From NCBI GenBank assembly GCA_021732785.1, contig JAKFUG010000002.1:1-64000 (forward strand): a stretch of 64,000 nt of DNA, read 5' to 3'. This document shows positions 1 to 64,000 of the stretch, piece after piece. How positions within the stretch are numbered: position 1 is the stretch's first letter; the number at the start of each line of letters is the position of its first letter. This stretch comes from Planctomycetaceae bacterium (GTDB lineage Bacteria; Planctomycetota; Planctomycetia; Planctomycetales; Planctomycetaceae). The notes under the pieces are model-generated. The model was not told the DNA's origin, did not search any database, and saw only the letters and a program-made list of their open reading frames with translations. Both the position numbers and the translations under genes were made by a program.

Positions 1-167
1 CCCGTAACCCTCTCCCCCCAGTACAGGGGCGAGGGGACCGGAGGCGGGGTCAGAAGCAACATTTGACCTGAGTCGTAATCAACGGGGGACGTCGCATGCA
101 AACCCTCGCCATCGTGTGGTATGCTCACGACAGAGACATTCCCCCGAATTACCGCGAACTCTGAATC

Positions 168-1286
168 ATGTCACCACGCTGGATTGCCGACCGGATGCAC
201 AAGATTGATGCGTCCGGCATCCGCAAGGTCTTCGATCTTGCGGCGACGATGAAAAGCCCGATCAACCTCAGCATCGGCCAGCCCCACTTCGACACCCCCG
301 CCGTGGTGAAGAAGGCGTTGACGGACGCGGTCGAGGGCGGCAAAAACGTCTACAGTCAGACGCAGGGGATCAAGCCGTTGCTGGAGTTGGTTCAGCAATC
401 GGTCACGAAAGAATACGGCCACGCCGACCGGCAGGCGTTCATCACCAGCGGCACGTCCGGCGGGCTGATGCTCGCGCTCTCCACGCTGGTGAACCCCGGC
501 GACGAAGTGTTGTGCTTCGACCCGTGGTTCGTGATGTACAAGCATCTCACCACGATGTGCGGCGGCACAACGGTCCTCATCGACACGTATCCCGATTTCA
601 AGATTGATCTCAATAAAGTCCGCGATGCCATCACCCCGCGGACGAAAGTCCTCATCGTCAACAGTCCGTGCAATCCGTCCGGTTATGTGGCAACCGAAGA
701 GGAACTGCGTGGCCTTGCGTTGTTGTGCAAAGAGAAAGACATCGCGCTCATCAGCGATGAAATCTATCGCGTCTTCTGTTATGACCAGCCGTTCGCCAGC
801 CCGACGAAATGGAATGACCAGACGATTGTGATCGACGGTTTCAGCAAATCCCACTCGATGACCGGCCTGCGACTCGGTTGGGCACACGGACCGAAGCATG
901 TCATCGAGCAGATGATCAAACTGCAGCAGTTCACCTTTGTGTGTGCCCCACAGCCGGTGCAGTGGGCAGGGATCGCCGCGTGGAGTTGCGACATCAGCGA
1001 CCGCGTGGCGGAGTACCGCCGCAAGCGCGATCTTATTCGTAACGAACTCAAGGATCACTACGAAATCCACGGGGCGAACGGCGCTTTTTACCTCTTCGTG
1101 AAAGCCCCGTGGGGAACGGGGACGGAGTTCGTGGCGGAAGCGATCCGAAACGAATTGCTCATCATTCCCGGCGGCGTGTTCAGCCAGCGCGACACGCACT
1201 TCCGGCTATCGTTCGCCGCGGAAGATGACGTACTGTTGCGCGGGGCGGAAGTGCTACGGAAGATTGCAAGCGGTCCGAAGGTGTGA
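168..1286 (+). CDS. PLP-dependent class I/II aminotransferase
   Basis: The 372-residue product has the length and layout of fold-type I aspartate-family aminotransferases, which transfer an amino group from an amino acid to a 2-oxo acid in the cytoplasm. Visible motifs are the NSPCNPSGY segment near residue 165, the SDEIY motif near 195, and the PLP lysine K227 in FSKSHSMTGLR, followed by the phosphate-binding Arg. The ATG at 168 is used because the family's N-terminal helix (ASGIRKVFDLA) follows soon after. The exact substrate cannot be read from sequence; aspartate, aromatic or kynurenine-type substrates are all possible. The downstream gene is separated by a heptamer hairpin. Confidence 0.9.
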   Translation: MSPRWIADRMHKIDASGIRKVFDLAATMKSPINLSIGQPHFDTPAVVKKALTDAVEGGKNVYSQTQGIKPLLELVQQSVTKEYGHADRQAFITSGTSGGLMLALSTLVNPGDEVLCFDPWFVMYKHLTTMCGGTTVLIDTYPDFKIDLNKVRDAITPRTKVLIVNSPCNPSGYVATEEELRGLALLCKEKDIALISDEIYRVFCYDQPFASPTKWNDQTIVIDGFSKSHSMTGLRLGWAHGPKHVIEQMIKLQQFTFVCAPQPVQWAGIAAWSCDISDRVAEYRRKRDLIRNELKDHYEIHGANGAFYLFVKAPWGTGTEFVAEAIRNELLIIPGGVFSQRDTHFRLSFAAEDDVLLRGAEVLRKIASGPKV

Positions 1287-1296
1287 GTATTTCAAG

Positions 1297-1400
1297 GAAG
1301 TGAGAAGTGAGAAGTGAAAAATGTAAAGTGCAAAGTGAAGAGGGGTTTCATACTCTTCCCACTTTTCACTTTGCACTTTGCATTTACTACTTTGCACTGC
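1297..1400. repeat. heptamer-repeat hairpin (gaagtga type)
   Basis: The left arm begins with three tandem gaagtga heptamers followed by aaagtgc/aaagtga variants. The right arm is its near reverse complement (ttcactttgcactttgcat). About 11 nt of loop separate them. It fills the gap between the aminotransferase and the glycosyltransferase and contains no gene. It has the same design as the arms around the four-helix-bundle genes at 40-45 kb but a different heptamer. Confidence 0.8.
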
Positions 1401-1446
1401 ATTCCCAACCAACTAACCCTGCCCCGTCAGTGTGATCGATCTCTTC

Positions 1447-2649
1447 ATGCCCCCTCGTCTCCGCGTGCTCTTCGTGATCGGTTCGATGCACGCCGGCGGA
1501 GCGGAGCGGCAGGTCGTCGAGATGCTGCGGCATCTGGATCGCGAACGCTTCGAACCGTTTCTGTACCTCGCGCATCGGGATGGCGTGTTACTGGCCGATG
1601 TGCCGGGCGATGTTCCCGTTGAAGCGTTCTGGGGTGGTACGCGACCACATTCACTGGGATTGAAATTACTGACGGTCTGTCGCGGCGGTATGTTCGCGCG
1701 GATGTGGCATCTGTCGCGATTCCTGCGGCAATTGCGGCCCGATGTCGTGTATGACCGCACGTATCTGTCCACGCTCGATACCGCCGGGGCGTGCTGGTGG
1801 CGCAGTATCCCTCGTGTGTCGGCAGCGGTGGCCGATCCGCGCGTGCAGTTCGAGATGTACGCCAAACGGCTGTGCTGGTTACGCCGTCGCTATGCCCGCT
1901 GGGCGTACCACACGGCGGCCAAGGTGCTGGCGAATTCGGCCGGGCTGCGGCAGCAGATGATCGATTACTGGCAACTGTCTCCCGAGCAAGTTGTGATCCA
2001 GCCGAACGGTCTCGATTTCGACCGCCTCGAACAGCGGAAGGGAGCAGCACCCCGGCTGCTTCCGAGCAGCCGGGGTGCTGATTCGACGGTTCGCGTCCTC
2101 ACCGTCGGCCGAATTGATGAAGACAAAGGTCACATCGATTTGCTGACCGCGATGGAAGAATTAGTCCATCGCCGCGGCCATACGGAATTGCACTGGCGGA
2201 TTCTCGGTATCGGTCCCCGCACGGAAACCTTGCGGCAAGAGATCGTCACGAAGAAATTGACCGAGCATGTCGAACTAATCGGTGCGGTGAGCAATCCGTT
2301 CCCGTATTACGCCGCCGCGGATGTATTCTGTCTGCCATCGCGGTCCGAAGGATTGCCGAACGTGCTGCTGGAAGCACTGGCATGTGGGCTGCCCGTGATT
2401 TCCACCGATTGTCCCAGCGGGCCGCGCGAAATTCTGGATGACGGCCGGTATGGCAGCCTCATCCCCGTGCGGGATCCCATGGCCATCGTGGCGGCCATCG
2501 AAGATTTTTTGTCCCATCGCCAGGAATGGCAGCAAGTTGCGCAAGTGGGTCGCGAGTCCGTGCGGGAACGCTTTGATATCCGGCGAGTTGTAGAGCAGTT
2601 GGAGAGGATTCTGGAGTCTGTGGCGCGCGCCAAGTCGCTAGAGAAGTAA
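1447..2649 (+). CDS. GT4-family glycosyltransferase
   Basis: A GT-B fold retaining glycosyltransferase of about 400 residues, acting at the cytoplasmic face on lipid- or polysaccharide-linked acceptors. The glycine-rich acceptor-side motif GGAERQVVEML lies near the N terminus. The C-terminal nucleotide-sugar domain contains VGRIDEDKG and the E-x7-E motif in SRSEGLPNVLLEALACGLPV (about residues 297-316). ATG 1447 is preferred over an in-frame GTG at 1432; no strong ribosome site separates them. Odd feature: a perfect 16-bp-arm palindrome (2045-2080) lies in frame between the two Rossmann domains and encodes AAPRLLPSSRGA. The donor sugar is unknown. Confidence 0.88.
   Translation: MPPRLRVLFVIGSMHAGGAERQVVEMLRHLDRERFEPFLYLAHRDGVLLADVPGDVPVEAFWGGTRPHSLGLKLLTVCRGGMFARMWHLSRFLRQLRPDVVYDRTYLSTLDTAGACWWRSIPRVSAAVADPRVQFEMYAKRLCWLRRRYARWAYHTAAKVLANSAGLRQQMIDYWQLSPEQVVIQPNGLDFDRLEQRKGAAPRLLPSSRGADSTVRVLTVGRIDEDKGHIDLLTAMEELVHRRGHTELHWRILGIGPRTETLRQEIVTKKLTEHVELIGAVSNPFPYYAAADVFCLPSRSEGLPNVLLEALACGLPVISTDCPSGPREILDDGRYGSLIPVRDPMAIVAAIEDFLSHRQEWQQVAQVGRESVRERFDIRRVVEQLERILESVARAKSLEK
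2045..2080. repeat. palindromic repeat inside the glycosyltransferase gene
   Basis: The arms cagcaccccggctgct and agcagccggggtgctg are perfect reverse complements around a 4-nt loop (tccg). The 36 bp equal exactly 12 codons and lie in frame in the interdomain linker. The core ccggctgctt...agcagccgg recurs at 4420, 4516, 26927 and 49764. Confidence 0.9.
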
Positions 2650-2721
2650 AAGAACGCGAGTCTTGTGCTCGGCAAAGCGCAAGCGGTGGTGGTGACTGTG
2701 TGCATCGATTAGAATGGAAAA

Positions 2722-3855
2722 ATGCCAGGAAATTCATTCGGACAAGCGTTTCGGATTACCACCGCCGGGGAGAGCCACGGGCCGGGGAATGTCGTCATTA
2801 TTGATGGCGTCCCGCCGGGATTGTCCCTCACCGTCGATGATTTATTAGTCGATCTCAATCGGCGGCGACCGGGGCAAAGCCACATCGTTACCCAGCGCGA
2901 TGAAGCCGATCTGCCGGAGATTCTGTCCGGCGTCTTCGAGGGGCGCACCACCGGAACCAGTCTCGCAATTCTGATTCGCAACACCGATCAGCGCAGCAAG
3001 GATTACAGCGACATCGCGAACCTGTATCGCCCCGGTCATGCGGACTACAGCTTCGATGCGAAGTACGGCTTCCGCGATTACCGCGGCGGCGGTCGGAGCA
3101 GTGCGCGTGAAACGACCGCGCGCGTTGCGGCCGGTGTCGTCGCGAAGAAGATTATTGCGGAAGCGTTCGGCGGGCAGGTGCTGGGTTATGTCGTGCAGGT
3201 GGGTGATATCCGTGCGACCATCGCCGATCCTGCATCAGTGACGATGGATCAGATCGAAAAACTGCCGGACGGTTCACCAAACATTGTCCGTTGCCCTGAC
3301 CCTACCACAGCCGCGGCAATGGTCACGTTGATCGAGAATATCCGCAAAGAGGGCGATTCCATCGGCGGCGCGGCGGAGATCGTCGCGACCAACATCCCCG
3401 CGGGATTGGGTGAACCGGTCTTTGACAAGATCAAAGCCGACCTCGCCAAAGCACTCTTCAGTCTGCCCGCGGTCCTCGGCGTCGAATACGGCATCGGCTT
3501 TGGCTGTGTCACGATGCGCGGCAGCGAACACAACGATCGTTTCATTCCTGACCCCGCCCATCCGCAGGACGGTCACCCCGGCATCACCACCGCGACCAAC
3601 CGTCACGGTGGCATGCTCGGCGGCATCACCACCGGCTTGCCGATTATCCTGCGGGCCGCCGTCAAACCGACAAGCAGTTTGCCCATCGAACAGCAAACCG
3701 TCACGCAAACCGGCGAATCTGCCACGATCCGCACCAAAGGCCGCCACGACCCGTGCCTGCTCCCGCGCTTCATTCCGATGGCTGAAGCAATGGTCGCGAT
3801 TGTGATCGCGGATCATTGGCTGCGGGGGAGTGGAGGGCTGAGGGCTGAGGGCTGA
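2722..3855 (+). CDS. aroC: chorismate synthase
   Basis: Catalyses the last shikimate-pathway step, 5-enolpyruvylshikimate-3-phosphate to chorismate, using reduced FMN. The 377 residues match the family length. The signature ITTAGESHGPG is at residues 11-21, followed by the RRPGQS/TQRDEAD region, and the basic RGGGRSSARET segment and the C-terminal TKGRHDPCLLPR motif are intact. The last residues (GGLRAEG) are encoded by tandem gggctga heptamers that overlap the stop codon, so the natural C terminus may have been replaced by repeat-derived codons. No other aromatic-pathway genes flank it. Confidence 0.97.
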   Translation: MPGNSFGQAFRITTAGESHGPGNVVIIDGVPPGLSLTVDDLLVDLNRRRPGQSHIVTQRDEADLPEILSGVFEGRTTGTSLAILIRNTDQRSKDYSDIANLYRPGHADYSFDAKYGFRDYRGGGRSSARETTARVAAGVVAKKIIAEAFGGQVLGYVVQVGDIRATIADPASVTMDQIEKLPDGSPNIVRCPDPTTAAAMVTLIENIRKEGDSIGGAAEIVATNIPAGLGEPVFDKIKADLAKALFSLPAVLGVEYGIGFGCVTMRGSEHNDRFIPDPAHPQDGHPGITTATNRHGGMLGGITTGLPIILRAAVKPTSSLPIEQQTVTQTGESATIRTKGRHDPCLLPRFIPMAEAMVAIVIADHWLRGSGGLRAEG

Positions 3856-3874
3856 GGGCTGAGAGTTTAGGGAC
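3835..3874. repeat. tandem gggctga heptamers overlapping the aroC stop
   Basis: Four exact copies of gggctga run from 3835 to 3862, followed by degenerate copies (gagttta, gggacgg). The aroC stop TGA lies within the array. No complementary arm was found nearby. Confidence 0.85.
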
Positions 3875-3943
3875 GGAGAATGCAGCGGATCCCGACCCGT
3901 ACTACATATAATTTCGGCTCGCGACCGCTGGTTTTATCCGGCA

Positions 3944-3974
3944 CTTGACACTTGACCCTCTGCACTTGGCACTC
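3944..3974. repeat. tandem cacttga-type heptamers upstream of the YjbQ gene
   Basis: The run cacttga, cacttga, ccctctg, cacttgg, cactccc ends at the ATG of the next gene. The unit length is 7 nt as in the other arrays, but the sequence differs. Confidence 0.7.
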
Positions 3975-3976
3975 CC

Positions 3977-4399
3977 ATGTGGTTCCGCCATCATCTCACG
4001 CTGCCCGCTTTTCGCCGCGGATTTCATATCATCACGCGGCAGGTGGTTGCGGCGGTGCCGGAGTTGTCGCAGGTGAAAATTGGCTGGCTGCACGTCTTCA
4101 TCCAGCACACGTCGGCGTCGTTGTCCATCAACGAGAACGCTGATCCGGATGTGCCGCGCGACTTAGAATCGTCGTTCAATGCGATCGCACCGGAAGATTT
4201 TCCGTATGTCCACACCTGCGAAGGTCCGGACGACATGCCCGCGCATGTGAAGTCGTCGCTGTTGGGAAGTTCCTTGCTCATCCCCGTGGAAAACGGCCGC
4301 TTGCTGCTCGGTACCTGGCAGGGCATCTACCTCTGCGAACACCGCAATCACGGCGGACAACGGAAGCTGGTTTTGACATTGCAAGGCGAGGTCGAGTAA
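3977..4399 (+). CDS. YjbQ / UPF0047 family protein
   Basis: At 140 residues this is a full-length YjbQ-family beta-sandwich protein. The family marks are the HVFIQHTSASLSINENAD segment (about residues 37-54), the central CEGPDDMPAHVKSSLLG motif, and the C-terminal GTWQGIYLCEHRNHGGQRKL segment. Its His/Glu residues are the proposed metal or phosphate site. Some YjbQ members have been reported to have weak thiamine-phosphate synthase activity, so some pipelines use that name; the physiological role is unsettled. It stands alone between repeat-rich spacers, so context does not help. Confidence 0.92.
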   Translation: MWFRHHLTLPAFRRGFHIITRQVVAAVPELSQVKIGWLHVFIQHTSASLSINENADPDVPRDLESSFNAIAPEDFPYVHTCEGPDDMPAHVKSSLLGSSLLIPVENGRLLLGTWQGIYLCEHRNHGGQRKLVLTLQGEVE

Positions 4400-4419
4400 T
4401 CCCGATCCAGCGGACAGCC

Positions 4420-4451
4420 GCATCCCGGCTGCTTCCGGGAAGCCGGGATGC
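4420..4451. repeat. palindromic repeat (cccggctgctt family)
   Basis: The 11-bp arms gcatcccggct/agccgggatgc surround a 10-nt loop. It lies 20 bp after the YjbQ stop, so it may also act as a transcription terminator. Confidence 0.8.
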
Positions 4452-4515
4452 TCCGAACGCTTCAAAGCGTCTCCGAGTTACCTTGTGATGACAACATCGC
4501 GTGCTACCCCCTCAA

Positions 4516-4547
4516 GCATCCCGGCTGCGAAGAAGCAGCCGGGATGC
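4516..4547. repeat. palindromic repeat (cccggctgctt family)
   Basis: The arms gcatcccggctgc/gcagccgggatgc are perfect over 13 bp around a 6-nt loop. This is the second copy of the family in the YjbQ-pepF spacer. Confidence 0.85.
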
Positions 4548-4626
4548 GACTTTTCCGGCGACACTCTGCGTTGCGTCACAGTTCGGTTACCATGACGAAG
4601 ACGACGCGGAGCGTCGCGGCCCGGCA

Positions 4627-4647
4627 TTCCCACGCGGAGCGTGGGAA
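4627..4647. repeat. short palindrome ttcccacgc-gga-gcgtgggaa
   Basis: Perfect 9-bp arms around 3 nt, 25 bp upstream of the peptidase start. It is a small dispersed-type palindrome distinct from the cccggctgctt family. Confidence 0.7.
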
Positions 4648-4672
4648 CGAGTAACATTCAACAGGACAGACC

Positions 4673-6505
4673 ATGATCGCAGGACGTTTCCCGCTCACCT
4701 GGGATCTCGAATCACTCTTCCCCGCCCCGACGACGTCCGCGTTTCGCACGGCGCTCAATGCCTTCACAGCGAAGCTGAAAGCCTTGGCCGAGAACGCCGA
4801 AAAAATGCCGGCGTTTCAGTTAGCGAACATTGCAGCATGGGAAGCGTTCCTAAAGCAGTACGAAACGCTGGATGCCCAGTACACCGACTTCTCGGCATTC
4901 ATGGGTTGTCAGTCCGCGGGGGACGCCGAGAACAAACTCTATCAACAGTTGGAAGCGGAACTGTCGGCGCTCAATCCCGATCGCGAACGGTTGGCGACAA
5001 CCGTGGAGTTCGCGCTGAAGGATTTGTCGGATGCCGATTTCCAGCAGACGGTGAAAGCCTCGCCGTATTTCACGAAGATCGAATACTTTCTGCGATTGAA
5101 GCGGCGGCAGGCCAAGTTCCGGTTGCCGCGCGACCAGGAACTTTTGGCGGCGGATTTGGCTGTGGACGGACTCCATGCGTGGGGCCGCATGTACGATCGG
5201 TTGTGCGGGGCGCTGCGGGTCACCATCGTCGAAAAAGGCAAGCCGGTCCAGAAATCGCCGGGGCAGGTGTTGTTCGATTCGCCGCAACGGACGATCCGCG
5301 AGAACAACTTCTTTGCCGTGGATGCCGCCTGGGCAACGATGGAAGATTCGTGTGCTGATGCAATCAACCACATCGCCGGGACGCGGCTCACCAATTACCG
5401 CCGGTTGGGTTTGAAGGATCATCTCGAAGCGCCGCTGATGTACAACCGCATGAGCCGCGCGACGCTCGATTCGATGTGGAACACGATCACCGCCTTCAAG
5501 CCCGTGCTGAAAGAGTACCTCGACTGCAAGGCCCGCTGGTTGGGTCTTGAGAAGCTCAACTGGTACGACCTCGCCGCGCCGTTACCAGCGATTCCCGGCA
5601 CCGTGGTCGATGACGATATTTCCTACGACCAGGCGTGCGACTGGATCGTCGAAGCGTTCCAGCAGTTCAGCCCCGAACTCGGCGGATTCGCCAAGCAGGC
5701 GCTGACCGAAAAATGGGTGGAAGCGGAGAACCGCAGCGGCAAACGGCAGGGCGGTTTTTGCACCAGCCTGCCGACGCCGAAGGTTTCCCGCATCTTCATG
5801 ACCTACACGAATTCCGCGGACAGCATGTCGACGCTGGCCCACGAACTCGGTCATGCGTATCACTCGTGGGTGCTGCGTGACGAGCCGGTGTTCCTCGCCG
5901 ATTATCCGATGAACCTCGCGGAAACGGCGTCGACCTTTGCCGAAGCCGTCCTCAATGAACAACGCTTGCAGCGCGCGAAGACCGACTATGAAAAGCTATC
6001 GTTACTGGAAGGCCTGCTCGGCGACGCGGTGGCGTTCCTGATGAACATCCACGCTCGGTTCATCTTTGAAAACGCGTTCCATGTCGAACGGGCGAAAGAA
6101 GAACTCACTGCGAAACGACTCAGCGAACTGATGGAAGCGGCGCAGAAGGAAGCGTATGTCGGTGCGCTCGCCGATGGGGGTTACAACCCGCGGTTCTGGG
6201 CCTCGAAGCTGCACTTCTACATCACGGGACTGCCGTTCTATAACTTCCCGTATACCTTCGGCTATCTGCTGTCGCTCGGTGTGTATGCGGTGGGACGCGA
6301 GACCGGCCCGTCGTTCCCGGAACAATACCGCAAGCTGCTGATGGCAACCGGTTGCCAGGACGCCGAAGACGCCGTGCAATCGACGCTCGGCTTCGATCTC
6401 CGCGGCCCGGAATTCTGGACGAAAAGTTTGGGCATCATCGCCGATCGCGTGCAACAGTTCCGCACGCTAACGGATAATGTGCTCGGTAAAACGCGGACGT
6501 TGTGA
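4673..6505 (+). CDS. M3-family oligoendopeptidase F-like metallopeptidase
   Basis: A 610-residue cytoplasmic zinc peptidase that cleaves short peptides. The thermolysin-type zinc site is seen as H390-E-L-G-H394 inside STLAHELGHAYHS, with the downstream NLAETASTFAE stretch supplying the third ligand. The C-terminal region with FYNFPYTFGYLLSLGVY is characteristic of PepF-type members. Length fits the family (about 600). The start at ATG 4673 follows a purine-rich aacaggacag stretch. The gene is monocistronic between repeat-rich spacers. Confidence 0.95.
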   Translation: MIAGRFPLTWDLESLFPAPTTSAFRTALNAFTAKLKALAENAEKMPAFQLANIAAWEAFLKQYETLDAQYTDFSAFMGCQSAGDAENKLYQQLEAELSALNPDRERLATTVEFALKDLSDADFQQTVKASPYFTKIEYFLRLKRRQAKFRLPRDQELLAADLAVDGLHAWGRMYDRLCGALRVTIVEKGKPVQKSPGQVLFDSPQRTIRENNFFAVDAAWATMEDSCADAINHIAGTRLTNYRRLGLKDHLEAPLMYNRMSRATLDSMWNTITAFKPVLKEYLDCKARWLGLEKLNWYDLAAPLPAIPGTVVDDDISYDQACDWIVEAFQQFSPELGGFAKQALTEKWVEAENRSGKRQGGFCTSLPTPKVSRIFMTYTNSADSMSTLAHELGHAYHSWVLRDEPVFLADYPMNLAETASTFAEAVLNEQRLQRAKTDYEKLSLLEGLLGDAVAFLMNIHARFIFENAFHVERAKEELTAKRLSELMEAAQKEAYVGALADGGYNPRFWASKLHFYITGLPFYNFPYTFGYLLSLGVYAVGRETGPSFPEQYRKLLMATGCQDAEDAVQSTLGFDLRGPEFWTKSLGIIADRVQQFRTLTDNVLGKTRTL

Positions 6506-6672
6506 GCATTCCTGTCCGATGCCGACCATGAAGACCTGGGGCCGATGAATCACGGGCTTCCGGAACGGATATCACTCGCCATAGTAGAGGATTGATATTG
6601 ATTGATTTTTGTATATCGGCATAATCCGCCGGAATAAGGTTGATCGAGCGTTCCGTCAGAAGGGAATCTGAG

Positions 6673-7683
6673 ATGCGCGTCGCGGTGATTTCGCCACTCT
6701 TCCTGTTTGCCGTGCTGAGTGCGTCCGTGGGATTTGGACAGTCCGGATCGGTGACGGTTTTTGCTCCAGAACCTTCGCCGGTTGTCGTTACTATCCCCTC
6801 ACCACCGGCCATACCTGCTCCGCCGGAGGTGGTTGGTGTTGCGCCGGTGGTGGAGCCACCGCGAGTTTTGACCGCCGACTCCGTCCCGCTGGCCCCGCTC
6901 CCCATGCCACCCTCATCGTATCTGCGAATTTTCCCGCAGTGGGACAAGCCGATTACCGCCGAGATGAAAGCGAAGGCCGTCGAGCTCGAGGTTCGCTTTT
7001 TTGAATGGCATCGCCCGGCCAACCAGCCGGTTCCCGTCGATGAAAGCAAGATTCTTCCGGCCGGCTATGTCAGCCCAGATTATGATAGTGGCCTCAGTCA
7101 ATTCGACGACAAATGCATACTTTCGACAACGGAACAGACGGTACTGCTCGAGCGTCTTCAACGCGATCTCCGCTCCGAATTCCTCGCCTCAACTCGAATG
7201 AAATTCATCGCGGGCCGGCCTGGACAAGTGCGGCGTGGAATTGAGAAATCCACATCCCAGCCGATGGGGACGGCTTGGACATCTTCGATCCCGATGGAAT
7301 TGATACCGCACGAAGCGGGGAAGTCGTACACCCATTTCCTGGGGACGGCTTTGGAGTTAACGGTCATCGACGGGAAGCCGGGAACTGTCTCGATGCAAAT
7401 TAATTTGTCGCGGACACGAATGGTGTCTGGTGCCAACGGAGTGGGGCTTTTGTCGGGCGGCGATCAAATGAAAGTCGCATTGCGTTCCGATGAATCGTTT
7501 TTCTATCGCGGATTTCGAGAAGCACGCACGGTCACCAAGAGCCAGGAACAGCAGAATTACTCCGTCTCGATTCCCGGACTGGGGACGTTGCCGCCGGTGG
7601 AAGTGGCTTCCACCCGGCGGTCGCAGGAAATTGTGGAATTTGTGCTGTTGATCACACCACTCGGCGTCAGTCGCGCGAAGTAG
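6673..7683 (+). CDS. exported protein with secretin-like C-terminal tail (paralogue 1)
   Basis: About 336 residues. It has an N-terminal signal peptide (MRVAVISPLFLFAVLSASVG..., cleavage near GFGQ), then a Pro/Val-rich stretch, then a domain containing LASTRMKFIAGRPGQVRRG. It ends in EIVEFVLLITP, which resembles the closing strand motif of type II/III secretion secretins. The in-frame TTG at 6640 is rejected because ATG 6673 has agaaggga upstream and a clean signal peptide. The next gene is a clear paralogue. Function is unknown; an outer-membrane or envelope role is an inference. Confidence 0.7.
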   Translation: MRVAVISPLFLFAVLSASVGFGQSGSVTVFAPEPSPVVVTIPSPPAIPAPPEVVGVAPVVEPPRVLTADSVPLAPLPMPPSSYLRIFPQWDKPITAEMKAKAVELEVRFFEWHRPANQPVPVDESKILPAGYVSPDYDSGLSQFDDKCILSTTEQTVLLERLQRDLRSEFLASTRMKFIAGRPGQVRRGIEKSTSQPMGTAWTSSIPMELIPHEAGKSYTHFLGTALELTVIDGKPGTVSMQINLSRTRMVSGANGVGLLSGGDQMKVALRSDESFFYRGFREARTVTKSQEQQNYSVSIPGLGTLPPVEVASTRRSQEIVEFVLLITPLGVSRAK

Positions 7684-7827
7684 GACTCGGATGCGTCCTC
7701 CACCGACAACAACAGTCACCGTTCTCGTCAGCCGCAACGACGTCATGCTATCCCAGTGGTGATTCAAACGGTCTTCGCGGGTCACTCGCCCTTCTCCAGT
7801 GGAAGCCCTCTCTCCAAGGAAATTATC

Positions 7828-8820
7828 ATGTCCAGGATGATCTTCCCGTTCCTTGCTCTCGCGGGATTCCTGACGGCCTCCGTTGCGCAGGCACAAACGG
7901 CTGAGGAAAAGACTTCGCCAGGAATTCCTGCCGCAGAAATCTTGCCCGCTCCATTACCCCTGGACGAGATGACCTCCGGTTATTTTGTGGGTGGATTGGC
8001 ACCCCTTCCCATGCCGCTGGTTTCCTATCGGGAAGCAAAACCGCAGCCGAGCCCGTGGAACCAACCGGTCACTCCCGCGCAGATGGCTACCGCTGTCGAA
8101 CTCGATATCCGGATGTACGAACGCCATCGGCCTGCGGAAAATGCCGTGCCGGCGTCATCGACCGACGTTCTTCTCGTCGGGTTCACGCCCCCCTCGTCAA
8201 CGGCTCCGGTGACGGCCACGGGTGAGATGTCCGTGGTCTCGCAACGGGAGTGCGGGAATTTGTTGCGGCGTTTCCATCACGATGCGAGTTACGATCTGCT
8301 GGCGTCGAGTCGGTTGAAATTCCTTCGGGGACGGCCGGGGCAGGTGTGGCGTGGATGGCAATGTATGGAACCGGCCGAAAACCCCGAACTCGTGCAGGCG
8401 GGCCAGTTTGCCGTTGAATCGAACGGCAAACGCGTCTTGTACGAAGCCAAAACACAATCGCGACTCATCGGCACCGCATTGCAGGTCACAGTGCAGGAAG
8501 AGTCCGACAGCGGACTGAAGTTGGCGATCGGTCTCGACAACACGCGCAAAAGTTTCAGCAAGGATCCACTCCAGGCGGCGCGGATTTATCATGCGGCGGT
8601 CGCCACCCATGCCGTGCTGCAACCCGGTGACGCGTGGGTCTTTCAGGGATTTCCTGAAGAGCGAACCGTCGTGAAAGAACAGGCCAAAGAGACATACACG
8701 GTTTCCCTTCCCGGCTTCGGCAAACTTCCGCCGGTGAACGTGGCCACGACGCGGCGCGAACAGGAAATGGTGGAACTCGTCGTGTTGATCACGCCGGTCA
8801 CTGTCGCCGCTGAAAAGTAG
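7828..8820 (+). CDS. exported protein with secretin-like C-terminal tail (paralogue 2)
   Basis: About 330 residues, a diverged tandem duplicate of the gene before it. Both have a signal peptide, the PLPMP(L/P).SY motif, a WNQPVTP/WDKPITA segment, RLKFLRGRPGQVWRG, VSLPGFGKLPPVNVATTRR and the terminal EMVELVVLITP. ATG 7828 follows aaggaa at good spacing, so the upstream 24 codons are not used. Only the last part resembles secretins; no N-domain or periplasmic ring domain is visible. Function is unknown. Confidence 0.7.
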   Translation: MSRMIFPFLALAGFLTASVAQAQTAEEKTSPGIPAAEILPAPLPLDEMTSGYFVGGLAPLPMPLVSYREAKPQPSPWNQPVTPAQMATAVELDIRMYERHRPAENAVPASSTDVLLVGFTPPSSTAPVTATGEMSVVSQRECGNLLRRFHHDASYDLLASSRLKFLRGRPGQVWRGWQCMEPAENPELVQAGQFAVESNGKRVLYEAKTQSRLIGTALQVTVQEESDSGLKLAIGLDNTRKSFSKDPLQAARIYHAAVATHAVLQPGDAWVFQGFPEERTVVKEQAKETYTVSLPGFGKLPPVNVATTRREQEMVELVVLITPVTVAAEK

Positions 8821-8846
8821 GCCATCTCAATTCGTTGAAGCCAGCA

Positions 8847-8877
8847 GAAGCCCGGCGTTGGGTAAACGCCGGGCTTC
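8847..8877 (+). terminator. palindromic terminator gaagcccggcgt...acgccgggcttc
   Basis: A perfect 12-bp stem with a 7-nt loop, 26 bp after the stop of the secretin-tail paralogue. Related gaagcccgg hairpins occur at 31288, 34338 and 34405, so this is a terminator-like dispersed repeat. Confidence 0.7.
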
Positions 8878-9046
8878 GTCGTTTCCGTCTCACCGGCAGG
8901 GTTTGCCGATTTGGGCTTGAGTGGAAATCGGTTTCCCGCTACATCACGCGGCTCAACCCATTTCAATTCGATGCCCATCGGCGAAACCTGCCACGGAATT
9001 TGTCTTCCGCGGTCACGGTTCGGTTTTAGTGACGGAGGCCGATTTT

Positions 9047-10603
9047 ATGCGGACCCATTCGCTTCCCCGGACATTTTCCGGTGGGATACGTCCCGGTTTT
9101 TGGTGCGGACTCTGCCTCGCCGCGATGTTCTTTTCCGGCGTGGCAGCGGGCCAGGACCGCAAGTTTCCGTATGAAGCGGTCGTCGATCTCGATGCGGAAT
9201 ATGTCCGCTGCGGCCCGGGGCCGAAGTATTATCCCACCGATAAACTGACCCGCGGGTCGACGGTGACCGTGATTCGCCACGATCCCGGCGGGTGGGCGAT
9301 GATCGCGCCGCCGCCGGAGAGTTTTAGCTGGATCAACTCCGAATATGTGCAGCGTCTCGATGGCCATCGGGGCACAGTGACCGCGAACAACATCATCGTG
9401 AATGTGGGCAGCAAACTCGGCGACGAACGGAGCGTCTATCAACGGACGTTATCCAAGAACGACGCCGTCGAGATTCTCAGTGAAGCGAAAGTGGTGACCG
9501 AGCGCGGGCCGGTGATGATGTACCGCATCAAGCCCCCGGCGCGAGAATACCGCTGGATCGCGACTAAAGCGCTGGTGCCGTCGTCGGCTTTCAAGGGTGG
9601 TCCTGCCGGGACGCCACTGAAGCCGCCGGCCGCTCCGTTGCCGAATATCACCGGGCCGATTGCTTTAGAAACAGAAATGCCGTCCGAGCCCAACGAAGAT
9701 CCGTTTGCTCCCACGATCCCGGTTTCGTCGGGGTCCAAGCCGGCTGGACCGTCGATGTCGGCACCGATTGTTGCCACGCCGCTTCCCAACGGTCCGGCGT
9801 TGACAACATCGCCGCCGAGTTCCAGCCCAACGACGCCGGTCATTGGGACGATTGATCCACATCGGGCGCGGTTCTTTGAGATCGATCAGCAGATGCGGGC
9901 CATGTTGCAGCGCGATCCGCTCGAATGGAATCTGGCCGCGGTGGAACAGGATTTCGTCGAACTCGACAAGCAACCGATCCCGCCGAACCTGCATGCACAG
10001 ATTCAATCGCGGCTGAAGCACATGCAGAAATACGCCAAAATGCAGCGGGATTTCACCGAACTCCATCAACTCACGTCCGAAACCAAGAAACGCGATGCCC
10101 AGTTGCTGTCGATGCAGCGACAAACGGAAGAACAGTTGCGGTTGCTGGAAAGCGGGCAGGTCACAACGCCGTCGCCCACACCGATTCCGCAACCCGGTCC
10201 CACGCCCGCACCCTCACCCACGCCACGGCCTGCACCGGGGACCCCGAAGCCGTCGTCGCCATCCACTTCCGTTCCGGGACCAACCGTTCCGATCAGTACC
10301 GGTCCACGGCCATCGGCTCCCACGCCGGCACCGCGTCCGGCCACTCCCGCCACTCCCGCCGGCGCACCGAAGTTTGATGGTGCCGGGATCGTCGAGAAAC
10401 GATCTGAAAGTGGAAAACCGCCGTATGCGATCGTCGCGCCCGATGGCCGATTGCTGGCGTATCTGCAGGCCCCGCCCGAACTCGATCTGGCCCCGTTCGT
10501 CAATTTTCAGATGGGGGTCACCGGGACCCGAGCGTTTGACGCCGCGGTGAACGCCGATGTGATTCAGGTGCGCGGATTACAACCGGTGCAACTTCGCCAG
10601 TAA
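9047..10603 (+). CDS. exported SH3-domain protein with Pro/Thr-rich linker
   Basis: About 518 residues. After a signal peptide (residues 1-34, ending VAAG) come two bacterial SH3-like repeats: AEYVRCGPGPKYYPTDKLTRG (about 46-66) and the one starting NIIVNVGS. A Ser/Pro/Gly-rich region follows, then a charged helical segment (QQMRAMLQRDPLEW onward), a second Pro/Thr linker made of PTP and APT repeats, and a C-terminal globular piece (KFDGAGIVEKR...). Bacterial SH3 domains usually bind cell-wall material. ATG 9047 has ggagg upstream. Role in the envelope is inferred. Confidence 0.75.
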   Translation: MRTHSLPRTFSGGIRPGFWCGLCLAAMFFSGVAAGQDRKFPYEAVVDLDAEYVRCGPGPKYYPTDKLTRGSTVTVIRHDPGGWAMIAPPPESFSWINSEYVQRLDGHRGTVTANNIIVNVGSKLGDERSVYQRTLSKNDAVEILSEAKVVTERGPVMMYRIKPPAREYRWIATKALVPSSAFKGGPAGTPLKPPAAPLPNITGPIALETEMPSEPNEDPFAPTIPVSSGSKPAGPSMSAPIVATPLPNGPALTTSPPSSSPTTPVIGTIDPHRARFFEIDQQMRAMLQRDPLEWNLAAVEQDFVELDKQPIPPNLHAQIQSRLKHMQKYAKMQRDFTELHQLTSETKKRDAQLLSMQRQTEEQLRLLESGQVTTPSPTPIPQPGPTPAPSPTPRPAPGTPKPSSPSTSVPGPTVPISTGPRPSAPTPAPRPATPATPAGAPKFDGAGIVEKRSESGKPPYAIVAPDGRLLAYLQAPPELDLAPFVNFQMGVTGTRAFDAAVNADVIQVRGLQPVQLRQ

Positions 10604-10873
10604 ACGAACGTTCCCATCGAACCGACGACCGTACGGTTTTCCTGAACCGCACGTCCGACAGGATGTTTGAGGGATTTTCACGGAATGGCGACTCTTCCCT
10701 AGTCAGAGTTTTCTGACATTCTCAACATGCTTCCATCGGAAGCCCCTGTGCCACCGTGGCAGGGTTTGAACAACAGGCTTGATTCGGGGTATACTACGGG
10801 GTTCACACCAATCCCTTGGTGTTGCCACCCTGGCGAACCGGGCAAGCGTCTTTCATGGCGGATCAATTCTCGC

Positions 10874-12361
10874 ATGGCGTACTATTTACTGACCGGTGCC
10901 ACGGGCCTCCTTGGAAATTACCTCCTGCGCGATCTGCTGCGCAAGGATGTTCCCGTTGCCGTTCTCGTACGTCCGTCGCGCCGACAAACCGCGCGGCAGC
11001 GAATTGAACTGCTCCTCGCCAAATGGGATGCCGAGCAGGAAACGCCCCTTCCGCGTCCCGTGGTGCTGGAAGGGGACATCACCCAGGATGACTTGGGACT
11101 CGATGCGAACGACCTGCGCTGGGCCGCGGAGTATTGCGGTGCGGTCATCCACAATGCGGCCAGCCTGACATTTCATGCCACCAGCGAAGAAGGCGAACCG
11201 TATCGGTCGAACCTGACCGGCACGCGCAACGTGCTCGATTTCGCCCGAGCGGCCGGCATCCGCGAGTTTCACCACGTTTCCACGGCCTATGTCGCCGGCT
11301 TGCGCGAAGGCCGTTGTCTCGAAACGGAACTCGATCTCGGTCAATCCTTCGGCAATGACTACGAAAAGACCAAAGTCGCGGCCGAGCAACTTGTCCGCAG
11401 TGCCGACTTCATTCAATCGCTGACGTTCTACCGTCCGTCCATCATCATTGGCGACTCGCAGACCGGGTTTACGACGACGTATCACGGTTTCTATGCGGCG
11501 TTGCAACTCGCGCACACGCTCTGTCAATCACTGCACCGCGATGAAGATACGGGATTGATTGGCGGGCAATCGGTGCGGTTGTCGCTCGACGGCAGCGAGA
11601 CGAAACATCTCGTGCCGGTCGATTGGGTCGCGGCGGCGATGACCCACATCATTACCAGCCCGCAATGGCACGGCCAGACGTACCACCTCACGCCGAAACA
11701 TCCGGTGACAACCCGCCTGATTCGTGATGTGCTCGAACAATCGATCGGGTTTTATGGGGCCAAACTCTACGGCCATAATTTCCAGCCCACCGACATCACC
11801 GAAGTGGAAGTCCTCTTTAACGAACACATCCGGGTCTACGATTCGTACTGGCGGATGGATCCCGAATTCGATCGCACCAATATCGAAAAGGCCGCGGCTC
11901 ATCTGCCGTGTCCGGACGTGGATCTCGCGATGTTGATGCGGCTGTCGAAGGTGGCCATCGCCGAGAACTTTCCCACGCCCAGCAAGAAGCCAGTGGAACT
12001 CGATTTCGATGCCGCGCAGCCATTGCAGCCGTGGCTGGAGATGGGTTCCCGGATTGCGGTCCAGCATCCGCGCGAACGGATGTTGGCTCTCGATGTCCGC
12101 GGAGCGGGGGGCGGGCAGTGGCAACTGGTGGTCCGCCACGGCCAGATCATCGGCGCAGAAACCGGCATCCACACCGATCATGCCGCGATCTGTCGAACCG
12201 ATGCGGTGACGTTCGCCGATATCATTTCCGGCCGAGCCACCTGGACGACGGTCTTTGAATCCGGTGCGGCGCACATCATCGGTAACGGTGCGACCACGCG
12301 CGAGTATTCCGAGATGCTCAGCCAACTCGTCGATGCGCGCGAAGTGTCGGAAGTCCGCTGA
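10874..12361 (+). CDS. SDR/thioester-reductase-like protein with C-terminal SCP2-like domain
   Basis: About 495 residues. The N-terminal extended SDR Rossmann domain has TGATGLLGNYLL and the YEKTK active-site motif. It resembles the NAD(P)-dependent reductase domain that follows carrier proteins and the 'male sterility' fatty acyl reductases, which reduce thioesters to aldehydes or alcohols. The C-terminal 100 residues (from about LALDVRGAGGGQWQL to IIGNGATTREY) look like a sterol-carrier-protein-2 lipid-binding fold. ATG 10874 is chosen because the upstream 49 codons lack family similarity. Lipid substrate is an inference. Confidence 0.75.
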   Translation: MAYYLLTGATGLLGNYLLRDLLRKDVPVAVLVRPSRRQTARQRIELLLAKWDAEQETPLPRPVVLEGDITQDDLGLDANDLRWAAEYCGAVIHNAASLTFHATSEEGEPYRSNLTGTRNVLDFARAAGIREFHHVSTAYVAGLREGRCLETELDLGQSFGNDYEKTKVAAEQLVRSADFIQSLTFYRPSIIIGDSQTGFTTTYHGFYAALQLAHTLCQSLHRDEDTGLIGGQSVRLSLDGSETKHLVPVDWVAAAMTHIITSPQWHGQTYHLTPKHPVTTRLIRDVLEQSIGFYGAKLYGHNFQPTDITEVEVLFNEHIRVYDSYWRMDPEFDRTNIEKAAAHLPCPDVDLAMLMRLSKVAIAENFPTPSKKPVELDFDAAQPLQPWLEMGSRIAVQHPRERMLALDVRGAGGGQWQLVVRHGQIIGAETGIHTDHAAICRTDAVTFADIISGRATWTTVFESGAAHIIGNGATTREYSEMLSQLVDAREVSEVR

Positions 12362-12446
12362 GCGAGGCGCACCAGCAACAGCCGCTGAGCACTAACCCAC
12401 GGTTTCTTTCGCGGAAATCGAACGTTAGCAGCGTGTGAATTGATGA

Positions 12447-12466
12447 TGTGCCACGGCCGTGGCACA
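12447..12466. repeat. perfect 20-bp palindrome tgtgccacgg/ccgtggcaca
   Basis: A gapless perfect palindrome in the convergent gap between the SDR gene and the HEAT-repeat gene. It could serve as a bidirectional terminator stem or belong to the gtgccac repeat group seen at 24522. Confidence 0.65.
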
Positions 12467-12515
12467 CAGGACCGAAGACTTGCACGTTCCGGCTGGTAAA
12501 GTTGGTGGAACGGTC

Positions 12516-14735
12516 TTAACGGCCGAGGCGTTGCAAACGCTCCGCTGCGAGCCCGGCATTCGGTTGGAACGTGCCGAGGACAGGAGCCAGCGCCGATTGA
12601 ATCACCGGGCTCTCGTCCGCCGTGTGGGCCGCGTTGACCAACTGGATTTCGCCCTTCGACAGCAGCAGCCCGAAGCGTTGAATGTGCGCCGCGAGCTGTT
12701 CCGCGGCATGTGTCCGCGTCTCGATCGATAGCCGTGGATTCAAAGTGAAGTCCGCGAGCCGGCTTTGAACACGCTGATTGGGAATCGTCCCCAGGGCCAC
12801 AATCAGGTTGGGTGCGAGTTGTTCATTATCCACGAGCGGCAGCATTTCGGCTTCCGCGGCGGAGATATCAAACAGGCGTGCATTCTTGCTGGTGGAGATG
12901 GTGGCCAGCCAATAAGTCGCGATGAGGCGTTGTTCGCTCCGTTGCTCAGCCGTCAGCGGCGGTGCCTGCAGATTGGAAAGGAACGGACGGGCCTGGCTCC
13001 AGAAATCGGCTGCGGAAGCCGCTTCACCGACATACGTCGTCAGGCCGCTGCGCTTGACGAGGCGTGCCATTTTCAGCCGGGCGTCTTCCGGCCCGTAGAG
13101 GATAATGGGAATCGAAGCGGTACGAGCATCGGCGCGGAGATTGGCCATCGTTTGCGACACCGCCCAATCGATGGCGTTGATGTGCACCACGAGCAAGTCC
13201 ATGCCCGCGAGTTCTGCGGCTTGTGTAAAACCTTGCTTGCCCGTGGGAACGGTCAAGCCTTCGTAACCTTGCTCGCTGAGATACCCGCTGACTGCCGTTC
13301 CCCGTTCGCGATCGGCATCAATCACAATGGCACGGGCTTGTCCCGGATCGGTTAACGCCCGCCGCAGGATTTCGACTACTCGCCGCGATCCGTAAAACTC
13401 GGCGTTTGGTTCGGCACGCAAAACGACCATTGCCGCGTCGAATTGAATGCGGGCGTCGGGATAGTTGAGTGCGGCAATCACGGGCGATTTGGCACCATCG
13501 CGATTGCGCACCAAATCGCGTGAAGGAGCTTGCTTGAGCGCGGTCAACAACGCCCACGCGGCATCGGTCCGTCCCCAGGCGAGAGCATCCCGCAAGGAAT
13601 CGCTCAGCAACGGCAGCCCCGTGGTCAACGCACCCTGCAAGACCGATCCCGCTTGGGTCGACAGCGGTTGGTTCCAGCCGTGGCGTTGCACTTCGAGAGC
13701 CAGCGTGCTGCACAACATCAATCGTTGAAGGTCGGCTCGCTCCGGTGCTAACACCAGCGCCTCCCGCGCCATGCGTTGCGCGGCAACCAAACTCGCGGGA
13801 ACAACGCCTTCGGTGATCGCCGCCAGCGTGTCATTCTCGCGATCCCATTGCCACGTGGTTCGCGTGTGATCGACTTCGTTTTCCTCTGGCAGCACTTCGC
13901 GGCGTGTGAACAACGCCTCGGCACGACTGCGGAGATCTTCCACCGCGGTCAGCGACTGCACCGCCTCCAATCGGCTGGCATCGCCGGTTTTCAAGGCGGC
14001 AATGGCTCGCCGCGCCTGCATTTGCGTCCCGGCAGGAACGCCCTCGGCAAACGCCAGCGACCAGAGATAGGGGATGGCTTCAACAGCACCGAGGTTCTGC
14101 ACACCATCGATCGCGGCCATGCGAATCACTTCGTTCGGTGATTCCAGTGCGCCAATCAGCGGAGGAACAACCTGCCTCCCCATGCGGATCAATCCGAGGC
14201 CGATGGCTTCGCGTTGTTCGGGAATTTGTGAAGCACCGAGGACGCGAAGCATCTGCGGGACGGCACCCGGACCAGAGTTGCGAAGTTCCCGCACGGCGAC
14301 TTCGCGATCGGTGGGCGTTCCCATCAAACGGTTGATCATCCCTTCGACGAATGCCGGATCATTCACCTGGCCCTGTGCCGCCTTGTTCACGCGGTCCATG
14401 ACCGCTTTACCGGCGGGCTGCAGTTCCGGGATGCGCGAAAGGCGGACGAAAGAACCGGTGCCGTGCTGGTCGCGCAGCTTCAGCAACAATTCGTCGGCTG
14501 GTTCACCCTGCTCGAACTGGGCCAGATACTTCGCAGCCAGTTCAAACCGGCCGAGTTCCACCAGCAGCAAGACCGAGGAAAAGAGTTCCTCGGGTGTGGT
14601 CGGCTCCGTCAACAACGGAGACGGCTGCGGAGCCGCGGGAAGCGGAGCCGGAGCGCCGTTCCCCTGAGCGGCAACGGTTCGCACCGATCCCGTGGTCACG
14701 ACAACGATCAACATCCAACGCAGCGCACGGGCCAT
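12516..14735 (-). CDS. exported HEAT-repeat protein with degenerate receiver-like domain
   Basis: About 739 residues from ATG 14735, which begins a signal peptide (MARALRWMLIVVVTTGSV, cleavage near VAAQ). Residues about 100-220 hold HEAT-type helical repeats (AVRELRNSGPGAVPQMLRVL; IGALESPNEVIRMAAIDGV). Residues about 468-585 look like a response-regulator receiver fold (ARAIVIDADRERG, DLLVVHINAIDW, IPIILYGPEDA). The phospho-acceptor position reads VVHIN rather than VLD, so it probably cannot be phosphorylated. Such receiver folds are normally cytoplasmic, so an exported copy is odd. Function is unknown. Confidence 0.72.
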   Translation of the reverse strand: MARALRWMLIVVVTTGSVRTVAAQGNGAPAPLPAAPQPSPLLTEPTTPEELFSSVLLLVELGRFELAAKYLAQFEQGEPADELLLKLRDQHGTGSFVRLSRIPELQPAGKAVMDRVNKAAQGQVNDPAFVEGMINRLMGTPTDREVAVRELRNSGPGAVPQMLRVLGASQIPEQREAIGLGLIRMGRQVVPPLIGALESPNEVIRMAAIDGVQNLGAVEAIPYLWSLAFAEGVPAGTQMQARRAIAALKTGDASRLEAVQSLTAVEDLRSRAEALFTRREVLPEENEVDHTRTTWQWDRENDTLAAITEGVVPASLVAAQRMAREALVLAPERADLQRLMLCSTLALEVQRHGWNQPLSTQAGSVLQGALTTGLPLLSDSLRDALAWGRTDAAWALLTALKQAPSRDLVRNRDGAKSPVIAALNYPDARIQFDAAMVVLRAEPNAEFYGSRRVVEILRRALTDPGQARAIVIDADRERGTAVSGYLSEQGYEGLTVPTGKQGFTQAAELAGMDLLVVHINAIDWAVSQTMANLRADARTASIPIILYGPEDARLKMARLVKRSGLTTYVGEAASAADFWSQARPFLSNLQAPPLTAEQRSEQRLIATYWLATISTSKNARLFDISAAEAEMLPLVDNEQLAPNLIVALGTIPNQRVQSRLADFTLNPRLSIETRTHAAEQLAAHIQRFGLLLSKGEIQLVNAAHTADESPVIQSALAPVLGTFQPNAGLAAERLQRLGR

Positions 14736-15143
14736 ACCGCAAACTCCCTTGCGGGGGAGCACCGGCAACGACTCGGAAAAGTCGCTACCGCCCCACCTGA
14801 CTACCCCAACCGACTCAACCACTTCATCCTAAAGATGGTTGCCCGCCGGAAACAACGATTTTCGCGTTGAGACCGGCACGGAAAGTACGGAAGATGCCCG
14901 GAATCGTTATTCGGCCGGTCGCAGGGGTTAATCACACAGCGCCCACGCGCACCCGACGTAATGGCCACAACCAACATGCGCAACCTGACGGAAGTAACGC
15001 GCAGCGCGATTGTGCCGACGGTAACGATCTTGTCGGAAGCCCCCACAAAGTAGCCCTGTCGCTCCGCGACAGGATCAGCCGGGACAGACCGCGCTCACTG
15101 CTACAACGGCTTTCCTGTCGCGGAGCGACAGGGCTACACAGAA
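14736..15143. other. gene-free spacer with a large palindrome
   Basis: 408 bases between lysA and the HEAT gene. The only clear structure is the 24-bp-arm palindrome at 15051-15136. The first part should contain the promoter and leader of the minus-strand gene's 5' side, but no convincing -35/-10 pair was seen. Confidence 0.6.
15051..15136. repeat. large palindrome with self-palindromic arms
   Basis: The left arm (15051-15074) and right arm (15113-15136) are perfect 24-bp reverse complements. Each arm is itself palindromic (cctgtcgctccgcgacagg). It lies just downstream of lysA, so it could end transcription, but its build suggests a two-copy mobile palindrome. Confidence 0.85.
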
Positions 15144-16427
<1,284 letters not shown>

Positions 16428-16441
16428 GAAGAGAATCCGGA

Positions 16442-16774
16442 TTAGAGTCGGGATGTTGTTTCGTCGACAAATTCCTGGTAACGCAGTCCGTAACGCAATT
16501 CCCGTTCTTCGCCAGGAGCGAGCAACAGAACGAACGTTAAATCATCCTGTACCTCTTGAGGCAACTGCTGCAGGACGGGTTCGATGAGATTAAATCGCTC
16601 CACTTGGCTCAGAGGGCGAAACGCCTCATCGACAATGAGTAATCGCAATGAAACGCTGTTATGGCGGTAACAATAAACCTGCTCACCAAATTGCGGTTTC
16701 AGCGTCGCTTCCACTTGCACCGTCTGTGGTGTTTTTAGCACCGGACGCAGAAATGGGGGCGTTTGGACAGTCAT
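16442..16774 (-). CDS. small protein coupled to the HEPN gene, faint BolA resemblance
   Basis: About 110 residues. The start is set at ATG 16774 because that codon overlaps the stop of the upstream HEPN gene as ATGA, a classic translational-coupling arrangement. A central segment ([20 protein letters not shown]) faintly resembles the BolA pattern of a Val-x-Asp strand, Phe, then an Arg helix, but it is not diagnostic. No nuclease or DNA-binding motif is visible. The coupling suggests the two proteins act together, perhaps as toxin and antitoxin; that is inference. Confidence 0.6.
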
Positions 16775-17187
16775 GACATTTTTCCTTTCACCCATTCAAG
16801 AAAGGCTGTTGCCGACTTAATGAGTTCCTCGGCTTCGTCGGCACGCCCTTTCCCCGGCTGGTAACGAAGATCGACAGTCCAGATCGCACCAGCACGGACA
16901 AGGGCACGGCGGTGATGTAGTGGTATTTCCGACTTGGCTTGTCCCAGGAGTTCCAGCAAGAACGAAAAATCATGTGCATGAGAGCCGCGAAATCGATCCT
17001 CAATCAACGCTTGATGGTTTGATGGTGGAGTCCGTTCCAAAATCAGGCATTTCAACCCACACTCGATAGCATACCCGGCCAAATAAGTTGCGTCGCGGAA
17101 CAAACCGTTGTCGCACAGAACTTGGGCCGCCGTGAGTTTTTGCGTTGCAACACGATAAAATCGCATGATCTCTCGATGATGCGACAT
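16771..17187 (-). CDS. HEPN-domain protein
   Basis: About 138 residues from ATG 17187 (MSHHREIMRFYRVATQKL). The order of helices, the phrase YLAGYAIECGLKCLILE, and the later HDFSFLLELLGQAK fit HEPN domains, some of which are RNases in toxin-antitoxin or defence modules. The canonical R-x4-6-H ribonuclease motif is not clearly present, so it may be a non-catalytic HEPN of the nucleotidyltransferase-partner type. It overlaps the following gene by 4 nt. The stretch 17188-17333 upstream has no recognisable gene. Confidence 0.7.
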   Translation of the reverse strand: MSHHREIMRFYRVATQKLTAAQVLCDNGLFRDATYLAGYAIECGLKCLILERTPPSNHQALIEDRFRGSHAHDFSFLLELLGQAKSEIPLHHRRALVRAGAIWTVDLRYQPGKGRADEAEELIKSATAFLEWVKGKMS

Positions 17188-17333
17188 CGTTCTGAACCGA
17201 GCTAAACGGTTAGGGGCTAATCCAACACCAAAACTGCAAACCACCTGACACGGCCGGGACGCTCAAACTACATTAGGGGTTCACCGAATTCCAGATGCCT
17301 GCCCGCGGAAATGCCGAGATTCCAAGACTAAAA

Positions 17334-18947
17334 TCATTCGGGCTTCGCGGTCGACAGGCCCGTTAACCATTTGATCTGCACGGCGGTGCTGGTGCGGGCC
17401 GGGTCATCGGGCAGAGACATTTTCAGCGTCTCGATCGCCGCGGCGTTTTGCTTCAGCGCGATCTGGCATTCGGCGAGGGCCTGACGGGCTCCGATGAGCC
17501 ACCGCCCGCCGCGACGGTAACGCTTCACATAATCGGAAAGCATTTGCGAAGCAGATTCGAGCTGGTTGGAATCGACCTTGCACAGGCAACTCCAGTAAAA
17601 CGCATCTTCCGCCGCGCGGGCATAAATCAGCGTCAGGCTGGGATCGGGCGGGGGGGTCACGCCCAATTGGCGAATCGACACGTACTGGGCGATCGCGTCG
17701 GCATATCGCCCTTTAATTTGCAGCGTGCGCGTCTTCAATTGCCGCTGGGTCGGAACCGGCCGCCGTCCCGTGGCCGCGGGACCATCGTTGCTTATCACGA
17801 AGGGAACCAGCAAGGCCGATTGGGCGACCTGCATGGTCCGGATGGCATCGGCCATCTCGCGGGAATCCCGTTGCACCCGCAGTTGCGGGTCCACAAATCG
17901 ATCGATTTCTTCGGGTTTCTTGCCAGGGAAGCTGACCGCCACGCGCTCGAAGATGCTCGGTGCCTCCCCCAGTTTAGCGGGGGGATCGTACAGCACGCAC
18001 AGTTGATCTCCGGGCAGCAATTGTTCCAGTCGCCACATGCGGGCGGACCACCCCATGGCCGGCGTGAGGACGCTGACTTGTGCCGACTGCAACTGTTCGA
18101 TCGACGGTTCATACGGCTGGTCGGACCGGGCCGCCAGAGGTTCCAGCCACTCCGGGTGTTTCAGCAATTCGTCGAGTGTTGCCGAAGCGGTGATATGCGC
18201 AGTCTTCGCGACGTCCCCCTGCGGGATCGGCAAACCCAGCCGTGGGTCGAAAAGCGAAACCTTCCCGTCCAGCAACACTCCCATCAGCCACGGGGAATCC
18301 TCTTCAAACGCCCCGGCAGGATGCAGAATCACGCTGTCGAGCCGCAATTGCCGCAGGATTTCGCCGAAGATCACCGCTCGGTCGAGCGGTCGACCGCGCC
18401 CCAGCACAAGGACTTCATACAATCCCAGCGGCGGCGTGATTTCATCTTCCGGAAGCAACGACACATTCCGGCAGACCCAATCGAAAATCTTGACGATGCG
18501 ATCCTGTTCCTTGTCCGTCGGCGATCCGATGTTCTCGCCGATCTGCTTCGCGAGGTAACAGTTGCGGAGATGCTGTCCATCCTGAGTGTCGTAGAGATCT
18601 TTGTCGAGCAGTTCCCGTACTGGTGCAGGCAGCAGCGCTTCCGGAATCGCCGGTGGCGTCAACCCGGTGGGTTCGAGTTCCGCGGCTTTCACCGCTCCCC
18701 ACCAGTTGTTCAGCACGGAGACCGCGTCGTCGATGCGGGAATCGATCCCGAGATTCTCCGGCTGCAATTGATAGAGCGCGCTTTTGAGCTGGTCTTCCAC
18801 CTCGGCAGCGACGGCCCCCTTGCCCGCGGGGGCTGTCGCGGGGGCCGGTGCCGTGGGAGCGACGGGCGGTTTACAGCCGGAAACCAGCACCACGGCCAGC
18901 AAAACATTGGCCGGAACGGTGACGAACCGATTCTCACCTCGGAACAT
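17334..18947 (-). CDS. lipoprotein with transglutaminase-like domain
   Basis: About 537 residues from ATG 18947, with a lipobox LVSGC (Cys25) followed by an Ala/Pro-rich spacer. Residues about 120-230 have the layout of transglutaminase-like proteins: KIFDWVCRNVSLLP, then GRGRPLDRAVIFGEILRQL, then SLFDPRLGLPIP. The usual catalytic Cys in the middle element is replaced (Arg/Ala context), so activity is doubtful. The C-terminal half is helical, with a TPR-like feel (RYADAIAQYVSIRQLG). It is probably anchored in an envelope membrane. Role is unknown. Confidence 0.7.
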   Translation of the reverse strand: MFRGENRFVTVPANVLLAVVLVSGCKPPVAPTAPAPATAPAGKGAVAAEVEDQLKSALYQLQPENLGIDSRIDDAVSVLNNWWGAVKAAELEPTGLTPPAIPEALLPAPVRELLDKDLYDTQDGQHLRNCYLAKQIGENIGSPTDKEQDRIVKIFDWVCRNVSLLPEDEITPPLGLYEVLVLGRGRPLDRAVIFGEILRQLRLDSVILHPAGAFEEDSPWLMGVLLDGKVSLFDPRLGLPIPQGDVAKTAHITASATLDELLKHPEWLEPLAARSDQPYEPSIEQLQSAQVSVLTPAMGWSARMWRLEQLLPGDQLCVLYDPPAKLGEAPSIFERVAVSFPGKKPEEIDRFVDPQLRVQRDSREMADAIRTMQVAQSALLVPFVISNDGPAATGRRPVPTQRQLKTRTLQIKGRYADAIAQYVSIRQLGVTPPPDPSLTLIYARAAEDAFYWSCLCKVDSNQLESASQMLSDYVKRYRRGGRWLIGARQALAECQIALKQNAAAIETLKMSLPDDPARTSTAVQIKWLTGLSTAKPE

Positions 18948-19060
18948 GAACGAACCACCCTCGAACGACGAATGAAAAGAATTCACGAGTTCCGAAATGA
19001 TACGGAATCGGCTCTCTTACGTCGCGGTCGAGGGATTTTGCGAATGCCGCACCGGCGAAA

Positions 19061-19921
19061 TCAGACGGATTTTGCGGATGGCGGGGTTGTGAAACTCAAA
19101 AACAGGCTCCGCAATTGGCAAAGTTGATCGATCAGGCGGGGGAGTTCGGTCAACGGCACCTGATTCGGGCCATCGCTCAACGCTTTGTCCGGGTCGGGAT
19201 GCGTTTCCATAAACACGCCGTCCACGCCGCAAGCCACCGCGGCTCGTGCCAGAAACGGGACCATTGCCCGGTTGCCGCCCGTGGTTGCCCCGCCGGGGAT
19301 CTGCACCGAATGCGTGGCGTCGAAGATCACCGGGGTGCCGAAGGCCTGCATGACCGGGACGCAACGGAAATCGTTGATCAACCGTCCATATCCGAATGTG
19401 GTTCCGCGCTCCGTGAGCAGCACCCGCGGGTTGCCGAAGGCTTCGCACTTGCGGACAACATGCACCATGTCTTCCGGAGCCGTGAACTGCGGTTTCTTGA
19501 CGTTCACGACGCCGCCGTACTTCGCGGTGGCTTCCGCGACGGCTTCGACGAGATCGGTTTGCCGGGCGAGAAATGCCGGGATTTGCACGATCTGGCAGAC
19601 TTCCGCCGCCGGTCCGGCCTGCCGTGGATCATGCACATCGGTGAGCACCGGCAATCCGGTCTTCTCTCGAACCTTGGCCAGAATCGCCAGCCCTTTCGAT
19701 AAGCCCGGGCCGCGAAAACTGTCGACGCTGGTACGATTCGCCTTGTCGAAGCTGGCTTTGAAGACGATCTGCAATTTTTCCCGCGCGGCGAGTTCCGCCA
19801 GCGTCTCCGCGACGCGCATCACGAGTTCTTCACTCTCGATGACGCACGGCCCGGCCATGAACAGCAACGGCAACCCGGTGCCGCACCGCCATTGTTGAAC
19901 ATCCACAGGATTAGCAGGCAC
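19061..19921 (-). CDS. kdsA: 3-deoxy-8-phosphooctulonate synthase
   Basis: Condenses phosphoenolpyruvate with D-arabinose-5-phosphate to make KDO-8-phosphate, precursor of the lipopolysaccharide core. Its presence implies an LPS-type outer membrane. At 286 residues it has the family landmarks: [60 protein letters not shown], and the loop [17 protein letters not shown]. The family has metal-dependent and metal-independent forms; the Cys in GPCVIE is at the position of the metal ligand Cys of metal-dependent forms, so that type is likely. Confidence 0.95.
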
Positions 19922-20141
19922 GGGCGACTCCTTCCGCCGACACGATTCCGATCACGATTTTCCGTACCGTGTTCTATACCGCAACGGTCCTGTTTTCACC
20001 ACCGCGGTAGACGCCGGGGGGCGATGTGAGGGAGAATTTCACGATAGGAACTGGAGAAGATCAACGATCGACGCTTGCCGCTTAGCGGAATCACCCGCGC
20101 CGAATCCTCACTCCGGACTTGTTCCCACCGCGTGAACTGAT

Positions 20142-21452
20142 TTGACGAACGTGCAACAAGACCACCGCGCCGCGATCGGACACCGCCTCGTCTGGCTGAC
20201 GCGGTTACTGGGGTTAGGCGTGCTTGCGCTCGTGGCGGCGACGTGGAAGTTGTGGACGCCGCAGGAAGTTTTTCCGCGCGTGCCGTTGTTTCGCTGGGCG
20301 CCGCCCGACTGGTGGGACTGGACGTCGCTGGCATTGATCGCCATCGGCGGCGGCGGTTTGCTCGCGGGACCACGCTGTCGCATTCGCCGGTTTGCCGCCA
20401 CGCTCGCGTTCGGCCTGGCCATCGCCTTTCTGTGCGATCAACACCGCCTGCAACCGTGGGCGTGGCAATTCTTCATCCTCGCGCTGCTCATCACCCTCGC
20501 CGATGAGGCCCTGTTGTGGACCGGCTGGCAATGGCTGACGATCAGCATTTATTTCTATTCGGCGCTGTCGAAGTTTGATCGCGAGTTTCTGGATTCAATC
20601 GGGCATACATTCGCGGCAACGGCATTCGGTGGTCTTTTCTCTTGGGATCGAAGCGGATACCCCCCGGGACCTTCGCCATTCTATAGCATGAACTACGCCC
20701 TGATGTGGGCGTACCCGGTCGGTGAACTTGGGGTTGCACTACTACTGGCGATTCCCGTCAGTCGAAAGGGGGGAATGTGGGCAGCCATTGCCATGCACGG
20801 TCTTCTTCTGCAGATTTTGGGGCCCTTCGGTCTCAACCACAGTTATGGTGTGTTGATATGGAATGTGTTGTTTGTGATTCAGGACGTGATGCTGTTCTCG
20901 CCACATGGCAGCCTTTTTCGGGGACCCTTGATTTCGTCTCCTCTCGGCACGGTAAAACGGCCATGGGGATGGAAGAATCTACTGTCGCAGGTGCTGATCG
21001 GCTGGATGATGTTATGGCCAGCCTCTTACCGTTCTGGTTTTTGCGATGCCTGGTTGGCATGGGCGCTCTATGTCACACCATCTCCAAAGGGCACGGTCGA
21101 TGTCGGCGTTCTGACAATGGAACGACAGCAAGAGCTTCGAAGTGCCGGTATCATCGGAACGGACTTCGATCTCTTCGGATCAGTGTCGGGACCTTGGTCG
21201 CTGCGGACGTTACACGCGCCCGCTTATCCCAATCTACGGTGTGATGTTGCGGCAGCGCTCGATATCGCCGAGCATTTCGACACGGACTACGTCCGGCTGA
21301 TGGTGCGAAGTCGTCAGAGTGATACCATTGAAATTGACATGCAATCGGCCCACGAAATCCACGCCTACGCCCGCCGCTTCTGGTTCAACGCCTACCCCAC
21401 TTCCATGTACCGCCGCGCCGCGAAGGAGAAAGTGATGAGTGATGATGGATGA
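20142..21452 (+). CDS. multi-pass membrane protein, DoxX/HTTM-like
   Basis: 436 residues with several hydrophobic segments (for example LLGLGVLALVAATWKLW, FAATLAFGLAIAFL, FFILALLITLADEALLW, LMWAYPVGELGVALLLAI), consistent with seven or so membrane helices and a soluble C-terminal part. The FYSALSKFDREFLDSIG phrase is like the vitamin-K-carboxylase-like/MauE/DoxX membrane group. The start is TTG 20142; no better ATG exists before the first helix. The final codons (KVMSDDG) are written by heptamer repeat sequence. Function is unknown. Confidence 0.65.
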   Translation: MTNVQQDHRAAIGHRLVWLTRLLGLGVLALVAATWKLWTPQEVFPRVPLFRWAPPDWWDWTSLALIAIGGGGLLAGPRCRIRRFAATLAFGLAIAFLCDQHRLQPWAWQFFILALLITLADEALLWTGWQWLTISIYFYSALSKFDREFLDSIGHTFAATAFGGLFSWDRSGYPPGPSPFYSMNYALMWAYPVGELGVALLLAIPVSRKGGMWAAIAMHGLLLQILGPFGLNHSYGVLIWNVLFVIQDVMLFSPHGSLFRGPLISSPLGTVKRPWGWKNLLSQVLIGWMMLWPASYRSGFCDAWLAWALYVTPSPKGTVDVGVLTMERQQELRSAGIIGTDFDLFGSVSGPWSLRTLHAPAYPNLRCDVAAALDIAEHFDTDYVRLMVRSRQSDTIEIDMQSAHEIHAYARRFWFNAYPTSMYRRAAKEKVMSDDG

Positions 21453-21514
21453 GTGCTGAGAGATCACATCGCCGTGTCTCCGACTCATCACTCATCCTTC
21501 CACACTCATCACTT
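21430..21514. repeat. heptamer-repeat hairpin (agtgatg type)
   Basis: The left arm has agtgatg, agtgatg, atggatg, agtgctg. The right arm is the inverse (gactcatcactcatcc...cactcatcact). The left arm overlaps the stop of the membrane-protein gene and the right arm abuts the start of the kinase gene. No gene lies between the arms. Confidence 0.8.
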
Positions 21515-21522
21515 TGCCCCCC

Positions 21523-22851
21523 ATGCGTTGGCCTCTCCGCTGGCAGTTGTTGGCTCCCATTGCGGCGCTGTTGAGCGCCGCGGTCGTGGTCAATGCTGTC
21601 TATGCGGCATGGTCGGCGACGGTACGGCATGAGTCGCAGACGGCGGCGCGGCTCGCACAAGTGGCGTCGGTGCTGGGAGCCGCGAATTTCCCACTCACGC
21701 CGTCGGTGTTGGAGCGATTGCAGAAACTCACCGGTGCCCACGCGGCTGTCTGGAATGAAGCGGAACAGCGCGTCACGGCCGCAACGATCCCGCTCGCCGA
21801 GGCAACAACCTTGTTCGAACGGCCGCGTACCTCGTCGGTGGTGACCGCGGCGGGTCAACCGTACCGCGTGCTGCTGGTGCCATCGCTCGGATCGAACCGT
21901 GCGGAGACGTTGCTGCTGTTGTATCCGAATGAGGAATTGACGCGCGAACAACGCTCGGCCGCATGGCCGGCGCTACTGGTGGGACTGGCGACCATCGGCG
22001 TATTGCTGCCGCTGACGGATCTCGTCGCGCGGCGGTTTGCCCGGCGGATTGGTCGTGTGCAGGAGAAGGTCGCCGCCGTCGCGACGGGGGATTTCACGCC
22101 GTTGCTGGAGATCGGGGCCGATGATGAACTGCGGGCCCTCATCCGCGGCGTCAACGAGATGAGCGGCCGCCTCGCCGAATTGCAGATTCGCATCGAACGA
22201 GACGAACGGGCGCGGTTGCTGGCTCAATTCACCGGCGGTTTGGCCCATCACTTTCGCAACGCGATTGCCGGGGCACGGCTCGCGCTCGAAATCCATCGCA
22301 AGCGCTGCACGCTCACCGCCAGTGACGAAAGCCTCGATGTCGCGCTGCGGCAGCTCCTTCTCGTCGAGCAACAAGTCCGCGGCGTGTTGACGCTGGGAAG
22401 AAAGACACCGTTTTCGCGAACGCTGGTCGATATCAAAGCGTTGACGCAATCGGCCCTCGATCTCATCCGTCCCGCGGTGGAACATGCGCATGTGACATTG
22501 GAAACCGTGCTGCCGGAGGAACCGATCACGGCCGCCGTGGATGCCGATGGTGTCCGCGCGGCGTTGTCGAATCTGCTGCTCAATGCCATCGAAGCGGCTG
22601 GACCAGGAGGACGGGTGCGATGCGTGTTTGCGGTCGGCCCCAACACGTTGCACTGGGACATCATCGACAATGGACCGGGTCCACCGGAGCATGTCGCCGC
22701 CGAGTTGGGCACGCCGTTTGTGACCGGAAAGCCGGACGGCGTCGGTTTAGGCTTGGCATTCGCCCGCCAACTCGCGGAAGATCATGGCGGGCGGTTGGAA
22801 TGGAACCGCGAGGGAGCGGAGACACACTTTCGGTGGGGGATTCCACGGTAG
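21523..22851 (+). CDS. membrane-bound sensor histidine kinase (NtrB-like)
   Basis: About 442 residues. Two membrane helices (LLAPIAALLSAAVVVNAVYA and PALLVGLATIGVLLPLTDLV) flank a small extracytoplasmic sensor. A HAMP linker (RIGRVQEKVAAVATGDF) follows, then an H-box LAHHFRNAIAG with phospho-acceptor H242. The ATPase has N-box LLNAIEAAG, DNGPGPP, and VGLGLAFARQLAEDHGG. The kinase is of the 'HxFxN' NtrB type that pairs with sigma-54 activators; the next gene is exactly such a regulator, so they very probably form one two-component system. ATG 21523 is used in preference to TTG 21514. Confidence 0.92.
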   Translation: MRWPLRWQLLAPIAALLSAAVVVNAVYAAWSATVRHESQTAARLAQVASVLGAANFPLTPSVLERLQKLTGAHAAVWNEAEQRVTAATIPLAEATTLFERPRTSSVVTAAGQPYRVLLVPSLGSNRAETLLLLYPNEELTREQRSAAWPALLVGLATIGVLLPLTDLVARRFARRIGRVQEKVAAVATGDFTPLLEIGADDELRALIRGVNEMSGRLAELQIRIERDERARLLAQFTGGLAHHFRNAIAGARLALEIHRKRCTLTASDESLDVALRQLLLVEQQVRGVLTLGRKTPFSRTLVDIKALTQSALDLIRPAVEHAHVTLETVLPEEPITAAVDADGVRAALSNLLLNAIEAAGPGGRVRCVFAVGPNTLHWDIIDNGPGPPEHVAAELGTPFVTGKPDGVGLGLAFARQLAEDHGGRLEWNREGAETHFRWGIPR

Positions 22852-22868
22852 AATTTGTGCGGAGAAGA

Positions 22869-23023
22869 GGGGAACCACGCAATACACGGAACACACGGAA
22901 GAAGAGAAGGAAGTGCATAAGCATGGGAAATACGATCGATGGTTGATTGCGGAATGCCGTTAAACCAGATCCGTATTGCCTTTGCATCCCTTTCCGTGTT
23001 CTCCGTGTATTCCGTGGTTCCCC
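22869..23023. repeat. inverted repeat with 91-nt loop between kinase and regulator
   Basis: The left arm ggggaaccacgcaatacacgg... (22869-22900) and right arm ...ccgtgtattccgtggttccc (22992-23023) are near-perfect complements over about 32 bp. The loop has no supportable gene. The element splits an otherwise operon-like pair. Confidence 0.85.
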
Positions 23024-23072
23024 TCCTGGTCTTGATTCTTGATTTGCTCAACATTGTCCGAGGTTCTGTCCG

Positions 23073-24473
23073 TTGAAACACGTCCTGGTCATCGACGATG
23101 AAGCCGCGATCTGCTGGGGGTTCCAGCAGTTTTTGACGGATGCTGGGCATGTGGTGTCGATTGCCGGGACCGCGGAAGAGGGGCTGCGCGCGGCCGAACA
23201 GACGGCGTTCGATGCGGTCGTGCTTGATGTCCGGCTGCCGGGGATGGACGGATTGACCGCGCTGGCGGAGTTTCGTCGCCAGTGGCCGAAGCTCCCGGTC
23301 ACCGTAATGACGGCGTTCGGCGACCTCGAAACCGCGGTGCAGGCGATCCAGCGCGGGGCGTTTGAATATCTGACGAAGCCGTTCTCGCTCGATCAAGCCA
23401 CCGCCGTGGTGGAACGAGCGCTCGCGGCGAACGGCGGGCCCACCGAAACGGCGTCGCGGGTGTTCGATGCCGAGAGTCCGTTGCTCGGTTCTTCGCCCGA
23501 GATGCAGCGCGTGTTCAAAGAAATCGCGCTCGCGGCGGCATCCGATCTGCCGGTGCTCATTGGTGGCGAAACGGGCACAGGGAAGGAACTCGTGGCCCGC
23601 GCGATTCATCGCCATGGTCGTCAACGCCGCGGGGCCTTTGTGCCGGTGTTTCTCGGTGCTTTGAACGAAGCCGTGATCGAAAGCGAATTATTCGGCCACG
23701 TCCGCGGGGCGTTCACCGGGGCGACGGACGACCGCACAGGATTGATCGCGCAAGCCGCCGGGGGGACGTTGTTTCTCGATGAAATCGGCGATGCGCCCGC
23801 TGCGGTGCAGGTGAAGCTCCTGCGGTTTCTGGAATCCGGCGAGTACTTCCCCGTGGGATCGAGCACGCCACGACAAGCAGCCACGCGCGTGCTCGCGGCG
23901 ACCCATCGGCAGTTAACAGAACTCGTGAAGAACGGAACCTTTCGCGAAGATCTTTACTTCCGCTTGCGGGGTTGGGAAATCACGTTGCCTCCACTTCGCG
24001 AACGTACCTCAGACATTCCGCTCCTCACCGCGGCGTTCTGGAAGCAGGCATGCCCGGATCGTGGCGATTACAGGCTCTCATCCGAAGTGCAAGCTGCACT
24101 GTGCGATCGTCCGTGGCCCGGCAATGTCCGCGAACTGCGGGCGACGATTGAGCGGGCGGCGTTGCTGGCACGGGGTGGCCCGCTCGTGGCGGAGCACTTG
24201 CGGTCCGTCAATACGACATCAGCCGAGATGTCCGCGCTGCCGCTGGATCAAGCCGTCACCGCGTGGATTCAGCAGCGTCTCGCCGCGGGTTCCGAAGACG
24301 GGGAACTGCTGCGGTTGTTTTACGGCCTCGTAGAGCCGCCGGTCTTGACCGCGGTCCTCGCCGCCTGCCACGGGAACCGCGCTGCCGCCGCCCGGATGTT
24401 AGGAATCGACCGGACCACGCTGCGGTCCAAGCTGCGGGCGTACGGACTGGATTCGGCATCCGAAGACGCTTGA
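23073..24473 (+). CDS. NtrC-family sigma-54-dependent response regulator
   Basis: 466 residues with the full three-domain layout. The receiver has acid pocket D8-D9 and phospho-acceptor D52 in VVLDVRLPGMDG, followed by MTAFGD. The AAA+ domain has Walker A GETGTGKE (about 166-173), the sigma-54-contacting GAFTGA loop (about 212) and Walker B GGTLFLDEIGD. The C-terminal Fis-type helix-turn-helix contains CHGNRAAAARMLGIDRTTL. It activates RpoN promoters when phosphorylated, most likely by the adjacent kinase. The start is TTG 23073; the receiver begins at once, leaving no room for a later start. Target genes are unknown. Confidence 0.95.
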   Translation: MKHVLVIDDEAAICWGFQQFLTDAGHVVSIAGTAEEGLRAAEQTAFDAVVLDVRLPGMDGLTALAEFRRQWPKLPVTVMTAFGDLETAVQAIQRGAFEYLTKPFSLDQATAVVERALAANGGPTETASRVFDAESPLLGSSPEMQRVFKEIALAAASDLPVLIGGETGTGKELVARAIHRHGRQRRGAFVPVFLGALNEAVIESELFGHVRGAFTGATDDRTGLIAQAAGGTLFLDEIGDAPAAVQVKLLRFLESGEYFPVGSSTPRQAATRVLAATHRQLTELVKNGTFREDLYFRLRGWEITLPPLRERTSDIPLLTAAFWKQACPDRGDYRLSSEVQAALCDRPWPGNVRELRATIERAALLARGGPLVAEHLRSVNTTSAEMSALPLDQAVTAWIQQRLAAGSEDGELLRLFYGLVEPPVLTAVLAACHGNRAAAARMLGIDRTTLRSKLRAYGLDSASEDA

Positions 24474-24521
24474 AAGCGGCGAAATCTTCATCGCACCGAC
24501 GAAGAATTCACCGCTTCCGGT

Positions 24522-24604
24522 GTGCCACTGGTTCTGCCAGTGTCTTCGTTTTTTTCGCCGTAACGTGTGTCTGCACTGGAAGACACTGGCAGAGCCAGTG
24601 GCAC
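24522..24604. repeat. palindrome gtgccactgg...ccagtggcac
   Basis: The 26-bp arms (24522-24547 and 24579-24604) are complementary with one mismatch around a 31-nt loop. It lies between the regulator gene and the DUF1559 gene and could terminate the former. Confidence 0.8.
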
Positions 24605-24680
24605 GCCACAAATCCATCTTATGGCATTCCATTTGCGTTCCGGAGCGGCGAAGCCCATAACGTCCCTCTGGAACCGACGC

Positions 24681-25721
24681 ATGTCCCACCGTCTGCCTTT
24701 ACCACACTCCCGCCGCGGCTTCACGTTGATCGAACTGTTGGTCGTGATCGCCATCATCGCGATTCTCATCGCGCTGCTGTTGCCCGCGGTGCAACAGGCG
24801 CGCGAAGCCGCCCGGCGGTCGCAGTGCAAGAACAATCTGAAGCAGATCGGCCTCGCACTCCACAACTACGAGTCGAGTTTCAGTTGCTTTCCGCCCAGTA
24901 TGTCGATCGTTCCGTCGGTGACCAGCAATTCCTCGTGGTCGGTGCATGGGCGCATCATGCCGTACATGGACCAGGCCAACATGTACAACGCCATCAACCT
25001 GCAGGAAACGTGGTCGAGTCCCACGAATGGCCCGCTGGTGAATGGCTATCGCGTCCCGGTCTACATCTGCCCGTCGGACGCCAAGGGGGGGCTCGCGCGG
25101 TTCACGTCGAACGTGAATTTGTACTGCCAGAACTATGGTTTCAACTTCGGCACCTGGTTCGTTTACGACCCGGCAACGGGACAAGGGGGCAGCGGATTAT
25201 TCTATCCGAACAGTTCCATCCGTCTCGGTGCCATTACCGACGGGACCAGCAATACGCTGATGGCCTCGGAAGTCCGCTCGTGGCAAGCCTACACGCGGAA
25301 TGCCCCGCCCCCCGCACCCTACACGACGCAGATTCCATCGAATGTGAACGAAGTGGTGGCATGCGTGGCCGTCGGCTTGACGGACCGCATTCAGGTTCCC
25401 ACCGCTGATGGCACCGGGCATACCGAATGGCCGAACGGGCACTCCCATCACAGCGGCTTCACCACAACGATGGGGCCGAATACCTACGTGAAATGGACGT
25501 TCTCCGGCGTCGATTTCGATTGCGATTTCGCTTCTCGACAGGAAGGTTCGAACACCACGCTGGCCAGTTACTCGGCGGTGACGTCGCGGAGCTATCACGA
25601 AGGAATCGTCAACAGCCTGCTCGCCGATGGGTCGGTGCGGACGATCAGTGAGAACATCGACCTCGGCATCTGGCGGGCGCTCGGCACCCGCGCCGGCGGC
25701 GAAGTCGTCGGTGAATTCTGA
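24681..25721 (+). CDS. DUF1559-family prepilin-like protein
   Basis: About 346 residues. It starts with a type IV prepilin-like leader and hydrophobic helix ([19 protein letters not shown]), where the prepilin peptidase would cut after the Gly. The planctomycete-typical [19 protein letters not shown] follows, then the DUF1559 domain. The C-terminal hallmark is [21 protein letters not shown] 24681 is chosen because upstream codons are not part of a leader. Members are highly amplified in planctomycetes and are thought to be secretion or surface pseudopilins; the specific role is unknown. Confidence 0.93.
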
Positions 25722-25730
25722 TCTTCTGAG

Positions 25731-25760
25731 GAAGCCCACCCATTCCGATGGGTGGGTCTC
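25731..25760. terminator. cccacccat-tccg-atgggtggg hairpin
   Basis: A perfect 9-bp stem with 4-nt loop in the convergent gap after the DUF1559 gene and before the XdhC stop. A near-identical hairpin occurs at 29109, so it is also a dispersed repeat. It probably terminates transcription in both directions. Confidence 0.7.
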
Positions 25761-25765
25761 TTCCA

Positions 25766-26860
25766 TCAACGCGAGACCGGTTCACGCAGCACCTCATCCA
25801 GCAAACTCGTCGGGCGGACACCATCCGGCAGTTGCCCCAGATTCCGGTGGGCGATCAACTCGGCGACGATGCTGATGGCGATTTCCGGCACGGTCTGCGA
25901 GCCGATATCAAACCCCAGTGGGGCATACACCCGACGGAGGGCGTCCGGTGAAATCCCCTGCTGAATCAGGTCCGCGAAGATCAGCTTGATCTTCCGTTTG
26001 CTGCCGATGAGACCAACATAGCGTGCGGATGTCTCGGCGAGATGCGCGAGGGCTTCTTCGTCGTGATTGTGCCCGCGGGTGACGATCAGGCAGTAGGTGT
26101 CGCGGTCGATGTCCAACCCTTTCAGCGCGTCATCAAACGGGGCGACGATCAGCCGTTTGGCTTCCGGAAACCGCTGCGGGTTGCAGTATTCTTCGCGATC
26201 GTCGACGACCCAGACATCGAAATCGACATCGTGCGCGAGCTGCGCGACTTTCTGGCCGACATGCCCCGCACCGACGACAATCAGCCGGCAGCGCGACAGG
26301 TGCGGCAGATACGAGACCCCGTTCACCACATACGGCCGCGGTCGGACTGACAGATCACGCAATGACGCCAGTACGTTGTCCGGAACCGTGTTACCCCGCC
26401 GACTGACGAGCACATCTCCGGCGTCATCGATCACCCAGCGGTCACCGGCTTTTGAGTCGCCGTGATCATCGAGGACCACCGCTTCCGTGCAGCCCCGCGC
26501 AGCGAGCAATTGATCGGCGAGCTTGCGGTAATACGAAACATCGCCACCCGGACGAAGCGGGTCGACGAGCATCTTCATGCGGCCGCCGCAGATGAGGCCG
26601 TCGTCCCAACCGTAATCGCTGTCGAGCTGAAACGTCAGCAGTTCGGTATCGCCCCGTTCGAGAACCTGCATCGCGCGCCGCTTCACCTCGGCTTCCACGC
26701 AACCGCCGCCGAGCGTGCCGCGCTGCGAGCCGTCCGGAAAGACGAGCATCGCCGCGCCGGCTTTCTGCGGCGTCGACCCGCGGGTCTCCACGAGCGCGGT
26801 GTAACACACGGCCCGTCCGGCACGGAGCAGATCATCGAGTTCCAACAACAGCGAACGCAT
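25766..26860 (-). CDS. XdhC/CoxI-family protein
   Basis: About 364 residues. XdhC proteins bind molybdenum cofactor, aid its sulfuration and insert it into xanthine dehydrogenase-type enzymes. The N-terminal domain has TRGSTPQKAGAAMLVFPDG and LGGGCVEAEVKRRA. The C-terminal Rossmann domain has VVGAGHVGQKVAQLAHDVDF, and the family-typical CLIVTRGHNHDEEAL and YVGLIGSKRK follow. ATG 26860 is the likely start; another ATG at 26875 sits too close to its gagg. No molybdenum hydroxylase genes are in the window, so the client enzyme is elsewhere. Confidence 0.92.
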   Translation of the reverse strand: MRSLLLELDDLLRAGRAVCYTALVETRGSTPQKAGAAMLVFPDGSQRGTLGGGCVEAEVKRRAMQVLERGDTELLTFQLDSDYGWDDGLICGGRMKMLVDPLRPGGDVSYYRKLADQLLAARGCTEAVVLDDHGDSKAGDRWVIDDAGDVLVSRRGNTVPDNVLASLRDLSVRPRPYVVNGVSYLPHLSRCRLIVVGAGHVGQKVAQLAHDVDFDVWVVDDREEYCNPQRFPEAKRLIVAPFDDALKGLDIDRDTYCLIVTRGHNHDEEALAHLAETSARYVGLIGSKRKIKLIFADLIQQGISPDALRRVYAPLGFDIGSQTVPEIAISIVAELIAHRNLGQLPDGVRPTSLLDEVLREPVSR

Positions 26861-26926
26861 CGCCAAGATCAACATTCCTCGCTTGCGCTTTGCCGACTTC
26901 AACGCCCGCACCCATTGCTGCAAACC

Positions 26927-26960
26927 AGCCTCCCGGCTGCTCGGAAGCAGCCGGGAGGCT
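26927..26960. repeat. palindromic repeat (cccggctgctt family)
   Basis: The 15-bp perfect arms agcctcccggctgct/agcagccgggaggct surround loop cgga. It lies between the XdhC start and the fusion-protein stop (26966). Confidence 0.85.
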
Positions 26961-26965
26961 TCGCT

Positions 26966-29014
26966 CTACTTCAACAACTCCGCCAACTTTGCAGTCGCTT
27001 CGGTTTGCGCTTTGGCCATCACATCCGCAAGCTTCACCGGCTTGCCACCCTGGCGTTTGCTCTCATCGGCGGCTTCCATAAAAGCGTAGATTTCGAGCGT
27101 TTCTTCCTCGGCAATCGGCACTTCTTTGGTCTTGAAGAACTTGACGATCTCGACGGCGAGCGGACGGTAACCGGCGAAGGTGCCGTGGTCTTTGATTCCC
27201 TTCGCGGTGAAGATTTTCCCGCCATAACCCGAGGCGCCGGTCACACGCAGCCCGCGGAAGGTGCCGACGCGGCCCTCTTTCCACACACCGGTGCAGAGTT
27301 CCAGCCCCTCGGTCTGCACGCGGGTCACGCTTTCGCAACCGGTGCCCATGGTCGTGAAGAGCAACTCGACGCCGTGAATGCCGTACCAGAACAGATCGGG
27401 GTGCGTCTTTTCCAATGAGGCCGGGCTGAAGGCATCGCAACTGTAAACCACGCCGTAAGCACCGGCCCGGGCTTCGAGAGCCGTCGGTGTGTACCGCAAT
27501 GATGACGTCGAGAAAATCGGCACTTTGTAGTGCTTCGCGGCCTGGAAGATCGCGACGGCATCCGTCAGGCTTCCGGCGATCGGCTTGTCGATGAAGCACG
27601 GTTTGCCGGCCTTGAGCACCGGCAGAATTTGTTCGAGATGCGGGCGGCCATCGTTGGTTTCGAGGAGTACGCAATCGACTTTTTCCAGCAAGGCGGGAAT
27701 GGAATCGACGATTTCCACGCCGAGCTTTTTGAACTCTTCCGTGTAGGCGGGAACGCGCTCGGTGCTCGACGGAATGTCGGGGCTCCCCTTCGGATAAGCC
27801 GCGACCACTTTGCACCCGGCGACGTCTTCTTTTGCATCGGGATCGTTCATCAATTTGGCGAACGCCGGGGCGTGCGAGGTATCGAGTCCGATCACACCGA
27901 CGCGAATGATTTTCGTTTCCGTTGCGGGGGCGGCGGCGACCGTCGTGGTCTCGGTGGCTGGTGCCGGGGATACGGATGAGCCGGGTGGCGTCCACAAAGC
28001 GACCGTGTTGTCCTGCCCGCCGGTCGCAATCAATTTTCCGTCCGCACTCATGGCGAGCGCAAGAATCTTGGCTTCATGAAACTCGCCGGTGGCCAGTTCG
28101 TCGCCATCGTCGCGGTTCCACAGTTTCAGCAGATGTCCGCCCTTATTGCGACCACCGCCGATACTCGCGACGGCCTTCCCATTCGGCGAAAAGATGATCG
28201 CGTTGACTGGCCGCTGATGCCCGCCGTAAAAGCCGAGCGTCTTTTCATCTTTCAGATCGTAGACAATCGCCCGGTCATCTAACCCGCCGGTGATGAGGTA
28301 CCGATCATCGGGAGAAAACGCAGCACACAGCGCCGCCTTGGTGTGATCGGTCCATTCTTTGACTTTCGTACCGTCGGCGTTCCACAGGAAGGTTTCGCCC
28401 CCTTTGGTGGGACGCGTGTCGTCTCCGGCGACGGAGACGAGTTGCGTTCCCGCATGATTCCACGCGATCCCCATCACGGGGTAATGATGTCCCTGCAACA
28501 CGGCGACCCTGTCGGTTCCGGGTTGCCAGATGCGAGCGGACTCATCATCGGAGGAGGTCGCCAACTGCTTGCCATCCGGCGAAAACGCGACCGTGGTGAT
28601 GACCCCGCGGTGGCCCTTCAATTCCTGTGACAGCGAAGCCTTCTCCACATCCCACAATTGCAGCTTCTGATAGCCGCCCGTGGCCAGTGTTTTGCCATCG
28701 GGAGAAACCGCCAGGCTGCGCACCTGTCCGACTTTGGCGGGCAACGTCGATTTCACCGCCCGGCCGGGAATGTCGACGATCGTGATCTGATCTTTCCCGC
28801 CGACATACAGCGTTTGTCCGTCGGGAGAAAATGCGAGACTCGTCACCCAGGACGAGAACGCCGGGAGCTTGGCTGTGGGATTCCACTCGTCGGCGGAACT
28901 CGCTTTGGAAAGGGCTTTTTGCAGCGCTTCCAATTCGTCGGCAGCCGCTGTGCTCACCAGGAAGAAAGCCGCGGCGCAAAGGCCGGCCACCATCGAATGT
29001 CCACGACGTTGCAT
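26966..29014 (-). CDS. exported WD40-repeat and Gfo/Idh/MocA oxidoreductase fusion
   Basis: 682 residues. The signal peptide (residues 1-25, STAAADE) is followed by a WD40 propeller of about six or seven blades (ITTVAFSPDGKQLATSSDDESARIWQ and similar; residues about 50-330). A Thr/Ala/Pro linker (about 335-360) leads to a Gfo/Idh/MocA domain: IRVGVIGLDTSHAPAF, then CVLLETNDGRPHLEQI and PCFIDKPIAG, which matches the EKP motif as DKP. The Rossmann glycines are partly lost (GVIGLDTSH), typical of the planctomycete subgroup. It may act on extracytoplasmic sugars; that is inference. Confidence 0.85.
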   Translation of the reverse strand: MQRRGHSMVAGLCAAAFFLVSTAAADELEALQKALSKASSADEWNPTAKLPAFSSWVTSLAFSPDGQTLYVGGKDQITIVDIPGRAVKSTLPAKVGQVRSLAVSPDGKTLATGGYQKLQLWDVEKASLSQELKGHRGVITTVAFSPDGKQLATSSDDESARIWQPGTDRVAVLQGHHYPVMGIAWNHAGTQLVSVAGDDTRPTKGGETFLWNADGTKVKEWTDHTKAALCAAFSPDDRYLITGGLDDRAIVYDLKDEKTLGFYGGHQRPVNAIIFSPNGKAVASIGGGRNKGGHLLKLWNRDDGDELATGEFHEAKILALAMSADGKLIATGGQDNTVALWTPPGSSVSPAPATETTTVAAAPATETKIIRVGVIGLDTSHAPAFAKLMNDPDAKEDVAGCKVVAAYPKGSPDIPSSTERVPAYTEEFKKLGVEIVDSIPALLEKVDCVLLETNDGRPHLEQILPVLKAGKPCFIDKPIAGSLTDAVAIFQAAKHYKVPIFSTSSLRYTPTALEARAGAYGVVYSCDAFSPASLEKTHPDLFWYGIHGVELLFTTMGTGCESVTRVQTEGLELCTGVWKEGRVGTFRGLRVTGASGYGGKIFTAKGIKDHGTFAGYRPLAVEIVKFFKTKEVPIAEEETLEIYAFMEAADESKRQGGKPVKLADVMAKAQTEATAKLAELLK

Positions 29015-29108
29015 GCGCGAGACTCCTGCATCGAATCCAAGGGGACGACGAGACGGCTGCTCATCGCATCAACATTGGATTATCAACAATCCGCTGGGAA
29101 AAAAGAAA

Positions 29109-29134
29109 CCCACCCATGGCGATGGGTGGGCTTC
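29109..29134. repeat. cccacccat-ggcg-atgggtggg hairpin
   Basis: The same stem as at 25735 with a different loop. It lies between two minus-strand genes, just downstream of the 29163 gene stop, and is positioned as a terminator. Confidence 0.75.
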
Positions 29135-29162
29135 TGACAGCATTTCGTGAGGAGGAGCAGAA

Positions 29163-29660
29163 TTACTCGCCGACGAGAGGTTCGAGCCGGGCGCGATTGA
29201 TGTCGATCATGATCAGCAGATCGACGACGCGTTCCATCGGCATGGCCCAGACGAGTGCCCAGTTGATGATTTCGAGATTGTCGAGACCGTATTCCATGCG
29301 GTCGAGAATGCAATCGAGCAAGAGATCGCCGTTGAGAATCAATTCAAAGATCTGCCCGAACTCCTGTTCGGCGAATTCTTCCCAGCGTTGCTGGCCCTCG
29401 ACATGTTCGAGGCGGCGAATGCGACAGAAGGGAAGCCAGTGTTTCCGAAACCAGTCTTTCAGGGCCCTGTCGCCGAGATCACAGCCATGTTTCTGGCTTT
29501 CGATCCATTTATGACGGAGAGCTTCCTGCCAACCTTCCCATCGCAAACTGCGGGGGGCCTGGTTCAGCGGTTCAACGACACTTTGGTAATGACTCGACTG
29601 GTCGGCGGTTACGGCAGCGGAGCGAACGCCAGCCAGACGGAGTCGAAAGGTAGAGCGCAC
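29163..29660 (-). CDS. conserved hypothetical protein
   Basis: 165 residues starting at GTG 29660; later in-frame starts are possible. The product is acidic, Trp- and Glu-rich, and mostly helical (KWIESQKHGCDLGDRALKDW; EFAEQEFGQIFELILNGDL). I recognise no family. Coding character is good: a continuous frame with sensible hydrophobic spacing and a downstream hairpin. It could be a small cytoplasmic regulatory or immunity-type protein, but nothing in the sequence proves it. Confidence 0.55.
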   Translation of the reverse strand: MRSTFRLRLAGVRSAAVTADQSSHYQSVVEPLNQAPRSLRWEGWQEALRHKWIESQKHGCDLGDRALKDWFRKHWLPFCRIRRLEHVEGQQRWEEFAEQEFGQIFELILNGDLLLDCILDRMEYGLDNLEIINWALVWAMPMERVVDLLIMIDINRARLEPLVGE

Positions 29661-29715
29661 GCAGCCCCTTTCGAAAGACCATCAAGTTGTCTATTCATCA
29701 AAGTCTAACGATGTC

Positions 29716-29952
29716 TTAATCCTTCGGCAACCCGAAATCCCCCTCATCAGGCAAGAAGAATACCTCTTCGATTGCATACTTCTGTCCACTGGGCCTTTGG
29801 CAGAAACACGTGATGACAACACGCAATTGTTTCGCACTTTTATGGATGGTGAACGGCCCTGGAACGCCATCGACGCGGCGATTTTCGCCGATCTCGAACG
29901 CGAACTTCACGATTTCGTCGCAAATCGGTCGCGATTGAGTCGAGCGATTCAA
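29716..29952 (-). CDS. small hypothetical protein
   Basis: 78 residues from TTG 29952; no ATG is available. The stretch GPFTIHKSAKQLRVVITCF reads like a real beta-rich domain, and the C terminus VFFLPDEGDFGLPKD is acidic. It lies upstream of the 29163 gene in the same direction (gap 55 nt), so they may be co-transcribed. It could also be the remnant of a longer gene. No family recognised. Confidence 0.45.
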   Translation of the reverse strand: MNRSTQSRPICDEIVKFAFEIGENRRVDGVPGPFTIHKSAKQLRVVITCFCQRPSGQKYAIEEVFFLPDEGDFGLPKD

Positions 29953-30108
29953 ATCGCTCTTGCCGGTCGCCGCGAGCGAAAACTACATATCGTTCTCTCC
30001 CTGAGACCACTCGTAATTCGACGTTCTCGTGCGATGGCCGTTCGGCCTGTCTCGCAGAGGACCGCATGTTTGGCCCCGGTACAACCGCGGGTGAAGGAGG
30101 CGTGTTCG

Positions 30109-31263
30109 ATGCCCACAATGCAATGCAAAACCATGTCCACTCTGTGGAGCTGGATCGCCCTGACGGCGCTCGTCAGCAGTAGCGGCTGTTGCTGCTGCAG
30201 CCCCGCCGGTGGCTGGTGGATGAACAATTCCGGAATGGGTTACTACGAGCGCGGCGAGTTCGCCATGGCTCGGCATGACTTCTGGCAAGCCGTGGCGCTC
30301 GATCCTTACAATCCTGACTATCGGCACAACCTCGCCGTGTCGATGAAGCGATTGGGCGATGTTGGTCAGGCCGAACGCATTTTGCGGCACAACCTCACCG
30401 TCGACACGATGCACCAGCCCACGTATCACACGCTGGCCCAGTTGATGATCGAAACCGGACGCTCGGGGGATGCCTATGAAATGGTTCACACCTGGGAGGC
30501 GACGCAGCCGTACATCCCCGAATCGCACATCGAAATGGCGTGGGTGGAAAAGGAAACCGGCAACCTGCAAGGCGCGGAGATGGCCTTGCGGCAGGCGCTG
30601 CAGACCGAGCCCGGTCATCCCGTCGCGCTCGCTCAACTGGGACAACTCTATCAGGAGCATGGGCATCCGCAGCAAGCCGCGGCCATGTATCAGCAGTCAC
30701 TGGCCATGAACGTGAACCAGCCGGACGTGCAGACCCGGTTGACGCAACTGCAGCACAGTCCGGCGGGATCGATGATGGCCAGTCGCGGACAGTTGCCGCC
30801 GCCCGTGTTCGGTGGATCACCGGGACCGATGATGTCCTCCGCGCCCATGATGATGCCATCCGCACCGCCCAGCATGATGGCGTCGGCTCCGGTCACGATG
30901 CCCGTTACACGACCGGTCCAACCACCGATGCCGCAGCAACGAATGGCGATGCCACCGCAGCCGCGCACGCCGATGGCGGCTCCCGCGATGGCACAACAGA
31001 ACGGTTGGGCCCCGGCAGCACGCCCGGTTCCACAGATGATGCCGACGCCGAATCGTGCTGCTCCCGTCGCCGCACCGGTGTTGCAAGGTCGTCCGACGGC
31101 CGCGGCAACATTGCCGACCGTGCCGACTGCGGCCTCAAGTGACTGGAAACCGACGGGGACAGCGTCAGCGAGCCCGGTCCCCATCCCCCATGCGGATCCG
31201 GCTCACGCCACCGAGCCGCCGATCGAAATGACGGCCGCATTGCCGACGGTCGAAGCGCATTAA
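30109..31263 (+). CDS. TPR-repeat lipoprotein with Met/Pro-rich tail
   Basis: 384 residues from ATG 30109, which has gaaggagg 8 nt upstream. A signal peptide ends in a Cys cluster (SSSGCCCC), consistent with a lipoprotein. Tetratricopeptide repeats run from about residue 45 to 215 (YYERGEFAMARHDFWQAVAL; HNLAVSMKRLGDVGQAERIL; ALAQLGQLYQEHGHPQQAA). The last 170 residues are low-complexity Met/Pro/Ala (MMPSAPPSMMASAPVTMPV) and probably disordered. Such proteins scaffold envelope complexes; the partner is unknown. Confidence 0.8.
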   Translation: MPTMQCKTMSTLWSWIALTALVSSSGCCCCSPAGGWWMNNSGMGYYERGEFAMARHDFWQAVALDPYNPDYRHNLAVSMKRLGDVGQAERILRHNLTVDTMHQPTYHTLAQLMIETGRSGDAYEMVHTWEATQPYIPESHIEMAWVEKETGNLQGAEMALRQALQTEPGHPVALAQLGQLYQEHGHPQQAAAMYQQSLAMNVNQPDVQTRLTQLQHSPAGSMMASRGQLPPPVFGGSPGPMMSSAPMMMPSAPPSMMASAPVTMPVTRPVQPPMPQQRMAMPPQPRTPMAAPAMAQQNGWAPAARPVPQMMPTPNRAAPVAAPVLQGRPTAAATLPTVPTAASSDWKPTGTASASPVPIPHADPAHATEPPIEMTAALPTVEAH

Positions 31264-31287
31264 CCGACAGTCACAGTCGAACCAAAA

Positions 31288-31321
31288 AAGAAGCCCGGTC
31301 ATCTGGATGACCGGGCTTCTT
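31288..31321. terminator. gaagcccggtcat hairpin terminator
   Basis: A perfect stem of about 15 bp (aagaagcccggtcat/atgaccgggcttctt) with loop ctgg and an A-run before it. It sits between the convergent TPR lipoprotein and PIN-TRAM genes, so it can terminate both. Confidence 0.8.
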
Positions 31322-31343
31322 CGTGACCTCATGTTCGCGGCGA

Positions 31344-32381
31344 TTACCGGGCAGCGAACCCCGCGGAAACGGGGGCATTCGCCAAGCGGCCGAAGATCAT
31401 GCGACCGGCGCTGTTTTGCAGCACGCTGGTGACGGTGACTTCGATTTCCTTGCTGATCATCCCGGACGCCTGCTCGCAGACCACCATTGTGCCGTCGTCG
31501 AGATAACCGACACCCTGGCCCATCGATTCCCCTTCGCGCATCACACGGATGCGCATGATTTCGCCGGGCAAGTAGCGGGGCTTCAGGGCATTGGCAACAT
31601 CGTTCAGATTGATGACGTCCACGCCCTGCACGCTTGCAACTTTGTTCAGATTAAAGTCGTTCGTGACGACCCGGCCACCGATGCGCTTGGCGAGGCCGAC
31701 AATCCGCTGGTCCACCGTCTGGCCTTCCAGATCGTCGCCTTTCACTTCGTAAACGCGAATTTCCACTTTGGGATTCTGCTGCAACTTGGCGAGGACATCC
31801 AACCCGCGACGACCGCGGGTGCGACGCATTTTGTCGTTGCTGTCGGCAATGTCCTGCACTTCCGACAGCACAAAACTCGGCACCAGCAATTCCGTATCGA
31901 AAATCCGCGTGTCCATCACGTCACCAATGCGGCCATCGATGAGGGCACTCGAATCGAGAATCAGCGGCCGCCCACCCTTGAGTTCTTTCGCGAACTCGAC
32001 ATACGGAATCACAAAACGAAAATCGTCTTTGGTTTGCAGCAGGAACGAGATGCAAATGTACGGCAGCGCAATGGCGAGCAAACTGATCACCACCGTTCGC
32101 AGATCCGGCGGCAGGACGGGACCCAGCGCAATGGTCAGCAGGTACGTCAGCAGGGTACCGATGAGCAAACCGAAATAGATCGACGAAATAAGATCCAAAC
32201 GCTTCCGCGGCAGGGTGCAGTCGACAAATGTGACTAACTGCGTCAGCAGCAGCAGCCCGACGAACGTGCCAAACGGATGATCCGCCATGATCGTCGGAAG
32301 CTGGCTGCCCGGTTGGACCAGCGACGCGATCGCACCGGCACAAATGAAGGCATACAGCACGCGGATGGCAATGAGCAGCAT
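31344..32381 (-). CDS. membrane-anchored PIN-TRAM domain protein (YacL-like)
   Basis: 345 residues. Four N-terminal membrane helices (about 1-110, including FVGLLLLTQLVTFVDC and SIYFGLLIGTLLTYLLTIAL) are followed by a PIN nuclease domain with acidic residues in LILDSSALIDGRIGD and VVTNDFNLNKVA, and a TRAM RNA-binding domain at the C terminus (GYLDDGTMVVCEQASGMI ... VTSVLQNSAGRMIF). This architecture matches YacL/PilT-like proteins of Gram-positives and planctomycetes, thought to act on RNA at the membrane. It is not part of a toxin-antitoxin pair here. Confidence 0.92.
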   Translation of the reverse strand: MLLIAIRVLYAFICAGAIASLVQPGSQLPTIMADHPFGTFVGLLLLTQLVTFVDCTLPRKRLDLISSIYFGLLIGTLLTYLLTIALGPVLPPDLRTVVISLLAIALPYICISFLLQTKDDFRFVIPYVEFAKELKGGRPLILDSSALIDGRIGDVMDTRIFDTELLVPSFVLSEVQDIADSNDKMRRTRGRRGLDVLAKLQQNPKVEIRVYEVKGDDLEGQTVDQRIVGLAKRIGGRVVTNDFNLNKVASVQGVDVINLNDVANALKPRYLPGEIMRIRVMREGESMGQGVGYLDDGTMVVCEQASGMISKEIEVTVTSVLQNSAGRMIFGRLANAPVSAGFAAR

Positions 32382-32656
32382 ATTTCAGCACATCGACAGG
32401 GGGACGACGGAGGCACGTCGCCGTGGGGTGGGTTCGGAAGCTTCTCCCTCCGGGGGGCAAGAAGCCTGCATCCGTTCATCATAAAACCGGGACAGGGGGA
32501 TTGCTAGTGGCCATCTGGTAAGTTTTTGCTCGTCCAGAAGAGGCTGCCGGAACGCGATTGCACTCCCGGCAGAATTGTTCCAAACTGTCCCCGATGGCGA
32601 ATGCGGAGCTTGTTCGCCCGAAGATTCTCTCCGTAGGTACTTCTGGAAGGGGAAAC

Positions 32657-33250
32657 ATGTTGGTTTGGACACGACGGTTCGCGGCAGTGTCGGTTTTGAG
32701 TGCGATGCTGGCTGGCTGTGGCAACGGCGGTAACTACAAGCCCGTCAAAGAACTCCCGCAGGCCGCACACGACGAACATGGCCACAATCACGACGAACAT
32801 GCCCACGGACCGCACGGCGGTGAACTCGTCGAACTCGGCAAGGAAGAATTCCACGCGGAACTGATCGTCGATGACAAGACGCAGACGGTGAAAGTCTATC
32901 TGCTCGGTCCCGATGCGAAGACTGCCGCGACGACGGACGCCACGGAATTGTCTGTCGTGCCGGAAGGGGCGAAAGCCGCATGGGTTCTCAAGCCGGCCGA
33001 AGGACAACCGGAGGGGAAGGCGTCGGAGTTCGTGCTCGCCGATGAAAAAGCCGTGCATGAATTGCTCGATGCCGGTTTCATTCATGGTGAATTGAAGGTC
33101 AAGATTGGTGGCACCCCATACAATGCCCACCTCGACGTCCATTTCCACGGTGAAGCCGATCATGACGCCGCCGCAGAAATGAAGAAGGACGAAAAGCCCA
33201 CCGAGAGCCCCACGCTCATCGAACCCGAGAAGACCGAAGCCCCGAAATAG
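32657..33250 (+). CDS. His-rich lipoprotein, possible metal-binding
   Basis: 197 residues from ATG 32657 (ggaagggg upstream). The lipobox MLAGC places Cys21 as the lipid site. It is followed by a His/Asp/Glu cluster, HDEHGHNHDEHAHGPHGG (about residues 38-55), a likely divalent-metal ligand patch. The rest is a beta-rich domain (EFHAELIVDDKTQTVKVYLLG) and an acidic Glu/Lys/Pro C-terminal tail. Such architectures occur in periplasmic copper or zinc handling; the metal is not identifiable from sequence. Confidence 0.75.
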   Translation: MLVWTRRFAAVSVLSAMLAGCGNGGNYKPVKELPQAAHDEHGHNHDEHAHGPHGGELVELGKEEFHAELIVDDKTQTVKVYLLGPDAKTAATTDATELSVVPEGAKAAWVLKPAEGQPEGKASEFVLADEKAVHELLDAGFIHGELKVKIGGTPYNAHLDVHFHGEADHDAAAEMKKDEKPTESPTLIEPEKTEAPK

Positions 33251-33314
33251 TGGCTTTAAGAAGCCCACGGTTTCCGACTCTTTGTCGAAATTGCAATTCA
33301 AATCTGGCGACACT

Positions 33315-33366
33315 GCGGCGACTTTACCGGCCTGATGCTTTGAGCATCACCCGGCAGAGTCGCCGC
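33315..33366 (+). promoter_or_regulatory. compound stem-loop with symmetric internal loops
   Basis: Three co-axial stems are visible: gcggcgact/agtcgccgc (9 bp), ccgg/ccgg (4 bp) and tgatgct/agcatca (7 bp). The first two are separated by tta/cag, the last two by cc/c, with apical loop ttg. It lies in the 275-base gap between the lipoprotein and the next kinase gene. It is a candidate leader RNA, terminator or repeat. No family match is known to me. Confidence 0.55.
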
Positions 33367-33525
33367 TTGTTCTTGTGTCCCCCCAGTTTGACTAACCGGA
33401 ATTCGCTCGGACGTTCTCGTGGAGGAAGCCCACTCGGTGTCGGCGACAATGAAGTCCGCTTTTCTCTCGTTCCGATAGCGTAAGCGAGACGGACGATTTC
33501 GGCGGGCTTCTTCGCAGAGGACGGC

Positions 33526-34329
33526 ATGGACGCAATCACGCGGGACGGACAGACGGCACGCATCACCCAACTCGAGGCTCAAGTCACCGCGTTGCAGCAA
33601 CAATTGCTGCAAGCGCAGAAGATGAGCACCATCGGGGCGTTGGCGTCGTCCATCACGCACGAATTCAACAACATCCTGACCACCGTCATCAACTACGCCA
33701 AAATGGGCGTGCGGAATCAGGATGCCCCGACGCGAGACAAAGCCTTCGAGAAAATTCTCGCCGCCGGGCAACGGGCCTCGAAAATTACGACGGGGATGTT
33801 GTCGTACGCCCGGCAACAGTCCGACCGTCGCGAACCGATGGATCTCGTCACCCTCGTGGAAGACGTGCTGGTCCTCGTCGAAAAGGACTTGCAACGTTAC
33901 CGCGTCCGGCCCGATTTGCGACTTGAAGGTCGCCCGTGGGCCGCGGTCAATTCCGGACAAGTGCAACAAGTGTTGCTCAACCTCATCGTCAATGCCCGGC
34001 AAGCCATGCCGAACGGCGGGGCGTTGATCATCAGCGTCCGGGCGGATCAAGCCAGCGGATTTGCGGAACTGGCCGTGAAAGACGCGGGCTGCGGCATTCC
34101 CGCGGAGAAACTGCGAAAGATCTTCGAGCCGTTCTTTACGACGAAGGTTGCCGACACACAAGGCCAGGGCGGTACGGGACTCGGGTTGTCACTCGCCAAA
34201 GACGTGATGGAAAGCCACGGCGGCCGGTTACGCGTGGAAAGCACCGTCGGCACCGGCACCACGTTCACGCTGAAGTTTCCACTCGTCGTGTCCCCACGAA
34301 CCGCCACGCCACTGCAAAAAGTCGGTTGA
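33526..34329 (+). CDS. soluble histidine kinase with N-terminal coiled coil
   Basis: 267 residues, cytoplasmic. Residues 8-34 form a short coiled coil (ITQLEAQVTALQQQLLQAQK). The H-box ITHEFNNILTTVINY has H45, followed by N-box LNLIVNARQAMPNGG, DAGCGIP, FFTTK and GTGLGLSLAKDVMESHGG. There is no sensor domain or membrane helix, so input must come from a partner. The kinase is of the HEFNN type common in planctomycetes. No regulator gene is next to it. Confidence 0.92.
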   Translation: MDAITRDGQTARITQLEAQVTALQQQLLQAQKMSTIGALASSITHEFNNILTTVINYAKMGVRNQDAPTRDKAFEKILAAGQRASKITTGMLSYARQQSDRREPMDLVTLVEDVLVLVEKDLQRYRVRPDLRLEGRPWAAVNSGQVQQVLLNLIVNARQAMPNGGALIISVRADQASGFAELAVKDAGCGIPAEKLRKIFEPFFTTKVADTQGQGGTGLGLSLAKDVMESHGGRLRVESTVGTGTTFTLKFPLVVSPRTATPLQKVG

Positions 34330-34337
34330 CGATCATC

Positions 34338-34369
34338 GAAGTCCGGCGTTTTCTTCAACGCCGGACTTC
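34338..34369 (+). terminator. gaagtccggcgtt hairpin
   Basis: Perfect 13-bp arms (gaagtccggcgtt/aacgccggacttc) around 6 nt, 9 bp after the kinase stop. Confidence 0.75.
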
Positions 34370-34404
34370 TGCATTTCCGAGCTATGGCACAACATCGAAA
34401 TGCA

Positions 34405-34436
34405 GAAGCCCGGCATTTCGGAAAATGCCGGGCTTC
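34405..34436 (-). terminator. gaagcccggcattt hairpin
   Basis: Perfect 14-bp arms around cgga, placed just downstream (minus strand) of the aldolase-like gene's stop at 34447. Together with the hairpin at 34338 it forms a nested palindromic terminator block between convergent genes. Confidence 0.8.
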
Positions 34437-34446
34437 GATCGTTGCT

Positions 34447-35667
34447 CTAGCCGAGCGACTTCTTCAATCGCGCCCGGTGGTACTCCAACCGTTCCGTGGG
34501 CGACATCGTCGCAAAGTTCGGGGCTTTGGGCTTCTCGGCAACGGTCGGTTTCACCACGGGTTCGTTCTTCGTCGGGCCTGCCGCTTTTGGCTTTTCGCTT
34601 TCCGCGACCACAGCCACCGGCACACTCACGGTCGCGCTGCCACCGTAGCTCATCACCGCGGTGCGCAGTTGCATGTCTTCTTCGAGAGACCGTGTTGGAG
34701 TCACATTTAGCTTCTGCAGCACGCCGTGATAGGCACGCACGGCTTCTTCGGGTGACAGCACGTCATCCGCGATGAGCCGCAAGAATTCGATGAACGCGAG
34801 TTGGTTCTCCGCCTGGTTGATCTTGCGGCCGAACAGTGCCGCGCGGGCTCCGTACTTCTTCGCTTCACCGAGCAGTTTGAAGGCGTCGTATGTCGTCCCC
34901 GCCGCTCCACCGAGCACCCCCACGATGAGGTGGGGATCGTAACGGACGAGTTCTTCCATCGCTTTCGGACCGTGGTAGACGATCTTCAAAAAGACCGGTC
35001 GCCCCGCCTGCGGCACCCCGGCCAGCGTGCGGGCGATGAGATCATTAATGAAACCGCCGAGTAATTCACTCGGCACGACGCCCGGCAGATTCGGATCGAA
35101 GACTTCCATGAAGTGCCGAAAGCCCTTGCGTTCGGCTTCCTCACGGAACTCCTTGTACCTCTCCAGCGTGTGGAGATCGAGTTCGAGATTGTTGTTGAAC
35201 GTGAGCGAATACAACCCGAGATTCGCCCCGCGCGGCCGTTCGGCATCATCGCAGTCGAGATGCCCGCACTGCATGTGATCAATCGCCGCGGTCCGAAAGG
35301 GTCGCGCCGCCGCGGTGTGAATCTGTCCGCCGCGCGGGAGATGGACGTCGGTCGCATCGTTTGCTCGTGCCGCCGGGGTGACGCGCGAGTGGTCGAACAG
35401 CCCTTCCTGCAGCGTGAGCTGATCGCTGGTGCTGGTCGACATCAGGACGATGTCGACGATGCCCTGCTGAATCACCGCGCGGATTTGATCCCGGTACTCG
35501 CCAAGGGTCTTGTGCCGCAGTTCGCCATCGTGTCGCTCGGGGGACAACCCCGGTGCCCCGATGCCGAACGCCATATCTGCGTCCTTCGCATCGGCGAGGA
35601 TAAAATCCTTCGCCCCGGAAGGGTCGGCATGAATCGCAGTAAGTTTCTGATCGAGGGATTTGGGCAT
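34447..35667 (-). CDS. putative class I aldolase-like (TIM-barrel) protein
   Basis: About 406 residues from ATG 35667 (a GTG lies 6 nt upstream). The sequence reads as a beta/alpha barrel related to DhnA/LacD/FbaB-type aldolases: AFGIGAPG, VDIVLMSTSTSDQL, RGANLGLYSLTFN, FLKIVYHGPKAMEELV, LIVGVLGGAAGTTYDAF, ARAALFGRKINQAE. The KIVYHG Lys lies where these aldolases keep their Schiff-base Lys. After residue about 345 a Lys/Pro/Ala linker leads to a terminal helix (TERLEYHRARLKKSLG). It is on the BMC-locus strand but separated by the toxin gene. Substrate is unknown. Confidence 0.6.
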   Translation of the reverse strand: MPKSLDQKLTAIHADPSGAKDFILADAKDADMAFGIGAPGLSPERHDGELRHKTLGEYRDQIRAVIQQGIVDIVLMSTSTSDQLTLQEGLFDHSRVTPAARANDATDVHLPRGGQIHTAAARPFRTAAIDHMQCGHLDCDDAERPRGANLGLYSLTFNNNLELDLHTLERYKEFREEAERKGFRHFMEVFDPNLPGVVPSELLGGFINDLIARTLAGVPQAGRPVFLKIVYHGPKAMEELVRYDPHLIVGVLGGAAGTTYDAFKLLGEAKKYGARAALFGRKINQAENQLAFIEFLRLIADDVLSPEEAVRAYHGVLQKLNVTPTRSLEEDMQLRTAVMSYGGSATVSVPVAVVAESEKPKAAGPTKNEPVVKPTVAEKPKAPNFATMSPTERLEYHRARLKKSLG

Positions 35668-35745
35668 CTGCACAGATTTTAAGAATGTTGCTTGACATAA
35701 TGAACAAACACGTAAAAGCGGTGCCCGTTTCCTGGGGAATGTACG

Positions 35746-36132
35746 ATGCTGTTTTTAACCATCGAGCAAGTCATTGCAATCCATGAGCGCGTGCTAGCGG
35801 CTCATGGAGGATCACCAGGCCTGCGTGATCATGGGTTGCTGGATGCCGCCACCGCTGTGCCGCAATCGACGTTTGGGGGACAACTGCTGCATCCCGATGT
35901 TGAGTCCGCCGCAGCCGCATACCTGTACCATCTCTGCAAGAATCACGCGTTCATGGACGGCAACAAGCGAGTGGGTTTAGCAGCAGCGTTGACGTTTCTC
36001 CTCTTGAATGATTGTCGACTGGTCGCGGAGCTTGACGATGTCGAAAAGCTGGTCTTGGGTTGCGCAGACGGCTCCCTCTCAAAAGGTGAAGTCATCGAAT
36101 TCTTCCGTCAACACGTCGAGCCAGATCAATAA
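35746..36132 (+). CDS. doc: Fic/Doc-family toxin (death-on-curing)
   Basis: 128 residues, the usual Doc length. The Fic motif H67-AFMDGNKRVG (HxFxDGNKR) is complete, and TIEQVIAIHERVLAAHGGSPGLRDHGLLD is the standard N terminus. Doc AMPylates or phosphorylates elongation factor Tu to stop translation. It is the only plus-strand gene in the BMC interval. No full antitoxin gene precedes it; a 28-codon reading frame from ATG 35703 overlaps its start but matches nothing known. An AbrB-type gene converges from the other side (16 bp between stops). Confidence 0.9.
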   Translation: MLFLTIEQVIAIHERVLAAHGGSPGLRDHGLLDAATAVPQSTFGGQLLHPDVESAAAAYLYHLCKNHAFMDGNKRVGLAAALTFLLLNDCRLVAELDDVEKLVLGCADGSLSKGEVIEFFRQHVEPDQ

Positions 36133-36148
36133 TTTTCGGCACGGAAAT

Positions 36149-36376
36149 TTACGCCAGACGGCGCAAGACGTCTCCCCATTCGGTCATCACCCGATCCAGG
36201 CAGGCATTAAATTGATCGGCGGAAACCGGCGTCGGTTCTACCGGAGTTACGATCAATGACCCACCATCAATGGTCAGATTGACTTTGCTACCCTCATGCA
36301 TGCCGAGCATTTCCAGAATCGCCTTGTCGAGCAACAAGGCATTGCTGTTGCCAACCTTTCGCAGTTTCTTGATCAT
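36149..36376 (-). CDS. AbrB/MazE-like antitoxin
   Basis: 75 residues from ATG 36376 (gggagggg upstream). The swapped-hairpin DNA-binding fold of AbrB is seen in KLRKVGNSNALLLDKAILEMLGM and SKVNLTIDGGSLIVTPVE. The C-terminal helix (FNACLDRVMTEWGDVLRRLA) would bind a toxin. Antitoxins of this type normally precede doc on the same strand; here it is convergent with doc and 69 nt behind the malate dehydrogenase gene, so it may be transcribed from the BMC operon. Pairing with doc is inferred from proximity. Confidence 0.8.
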   Translation of the reverse strand: MIKKLRKVGNSNALLLDKAILEMLGMHEGSKVNLTIDGGSLIVTPVEPTPVSADQFNACLDRVMTEWGDVLRRLA

Positions 36377-36445
36377 TTTGCCCCTCCCAGAATTGAGTTG
36401 CAACAATGTTATTCCAGGATGAGGGCGTCGGCAAGCCCAATTGGG

Positions 36446-37369
36446 TTACAACACCTTCTCAATCGTCTCGCGCAAGACCTGTCCTGACTTCTGCAGAGCG
36501 AGTTTTTCCTTCGGCCACAGTTCGATTTCGATCGTATCGAGCACTCCCTTGCGACCGACAACGGTGGGGATCGAGATCGCCACATCACGCAGGCCATACG
36601 GACCATTGACCAATGATGACACCGGCAAAATGCGGCGTTGATCGAGGGCGATGCTGTGGACGACATCGGCGATGGAGACACCGACGGCAAAGCCCGCGCC
36701 GCCTTTTTTCTTGATGACTTCCGCGCCGCTGCCACGGGTTTTCTTTTCGACTTCCGCAATCAGCGTCGAATTCACGCCGGGGTATTTTTCCAGCGGCAAT
36801 CCGGCGATCTGGGCGTTCGACCAGATGGGAACCATGCTGTCGCCATGCTCACCGAAGATGGTGACCTGCACCTGTGTCGGCGGGACATCGAGCCGTTGGG
36901 CGAGCATGCTCCGTAATCGTGTCGTGTCGAGGACCGTACCAAGACCGATGACCTGGGACGCGGGCAGTCCGAGTTCCTTGATCGCGAGGTACGTCAACAC
37001 GTCGACCGGATTTGAGACGACGAAGACGATGGCGTCCTTGCGAAGCCCTTGCGTCTTCATGTCGGCGAGAATGCCGCGGAACAACGTCACGTTACGGTTG
37101 ATGAGATCGAGCCGGCTTTCGTCAGGCTTCCGTCGCAGTCCCGCGGTGATGACGATGACATCGGCGTCCTTCACTCCGACTGTGGTCGAGAAGGTGATCT
37201 TCTGGTCGGACAGAATGCTCGCCCCGTGCAACAGGTCGAGAGCCTGCCCTTCGCACAGTTCCTGGTTCACATCCACGAGATTGATCTCGCGGACAATCTT
37301 GCCGGCCTGCAACGCAAAGCCCGCGCAAGAACCAACCAGTCCGCCGCCGCCGATAATGCTGACTTTCAT
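36446..37369 (-). CDS. malate/lactate dehydrogenase family, BMC-associated
   Basis: 307 residues. Rossmann motif GGGGLVG (residues 7-13), NAD-binding Asp (LVDVN), catalytic H175 in GEHGDSMVP with D148 and R151 in LDTTRLR. At the specificity position (102 in lactate dehydrogenase numbering) it has R80 in TAGLRRKPDESR, which favours dicarboxylic substrates such as oxaloacetate. A malate/lactate dehydrogenase is a known member of Planctomycetes-type BMC loci, where it is thought to recycle NAD+ for the aldehyde dehydrogenase. No encapsulation helix is visible, so it may act outside the shell. Confidence 0.92.
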   Translation of the reverse strand: MKVSIIGGGGLVGSCAGFALQAGKIVREINLVDVNQELCEGQALDLLHGASILSDQKITFSTTVGVKDADVIVITAGLRRKPDESRLDLINRNVTLFRGILADMKTQGLRKDAIVFVVSNPVDVLTYLAIKELGLPASQVIGLGTVLDTTRLRSMLAQRLDVPPTQVQVTIFGEHGDSMVPIWSNAQIAGLPLEKYPGVNSTLIAEVEKKTRGSGAEVIKKKGGAGFAVGVSIADVVHSIALDQRRILPVSSLVNGPYGLRDVAISIPTVVGRKGVLDTIEIELWPKEKLALQKSGQVLRETIEKVL

Positions 37370-37372
37370 GTT

Positions 37373-37402
37373 CAGTCCAGAGCTAAGAGTCGAGAGTCAA
37401 GA
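37373..37402. repeat. heptamer-like run (agagcta/agagtcg)
   Basis: Degenerate heptamers agagcta, agagtcg, agagtca, agagccg lie between the dehydrogenase start and the DUF4058 stop. No complementary arm was seen. Confidence 0.55.
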
Positions 37403-38149
37403 GCCGGAATGAGTGGGATCGAGGACTTTTTTCCAACGATCAGGGATATCGTTCCAGGTATACAGATAGGTCTCTTCCAAGGGGACGTTCACGTAATGAT
37501 CGACCGTCAAAAAGAGTGGCATCTCTGATAGCGGTTTTCCCAACCCGACCGGTTCGAAATACGCGCGGGGAACGAGATCGGCACAATAGGATACGAGCCC
37601 GTATGGCTCATCCGCTGTCACGCCAAACCCCGTGCCAAAGTGCCGCTCCCAGAATGCAGCATGTATGCCTTCGGGATCATGCCGTCCTGGCCGAACCAGA
37701 TCGATCACGAGCAGGTGGCATCCACGATCCAAGGCTTCCGTCATCTTGTCCTGAAATTGCTCGACGGCCCGGATCGAATGCTTGTTTCCTGGTGAAACGA
37801 TTTCAATGTACGCAACGACTCGGTCGCCGTTGACATGATGGATGGCAATCCGATCCGCGCGAGAAGCGTAAATCTCGGTATCAAGTTCCTGAACAAAGCG
37901 CACTTTTGGCGGTGCCTGGGTTAAGGTGAGGGTGGAATTATCAGCCTCTTCGCTGGTCGCAAACCAGTCATCCTGCCGTTCCAAAGTCAACACGTCCGGA
38001 ATCGGACCTTGCGAATGCTGTTCGGCCAGCGCGTAGTACCCCCTTGGGAGGATGCCATGATTGAGCCGGTGTTTGATCGCAATGATCCACGTCTGGTGGA
38101 AATCATGAAAATTCCCCGCGACAACACGCGACCAATCGTGAACAGGCAT
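37397..38149 (-). CDS. DUF4058 family protein
   Basis: 250 residues opening with MPVHDWSRVVAGNFHDFHQ, the standard beginning of DUF4058 proteins, and continuing with LPRGYYALAEQ and RIAIHHVNGDRVVAYIEIVSPGNK. The family is abundant in planctomycetes and cyanobacteria. The conserved Glu and Lys in the V-x-x-IEIVSPGNK segment recall PD-(D/E)xK nuclease-like folds, but activity is unproven. It sits between the dehydrogenase and class II aldolase genes, so it may be an inserted passenger in the BMC locus. Confidence 0.85.
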   Translation of the reverse strand: MPVHDWSRVVAGNFHDFHQTWIIAIKHRLNHGILPRGYYALAEQHSQGPIPDVLTLERQDDWFATSEEADNSTLTLTQAPPKVRFVQELDTEIYASRADRIAIHHVNGDRVVAYIEIVSPGNKHSIRAVEQFQDKMTEALDRGCHLLVIDLVRPGRHDPEGIHAAFWERHFGTGFGVTADEPYGLVSYCADLVPRAYFEPVGLGKPLSEMPLFLTVDHYVNVPLEETYLYTWNDIPDRWKKVLDPTHSGS

Positions 38150-38191
38150 GGCTACGCTCCTTTTTCAACCTCTTCCGACGCCGCCTCCATT

Positions 38192-39094
<903 letters not shown>

Positions 39095-39145
39095 GGTCAT
39101 TTCCTTCAAAACATCCCAGGGACGGCAGTCCCTGGGCGTCGATGT

Positions 39146-39424
39146 TTATTCCACTTCGATGGTGTCGAGGATGCACGCGTTGTATGCGTCTAACGGTTTC
39201 GGTTCGGGGAACGGGGCGCCCGCTTCGGCCCCTTCGCTGATGCCGATGAGGGCGCCGGGTGACGCGCCCCATTCGTCGTAAGCGACAATCGGTTCTTCGC
39301 GACCGGCGGGGTCGCCCTTCAAGCCGGCATGCGACAACGGCACGACGACGATCCACGTCCCGCCCGAGATACTCGGGTGGCACCTGGCCAACGTCACCTT
39401 GCCGATTACTTCGCCGACTCGCAT
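39146..39424 (-). CDS. BMC-P pentameric shell protein (EutN/CcmL type)
   Basis: 92 residues starting MRVGEVIGKVTLARCHPSISG, the standard EutN/CcmL N terminus, and ending ACILDTIEVE. It should form the pentamers that cap the 12 vertices of the shell. The loop GISEGAEAGAPFPEPKPLDAY is longer than in the 84-residue copy. It is one of three BMC-P copies in this locus, the number reported for Planctomycetes-type loci. It lies between the aldolase and the EP-tagged RpiB-like gene. Confidence 0.95.
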   Translation of the reverse strand: MRVGEVIGKVTLARCHPSISGGTWIVVVPLSHAGLKGDPAGREEPIVAYDEWGASPGALIGISEGAEAGAPFPEPKPLDAYNACILDTIEVE

Positions 39425-39470
39425 CGTCTTCTTTCAAACATCCCACGGACGGCAGTCCGTGGGCTTCTGG

Positions 39471-40199
39471 TTAGTCCCAACCTAATGGCGGTTGTGGGCG
39501 GTTCAGCGCCGCGCAGGCTCGCAGGATGTTTCGCAGTTCGATGTAACTTCGCCCGGTGGGATCGATCACCAACAGGTTCGCCCCAATGCTTTTCGCCATC
39601 GCGGTCAATGTCTCAAGGGACGACACCACCGCCGCCCGGATTTTAGGAGATCGATTGGCATAGCACGCAATCAATTCGGCCCGGTCCGAGAACGCAATTA
39701 CCAACTCGGCTTCCGCGGTGGCTAACAGCCGGGTCGCGGTTTCGACGACTTCCGTCGCCTTGCCGATGAGATCGCAACCCCAACCCGGCAATTCACGACT
39801 CAGTGTGCTCTGCACGGCCCGCACTGATGGAGTGACCGTGCTGATCAACAGTCGTCGCGTCGCTGTGGATGAATTGACCGATGTCGTCGCCGCTCCCGCT
39901 TCACGGGACCAGGCCACTTTACGCGTGTGCAGCCAATCGCGCGCGGAGGGCGTGAGCAGCGACTTCGGACCGAAACGCAGTGCGGAGGCTGTCGTGGCCC
40001 GGTCTTGCAAAAGTTTCGCGGTGATGACGGGATCCAGCAATTCGATCGCGACGGGTTTCACGACCGGCGCTGAGAGAGCGGGCTTGGGCATTTCGACCGG
40101 TGGTGACGGCGGCGTCACCGCGCGCGATGACCCGACGGGCTGGAGTTGGGCCAGCACGTTGGTCACGATGCGATCGATGAGAGCCGAGTCGGTTGCCAC
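39471..40199 (-). CDS. EP-tagged BMC-associated protein with degenerate RpiB-like domain
   Basis: 242 residues from GTG 40199. Residues 1-20 (SALIDRIVTNVLAQLQ) form an amphipathic helix like the other encapsulation peptides, followed by a Pro-rich linker. The middle holds LLTPSARDWLHTRKVAWSR, a motif shared with EutT/EutQ/PduM-type BMC accessory proteins. The C-terminal 110 residues follow the RpiB/LacA pattern (LLISTVTPSV; IAFSDRAELIACYANRSPKI), but the catalytic Cys region and the HN pair are lost. It is probably a structural or scaffold pseudo-enzyme inside the shell. Confidence 0.7.
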   Translation of the reverse strand: MATDSALIDRIVTNVLAQLQPVGSSRAVTPPSPPVEMPKPALSAPVVKPVAIELLDPVITAKLLQDRATTASALRFGPKSLLTPSARDWLHTRKVAWSREAGAATTSVNSSTATRRLLISTVTPSVRAVQSTLSRELPGWGCDLIGKATEVVETATRLLATAEAELVIAFSDRAELIACYANRSPKIRAAVVSSLETLTAMAKSIGANLLVIDPTGRSYIELRNILRACAALNRPQPPLGWD

Positions 40200-40209
40200 G
40201 TCGTTGCCG

Positions 40210-40464
40210 TTAATCCACGATTCCCATGATGGTCCACCGCACGCAGGTGATGTCCGTTCCCACGAGCTCGCGTGCTGTCTTACCGTCCGAAGAGATAATC
40301 ACTGTGTCACCGCGACCGGCTCCCTGGTTGTCAATCACCAGTTGCGGTGCGCCGTCTGGTTGTCCATTCACTCCCAGCGGTTGTGTCAGCACCAACCGCC
40401 AGCCGTGCATCGTGGGATGCTTGACGGTCGATGTCGCGCGGCCGATGACTTTGGCGAGCTGCAT
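40210..40464 (-). CDS. BMC-P pentameric shell protein (EutN/CcmL type)
   Basis: 84 residues, the shortest of the three copies: MQLAKVIGRATSTVKHPTMHG at the start, VDNQ-type core ending GTDITCVRWTIMGIVD. It forms vertex pentamers. Its start codon is followed (upstream on this strand) by the heptamer arm of the first four-helix-bundle cassette, so the inserted cassette separates it from the aldehyde dehydrogenase gene. Confidence 0.95.
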   Translation of the reverse strand: MQLAKVIGRATSTVKHPTMHGWRLVLTQPLGVNGQPDGAPQLVIDNQGAGRGDTVIISSDGKTARELVGTDITCVRWTIMGIVD

Positions 40465-40468
40465 AATT

Positions 40469-40905
40469 GCGGAAAGCCTAAAGCGAAAAGCGGAAAGCCG
40501 GGCTAAGACGATTTCAATGTTGCTCGGAATCGGCTTAGCATTCGACCCAATTCATCTGATGCAAGGTAGAGTGCCTCAAAGGTGTCATCTGCCACGAGGC
40601 CTTCCTGCCTTGCGATATACATTTGCGAAACACATTCCATTAACGACCCATACGCAATCTCCAGAAACCTTGCAAAATCGATGTCTGAGGACCGGCTGCT
40701 GCCCTCGGCGATGTTTGACGAAATCGATACTGATGCACGTCGAAGCTGGCTGGTCAATCCGTATCGTTCGGATGTTGGAAAATCTTTCGTTGCCGCGTAA
40801 ATGCCTCTCGCATAGACCACAGCCTTTTGCCAAACATCCAAGCGCTCAAAGCGGAACCGTGTCTCTGGCATTTTTCCGGCTTTCCGCTTTAAGCCTTCTG
40901 CTTTC
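40469..40905. repeat. heptamer inverted-repeat cassette 1 around a four-helix-bundle gene
   Basis: The left arm (40469-40502) reads as heptamers ttgcgga, aagccta, aagcgaa, aagcgga, aagccgg. The right arm (40872-40905) is the inverse, sharing the exact core aaagcggaaagccgg. The arms directly abut both ends of the 40503-40871 gene. The whole unit is about 437 bp and occupies the spacer between BMC-P and the aldehyde dehydrogenase. Confidence 0.8.
40503..40871 (-). CDS. four-helix-bundle protein (S23/IVS type) 1
   Basis: 122 residues with the family pattern: FERLDVWQKAVVYARGIY, LTSQLRRASVSISSNIAEG, DFARFLEIAYGSLMECVSQ. This family is known from intervening sequences in bacterial 23S rRNA genes and is related in fold to the Avd accessory protein of diversity-generating retroelements. 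It is about half identical to copy 3 at 44996. It has no recognised BMC function and is bounded by heptamer arms, so it looks like cargo of an inserted element. Confidence 0.9.
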   Translation of the reverse strand: MPETRFRFERLDVWQKAVVYARGIYAATKDFPTSERYGLTSQLRRASVSISSNIAEGSSRSSDIDFARFLEIAYGSLMECVSQMYIARQEGLVADDTFEALYLASDELGRMLSRFRATLKSS

Positions 40906-40913
40906 CACCCTAC

Positions 40914-42335
<1,422 letters not shown>

Positions 42336-42430
42336 GTTGCAGAGTCCGTTATCAGTGGTCCGTATGTTCAATCGGTTTTCGTCTGACGCTTGCGCTTAGC
42401 GGACGCCAAGACTCGCGTCCGTTCTGTCTC

Positions 42431-42931
42431 TCAAAGCGTGTCGCGCTGAATCTGATCCGCCCAATTCTCGAACTGCGTCTGTGAGGGCAACGTCACCGCC
42501 ATAATCGACAGCAGTATGGCAATCGCGCCGATGTTGAGCAGCGATACCGTCACGATGTAGGCCACTCCGTTGAAAAACCCAGCCCCTTCCAGCAGCGCGG
42601 CTCCAATGATGGTCTTCGCTTGATAAGCCCCGGCGAGTTGCTGTCGAAATGCTTCCGGTGTTTGCCCCTCGGTCTGCCGTGTCGCAGCGGCAGTGACGAT
42701 CCCCGGAATTACGAATCGCATCGCAATCATCAAAGCGGCACCAGCCACACCCAGATACTTCAAAAACAGCGGTGCATTTTTCACTGGCTCGTCGCTGATG
42801 AAGATTGCAATTGCCGTAAAATTGATGAGGCCGAACATCAGCGCGCCAACAACAATCATGGCATTGCGGCCGACTTGCTCGGGCTTCATCGGGAATTGTG
42901 ACTGTGGCGACGACGGCGACGGGAAAATCAT
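42431..42931 (-). CDS. small multi-pass membrane protein in the BMC operon
   Basis: 166 residues with three or four hydrophobic segments (AMIVVGALMFGLINFTAIAI; KYLGVAGAALMIAMRFVIPG; IIGAALLEGAGFFNGVAYIV and following). The start ATG overlaps the BMC-P stop as ATGA (42928-42931), so the two are translationally coupled. It lies between BMC-P and the aldehyde dehydrogenase. I recognise no family. Membrane proteins are not standard shell components; it could move substrate or product across the inner membrane, but that is inference. Confidence 0.75.
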   Translation of the reverse strand: MIFPSPSSPQSQFPMKPEQVGRNAMIVVGALMFGLINFTAIAIFISDEPVKNAPLFLKYLGVAGAALMIAMRFVIPGIVTAAATRQTEGQTPEAFRQQLAGAYQAKTIIGAALLEGAGFFNGVAYIVTVSLLNIGAIAILLSIMAVTLPSQTQFENWADQIQRDTL

Positions 42932-43251
42932 TTCGTCCCATCCTGTTTCGCATCGAAGATGTTCAGCGCACCGAGGTGAACCGAGTCCACAATCCCGATA
43001 ATCGCACAGTCGATCGGCAGCGGTTTTGTCTGTGGCGTGAAGCGAGCGCTCGATCCCTGCACGATCAATACGACTTCGCCTTCGCCCGCGCCGACCGTAT
43101 CCACGGTGATAAACGTCCGCCCGGTGCCGACCAATGTCTTTTGGTCCTTCTCCTGCACGCGCAACGGCTCAACGATCAGCAGCTTCTGGCCAATCATGGC
43201 CTCCACTTTCTGAGTCGCAACCACACTGCCGGTGACGCGGGCTAAAAACAT
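42928..43251 (-). CDS. BMC-P pentameric shell protein (EutN/CcmL type)
   Basis: 107 residues from ATG 43251 (MFLARVTGSVVATQKVEAMIG); the 17 upstream codons in frame are repeat-derived and not used. The core KLLIVEPLRVQ...VAVDTVGAG-type segment (read TVGAGEGEVVLIVQG) and C-terminal IDCAIIGIVD are clear, followed by a 15-residue tail (SVHLGALNIFDAKQD) absent from the other two copies. It is the longest BMC-P here and overlaps the next gene. Confidence 0.95.
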   Translation of the reverse strand: MFLARVTGSVVATQKVEAMIGQKLLIVEPLRVQEKDQKTLVGTGRTFITVDTVGAGEGEVVLIVQGSSARFTPQTKPLPIDCAIIGIVDSVHLGALNIFDAKQDGTK

Positions 43252-43255
43252 AGTG

Positions 43256-43757
43256 TGAAATCCGAAATCCGAAACTCGAAATCCGAAGGAAATCCTAAGC
43301 ACGAAATCCGAAACAGGACTTATTCTGACTTTCTTAGGATCGCCGCGAGGATTCGCATGAGCTCGGTCGCCTCTTGGAGGAGTTCGCTTCTTGTTGATTC
43401 AACGTTTGGGCTGGTTCCCGTGTCGAGCAATCGCAACCAGTAGGCCGTTTCTTTCGCTTCTTTCCGTGAAATCCGAATCCGAAGTTTGAAGTCTTTTTTG
43501 CCGAGTGATTCGTTGGCTTCGATGTAGTTGGCACCAACCGAACCCGATGAGCGGATCAATTGTTTGCCGTCTTCGATATTGGCCAGCGTGCGGGGGATCG
43601 TCTTCAGAAAAGCACGCACCGATTTCGCGAACTGAAACGATCGCTCTTCGAGGTCGTACGGCTTTTCGCTCGTTTCACTCATCACTCACGCTGTCCTGTT
43701 TCCTCATTTCTGTGCTTCGAGATTTCTTCGGATTTCGTGCTTCGGATTTCGGATTTA
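43256..43757. repeat. heptamer inverted-repeat cassette 2 around a four-helix-bundle gene
   Basis: The left arm (43256-43319) runs gaaatcc, gaaatcc, gaaactc, gaaatcc, gaaggaa and ends gaaacaggac. The right arm (43691-43757) is its inverse, beginning gtcctgtttc and ending ttcggatttcggattt. Complementarity extends imperfectly over about 60 nt, the longest of the three cassettes. The arms abut the 43320-43685 gene on one side and leave 5 nt on the other. Confidence 0.85.
43320..43685 (-). CDS. four-helix-bundle protein (S23/IVS type) 2
   Basis: 121 residues of a second subfamily: YDLEERSFQFAKSVRAFLK, LIRSSGSVGANYIEANESLG, DFKLRIRISRKEAKETAYW. It is only distantly related to copies 1 and 3, so it did not arise by local duplication of them. 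It lies between BMC-P and acetate kinase inside heptamer arms. RNA-binding and IVS-type roles are known for relatives, none for BMCs. Confidence 0.9.
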   Translation of the reverse strand: MMSETSEKPYDLEERSFQFAKSVRAFLKTIPRTLANIEDGKQLIRSSGSVGANYIEANESLGKKDFKLRIRISRKEAKETAYWLRLLDTGTSPNVESTRSELLQEATELMRILAAILRKSE

Positions 43758-44948
43758 CTTTGTCTTGATCACCGCGGCCGTTTGCCGAGCGACGACGATT
43801 TCCTCGTTGGTCGGCACGACCCAAATCTGCGTGCGGCTTGTTGAAGCGGCGAGGTTCATTTCGCTGCCGCGCGGCACGGTCTTGTTCTTCTCGGTGTCGA
43901 GTTCAATCCCCGCCCATTCCATGCCTGCACATACGTCGTTACGGATGCGGACGCTGTTTTCGCCGATGCCGCCGGTGAAGACGATCGCGTCCGCGCCGCC
44001 GAGCACCGTCAGATACGCGCCGAGGTATTGCCGGATCGATTGCACGAAGACTTTCAGTGCAAGATCGGCCCGGGCATTGCCACTTGCCGCGGCGTTTTCG
44101 AGGTCACGCACATCGCCGCTGAGACCGCTCATGCCGAGCAGGCCGCTTTTGTTCGACAGGTCTTCGAGGATCTGCGCGAGTGTTTTTCCCGTCGCCCGCA
44201 TGATCACCGGCAGGGCGAACGGGTCGAAATCACCCACGCGGTTGTTGTGACACAGTCCCGTCTGCGGACTCATGCCGAGGCTGTTGGCCTGCGACACGCC
44301 CCCCTTCATCGCACACAACGAATTGCTGCCGCCGAGATGACACGAGATCACCCGCAGATCTTGCCGACCGAGCAACTCACCGATCCGTTGACCGATGAAG
44401 CGATGACTCGCGCCGTGAAAGCCCCACCGCTTGATGCCGTGCTCTTCCTGCCATTCAAACGGGATTGCGTACGCCCGAATCTCTGGTGGAATCGTTTCGT
44501 GGAACGCCGTTTCTAACGCCGCCACAAGCGGAATTTGCGGAAACGCCGACCGTAGTTGCCGCATCGCTTTGGCATACGGCGGGTTGTGAGCCGGCGCGAT
44601 GTCCGACAGCGATTCCATCATCGTGAGGAGTTCCTCATCGACGATGCGAATGCCGCTCAGCTTCCCCGCGAATACGGCTTTGAACCCGATCGCCTCGACT
44701 TCATCGGCGGACTTCAAACACCCCCACTGCGGATGCATGAGCTGCTCGAGGCACAGCCGCACGGCCGCCGCGTGGTCAGGCACCCCGCGTGTGTCCTCTT
44801 CGCGGTGCGTGCCGATCTCCACAAAGCACTGGCTTTGGGGCTGCCCGATCCGGTCAATCCCCCCGCGCGCCAACTGCCGCTCGTCCGACAAGTCGAACAA
44901 ACGGTACTTGAAGCTGGTGGAACCGAGGTTGGCGACGAGAATGAACAT
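43755..44948 (-). CDS. ackA: acetate/propionate kinase, BMC-associated
   Basis: 397 residues. Converts acyl-phosphate and ADP to acid and ATP; here it would use the acyl-phosphate made by PduL. Family motifs: [11 protein letters not shown] at the N terminus (N7), [44 protein letters not shown]. The signature regions are more diverged than in housekeeping AckA (for instance LGST replaces CGSS), as expected of a dedicated BMC kinase. The last codons reach the right arm of heptamer cassette 2. Confidence 0.93.
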
Positions 44949-44949
44949 G

Positions 44950-45391
44950 GGCTGAGGGTCTAGGGCTAAGGGCTAAGGGCTAAGGGACAGAAGCGTTATT
45001 GAGGCTTCAACGATTTCTTCAACCCAGTGAGCATCCGACCTAGCTTTTCGGCTTGGTCATACAATTCTTGATAGTCGGCATCGGGCAGAAACGTTTGTCG
45101 CTTCGCGATCGCGGCATGGGAGACCGTTTCCATCAGTGAGCCATACGCAATCTCAACGAAGCGAGCGAAGTCGGTCGATGAGCTGCGGCTGGAGCCCTCT
45201 GCAATGTTCGCCGCAATCGATACTGCAGAACGCCGCATCTGTTGCGTCAAACCAAAGCGTTCATCGGCGGGAAAGCTGCGTGTCAGACGGTAGATGCGAT
45301 CCGAGAAATCGATTGCTTCGTGCCATACGTCAAGCTTTTCAAACTTGAACACGCTGCAATCCTCCGTCCCTTAGCCCTCAGCCCTTAGCTC
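44950..45391. repeat. heptamer inverted-repeat cassette 3 around a four-helix-bundle gene
   Basis: The left arm (44950-44988) is gggctga, gggtcta, gggctaa, gggctaa, gggctaa, gggacag. The right arm (45362-45391) is the inverse (gtcccttagccctcagccctta). They flank the 44996-45352 gene. The right arm runs into the stop codon of the next BMC-H gene. Confidence 0.85.
44996..45352 (-). CDS. four-helix-bundle protein (S23/IVS type) 3
   Basis: 118 residues: MFKFEKLDVWHEAIDFSDRIY, LTQQMRRSAVSIAANIAEGSS, DFARFVEIAYGSLMETVS. It is clearly homologous to copy 1 at 40503 but too diverged to be a recent duplicate. It lies between acetate kinase and the tailed BMC-H gene, inside gggctaa heptamer arms. Confidence 0.9.
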   Translation of the reverse strand: MFKFEKLDVWHEAIDFSDRIYRLTRSFPADERFGLTQQMRRSAVSIAANIAEGSSRSSSTDFARFVEIAYGSLMETVSHAAIAKRQTFLPDADYQELYDQAEKLGRMLTGLKKSLKPQ

Positions 45392-45818
45392 ACACAAAGT
45401 ATTCCAACAGCGCCTTATCCGGCCGGGCGATGACGTGGGCCGACACGAGTTCACCGACTTGCGAGGCGGCACCCGAACCGGCGTCGATGGCGGCGCGGAC
45501 GGAACCGACGTCGCCTTTGATCACGGTGGTGATGTACGCACCGCCGATTTGAATCTGCTTCACCAGGCTGACGTTCGCCGCCTTCAACATCGCATCCGCG
45601 GCTTCAATCTGGGCGACAAGGCCCTTCGTTTCGAGCAAACCAATGGCTTCGTTCATGGTAGAGGACATTCCAACGGAGTTCGGTACGGATTCAACAGGGG
45701 TGATGGCCGGTGTCGTAACCGCCGGCGATGGAGTCGTCGCAGCCCGACGGGCGGGCCGCGCCGCTGCTCGTACAGGGCGTTTCACCGGAGCGGCTTTTTT
45801 CGGACTGCGTTTGGGCAT
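45390..45818 (-). CDS. BMC-H hexameric shell protein with basic N-terminal tail
   Basis: 142 residues. Residues about 50-142 are a standard BMC domain (MNEAIGLLETKGLVAQIEAA, GSVRAAIDAGSGAASQVGEL) that forms hexameric facet tiles. The first 50 residues are a Lys/Arg/Ala/Pro/Thr tail beginning MPKRSPKKAAPVKRPVRA, like histone-H1 tails, and probably disordered. ATG 45818 gives the full tail; starting at the internal Met near residue 50 would give an ordinary BMC-H, so start choice matters. The tail could bind RNA, membrane or cargo. Confidence 0.9.
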   Translation of the reverse strand: MPKRSPKKAAPVKRPVRAAARPARRAATTPSPAVTTPAITPVESVPNSVGMSSTMNEAIGLLETKGLVAQIEAADAMLKAANVSLVKQIQIGGAYITTVIKGDVGSVRAAIDAGSGAASQVGELVSAHVIARPDKALLEYFV

Positions 45819-45833
45819 GCTGGGCTCAGGAGG

Positions 45834-45917
45834 CTAAGGGCTGAGGGCTAAAGGAAAGAGCAGGAGTTGAGCCGCATCGGTCCGGCTCTGGACTCTCGTC
45901 TCTGGACCCTCGACTCC
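45834..45917. repeat. heptamer runs between the two BMC-H genes
   Basis: The first half has gaggcta, agggctg, agggcta. The second half has tctggac, tctcgtc, tctggac, cctcgac. The two halves are not complementary, so no hairpin forms. Confidence 0.6.
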
Positions 45918-46205
45918 TCACGCCCTCGGCTTGGGCAGCACGCTGGCAATGTCTTCGTGCGGGCGGGGAATCACCTGCACGCTGACGACTTCGCCGATCT
46001 TGCTGGCGGCACCGGCCCCGGCGTCGACCGCGGCCTTCACGGCCGCGACATCGCCGACGACGAACGCCGTCACGAGGCCGCTGCCGACCTTTTCCCAGCC
46101 GACCATCTGCACGTTGGCAGACTTCAGCATCGCGTCCACGCCTTCAATCAGGCAGACGAGTCCCTTGGTTTCGAGCATCCCGAGCGCTTTCATCGGTTCG
46201 GCCAT
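45918..46205 (-). CDS. BMC-H hexameric shell protein
   Basis: 95 residues, a minimal single-domain [68 protein letters not shown]. It forms the main shell facets. The start ATG 46205 is preceded by aaggacaacc. Compared with the tailed BMC-H it has no extension and a short Pro/Lys/Arg tail at the C terminus. Confidence 0.97.
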
Positions 46206-46240
46206 TTCTTGGTTGTCCTTCGTGAAACAGGGGGTGGTAG

Positions 46241-46334
46241 GAGGCTAAGGGCTGAGGGCTAAGAGCTAAGGGACGGAGGAAAGGTGGTTATGTCTTCTCT
46301 GTCACTTAGCTCTTAGCCCTAAACCCTCAGCCCC
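46241..46334. repeat. empty heptamer-repeat hairpin (agggcta type)
   Basis: The left arm (to 46274) has gaggcta, agggctg, agggcta, agagcta, agggacg. The right arm (46301-46334) is the inverse: gtcacttagctcttagccct and onward. Only 26 nt lie between, with no gene. The heptamer is the same family as cassette 3 at 44950. Confidence 0.85.
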
Positions 46335-46338
46335 TTCG

Positions 46339-47043
46339 TTAATGCTTACACGCACATCCGTGCGGAACCGTCAGTTCCACCGACGTGGCGTGTTCTAAAT
46401 CGATCGCGTTGCCTTCGTCGGTGTCCAAATGCACTTCCAGTTTCACCGTGGGATCGGCACGGACGATGACATCTTCGAGGGTGGTCGTGCAGGCGGGTGA
46501 CACCACACGCAGGTGGAGGGCGTCGCCGTTTTTCACACCATAGTGAGCGAGGTCGGACGGTCCCATGTGAACGTGCCGCATCGCGCGAATCACGCCCTCT
46601 TCGAGTTCGACGACGCCTTTCGGTCCCATCAGGACGCAGCCTGCGGTGCCTTTGACATCGCCGCTGATGCGAACGGGGAGATCCAGTCCCAGCGAGATGC
46701 CGTCCGTAAAGGCCAGTTCCACTTGTGACGCGCTGCGGCACGGACCAAGGACGCGAACTTCCGGCAGCATCCGGCGGCGTGGTCCGATCACCGCCACCGT
46801 TTGTTTCGCGGCATAGTAACCGTCCTGGTACAGCCACTTCTGCGGTTCGAGCTGTGCGCCTTTTCCGAACAGAATCTCGACGTGTTCCTGCGTGAGATGC
46901 ACATGACGTGCGGAGATGTTCACGACCAGTGGGTTTCGCGCAGTTGGTGCGGAAGCCGCGGCAGGCATTCCGAAATGCTTGCCGAGCACGCTACGGACAA
47001 TGTCTTCGACTTCGCGACGATCAGGAGCCATCAGTTGCGCCAT
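46339..47043 (-). CDS. pduL: PduL-type phosphotransacylase with N-terminal encapsulation peptide
   Basis: 234 residues. Converts acyl-CoA and phosphate to acyl-phosphate, regenerating CoA inside the shell. Both PduL domains show their metal-binding motifs: [18 protein letters not shown] (about 55-72) and [18 protein letters not shown] (about 148-165). Residues 8-24 ([17 protein letters not shown]) form an encapsulation-type helix followed by an Ala/Pro/Thr linker, as for BMC-associated PduLs. It is the first enzyme gene after the DeoR-type regulator. Confidence 0.96.
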
Positions 47044-47071
47044 CGATGTAGTTATGTGGAAGATCGAAAGT

Positions 47072-47143
47072 CGTCGGGGCGGGGGCCCCGACCTATCAAA
47101 TCAGTTTATTGCGCCACCATAGGTCGGGGCCCCTGCCCCGACG
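47072..47143. promoter_or_regulatory. 25-bp-arm palindrome upstream of pduL
   Basis: The arms (47072-47096 and 47119-47143) are complementary with one mismatch (cgtcggggc...cctat / atagg...gccccgacg). It occupies the pduL-deoR spacer where the operon promoter and regulator site should lie, so it may be an operator or attenuator. It may equally be a dispersed palindrome, since no second copy was recognised nearby. Confidence 0.5.
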
Positions 47144-47153
47144 CATTCCTTCT

Positions 47154-47906
47154 TCACTCAACAATCGTCACGGGCACGCCGGCGTCTTCGAGGGTTCGCC
47201 GCCAGCGTTCTTCCAGGCCGCGATCGGTAAACAATCGCGTGACCGTCGACAGCGAACAGAGGTGGGCCAATGCCGTGCGGCCAAACTTGGTGCTGTCGGC
47301 GACGACCCACACTTCATCCGCGGCGTCCAGCATCTGCCGCTCGCAATCGACGAGCAGCGTATTGCTGTTGAACAACCCCTTCTCGGTGATGCCGCCGCAA
47401 CTCATCACCACACGATGGACACGCAAATTGGTCAGCGCCGCCGCCGCTAACGGTCCCAGCGCGACTCCCGTGCGGGGATACAGATATCCGCCGATGAGAA
47501 TCAGTTCGATGTTCGGTTGATTGACGAGCAGGTTCGCAATTGGCAAGGAATTCGTCACCACCTGCAACGACTTGCCGTTGAGACACCGGGCGACTTCCAG
47601 CGTCGTTGTGCCGCCGTCGAGGAGGACCGTATCCCCCGATTCAATCTCGTCGGCGACCGCCCGGCCGATGCGTTGTTTCTGCGGAAGCGATGCGGTGCCG
47701 CGCTCTTCAAACGGCGTGATGTGTTCGCCGGTGTAAGCCGCCCCGCCGCGAGTCCGACGGACCTGACCAATGCCGTCGAGGTATTCCAGATCGCGGCGGA
47801 CGGTGGATTCGCTGGCTCCCAGCTTCTCAACCAGTTCGTGCAGCGACACAAACCCCTGCCTCTCAATGAGTTGCAGAATTTCATCGCGGCGCTGATCGAG
47901 AAGCAT
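47154..47906 (-). CDS. DeoR-family transcriptional regulator
   Basis: About 250 residues from ATG 47906 (a GTG lies 9 nt upstream). N-terminal winged helix ([34 protein letters not shown]) and the C-terminal sugar-phosphate-sensing DeoRC domain with [15 protein letters not shown]. DeoR regulators are typical of Planctomycetes-type BMC loci and usually release DNA when they bind a sugar phosphate. It opens the minus-strand locus and probably controls it. Confidence 0.93.
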
Positions 47907-48144
47907 AGCGACCACTGGGAATTCCGGACGGCAAAATGGCGTCAGAAAATGTTTCCTAGACGCACTATCCTACCACCGTTGTGACAGAACGCAACCATAT
48001 ACCGGTCAAGTTCGGTCAGATCCCGCCGGGAACGCCACTGAATATGGCCGATCGGTTGACGGTTTTGCGCGTGTCGGCGGCAATCTCTTCGCGATCGGTG
48101 AATTGGAAAGACGAGGAAGAAACGACGCGGACTGGGTGATTGTG

Positions 48145-48792
48145 CTAATCGCAAGCGAAAACGCGCGATCCCTCGACCCGCAATGCCCCGCTGGCAAACT
48201 GGGCAATCGCTTCCGGATAGGCAAGGCATTCGTGCTCGAAGACGCGGGTCGCCAAAGTCGTCGGCGTGTCGTCATCGAGTACGGGGACCGTCTTCTGCAG
48301 AATGATCGGTCCGTGGTCGTATTGATCATCAACGAAATGCACCGTGCAGCCGCTGACTTTGCAACCGCGGGCGATCACCGCCTCGTGGACTTTTTCGCCG
48401 TGGTAACCTTTGCCGGCAAACGAAGGAATCAGCGACGGGTGAATGTTCATCACCCGCAGAGAAAAATCCGGCGGGATTTGCAGCAGGGCGAGAAACCCGC
48501 CGCAGACGATCAGATCAATCTTCGTTGCGCGACAGGCATCGAAAATCGCCGCACTGAACTCTGCCACGGATGCGAAGGATTTTCGCTGGATCACATCACA
48601 ACGCAACCCGGCGTTCGCGGCTTTCGTCACGCCGCCACAATCGGGACGACTCGCGATCACCAACCCCACTTCCGCCCGCAGTGCTCCGCGATGGATGTGC
48701 TCCATCAAGTTGCTGAGCGTGGTCCCACCGCCGGAGATCAGTACGGCCAGACGGAGGGGGCGATCCACGGACTTCCACGGAGCAACGGCCAT
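48145..48792 (-). CDS. purN: phosphoribosylglycinamide formyltransferase
   Basis: About 215 residues from ATG 48792. Transfers a formyl group from 10-formyl-THF to GAR in purine synthesis. N-terminal GGGTTLSNLMEHI (phosphate loop, normally SGxGSNL), then the catalytic triad: MNIHPSLIPSFAGKGYHG (Asn and His) and HFVDDQYDHGPII (Asp). An in-frame TTG at 48822 would overlap the upstream gene; ATG is preferred. It is not obviously linked to the BMC locus on its other side. Confidence 0.93.
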   Translation of the reverse strand: MAVAPWKSVDRPLRLAVLISGGGTTLSNLMEHIHRGALRAEVGLVIASRPDCGGVTKAANAGLRCDVIQRKSFASVAEFSAAIFDACRATKIDLIVCGGFLALLQIPPDFSLRVMNIHPSLIPSFAGKGYHGEKVHEAVIARGCKVSGCTVHFVDDQYDHGPIILQKTVPVLDDDTPTTLATRVFEHECLAYPEAIAQFASGALRVEGSRVFACD

Positions 48793-48805
48793 ATCGTGTG
48801 TGTTC

Positions 48806-49843
48806 TCAATGATGATGTTCAATCGAAGTATCGGTCACCGTTCCCGCGGGGACAAAATCGCCCATGTCGGCCTCGGTGAAGAGTCGTCCTTCGGCATCGA
48901 ACACCGGGGCCGTCGGGCGGAAGAAACGGCGGTCCTGATGGAAATGGACCACGCCGAAAACACAGGCGAAGAACAGGATCGCGGTCGAGGCATACCCCCA
49001 CGGCGTCGGTGCGGCGGACGCGGCCAGTGCGGGCATTTCGAGCCAGTCCACCCCCCCGGCGAGAAACAGCGGTGCCTTGCGAAGCGTGTCCTGCGCTTCG
49101 TATCCGTAGTTCTTCAAAAAGTAGCCGGTGAACTGCACGTCTTCGCAGAGATCGGCCCCCATCGGCAGTCCGTTCGGCTTCTTGGTGAAGACGACCACGA
49201 CCGGATTTCCCTGCGCATCATCCGGGTAAATCCACGCTTCATACACGTGCCGAAAGCCCTGCGTATTCTGTCCGGGATCATATTTCACCAGCCGCCGGAG
49301 GCAGCCGCGTAACGAAACGAGTTGTCCGCGGTAGCCGTGCGGATGTTCGAGGACATCGCCGAAAGTGGGACCAACGGCAGCGGATTGCCCCGCCGCGATG
49401 GAGACCGTGGTCTGGCGGTTCTGCAGAAATGTCGCCGCCCAGTCTTCCAGTTGCGCGGTACGAATATGGCGGCACGCCTGTAAACCCGCGAAGTAAGCCG
49501 TGCGGTCCTCCGCTTGTAATCCAATCGTGTCGTCGCGAACCGTTTCCAGCAACTGGGGATTGATCGAACGCCCACCATCGAGCGTGGCCCGCGGTTCATC
49601 ACCACTGCGAATCTGATCCAGGTCCGACAGCGACGGCACATCGCGCGTCGAAGGCCGTAGCGTGTCGGTCCGTTCCGCCCGATCGCCGAACAGCCCGCGC
49701 GGATCGGGACCGAAATCCTGTGCGTTGACGATCGCGGGAATTGTCAGCACCACAGCCAGGAAAGCGCCCCGGCTGCTTCTGAGCAGCCGGGGTGCTGGCT
49801 GCCAAGACGTCGCGATGGCCCATAAGGGAAGAGTGAGTTGCAT
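48806..49843 (-). CDS. exported membrane-anchored hypothetical protein
   Basis: 345 residues. The signal peptide region carries an in-frame palindromic repeat that encodes APRLLRSSRGA (residues 17-27), directly before the hydrophobic stretch FLAVVLTIPAIVNA. The mature part has a PTFGDVLEHPHGYRGQLVSLRG segment, a Cys-poor beta-rich domain, and a C-terminal membrane helix (TPWGYASTAILFFACVFGVV) ending in a short cytoplasmic tail (SIEHHH). I recognise no family. It precedes purN by 14 nt from its stop. Confidence 0.65.
   Translation of the reverse strand: MQLTLPLWAIATSWQPAPRLLRSSRGAFLAVVLTIPAIVNAQDFGPDPRGLFGDRAERTDTLRPSTRDVPSLSDLDQIRSGDEPRATLDGGRSINPQLLETVRDDTIGLQAEDRTAYFAGLQACRHIRTAQLEDWAATFLQNRQTTVSIAAGQSAAVGPTFGDVLEHPHGYRGQLVSLRGCLRRLVKYDPGQNTQGFRHVYEAWIYPDDAQGNPVVVVFTKKPNGLPMGADLCEDVQFTGYFLKNYGYEAQDTLRKAPLFLAGGVDWLEMPALAASAAPTPWGYASTAILFFACVFGVVHFHQDRRFFRPTAPVFDAEGRLFTEADMGDFVPAGTVTDTSIEHHH
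49764..49795. repeat. palindromic repeat inside a coding signal peptide
   Basis: 14-bp arms with one wobble mismatch (gcgccccggctgct/agcagccggggtgc) around tctg. The same family as 2045-2080, and translated in the same frame of the palindrome (APRLLRSSRGA versus APRLLPSSRGA). Confidence 0.85.
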
Positions 49844-49892
49844 CCGTGCGTTTCCTCTGAGTGACGGCCCGGAAGAGCCATCCTACCGGAAT

Positions 49893-52800
49893 TTATTGTC
49901 CACCCGCGGGGGCACTCAATGGCACTTGCTGTGGCGACATCAAATAGCCGATGAGGTCCCGCACCTCGTTCGGCTTCAGGGCATTGAACAGTCCATCGGG
50001 CATCAGTGACAGTTTTGACGGCTGGATTTCGTCGATATCCGCCCGGTTGATCGTCACCTTGTCGGTCGGTGTTTGCACGGTGATCGTGCGGTCGGTTTGT
50101 TCGCCGATCACGCCGGAGATCACGCGACCGTCGTTCAACAGAATGATCGACATGCGGAAATTGGTCGCGAGTGTGGCCGACGGGTCGATGATGTTTTCGA
50201 GCAGATAGTTGAGGTTCGTCCGCTGGGCTCCCGTCAGTTCGGGACCGATCGCGCCGCCGTTCCCGAAGAGCTTGTGACACTTCGCGCAGTTCTTTTCGAA
50301 CAACTGACGACCGTTCGGCACATCGGCGGCGGCCCGGGTGGCGTCGTCGAGTTGCGTCCGATACTTCGCGATCAATTCCACGCGGTCGGCCGCAATGAGG
50401 CGTTGATCGGGCCACAGCGCGAGAATCTGTTCGTTGAGCGCTCCCTTGTCGATGAGCTGCATCTGCCGCAACAGAAACGGCGACACGTCCGCGGCCGGAA
50501 TCTTCTTGTCGGCGACCGCGGCAAGCAACAACTTCGCGGCATCAGCCCGTGATGCCAAGGCGGTCGCGGCAGCATCACGCCCCGGTCGCGGCATGCGGTT
50601 ATAGTTTTCGACGAAGACCGGTGCGAACGTCGTCAGGTCGATGGCGGCCAATCCGTTTACCGCGGCATCGGCAAGATCCCGGCTCGTGATTAGATTCCGC
50701 AGGATCGGAGCCAGACCCTCGGTCTTCGCCGCGGACAATGATTGAATCGCCTGTCGTCGGCTATCCGTCGATTGATTCCCGTCCCCGACGATTTTCAGCA
50801 CTTCGGTAATGGTGCGGCCGTCGCCGAAGACGACCGACAGTTCCTGTACCAGGGCACGAACAGCGGGGTTGGCTCCGTCCTTGTCCAACTCGGCGGCGAG
50901 TTCGGTCCAGCCTTTCGGAGCGGGCACTTTTTGCCAGCCGCGGGTCGCCAGGGACATCCCCGTGAGAAGGGCCTGTTTCGCTTCGGAACTCGGGGCTTTT
51001 TTCAAGGCCGCGGTAAGTTGTTTGCCGATGTCCGGGTGGCGTTCCATTTCGCTTCCCAACCGGCGCGTGATGCACTCGGTGACCAGCGGCATCTGCGAAT
51101 CCGCCACGACTTTCAACGCGGCATCGACATGCGTCGGCGCGACCGATTCCAGTCCGTACCACACCATCAGCGGCAGCACGCGGTCGTTCGCCAGTTCCCG
51201 CCGCTTCACGAGGGACTGGGCGATCGCGAATCGAGAATCGGCGGGCAACTTTTGCATCGCCGAAGCAAGATACGTCAACACCAGCCCCGAGGCATCCCGC
51301 GTGGCCAACTTCGCGAAGGCTGGCCCGACGGGCTTCTCATTTGGAAAATGCTCGGCCAGCAGTTGCACCACGGCGACACGAATGTTTTCGTTATCGAGGT
51401 TCAACAGCGCGAGCAACCGGTCCTGTTTGAGCCCGTTCGTGATGTCAAGAATCCACAGCCGCCGCAGTTGGAGTTTGGGGTTCGCGGGCTTCACCAACTC
51501 GGACCACAGTTTTTCGTGAACGGCGGCAAAATCCTCGCCGCTCACGAAGCGTTCCTGCAACAACCGTCGCGCCGTACGGCCGTACCATTCGTTGGGATGC
51601 GATTGCAGTTCGATCAGTTCCGCGGTGGTTTTCTTCGCGAGGTCGAAGTCCGCGGGAAGTTTAGCCGGTTTGTCGAAATCGAGCTTGTAGATCCGGCCCG
51701 AAGTGCGATGCACGCCGTCATTTTCGTGGCATTCGCCGATGTCGGACCAGTCGAGCACAAAGACGCCGCCATCGGGGCCGGACATCAGATCGACCGCACG
51801 AAACCACGGGTCTTTCGCCTGCATGAAGTCGGGGCGGTGCTTGCCGACATAGGTTGCACCAGACCGTTCGATCGCATCGTGATTGAGCCGCAATCCGTGC
51901 AGGTTCACGGTGAACATGCCACCGCGGTATTCCTTCGGCCAGTTGTCCCCCTGGTAAATCATCATGCCGGAATGGGCATGCCCGCCACCGGCTTTGCTGG
52001 TCCCTTCGGTCACCCCTTTGCGTTGAGCCGTCCACTCTTCCGTGCTGCTATCCCAGTGGACGTGATCCGCGGTCTGCTCGATCAATTTGTACGCAAACGG
52101 ATTGAGGTCCTCGCCGTACATCCGCCGGTAATGCGCACCGGGGACGACGTGCCAGAAGTGACCGATGACCGTGTTGATGAAGAAGAGTTGCCCGTTTTCG
52201 TCCCAGTCGTGACCCCACGGATTGGTGGTACCGACACAGACGACTTCGAATTTTTTCGTCTGGGGATGAAACCGCCAGATGCCGCAATTCATCGGCGTCC
52301 GTTGGTCGACGGTCATCTCCGGCGTGCCGACTTTCGAGGTGGCCAGAATGCCATTGCGGCCGTAGAGCCAGCCATCCGGTCCCCACTTCAATCCGTTGGT
52401 GAAGTTATGTCGGGCGGCGGAGTCGTCCCAGCCATCGAGCATCACAATCGGTTCGCCGTCTGGTTTGTCGTCGCCGTCCTTGTCGGGAATGAACAGTAAT
52501 TGCGGCGGAGCCATGGCCCAGACGCCGCCGAAGCCGACTTCCACGCTGGTGAGCCGCTGGGCTTTGTCCCAGAAGACCGTCCGCTTGTCGGCCTGGCCGT
52601 CGCCGTTGGTATCGGCGAGGATCACAATTTTATCGTGCTGCTGCAGGTCGTAATTGACCGCACTTTCGGCGTACGTATAGTTCTCGGCGACCCACATGCG
52701 GCCCCGGCTGTCGAAGGTCGCCGCGATCGGTTGCTGGACATCGGGTTCGGCGGCGAAGACCGTCGCGCGAAATCCCGGCGGCATTTTCATCGCCGCGGCC

Positions 52801-52931
52801 GCGTCATCGGCGGACATCCGCGGCACCGTTTCCGGCTGCGTGTTCGCGAACGGTTCCGCACCGAACGACACTCCGCTGCCACAAACTCCGGCGATCCACA
52901 CGCACACCGAGAACATTTCACGTCGAATCAT
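49893..52931 (-). CDS. PVC-type haem-binding CxxCH dehydrogenase
   Basis: About 1012 residues. Signal peptide (residues 1-24), then a beta-propeller sugar-dehydrogenase-like domain (FRATVFAAEPDVQQPIAATF; GGVWAMAPPQLLFIPDKDGD; NPWGHDWDENGQLFFINTV; residues about 45-440). A long HEAT-like helical region follows (about 450-870), then a C-terminal cytochrome c domain with CAKCHKLFG and Met ligand downstream. This architecture is amplified in planctomycetes. It probably oxidises a sugar or alcohol in the periplasm. ATG 52931 is used in preference to GTG 52934. Confidence 0.95.
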   Translation of the reverse strand: MIRREMFSVCVWIAGVCGSGVSFGAEPFANTQPETVPRMSADDAAAAMKMPPGFRATVFAAEPDVQQPIAATFDSRGRMWVAENYTYAESAVNYDLQQHDKIVILADTNGDGQADKRTVFWDKAQRLTSVEVGFGGVWAMAPPQLLFIPDKDGDDKPDGEPIVMLDGWDDSAARHNFTNGLKWGPDGWLYGRNGILATSKVGTPEMTVDQRTPMNCGIWRFHPQTKKFEVVCVGTTNPWGHDWDENGQLFFINTVIGHFWHVVPGAHYRRMYGEDLNPFAYKLIEQTADHVHWDSSTEEWTAQRKGVTEGTSKAGGGHAHSGMMIYQGDNWPKEYRGGMFTVNLHGLRLNHDAIERSGATYVGKHRPDFMQAKDPWFRAVDLMSGPDGGVFVLDWSDIGECHENDGVHRTSGRIYKLDFDKPAKLPADFDLAKKTTAELIELQSHPNEWYGRTARRLLQERFVSGEDFAAVHEKLWSELVKPANPKLQLRRLWILDITNGLKQDRLLALLNLDNENIRVAVVQLLAEHFPNEKPVGPAFAKLATRDASGLVLTYLASAMQKLPADSRFAIAQSLVKRRELANDRVLPLMVWYGLESVAPTHVDAALKVVADSQMPLVTECITRRLGSEMERHPDIGKQLTAALKKAPSSEAKQALLTGMSLATRGWQKVPAPKGWTELAAELDKDGANPAVRALVQELSVVFGDGRTITEVLKIVGDGNQSTDSRRQAIQSLSAAKTEGLAPILRNLITSRDLADAAVNGLAAIDLTTFAPVFVENYNRMPRPGRDAAATALASRADAAKLLLAAVADKKIPAADVSPFLLRQMQLIDKGALNEQILALWPDQRLIAADRVELIAKYRTQLDDATRAAADVPNGRQLFEKNCAKCHKLFGNGGAIGPELTGAQRTNLNYLLENIIDPSATLATNFRMSIILLNDGRVISGVIGEQTDRTITVQTPTDKVTINRADIDEIQPSKLSLMPDGLFNALKPNEVRDLIGYLMSPQQVPLSAPAGGQ

Positions 52932-53038
52932 CACGCAGGCTCACATGGAAGAAGTCCGGCCAATTTCAGCGTGCGTGCAAAATACCAGTGTTTGACGGGA
53001 AAGCGAAGTGGAACTGACTCCGGGGGTCGTTGCACCAG

Positions 53039-54478
53039 TTAGAACTGAAAGTAAATGAACGCGCCGCTGGAGGCTTTTGTCGCCAGGACGATGGCGATCG
53101 CCGTGCCGCTGTAGACCACAGGACGCAGTAACAACCAAGGTACGGAGGCGTGAAACTGGCGGTCGTGCAAACGTTGTGAAACGACATGGGCGACCAACAA
53201 GGCACCGATGGCCAGAGCGACCGTCCCAACAGCGTTCATGCCGTGGAAATTCACCAGCGCGACCCCTTGGCCGATCTGACTGATCACGGCGAATGCCGTC
53301 GTGAAATCGGGGGCGCGGAAGAAAATCCATCCGAGGCACACCAGATGGAAGGTCATCACGGTCGCGAGAAGGCGGTAAGACCGCCCGGCAAAAAGGGGTT
53401 CGTTGACATGCACTTTCGCAACGTTATGCGACAGCCGATTCACCGCCAGCAACACGCCGTGCAGCAGTCCCCAGACGACAAATGTGATGTTCGCTCCGTG
53501 CCAGAGCCCGCCGAGCACCATTGTGAGGATGAGATTGCGATAAGTACACCATTCGCTACCGCGGCTGCCTCCCAGGGGAATATAAAGATAATCCCGCAGC
53601 CATAAACTCAATGTAATATGCCAGCGCCGCCAGAAATCACTGACATTGCATGCGAGATACGGATAGTGAAAGTTTGAAGGCAATTGATAGCCCAGAGTGA
53701 ATGCGCAGCCGCGGCCGATATCCGTGTATCCACTGAAATCACAATAAATCTGGATCGCGTAAACATAAACGGACAACAGCGTGCCCAAACCGCCTGCCGC
53801 TGCCGGATCGGCAAACGTCCGGTCGACGAAGGGGGCAAGCTGGTCGGCAATCAGCACTTTCTTCACCAAGCCGACCGCGATCAAATCGAGACCGTGGAGA
53901 AACTTCGGGGCGGAGAAGGCACGCCTGGTTTGCAGTTGCGGCAGGAATTCGTGCGGGCGGACAATCGGCCCCGCGATCAGTTGTGGAAAAAACGTCACAA
54001 ACAGCGACATTTTCCACGGATTGCGAATCGCGTCGCACTCGCCGCGCTGCACATCAACGACGTATCCAATCAATTGGAACGTGTGAAAACTGATCCCCAG
54101 CGGCAGGAAAATTCCGAGCCGCGGCGGCACCCATGCTTCGCCTGTGAACCACGACCAGAGCGTTCCCGCCGATGCCAGACCGAAGTCGAGATATTTGAAA
54201 AACGCCAGATTCAACAGGTTCGCAACAATCGTGGCGACAAGAATCTGTTGGGCTCGGTGCGGGTTTCGTTCGCGATTGTTGGCGATGCCAATTGCCGCCA
54301 GATAACAAAGAAATGTTGCTGCCAGCATTAACAAGAGGTATGCCGGATACCATGCGGCGTAAAAGACCAAACTTGCGAACAGTAACCACCCCAGCCGTGC
54401 GCGATGCGAAGAAATCGACCAATACGCGGCCAACACGACCAGAAAGAACACGAGGAATGTCAAGCTGTTATAAAGCAT
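53039..54478 (-). CDS. MBOAT-family O-acyltransferase (AlgI-like)
   Basis: 479 residues, about ten membrane helices. MBOAT signature with the catalytic His in GGLWHGANITFVVWGLLHG (about residues 315-333), preceded by the DFSGYTDIGRG and FWRRWHITLSLWLRDYLYIP motifs. AlgI-like MBOATs move acyl groups across the membrane to acetylate polysaccharides. The next gene encodes a membrane-anchored SGNH protein, the standard partner. The gap between the two is 12 nt. Target glycan is unknown. Confidence 0.95.
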   Translation of the reverse strand: MLYNSLTFLVFFLVVLAAYWSISSHRARLGWLLFASLVFYAAWYPAYLLLMLAATFLCYLAAIGIANNRERNPHRAQQILVATIVANLLNLAFFKYLDFGLASAGTLWSWFTGEAWVPPRLGIFLPLGISFHTFQLIGYVVDVQRGECDAIRNPWKMSLFVTFFPQLIAGPIVRPHEFLPQLQTRRAFSAPKFLHGLDLIAVGLVKKVLIADQLAPFVDRTFADPAAAGGLGTLLSVYVYAIQIYCDFSGYTDIGRGCAFTLGYQLPSNFHYPYLACNVSDFWRRWHITLSLWLRDYLYIPLGGSRGSEWCTYRNLILTMVLGGLWHGANITFVVWGLLHGVLLAVNRLSHNVAKVHVNEPLFAGRSYRLLATVMTFHLVCLGWIFFRAPDFTTAFAVISQIGQGVALVNFHGMNAVGTVALAIGALLVAHVVSQRLHDRQFHASVPWLLLRPVVYSGTAIAIVLATKASSGAFIYFQF

Positions 54479-54490
54479 ATTTGACCGTCG

Positions 54491-55669
54491 TTACTGAGCA
54501 ACATTCTCATCGGTCGGTTCGTGGTCGTCAAATTTCACAAGTCGCAACCGGGAAGGAACCGATGGCCGTTTCGTTTCTTCCGCGAGGTGGTTCGCGACGG
54601 CTTTTGCCAGCAGGGCATGGCCCGTCATCAGAAAGTGCAGCCCATCGGGCGAACCGTCCGGGAACGTGCCAAAGTGTTCGGGACCTAACAACGACCGCAG
54701 ATCCAGACGACGAATGGCGGCCCGTTCGGTCAGTTGCTGGAGATCCGCGACGAGGCGGCTCTCGTCGTGCGGAACGTAAAGCATCGGTTCGCAGGACGGA
54801 TGGAAGGGCATTGCGATGACGGTGAACGGGACCTGCTTTTCCCGGCAGAAATCGGCCATGATCCGAACGATGGCCAAGCTCAATTCATAGTTCGGGCCGG
54901 CATCATAGGTGCGGGCTTTGAATTGGCCGCGAGCTTTTTTGCGCCAGGTCATACGAACTTCGCGCTCGAGTTCGCCGGGCAGTTTTGCCACCCATTCCGA
55001 CATCACGGAACGATGCCGGATGGCAGCCGCGTGATCATCCAGCCATTCCGCAATCCGTTCGTCGAGTTGTTCCTGAATCGTGGGATCGTGCGGAACGATG
55101 GCGTCCTGCTGCGGGTGATACAACTGCAACAACGTGGTGACGATTTCCGCTGCGGGTTGATCGCCGAGGTGCTCGCGCGTGATTTTGCGGACGTGTTCCC
55201 AATCGAGCGATGTCACCAGTTGTGGCGGAATGGTGATCCCGCGCATATTGGCCAAACCCAGTCCCAGCATCACGTGATCCGGCCGCACACGATCGAAAGT
55301 CTCGATCAGAATGGCGAGACTTTCGACGACTTGCTGGCCCCCTTCCGACAGATCGGCGACCTCCATCGGTGTGCGCTGCTCCACCAGCACGGTCTGCAAT
55401 TGAGCGGGAAAACCATAGCGTTGCACATCGTCCTGATCGCGGACGTAGTGAATCTGGCTGTTGCCAAGAATGAGCAGTCGCGGGTGGAGAGACCGCCGGA
55501 CGGTGGCATCATCCTGGGATTCGTACAACGGGATCGTCAGCGCAGCGAGCGGCGGGCGTGCGGGCTCCGGGGTGGTAAATTGTCGCGCGAACAATTCCCA
55601 CGCCAAGAGCAATAGCGGGACGGACACCGCCACGTAAGCCAATGGGTGCCGTTTGACCCAATCCACCAT
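54491..55669 (-). CDS. membrane-anchored SGNH-hydrolase-like O-acetylation partner
   Basis: 392 residues with one N-terminal membrane helix (LAYVAVSVPLLLLAWELFA) and a periplasmic SGNH fold. Block I reads LILGNSQIHYV (GNS in place of GDS), and the C-terminal block V reads SPDGLHFLMTGHALLA (Asp and His of the triad). It resembles AlgJ/AlgX/DltD-type transferases that accept acyl groups from an MBOAT partner. It lies upstream of the MBOAT gene with a short gap, so the pair is probably an operon. Confidence 0.85.
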   Translation of the reverse strand: MVDWVKRHPLAYVAVSVPLLLLAWELFARQFTTPEPARPPLAALTIPLYESQDDATVRRSLHPRLLILGNSQIHYVRDQDDVQRYGFPAQLQTVLVEQRTPMEVADLSEGGQQVVESLAILIETFDRVRPDHVMLGLGLANMRGITIPPQLVTSLDWEHVRKITREHLGDQPAAEIVTTLLQLYHPQQDAIVPHDPTIQEQLDERIAEWLDDHAAAIRHRSVMSEWVAKLPGELEREVRMTWRKKARGQFKARTYDAGPNYELSLAIVRIMADFCREKQVPFTVIAMPFHPSCEPMLYVPHDESRLVADLQQLTERAAIRRLDLRSLLGPEHFGTFPDGSPDGLHFLMTGHALLAKAVANHLAEETKRPSVPSRLRLVKFDDHEPTDENVAQ

Positions 55670-56016
55670 GCCGGAACACTTTCACAGCGACGAAAACCGC
55701 GCGGCCGGATCACCACGGCTGATGATTCGCGGCGGAAACATAGATGGATTCTGTTGTTACGTCAATCCCAGCGTCTCCGCGGCCCGTTCGTTCTTCGTAT
55801 AAAGCCATCCCATTCACCTCATTTTTTCACGGAGGTTCTCCCCGTTGAACCGGGAAGTGTTCTCGGGGGGCAAACTTTTCGTGATCCTTTCGTGCGGAAT
55901 TGCCGATATGGCCCAATAATGCGCGCGAGACGGATCTACCCGAATTTTCGCAACCGCGATAAGATTACGCCCCCGTCCGCTGCCGTTGGGGTTCGACAGG
56001 AGGTCGAGACCGCTTC
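55670..56016. other. divergent intergenic region
   Basis: 347 bases between the divergent SGNH gene and the TPR lipoprotein gene. It should contain both promoters, but no -10/-35 pair stood out. A possible attenuator-like gttctcccc...ggggggcaa segment lies near 55840-55872. No small gene is supportable. Confidence 0.4.
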
Positions 56017-57051
56017 ATGGCTCATCGTTCCCTCACCTCATCATCGAGAAGAATTGCCGGTTTCCCGGTAGAGGGACTCGTTGTAAACTTTGTTCGGCGG
56101 TTGTCGTTTGCCGCACCGGGACGATACATCACACTGGCTGTCGTGTCCGTTGGCTTGACGGCGATGGCGACGGGTTGTGCGTCCGTTCGACAGCATTTGT
56201 CGCATCGCTCGTCCGAATGCAGTCAGCTTTGCGAAGAAGCCCGCTCCGCGCGGGACGCAGGGCGGACGGACGATGCCAACCAGTATCTGGATGCCGCCAT
56301 GCGGCGTCGGCCCACCGACGATGAAACGCGGCTGCAACTCGCCGAGGAATTGTGGCACAGCGGTCGACAGCTCGCCGCGGCGGATGAAGTCGAACGGATT
56401 CTGGCGGCGTCCCCAGGTGACCTACAGGCGGCGATTCGGCTCACGCAAATGCAACTGGAAATCGGTCGCACCGAGGCCGCGTATCAGGCGCTGCAACTGG
56501 CGCTGCGGCAGGAACCCGATCTGCCGGAAGTGCTGAGATTGAAATCCATCCTGGAAGAGCGTCGTGGTGATCTTGACGCGGCATTGGCGACTTCCGTGCG
56601 ACTGGTGCATACAACGCCGGAGGACTTGGAAGCACATTTGCGACTCGCCGTCCTGTATCGCCGTCGCGGTCAACCGGATCGTGCGGCACCGCTGTTGCGC
56701 TCCGCCAGTCAATGCCCTCTGGCAACAGCCGAGCAGAAGCAGGAAGCCGCCTGGCAACTCGGTTTGGCGTATGCCGATTGTCAGCGTTGGACCGACGCCC
56801 ACGATGTGATGAGCGGCGTGATCAAACAAGGTCCCAAACTGACGGCCGAAGACTGGTATCAGTTCGCTCAGGTGGAAGCGCAATGCTCGCATCCCGACGC
56901 GGCGAATCGCGCGGTGAAGGAAGCGCTCGCGTTGCAACCACGGCATCCCCGAGCGCTGGCGTTATCGCAACGATTGGATGGCCCGGCGGTATCGCAGACC
57001 GCGATTCTGCCAGCAGGGTTTCAACCGATGAACGAACGCGTGATCCGTTGA
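56017..57051 (+). CDS. TPR-repeat lipoprotein
   Basis: 344 residues with a lipobox MATGC (Cys54); the 53-residue leader is long, so a later start (for example TTG 56101 area) may be used. The mature protein is a run of tetratricopeptide repeats (CEEARSARDAGRTDDANQYL; ELWHSGRQLAAADEVERIL; AVLYRRRGQPDRAAPLLRSA; AQVEAQCSHPDAANRAVKEA). It ends within one base of the convergent Hsp70 gene's stop. Scaffold or assembly role is typical; no partner is visible. Confidence 0.8.
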   Translation: MAHRSLTSSSRRIAGFPVEGLVVNFVRRLSFAAPGRYITLAVVSVGLTAMATGCASVRQHLSHRSSECSQLCEEARSARDAGRTDDANQYLDAAMRRRPTDDETRLQLAEELWHSGRQLAAADEVERILAASPGDLQAAIRLTQMQLEIGRTEAAYQALQLALRQEPDLPEVLRLKSILEERRGDLDAALATSVRLVHTTPEDLEAHLRLAVLYRRRGQPDRAAPLLRSASQCPLATAEQKQEAAWQLGLAYADCQRWTDAHDVMSGVIKQGPKLTAEDWYQFAQVEAQCSHPDAANRAVKEALALQPRHPRALALSQRLDGPAVSQTAILPAGFQPMNERVIR

Positions 57052-58845
57052 TCATTCGGCATCGCTGCGGACACTGAATTCGAGCTTCCAGCGACCATTG
57101 CCGCGCGTGCTGACGCACCAGAGTTCCAGCGTGCCCAACTCGGTGATGTGCGTGTGAAACGTGACCGGGACGTAATGATCCTCGGTGGAATCATCCAGCG
57201 GCAACGTCGCCTCGAGGGAGTCGGTCTCGGCGAGTTCTTCCGCGGTCCATGCCGTCAGTCGCGACCCCGGTTGATCTTCTTTGCGGACGGCGGAACTGAA
57301 GAACCGGAAGTGGGCCGGCTGTCCGACAATCAGTCCGATGGCATCGGACGGGACATCGAGTTCGGTCCCTTCTTCCATTCCGAACGGGACAACGCAAAGG
57401 GCGCGCAGCGGGCGCGGTGCTCCGGGAATGGCCAGCCCCGCGGTTTCGATCCCCACGTAGTAAGAACGGGCTGTACCGCCACGGATGCGGACACCGCCGG
57501 ACATCTTCGCCCAACCGTAGTATGCAGCGCCGCGAGCCACGGCGTGATCGAGATCGTGCGTGCCATCGAGCCGTTTCGGCGGCGGCGCATCGGGGAACCA
57601 GCCTTGCAGCGATTCCATCAACCGCGACCGCAGGGCTTCGGCTTTGAAAACGCCGCCGTTAAACAGCACATGCGTGGGGCAAACCGGTCCGCCCTCTTCG
57701 CTGCCGTGGCTTTGCAGGAAGGCTGCGACGTGCCGCGTGACCGCCGTGTCCGCTTCGTACGGCAAGCCGAGTTCCTGAAATCCGGACACGCGCGGCCGTT
57801 GCGGACGGTCGGTCACGGCACACGCCGGGAAAAAGCCGTTTGCCAGAAGTTCATGCACCGTCTTCTGGTCGACCTCGACCGTGACCGTGCCGCCGATCAG
57901 TTTGCTGCCGCGTCCCAAGACCGAAATCGGATGCTTCTTCGGTGCATCGGGTCCGAGCAACACTTCCTTCGCAGCCCGGCAGGAATGCCACAGTGACACC
58001 GATTGCCACGGATCGAGTTGCACGCCTTTCTTGGCGAACAACCCGGCAACGTGATGCGCGAGCAACAAATCCATGTTGTCGCCGCCGACGAGCAAATGGT
58101 TGCCGACAGCAATCCGGCGGAGCGTCAGTTCGCCCGTTTCTTCGGCGACACCGACGAGCGACAAGTCCGTGGTACCGCCACCGACGTCGCACACCAGCAG
58201 TGTCTCGCCGACCTTGAGCAGCTTCCGCCACTTCTCGCCGTACGTCGTCAGCCACGCATAAACGGCGGACTGCGGTTCTTCGAGGAGTACCAGCGACTGC
58301 GGCAAGCCCGCGGCCAGCGCCGCCTCGCGGGTGAGTTCCCGGGCACTGGCATCAAACGACGCCGGGACCGTTAACACGACGTGTTGGTCACCAATCGGCG
58401 CATTCGGAAACGCATTCGCCCAGCAGGCGACGAGGTGTTCGAGATACCGCCGCGATGCCGTGACCGGTGAAACTTTCGGGATGTCTTCGCCCGCTCCCCA
58501 CGGCAGGATGGCCTGGTGGCGATCCACCCGGCTGTGACAAAGCCAGGACTTCGCCGCGCCGACGGTCCGTTCGGGCAGGTCGGCGGATTGCCTCCGGGCG
58601 AACTCGCCGACGGCGTAGTCTCGCTGCCTGGCCCACGGCACATCATACGCCCCGGTGGCCGCCTCTCCCTTATTGCCGAGGTACAAGAAAGATGGCAGCA
58701 ACGTCCGCGGTTCGACCGTTCCCGGAGCGACGAGTTGTGGAACTGTCAGCAGTTGGACTTCGGGCTTTTCGGTTCCGAGCGGCGCGTACGCCAGCGCCGA
58801 GTTCGTCGTTCCGAGATCGATTCCAATGACGTACTGCGCGGGCAT
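57052..58845 (-). CDS. Hsp70-family protein (YegD/DnaK-like)
   Basis: 597 residues. N-terminal actin-like ATPase: phosphate-1 motif GIDLGTTNSALAYA, phosphate-2 motif CDVGGGTTDLSLVG, adenosine motif LFNGGVFKAEALRSRL. The C-terminal part is a beta-rich domain (GTELDVPSDAIGLIVGQPAH; VTFHTHITELGTLELWCV), much shorter than the DnaK substrate-binding and lid domains and without EEVD. Such divergent Hsp70s are common in planctomycetes, usually beside DUF-containing partners; here the neighbours are unrelated. Client is unknown. Confidence 0.92.
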   Translation of the reverse strand: MPAQYVIGIDLGTTNSALAYAPLGTEKPEVQLLTVPQLVAPGTVEPRTLLPSFLYLGNKGEAATGAYDVPWARQRDYAVGEFARRQSADLPERTVGAAKSWLCHSRVDRHQAILPWGAGEDIPKVSPVTASRRYLEHLVACWANAFPNAPIGDQHVVLTVPASFDASARELTREAALAAGLPQSLVLLEEPQSAVYAWLTTYGEKWRKLLKVGETLLVCDVGGGTTDLSLVGVAEETGELTLRRIAVGNHLLVGGDNMDLLLAHHVAGLFAKKGVQLDPWQSVSLWHSCRAAKEVLLGPDAPKKHPISVLGRGSKLIGGTVTVEVDQKTVHELLANGFFPACAVTDRPQRPRVSGFQELGLPYEADTAVTRHVAAFLQSHGSEEGGPVCPTHVLFNGGVFKAEALRSRLMESLQGWFPDAPPPKRLDGTHDLDHAVARGAAYYGWAKMSGGVRIRGGTARSYYVGIETAGLAIPGAPRPLRALCVVPFGMEEGTELDVPSDAIGLIVGQPAHFRFFSSAVRKEDQPGSRLTAWTAEELAETDSLEATLPLDDSTEDHYVPVTFHTHITELGTLELWCVSTRGNGRWKLEFSVRSDAE

Positions 58846-58861
58846 GCAAGGCTTTCGGGGG

Positions 58862-58892
58862 AGTCAAGAGCTAAGAGACAAGGTCAGGAGCC
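58862..58892. repeat. degenerate heptamer run (gtcaaga/gctaaga)
   Basis: Short run gtcaaga, gctaaga, gacaagg, tcaggag next to the Hsp70 start. No inverse arm was seen. Confidence 0.45.
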
Positions 58893-58931
58893 AGCTGCGC
58901 GCTTTGCCAGATGCCAGCGACGACAATCCTG

Positions 58932-59906
58932 CTATTTCGGCAATTCGGGCTTTTCGATGTTCGGGTAACTCGCGCTCGCCAGGCCTTCTTTCATGAACGT
59001 CACCAGATCGGCTTCGTCTTCTTTGCTGATTTTCAACGCGAAAATCTCTTCGTCCTGCGTGGGGTTATTATTGCCCCCCTTCACATAGTGCGCGACGACT
59101 TCCTCCAGGGTCTTCAGGCTGCCGTTGTGCATGTACGGAGCGGTCCGAGCGATTTCCCGCAGCGTCGGCGTCTTCATCGCCCCTTTATCGCCCGTCATTT
59201 TGCTGATGACGAACCGGCCTTCATCCGCCGAATCGAGGCCGATGTTGTGGAACGCGCTGTCGCTGAAATTCGGCCCGGAATGGCACGCGCTGCAATTCGC
59301 TTTGCCGAAGAACAGCTTCATGCCGCGCTGAGCCGCTTCGCTGAGCGCGGCCTTATCGCCCGCTTTGAATTTGTCGTACGGGGCATCCCCGGAGAGGACC
59401 GTCCGTTCAAACGCGGCAATTGCCCTGGCGACCCCGACTTCGGTGACATCGGTTCCGAACACCTTCTGGAACTGTTCTTTGTAACCGGCGATTTTGTTGA
59501 GTTTCGGGATGACTTCCTCCAGCGTCATCTTCATTTCGATGGGGTTCTGAATCGGTCCCAGCGCCTGATCTTCCAACGTCTTTGCGCGGCCGTCCCAGAA
59601 TTGCAGTTTGTAGTACGCGGAATTGATCACCGTGGGCGAATTGCGGCCCCCCTTCAGACCGCCGACGCCCGTCGCAAACTGATCGCCGTTGCTCCAGCCC
59701 TTCGCGGGATCGTGGCATGAGGCACACGAAATCGTGTCGTCCCCCGACAGCCGCGGGTCAAAATACAATTGCTTTCCGAGCGCGATTTTCTCCGGCGTCG
59801 TTGGGTTATCGGCCGGATGCACCACCGCCGGCAATCCCGCGGGCTCAGCGGCCAACATCAAAGAAACCGGCAGACAGAACGAAACGCACAGTAACGATCG
59901 AAGCAT
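58932..59906 (-). CDS. dihaem cytochrome c peroxidase (MauG/CCP family)
   Basis: 324 residues from ATG 59906 (gaggtg upstream). Signal peptide (residues 1-20) then two c-type haem sites: CASCHDP (C61) and CSACHSGP (about 205). The GLKGGRNSPTVINSAYY, KTPTLREIARTAPYMHNG and periplasmic layout fit bacterial cytochrome c peroxidases that reduce H2O2 with electrons from small cytochromes, or MauG-like oxidases. It is close to the large CxxCH dehydrogenase, but no operon link is seen. Confidence 0.94.
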   Translation of the reverse strand: MLRSLLCVSFCLPVSLMLAAEPAGLPAVVHPADNPTTPEKIALGKQLYFDPRLSGDDTISCASCHDPAKGWSNGDQFATGVGGLKGGRNSPTVINSAYYKLQFWDGRAKTLEDQALGPIQNPIEMKMTLEEVIPKLNKIAGYKEQFQKVFGTDVTEVGVARAIAAFERTVLSGDAPYDKFKAGDKAALSEAAQRGMKLFFGKANCSACHSGPNFSDSAFHNIGLDSADEGRFVISKMTGDKGAMKTPTLREIARTAPYMHNGSLKTLEEVVAHYVKGGNNNPTQDEEIFALKISKEDEADLVTFMKEGLASASYPNIEKPELPK

Positions 59907-60028
59907 CGGGCACCTCTGCATAAGGGCTCGCGGGGGAGAGTCCAAGACGTCCCCTGATTATAGGAAAGGATCGCAAAGACGGCGACTGTGGGCGGTCCCG
60001 CGTCGTACATAACGCAAGAACACGAGAA

Positions 60029-60850
60029 TTACCCACGCAACCCCGCGGCGCGCATCAGGCGATTGGTAGCGGTGTACGCTTCTGTGACCCACGCCTCGAT
60101 CTTGCTCGGTTCGGGCGAGTATTCCAGTTCGATCGACACCGCTCCGTCGATGTTCAGCGCCGCAATTTCTTGCAGATACGGGGCGAAATCGACCACGCCG
60201 CGACCGGGGGGCAAGTCGCCGTGGACTTGACCGTCACAATCGGAAATGTGGACGTGGATCGCTCGGCCTTTCAGCCGCCGGATTTCCGCCGGAGCCACTT
60301 TCGCGAGGCAAAGATGCGAGACATCAATGTTCGCGGCGACCGCCGGGTGAGCCACGTCATCGAGAAATCGCACCATGTTGTCGACGTTATTCAGCAGCGA
60401 TAACGGGAACGGTTCCAGTTCCAGCGCGATCTGCAATCCCAACTCCGCGGCGTAATCACCGAGCCGCCGACAACTTTCGACAGCGAGCCGCCATTGATGC
60501 ACCGGCGGGATCACCTCACGATTCCAGATGTATTCGCCGAGCACCAGCAACAGATTGCGACCGCCGAATTCGTACACCATGTCGAGATACTGAGCACAGC
60601 GATCGATGTGAAAACGCTGCACGCTCGGATTGAAATCAATCAGCCCGGTGGCCACACAACAGACTGACACAATCGGCAACTGCAACCGCTCACACTCGCG
60701 GCGAATCAGTTGCCGTTCCTGAATCGAGATGTCGAGCGGGTCGGCGAAGATGTCGACCGTGTCGAAGCCGAGTGCCTTCGTTTTCTGCAGCCCCCACACC
60801 GTTTCCCGCCCGGATTGGGCCCAGGCCGAGTTGATCAATCCCAGTTGCAT
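60029..60850 (-). CDS. sugar phosphate isomerase/epimerase (xylose-isomerase-like barrel)
   Basis: 273 residues from ATG 60850 (MQLGLINSAW); the 59 upstream in-frame codons overlap a zinc-ribbon gene and are rejected. TIM barrel of the AP_endonuc_2/hydroxypyruvate-isomerase type with metal ligands in ALELEPFPLSLLNNV, ANIDVSHLCLAK, IHVHISDCDGQVHGD and VSIELEYSPEP. It interconverts ketoses or acts on sugar acids; the substrate is unclear. It could serve sugar degradation with the neighbouring dehydrogenases. Confidence 0.9.
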   Translation of the reverse strand: MQLGLINSAWAQSGRETVWGLQKTKALGFDTVDIFADPLDISIQERQLIRRECERLQLPIVSVCCVATGLIDFNPSVQRFHIDRCAQYLDMVYEFGGRNLLLVLGEYIWNREVIPPVHQWRLAVESCRRLGDYAAELGLQIALELEPFPLSLLNNVDNMVRFLDDVAHPAVAANIDVSHLCLAKVAPAEIRRLKGRAIHVHISDCDGQVHGDLPPGRGVVDFAPYLQEIAALNIDGAVSIELEYSPEPSKIEAWVTEAYTATNRLMRAAGLRG

Positions 60851-60957
60851 ACCCGCTGCTCCCTCACGCGCCGCTGTTCTTTTCGGCGGGTAATGTAATC
60901 GGTTCCGGTGTCGCGCTGAAAGCCAGCCCCGCCGTGAAGGGGATCCGCCAACGATTT

Positions 60958-61269
60958 TCAGTATTGATGCATGCAGCTCGGACAAAACGCGTTGATTGCC
61001 GAGTGGGTGCATCCGCATTTCGGACACTGCTTCTGTTTCCGGGCGGCGATCAATTCCTGATTCAGACGCTCACTCTCTTCCGCATCCTGAGCCGCGGCCG
61101 TAGTTCGCGGAATCAGCAGACTTACCACCAGGCCACACGGCCCGAGAAACACGCCCACCATCGCTCCCACCAAGGGGCGATACCCCTTTTTGGCAAAGAT
61201 GTACGCCCCGGCGAAACCGAACACAATCCAGCCGATAATTGGGAGAGGGGACACGTAAAATCTCGACAA
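60958..61269 (-). CDS. small membrane protein with C-terminal zinc ribbon
   Basis: About 103 residues. Two membrane helices (IIGWIVFGFAGAYIFAK and LVGAMVGVFLGPCGLVVSLL) are followed by a charged linker and a zinc ribbon CPKCGCTHSAINAFCPSCM (two CxxC pairs). The start is uncertain: TTG 61269 or the GTG five codons later. It belongs to the broad zinc-ribbon membrane group common in planctomycetes. Function is unknown. Confidence 0.7.
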   Translation of the reverse strand: MSRFYVSPLPIIGWIVFGFAGAYIFAKKGYRPLVGAMVGVFLGPCGLVVSLLIPRTTAAAQDAEESERLNQELIAARKQKQCPKCGCTHSAINAFCPSCMHQY

Positions 61270-61417
61270 GATGGATGAAGAACGGACTCACGAAACGTCG
61301 CTGGCGACATCCCGGTATCCAGACATGCTGCGAACATGATATCAGCGACTCCCGCCGATTGTGTCTCGAAAAGATCGATTCGGCGATCCATAATACGAGC
61401 GGGAGAAAAGCCGCAAC

Positions 61418-61927
61418 ATGACAACAACCTGTTACACCTCGATTGAGAGTCCCCTGGGTCGCATTTTCGTCCAGGGCGACGGGCAATTCGTCACCGGCCT
61501 GTATATGCCCGATCACAAGGGATGGTCGGGACCGGATCCCGCATGGCGTGTCTCCGACGCGGCTTTCCGCACGGTGCGCGAACAACTTGCCGAATACTTT
61601 GCGGGCGACCGGCAACAGTTCGACGTCCCGCTCGATCTGGAAGGGACGCCGTTTCAACAACGCGTGTGGCAGGAGCTGATGGAGATCCCCTTCGGCACAA
61701 CGATCACGTATGGCCAACTCGCCGAACGCCTGGGGCAACCCACCGCCTCCCGCGCCGTAGGAAATGCCAACGGTCGCAATCCCATCTCAATTCTCATTCC
61801 CTGCCATCGCGTGGTTGGCAGGAATGGAAACCTCACGGGTTACGCCGGCGGGGTCAGCAAGAAGGAGTGGCTGCTCGCCATGGAACGCCGCAGTTCTGCG
61901 GCCCTCGTTTTGTCGGGCGCGTCATGA
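61418..61927 (+). CDS. ogt: methylated-DNA--protein-cysteine methyltransferase
   Basis: 169 residues. Removes O6-alkyl groups from guanine by irreversible transfer to its own Cys. Active-site motif LIPCHRVVGRNG has C129 in PCHRV, preceded by the helix-turn-helix region YGQLAERLGQPTASRAVGNANG and followed by YAGGVSKKEWLLAMER. The length and lack of an Ada-type regulatory domain indicate the Ogt form. It is divergent from the zinc-ribbon gene. Confidence 0.97.
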   Translation: MTTTCYTSIESPLGRIFVQGDGQFVTGLYMPDHKGWSGPDPAWRVSDAAFRTVREQLAEYFAGDRQQFDVPLDLEGTPFQQRVWQELMEIPFGTTITYGQLAERLGQPTASRAVGNANGRNPISILIPCHRVVGRNGNLTGYAGGVSKKEWLLAMERRSSAALVLSGAS

Positions 61928-61971
61928 CACACCCGACAAAACCGGTCCTGTGATTCTCGAATCACCGCGGC

Positions 61972-62982
61972 CTAAAAATCGGCGTCCAGCACGATGCGAT
62001 ACCGGGCTTTTCCGGCTTCCAGACGTTCAAACGCCTCGTTGATCTGGCTCATGGGATAGTGCTCGGTCTGCGGGGTGACATTGTGACGCGCCGCGAATTC
62101 CAGCATCGTTTCCATCGCCACCGGCGACCCCGTCGGCGATCCTGAGACCGATTTCTGGCCGAAGATCATTGCAATCGCCGAAATGGGAATCGGCTGCAAG
62201 ACGGCACCGACGACGTGCATGCGCCCATTCGGCCCGAGCGTTGCCATCAACACTTCCCAGTCGAGCGGGACATTCGCGGTGATGATCAGCAGATCCAGCG
62301 AACCGGCCAACATCTTTATGGCGGCCGAATTGCGGCTGGAAACCACGCGGTGTGCGCCGAAACCACGGGCTTCCTCGAATTTGTTTTCGCTGGATGTGAA
62401 CGCCGTCACTTCGCAACCGTACGCCGCGGCGAACTTCACGCCCATGTGACCCAGGCCGCCGATCCCCACGATGCCCACGCGGCTCGTTGGCTTGGCATAC
62501 ATCGCCAGGGGATTGAACACCGTGATGCCGCCGCACAGCAGTGGACCGGCCTCGGCGGTGTTGAGTTTTTCGGGCAAGGGAATCGTCCAAGCCCAGTGAG
62601 AACGGACCCGTTGGGCAAACCCGCCGCGGTGACCGACAATCGTCGGCTGTGCTTGCGAACAGAGGTGGTGATCCCCCGACTTGCACGGCCGACAGTGCAT
62701 GCAACTTCCAGAGTTCCAGCCGATCCCCACATACTGGCCGACCTTCAACCCCTTGGCCGCCGACCCGACTTCCACTACGCGCCCAATGACTTCATGCCCC
62801 AACACGGCCGGATACTGCGACATCGCCCATTCGTCATTCAGCACCGACAGGTCGGAATGGCACAGCCCGCAGTGTTCGACCTGCACTTCCACCTCTTCCG
62901 GACCCAACGGGCCAAGGTCGATCTGCTTCCGAACCAGCTTCTGCTTCGCCGCCGGGGCGACCCACGCATCAATCACCGACAT
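61972..62982 (-). CDS. zinc-dependent NAD(P)-alcohol dehydrogenase
   Basis: 336 residues from ATG 62982 (the 13 upstream codons are not conserved). Medium-chain dehydrogenase fold: catalytic zinc ligands in HCGLCHSDLSVL and GHEVIGRV; structural zinc Cys in CMHCRPCKSGDHHLC; Rossmann GIGGLGHMGVKFAAAYG. It resembles the YahK/cinnamyl-alcohol-dehydrogenase group, usually NADPH-dependent aldehyde reductases. It could reduce sugar-derived aldehydes such as lactaldehyde, but it is far from the BMC locus. Confidence 0.94.
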   Translation of the reverse strand: MSVIDAWVAPAAKQKLVRKQIDLGPLGPEEVEVQVEHCGLCHSDLSVLNDEWAMSQYPAVLGHEVIGRVVEVGSAAKGLKVGQYVGIGWNSGSCMHCRPCKSGDHHLCSQAQPTIVGHRGGFAQRVRSHWAWTIPLPEKLNTAEAGPLLCGGITVFNPLAMYAKPTSRVGIVGIGGLGHMGVKFAAAYGCEVTAFTSSENKFEEARGFGAHRVVSSRNSAAIKMLAGSLDLLIITANVPLDWEVLMATLGPNGRMHVVGAVLQPIPISAIAMIFGQKSVSGSPTGSPVAMETMLEFAARHNVTPQTEHYPMSQINEAFERLEAGKARYRIVLDADF

Positions 62983-63365
62983 CACAATGCTCCGGAATAA
63001 GGTTCGTCGTCGACATCCCACTTCACCGAGTCTGCGAGGCGAACCAGATTATAGCAACCGGCAAGAAGAGCGCCTTGGGGGGCTCCGATGCGAAGCCATC
63101 TGAGGCAGCGCAGCGGCAAAGAGGGCATGCAGAAAACGTCGGATGGAGTAGCAGGCTCCAAACATGAGTTGGGCGATGGTCCTCATGACCTCTATGCGGC
63201 GACGCCGCCCCAGATTGCCGGGGGTAATCCGAGCCAACCGTTGCTCTGGGGTAGCCGGGGGAAATCACAAGGGATTTGCGGATGGGGTGACTGGCGCCGG
63301 AGTTCGCGACGCCCCAGATGAAGTGGGCCACCGTTCCCGCGCATAACAAAGCCCACCCTGCGAAG
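62983..63365. other. gene-free stretch
   Basis: 383 bases between the alcohol dehydrogenase start and the broken vapC. A minus-strand reading frame (to 63469) spans it but is Ser/Pro/His/Arg-rich, has no family likeness, and runs across the vapC remnant in another frame, so it is not called. Nothing else is recognisable. Confidence 0.5.
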
Positions 63366-63565
63366 CTACGGTTGTCGCCAATCGACGGTGACAAGTCCGG
63401 GAATCCAGGCGAAGTGACGCAGGTTCCCCGTGACCAACATCCGTTGGTGTGCCACGGCGGTTGCCGCAATCACCAGATCGGCATCATGGTGGGGGGTGGC
63501 CCTTCTGACGGGCGAATGCCCAGAGATCGGAAGCCCGATCCCAAATGACGTCGGTCACCGGAAAA
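63366..63565 (-). pseudogene. vapC-type PIN-domain toxin, 3' fragment broken by an IS
   Basis: Two frames give a VapC C-terminal half. The upstream frame reads VTDVIWDRASDLWAFARQKG, then, after a one-base shift near 63485, DADLVIAATAVAHQRMLVTG and NLRHFAWIPGLVTVDWRQP up to TAG at 63366. The pattern DADL-IAA and TGN-RHF carries the third and fourth PIN acidic positions. The 5' part is missing; the transposase stop at 63577 lies directly before the homology, so the gene was cut by the insertion and later frameshifted. Confidence 0.75.
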
Positions 63566-63576
63566 ATCAGGGTGAT

Positions 63577-64000
63577 TCAGTTTGTCATCATGCCCAGGAG
63601 GGGCAGGAGGCGTTGGGGATTCCAGGCAAAAGTTCGTCGTGCGGCGGCGAGATTTTGGTGGTTGTTCAGTCGACAGACCGCGATGGCCGTGTTCCGTACG
63701 GTGGCCAGTTGTTGCGGGCCGTGGCCGGTGCGGATCCGGCATGCATCCTCATGAAAGGTGACGTCACGGACGTAGTGCAACTGGTTTTTGATCTTCCAGT
63801 GGGCCCGCACATGCGCGGCGACTTGCTGCGCATCGGCTTGGTCGCGTGACAGCGAAGTGATGCCGTAGACGGTTTCGCGCGTGGTCTTCAGTTCGCCGGT
63901 GACGGAGTCGCGTTGTTGTCGCTGGCGGACGAGACGAAAGACCTGGCGGACACTGGACCAACCGAGTGTCGCCAGGTGCGTCTGGAGCGCGATCGAGCTC
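63577..64000 (-). mobile_element. ISAs1-family transposase, C-terminal part (continues past window)
   Basis: An open frame runs from the window edge to TGA 63577: about 140 residues including VYGITSLSRDQADAQQV, VRAHWKIKNQLHYVRDVTFH and CRIRTGHGPQQLATVRNTAI. The HW-x-I-x-NQLHYVRDVTF-x-ED signature is characteristic of ISAs1-family transposases (the DDE Glu region). The 5' end and the left inverted repeat lie beyond the window. The element's right end is near 63566-63576. It is inserted in a vapC gene. Confidence 0.85.

Follow-up and report, generated by a model that had tools for sequence, protein, structure and literature searches.

The tie between the enzyme core and the shell of metabolosomes has been worked out for few types, namely EutQ, PduM/PduB and the carboxysome linkers. 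In the ethanolamine compartment EutQ is described as the link between shell and cargo (PMC12487888). After deletion of residues 9 to 41, comprising helices H1 and H2, EutQ stayed with the cargo and shell and cargo separated; deletion of the flexible stretch from 42 to 61 had the same outcome, and each single-helix deletion also separated shell and cargo (PMC12487888). Binding of the EutC and EutE EPs falls to residues 62 to 99 (H3/H4), of which L89 and V93 are essential for EutC, and the C-terminal body is a dimer that is dispensable for assembly (PMC12487888). The authors concluded that H1/H2 contact the shell; the shell partners named there are EutM/EutL, not BMC-P (PMC12487888). As the deletions of 42 to 61 and of 9 to 41 had the same outcome, they do not pin the shell contact to the module described below alone. 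The EutQ proteins of some Gram-positives are reported to be without the first three helices (PMC12487888).

PduM of the Pdu compartment is a low-abundance structural protein, the deletion of which partly separates shell and core (PMC9132943, PMC12108088). The EP helix of PduM was shown to target the core (PMC12108088). That work, from 2025, calls into question a bridging of shell and core by PduM through PduB, and PduM is stated there to be without known sequence homology outside Pdu compartments (PMC12108088). For the PVM compartment the gene order published for Planctopirus limnophila is pvmABDEGHIJKLMNO (PMC11958385), in which B is the phosphotransacylase, G the acetate kinase and J the aldehyde dehydrogenase, and O has the alcohol-dehydrogenase role (PMC6620236). 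No experiment on PvmL was found in the open-access literature.

The window, a stretch of 64,000 nucleotides from a member of the Planctomycetaceae, contains a complete fucose/rhamnose-type (PVM) microcompartment locus according to the definition given in PMC4207490 (Table 1). The genes are arranged in the order regulator, PduL, two BMC-H, acetate kinase, BMC-P, small hypothetical protein, aldehyde dehydrogenase (AldDH), BMC-P, the gene under study, BMC-P and class II aldolase, and a lactate/malate dehydrogenase (LDH) comes after the aldolase with one unrelated-looking gene in between. The shell genes comprise three BMC-P and two BMC-H genes; the DeoR-family regulator, the acetate kinase and the BMC-H proteins were recognised by eye. 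Because 13 genes of the window match the published order in fitting sequence, we infer from position alone that the gene under study, hereafter called the target, is pvmL. The 242-residue reading frame that had been proposed from the letters was borne out, with the correction that it lies on the minus strand, the plus strand being full of stops. It starts with GTG, for which the congener G216 has ATG. The target is single-copy in its own genome, where the sole other match comprised 70 residues with stops (E 0.08).

Table 1. Position of the target, its parts and the other genes of the PVM locus in the window
Feature	Position	Strand	Basis and remarks
Target gene, pvmL by position	39471-40199	minus	242 aa; EP-like helix, linker, module, degenerate RpiB domain
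EP-like N-terminal helix, residues 5-19	40143-40187	minus	AlphaFold2 helix; V12 and V15 invariant; pattern as in AldDH, PduL and aldolase
Disordered Pro/Ala-rich linker, residues 20-48	40056-40142	minus	pLDDT mostly <50; low identity
b-a-b-a-b module, residues 51-99	39903-40049	minus	Includes LTPSARDWL (82-90); common to EutQ, EutT, PduM and TIGR02536 proteins
RpiB-fold domain without catalytic residues, residues 115-232	39504-39857	minus	Sequence profiles and predicted structure
BMC-P (EutN/CcmL) shell gene, upstream, pvmK position	40210-40464	minus	PF03319, 5.2e-24
BMC-P shell gene, downstream, pvmM position	39146-39424	minus	PF03319, 5.7e-15
Class II aldolase (signature enzyme), C-terminal EP-like helix	38192-39109	minus	PF00596, 1.4e-49; pattern
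Aldehyde dehydrogenase, N-terminal EP-like helix	40914-42371	minus	PF00171, 3.5e-27; pattern
PduL phosphotransacylase, N-terminal EP-like helix	46339-47043	minus	PF06130, 2.2e-69; pattern
Lactate/malate dehydrogenase	36446-37369	minus	PF00056/PF02866
Third BMC-P gene	42928-43302	minus	PF03319 match at 42985-43251; true start probably inside the ORF
Two BMC-H genes	45390-45818, 45918-46205	minus	By eye and locus conservation
Acetate kinase	43755-44948	minus	Sequence by eye and locus conservation
DeoR-family regulator	47154-47915	minus	Sequence by eye and locus conservation

Three small genes of the 23S_rRNA_IVP family (PF05635; 40503-40871, 43320-43685 and 44996-45352) lie in gaps within the operon. 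Each of them is flanked by inverted repeats of 24 to 45 nt that differ in sequence (40471-40906, 43258-43756 and 44962-45389). The tblastn matches that border the corresponding gaps in G216, the congener, are separated by only about 20, 24 and 111 nt. A repeat-flanked element appears to have inserted here on three separate occasions.

The place of the target was compared in 35 loci, which were queried with the window proteins (16 plus 19; L046 and L048 are on one contig). In 32 of them the target had the same pair of BMC-P genes on either side, a count that includes L035, L037 and L038, in which the gap is known to hold the target gene. In L054 the contig ends at the target gene. In G087 and G105, which belong to one genus (g4), the target lies apart from the shell genes and the aldolase is also far away. 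The PVM genes of these two genomes (L032, L043, L142 and L143) are scattered, with the target, one BMC-P and the aldolase far apart, yet kept. The target and the small hypothetical protein had median identities to the window protein of 30% and 32%, respectively, compared with 53 to 56% for the neighbouring BMC-P proteins, 67% for AldDH, 74% for the aldolase and 78% for LDH. By this measure the target is kept across the loci but evolves unlike the locus enzymes. The small hypothetical protein at the pvmI position (166 aa, 42431-42931, minus strand), between BMC-P and AldDH, appears membrane-like by eye and had no Pfam match at E<=0.001. It is as poorly conserved as the target and was found in 16 of the 35 loci.

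An AlphaFold2 model of the target was calculated from a 20-row alignment (A3) and had a mean pLDDT of 75 and a pTM of 0.49. The predicted helix at residues 5 to 19 (pLDDT about 68) is followed by disorder up to residue 48, by the b-a-b-a-b unit at 51 to 99 (block means 85 to 92) and, after a short disordered stretch, by an alpha/beta domain at 118 to 232 (block means 69 to 94, and 88 to 94 for residues 151 to 230). In the linker region (residues 21 to 50) the mean pairwise identity was 14%. The N-terminal segment had been taken for an encapsulation helix, and this was supported in the form of an EP-like tag, a predicted helix with a flexible linker and a pattern as in three locus enzymes. All 20 rows of the alignment have V12 and V15. 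The hydrophobic moment of the helix was 0.43, a value that was equalled by 10% of shuffles and is not significant alone. A terminal EP-like pattern was present in only 3 of 55 greedily chosen ORFs of the window, namely AldDH and PduL (both N-terminal) and the aldolase (C-terminal); the target was outside this set because a longer overlapping ORF had displaced it. I11 and V15 of the target align by eye with L89 and V93 of EutQ, and the later helix of EutQ (TESLVAQLMEKVM) looks like an EP. In L023, L024 and L026, which belong to other families, a conserved extra segment (PPxGxCTGDYSKF) is located between helix and module.

A family profile (A1) was built from 23 rows after two of 25 single-sequence matches had been dropped, G155 for its stop codons and G225 for an unrelated-looking frame. 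The C-terminal domain had been assigned to the RpiB fold, and this assignment was borne out by sequence as well as by predicted structure. The window protein matched PF02502 (LacAB_rpiB) with 18.6 bits (E 0.0019), which is below the gathering cut-off of 24.7 bits. This Pfam family was matched at E<=1 by 12 of the 23 family members, the best of which (L026) was above the cut-off with 1.1e-6 and 29.1 bits. Searched against PDB sequences, the 23-row profile gave 13 matches at E<=1, all of them RpiB or LacB (best 0.0012). With the C-terminal domain of the AlphaFold2 model Foldseek yielded 37 PDB matches at E<=0.001 (best 1.2e-5), and rows 1 to 45 were of the RpiB/LacAB type, except for two chains of the 4-deoxyhexosulose-uronate ketol-isomerase 4u8f. 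The first 23 rows of a VIA comparison consisted of 22 RpiB/LacAB structures and one of 4u8f, with Z from 12.4 to 15.2 and an rmsd of 2.0 to 3.2 over 115 to 130 residues; the next row was unrelated and had a Z of 8.7.

The catalytic residues of RpiB are D9, H10, C66, H99, N100, R133 and R137 in the E. coli numbering. In an alignment of 39 distinct family sequences, including that of the window, with E. coli RpiB, Asp was found at position 9 in three sequences and His at position 10 in one. Position 66 was occupied by Cys or Asp in none of the 39 (19 Ala, 8 Thr, 6 Val, 5 Ser and 1 Glu). One sequence had His at 99, none had Asn at 100, none had Arg at 133 (19 gaps) and one had Arg at 137 (33 gaps), and the C-terminal RH..R segment was gapped or unaligned in most of the sequences. 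None of the seven residues is present in the window protein, and all 39 sequences retain Asn77 and Asn103. As the catalytic positions are lost and the RpiB fold is kept in the family, the fold has been held and the active site has not. The sequence-only reading had already noted the loss of the catalytic Cys and of the HN pair, and this holds for the window protein and across the family. Its placing of AFSD (169-172) opposite CGTG was correct as to the lost Cys but not exactly in register, since Cys66 aligns with Ser171; the HN pair (99-100) corresponds to Ser204-Ile205 of the target. The reading of the target as derived from RpiB and not expected to isomerise is supported.

Relatives of the target with a kept active site were also present in the phylum. 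Profile A1 matched 78 of 294 Planctomycetota genomes, some of the matches covering the RpiB part or the module only. An RpiB-type relative in which DH, HN and RH..R are intact was encoded in 14 of 20 chosen regions, and Asp was at the position of the catalytic Cys in all 14 (L128-L139, L141 and L146). Ten of these relatives were located between BMC-P genes (L129-L131, L134-L137, L139, L141 and L146); no shell gene was matched by the window queries in 15 to 17 kb of L128, L132, L133 and L138. Two further loci with an active-site-keeping RpiB relative were L162 and L163. The order EP-like helix, module and RpiB was seen by eye in most of the catalytic-type relatives, and the RpiB of L146 had no module match. 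In actinobacterial RpiB, Glu serves as the base instead of Cys, and the Asp of the microcompartment RpiBs is possibly another base besides these two. In a published catalogue an RpiB-type enzyme and one of the DeoC type are given as common to SPU loci (PMC8217296), and because of this description the loci with a catalytic RpiB are called SPU-like here, on the RpiB-type gene alone.

In a tree of RpiB domains most of the degenerate sequences were set apart from the others by long branches. The degenerate sequences of L023, L024 and L026 grouped beside the catalytic ones, and a clade of microcompartment RpiBs with ordinary RpiBs inside had a support of 0.43. Most simply, a single protein of helix, module and RpiB would have become non-catalytic in the PVM line. 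The direction of this change is taken from parsimony only, because the midpoint root is arbitrary and because of the placement of L023, L024 and L026 and the support of 0.43.

The PVM locus of G274 contains a 132-codon open frame between two BMC-P genes (L127, 7164-7559), corresponding to about 118 aa from the first ATG. This frame consists of helix and module with little after them, and the match of the downstream BMC-P begins at its last base. The family profile matched G274 at model positions 5 to 99 only. Judged by these matches the RpiB domain is absent in this one genome, and helix and module are kept. This bears on the idea that the target might be a diverged but active sugar-phosphate isomerase, which we consider very improbable. 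Its RpiB fold, with a VIA Z of up to 15.2, would agree with such an activity, as would the RpiB-type genes with a kept active site (Asp for Cys) at the equivalent place flanked by BMC-P genes elsewhere in the phylum. However, the counts given above for positions 9, 10, 66, 99 and 100 and the mostly gapped or unaligned RH..R segment argue against it, and so do the missing RpiB domain of G274 and the presence of two full-length RpiB/LacAB genes elsewhere in the genome of the window. An active isomerase was rejected on the residues and on the absence of the domain in G274, and an ordinary RpiB paralogue was rejected in view of the two full-length genes.

The motif LTPSARDWL had been regarded as common to EutT, EutQ and PduM. 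When 26 planctomycete modules were compared with 18,950 NCBIfam models at E<=0.1, only six models were matched, five of which represent microcompartment proteins and one of which was a stray. TIGR02536 'eut_hyp' was matched by 19 of the 26 modules (best 1.4e-6), two PduM models by 13 and 8, EutQ by 8 and EutT by 2. Full-length members matched the C-terminus of the PduM and TIGR02536 models (about 162-205 of 207 in the latter) and the N-terminus of the EutQ model. A profile of the 26 planctomycete copies, which contained no E. coli sequence, was used to search 858 six-frame ORFs of the E. coli eut and pdu regions. EutT (2.2e-9), EutQ (9e-6) and PduM (0.0036) occupied ranks 1 to 3; the fourth ORF was at 1.2 and the best reversed decoy at 0.13. 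The earlier 23-row family profile had ranked a spurious ORF (0.027) behind EutT (2.6e-4), followed by EutQ as the third (0.89), and had not found PduM (13), so that of these two profiles only the broader 26-row one separated the three proteins. A 12-row profile made without PVM members gave the same top three (EutQ 5.5e-7, EutT 2.5e-4 and PduM 0.0017) and placed the target first of 936 window ORFs, yet with an E of only 0.012. By the module profile the module of EutQ comprises residues 3 to 47.

The sharing of the motif thus holds for the family by profile statistics; the divergent copy of the window protein, a module of 50 residues, matched no NCBIfam model at E<=0.1 when used alone. A chance motif was rejected by the profile ranking, the NCBIfam scan and the non-PVM profile. 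The homology contradicts the published statement that PduM is without known relatives outside Pdu compartments. The Pfam domains of EutQ and EutT leave the module uncovered, and the whole-length Pfam family of PduM covers it. In the scans made, no Pfam or NCBIfam model of the module's own was seen, and no description of a module shared by PduM and EutQ was found in the open-access literature. Predicted alone, the module had a pLDDT of 86. None of the solved structures stood out in comparison with it; the best Foldseek E was 0.082 and the best VIA Z was 6.1, and various unrelated families scored nearly as well. A weak sequence match (E 0.91) was obtained with the pyruvate dehydrogenase E2 component, in a region which we take to be its subunit-binding domain.

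The module profile matched 85 of the 294 Planctomycetota genomes, 82 of them among the 94 with BMC-P and 3 among the 200 without (Fisher p 2e-55, with the relatedness of the genomes ignored). One of the 94 genomes with BMC-P (G002) is below the family cut-off, and 12 of the 94 had no module match. Two of the three exceptions were matches of 15 and 18 residues, and one genome is 67% complete. At least 82 of 122 module matches start within 5 kb of the start of a BMC-P gene, and at least 66 within 1.5 kb. Of 40 matches for which no BMC-P was listed nearby 13 were read; a shell-protein match was present in six (L145, L154, L155, L156, L157 and L159), and seven regions (L032, L043, L128, L132, L133, L138 and L144) were without a shell gene in the stretch read. 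A shell-protein match was present in every region of a further set of 16 chosen ones. The module was fused to RpiB, to an ACT-like domain (e.g. in L140, L144, L145 and L160) and to a TIM-like protein (L146), these names being given by eye, and it also occurred with small C-terminal regions in frames of 98 to 142 codons or with the helix alone. The triosephosphate-isomerase-like frame of L146 (1241-2881, plus strand; GNWKAHG, by eye), which carries the module, adjoins BMC-P and RpiB genes. On this evidence the module is not specific to the family of the target, and it is by its distribution a common, mobile part linked to microcompartments.

The target has the helix and module of EutQ and PduM in another order, and in view of the deletion phenotypes of these two proteins we propose, with a probability of about 60%, that PvmL is an EutQ-like shell-to-core adaptor of the PVM microcompartment with a dead RpiB domain as its body. 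We infer that the N-terminal EP-like helix would attach to the core through packing with the aldolase, AldDH and PduL EP helices, that the b-a-b-a-b module would dock to the inner face of the shell, and that the C-terminal domain would be an isomerase of the microcompartment-associated RpiB line that lost catalysis and was retained as a body. As RpiBs are dimers, this body would most simply be a dimer, and the adaptor would be bivalent like EutQ.

A core assembly role of a non-catalytic protein had been suggested from the letters alone. This suggestion stands in so far as the protein is a conserved, non-catalytic member of the locus, but the core scaffold is replaced by a shell-to-core adaptor on account of G274 and of the EutQ segment. 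The assembly role lies most probably in module and helix and not in the pseudo-enzyme, because G274 keeps both without an RpiB domain and because the EutQ segment corresponding to the module is among those needed for shell association. The roles of the two parts could also be reversed, with the EP-like helix binding the shell and the module holding the enzyme core, since some EPs have been reported to bind between shell tiles (PMC11157265). We consider this improbable, because the homologue of the module in EutQ is one of the segments required for association with the shell, and EutQ holds the cargo EPs through its EP-like H3/H4 (PMC12487888).

The module is also present on proteins with an intact active site and may therefore be a docking tag for minor cargo. 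Its occurrence on the catalytic-looking microcompartment RpiB (DH/HN/RH kept), on EutT and on the TIM-like protein is evidence against a mark of adaptors. The module could accordingly be a generic second docking domain for minor cargo and the target a passive cargo or a binder of a cofactor or ligand rather than an organiser of assembly, with a new ligand site formed in the RpiB-derived domain by CxxNR, N208, P214 and ELRN. This would fit the unrelated bodies that carry the module (RpiB, ACT-like, TIM-like and small C-terminal domains by eye, and the EutT adenosyltransferase) and the good conservation of the C-terminal half of the RpiB domain. At 46% each, this half (CxxNR, N, P, ELRN) and the EP helix are equally conserved, which for the half domain is more than a mere spacer needs and suggests a further contact. 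However, G274, with an otherwise complete PVM locus, has helix and module only, so that the essential part in this locus cannot be a body that binds a ligand, and the median identity of 30% for the target is low compared with the values for AldDH, aldolase and LDH given above. We therefore regard minor cargo as a doubtful explanation and prefer the shell-to-core adaptor. For the module itself the odds appear about even that these roughly 45 residues are a general microcompartment-specific docking domain, shuffled onto adaptors and minor cargo of PDU, EUT, PVM and SPU-like compartments as a shell-side grip.

The reading of PvmL as an adaptor would offer a function for an unexplained PVM gene, and PvmL would be a case of a dead metabolic enzyme taken over as a body. 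It suggests a route by which an enzyme of one microcompartment type became a structural part of another. A module common to EutQ, EutT, PduM and the planctomycete proteins would provide one testable rule for several compartment types and a small docking part for engineering.

Compared with RpiB/LacAB (PF02502), the target has the same fold but has lost the catalytic positions. The SPU-like, microcompartment-associated RpiBs resemble it in the order helix, module and RpiB in most cases and in being flanked by BMC-P in 10 of 14; they differ from it in that all 14 retain DH, HN and RH..R and have Asp in place of Cys. EutQ has the same module, a flexible linker and an EP-like helix. However, the module of EutQ is N-terminal and the helices come after it, whereas the target is arranged as helix, linker, module and body, and the body of EutQ is a cupin (PF06249) with suggested acetate kinase activity, whereas that of the target is a dead RpiB. 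Residues 4 to 68 of the EutQ model NF012001 were matched by 4 of the 23 family members (best 6.7e-4), and the window protein had no match to it at E 10. An orthologue of EutQ was rejected as the PF06249 cupin is absent; at E<=1 the 23 members matched 21 families, none of which is a cupin family.

PduM (TIGR04493, PF15953) resembles the target in its N-terminal EP helix and its module, which in PduM is at the extreme C-terminus. An orthologue of PduM was rejected, since the best member read in detail reached 16.4 bits, in the module only, at a TIGR04493 cut-off of 50 bits; the window protein had no match to this model. The TIGR02536 'eut_hyp' proteins of ethanolamine loci, the best NCBIfam match, also contain the module, at the C-terminus of the model. 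As EutQ is without its first three helices in some Gram-positives, the TIGR02536 proteins may be the adaptor in those Gram-positive eut loci that have a shortened EutQ. If the module is such a general docking domain, PduM, EutQ, the TIGR02536 proteins and PvmL would form one adaptor class with the same helix and module in differing order.
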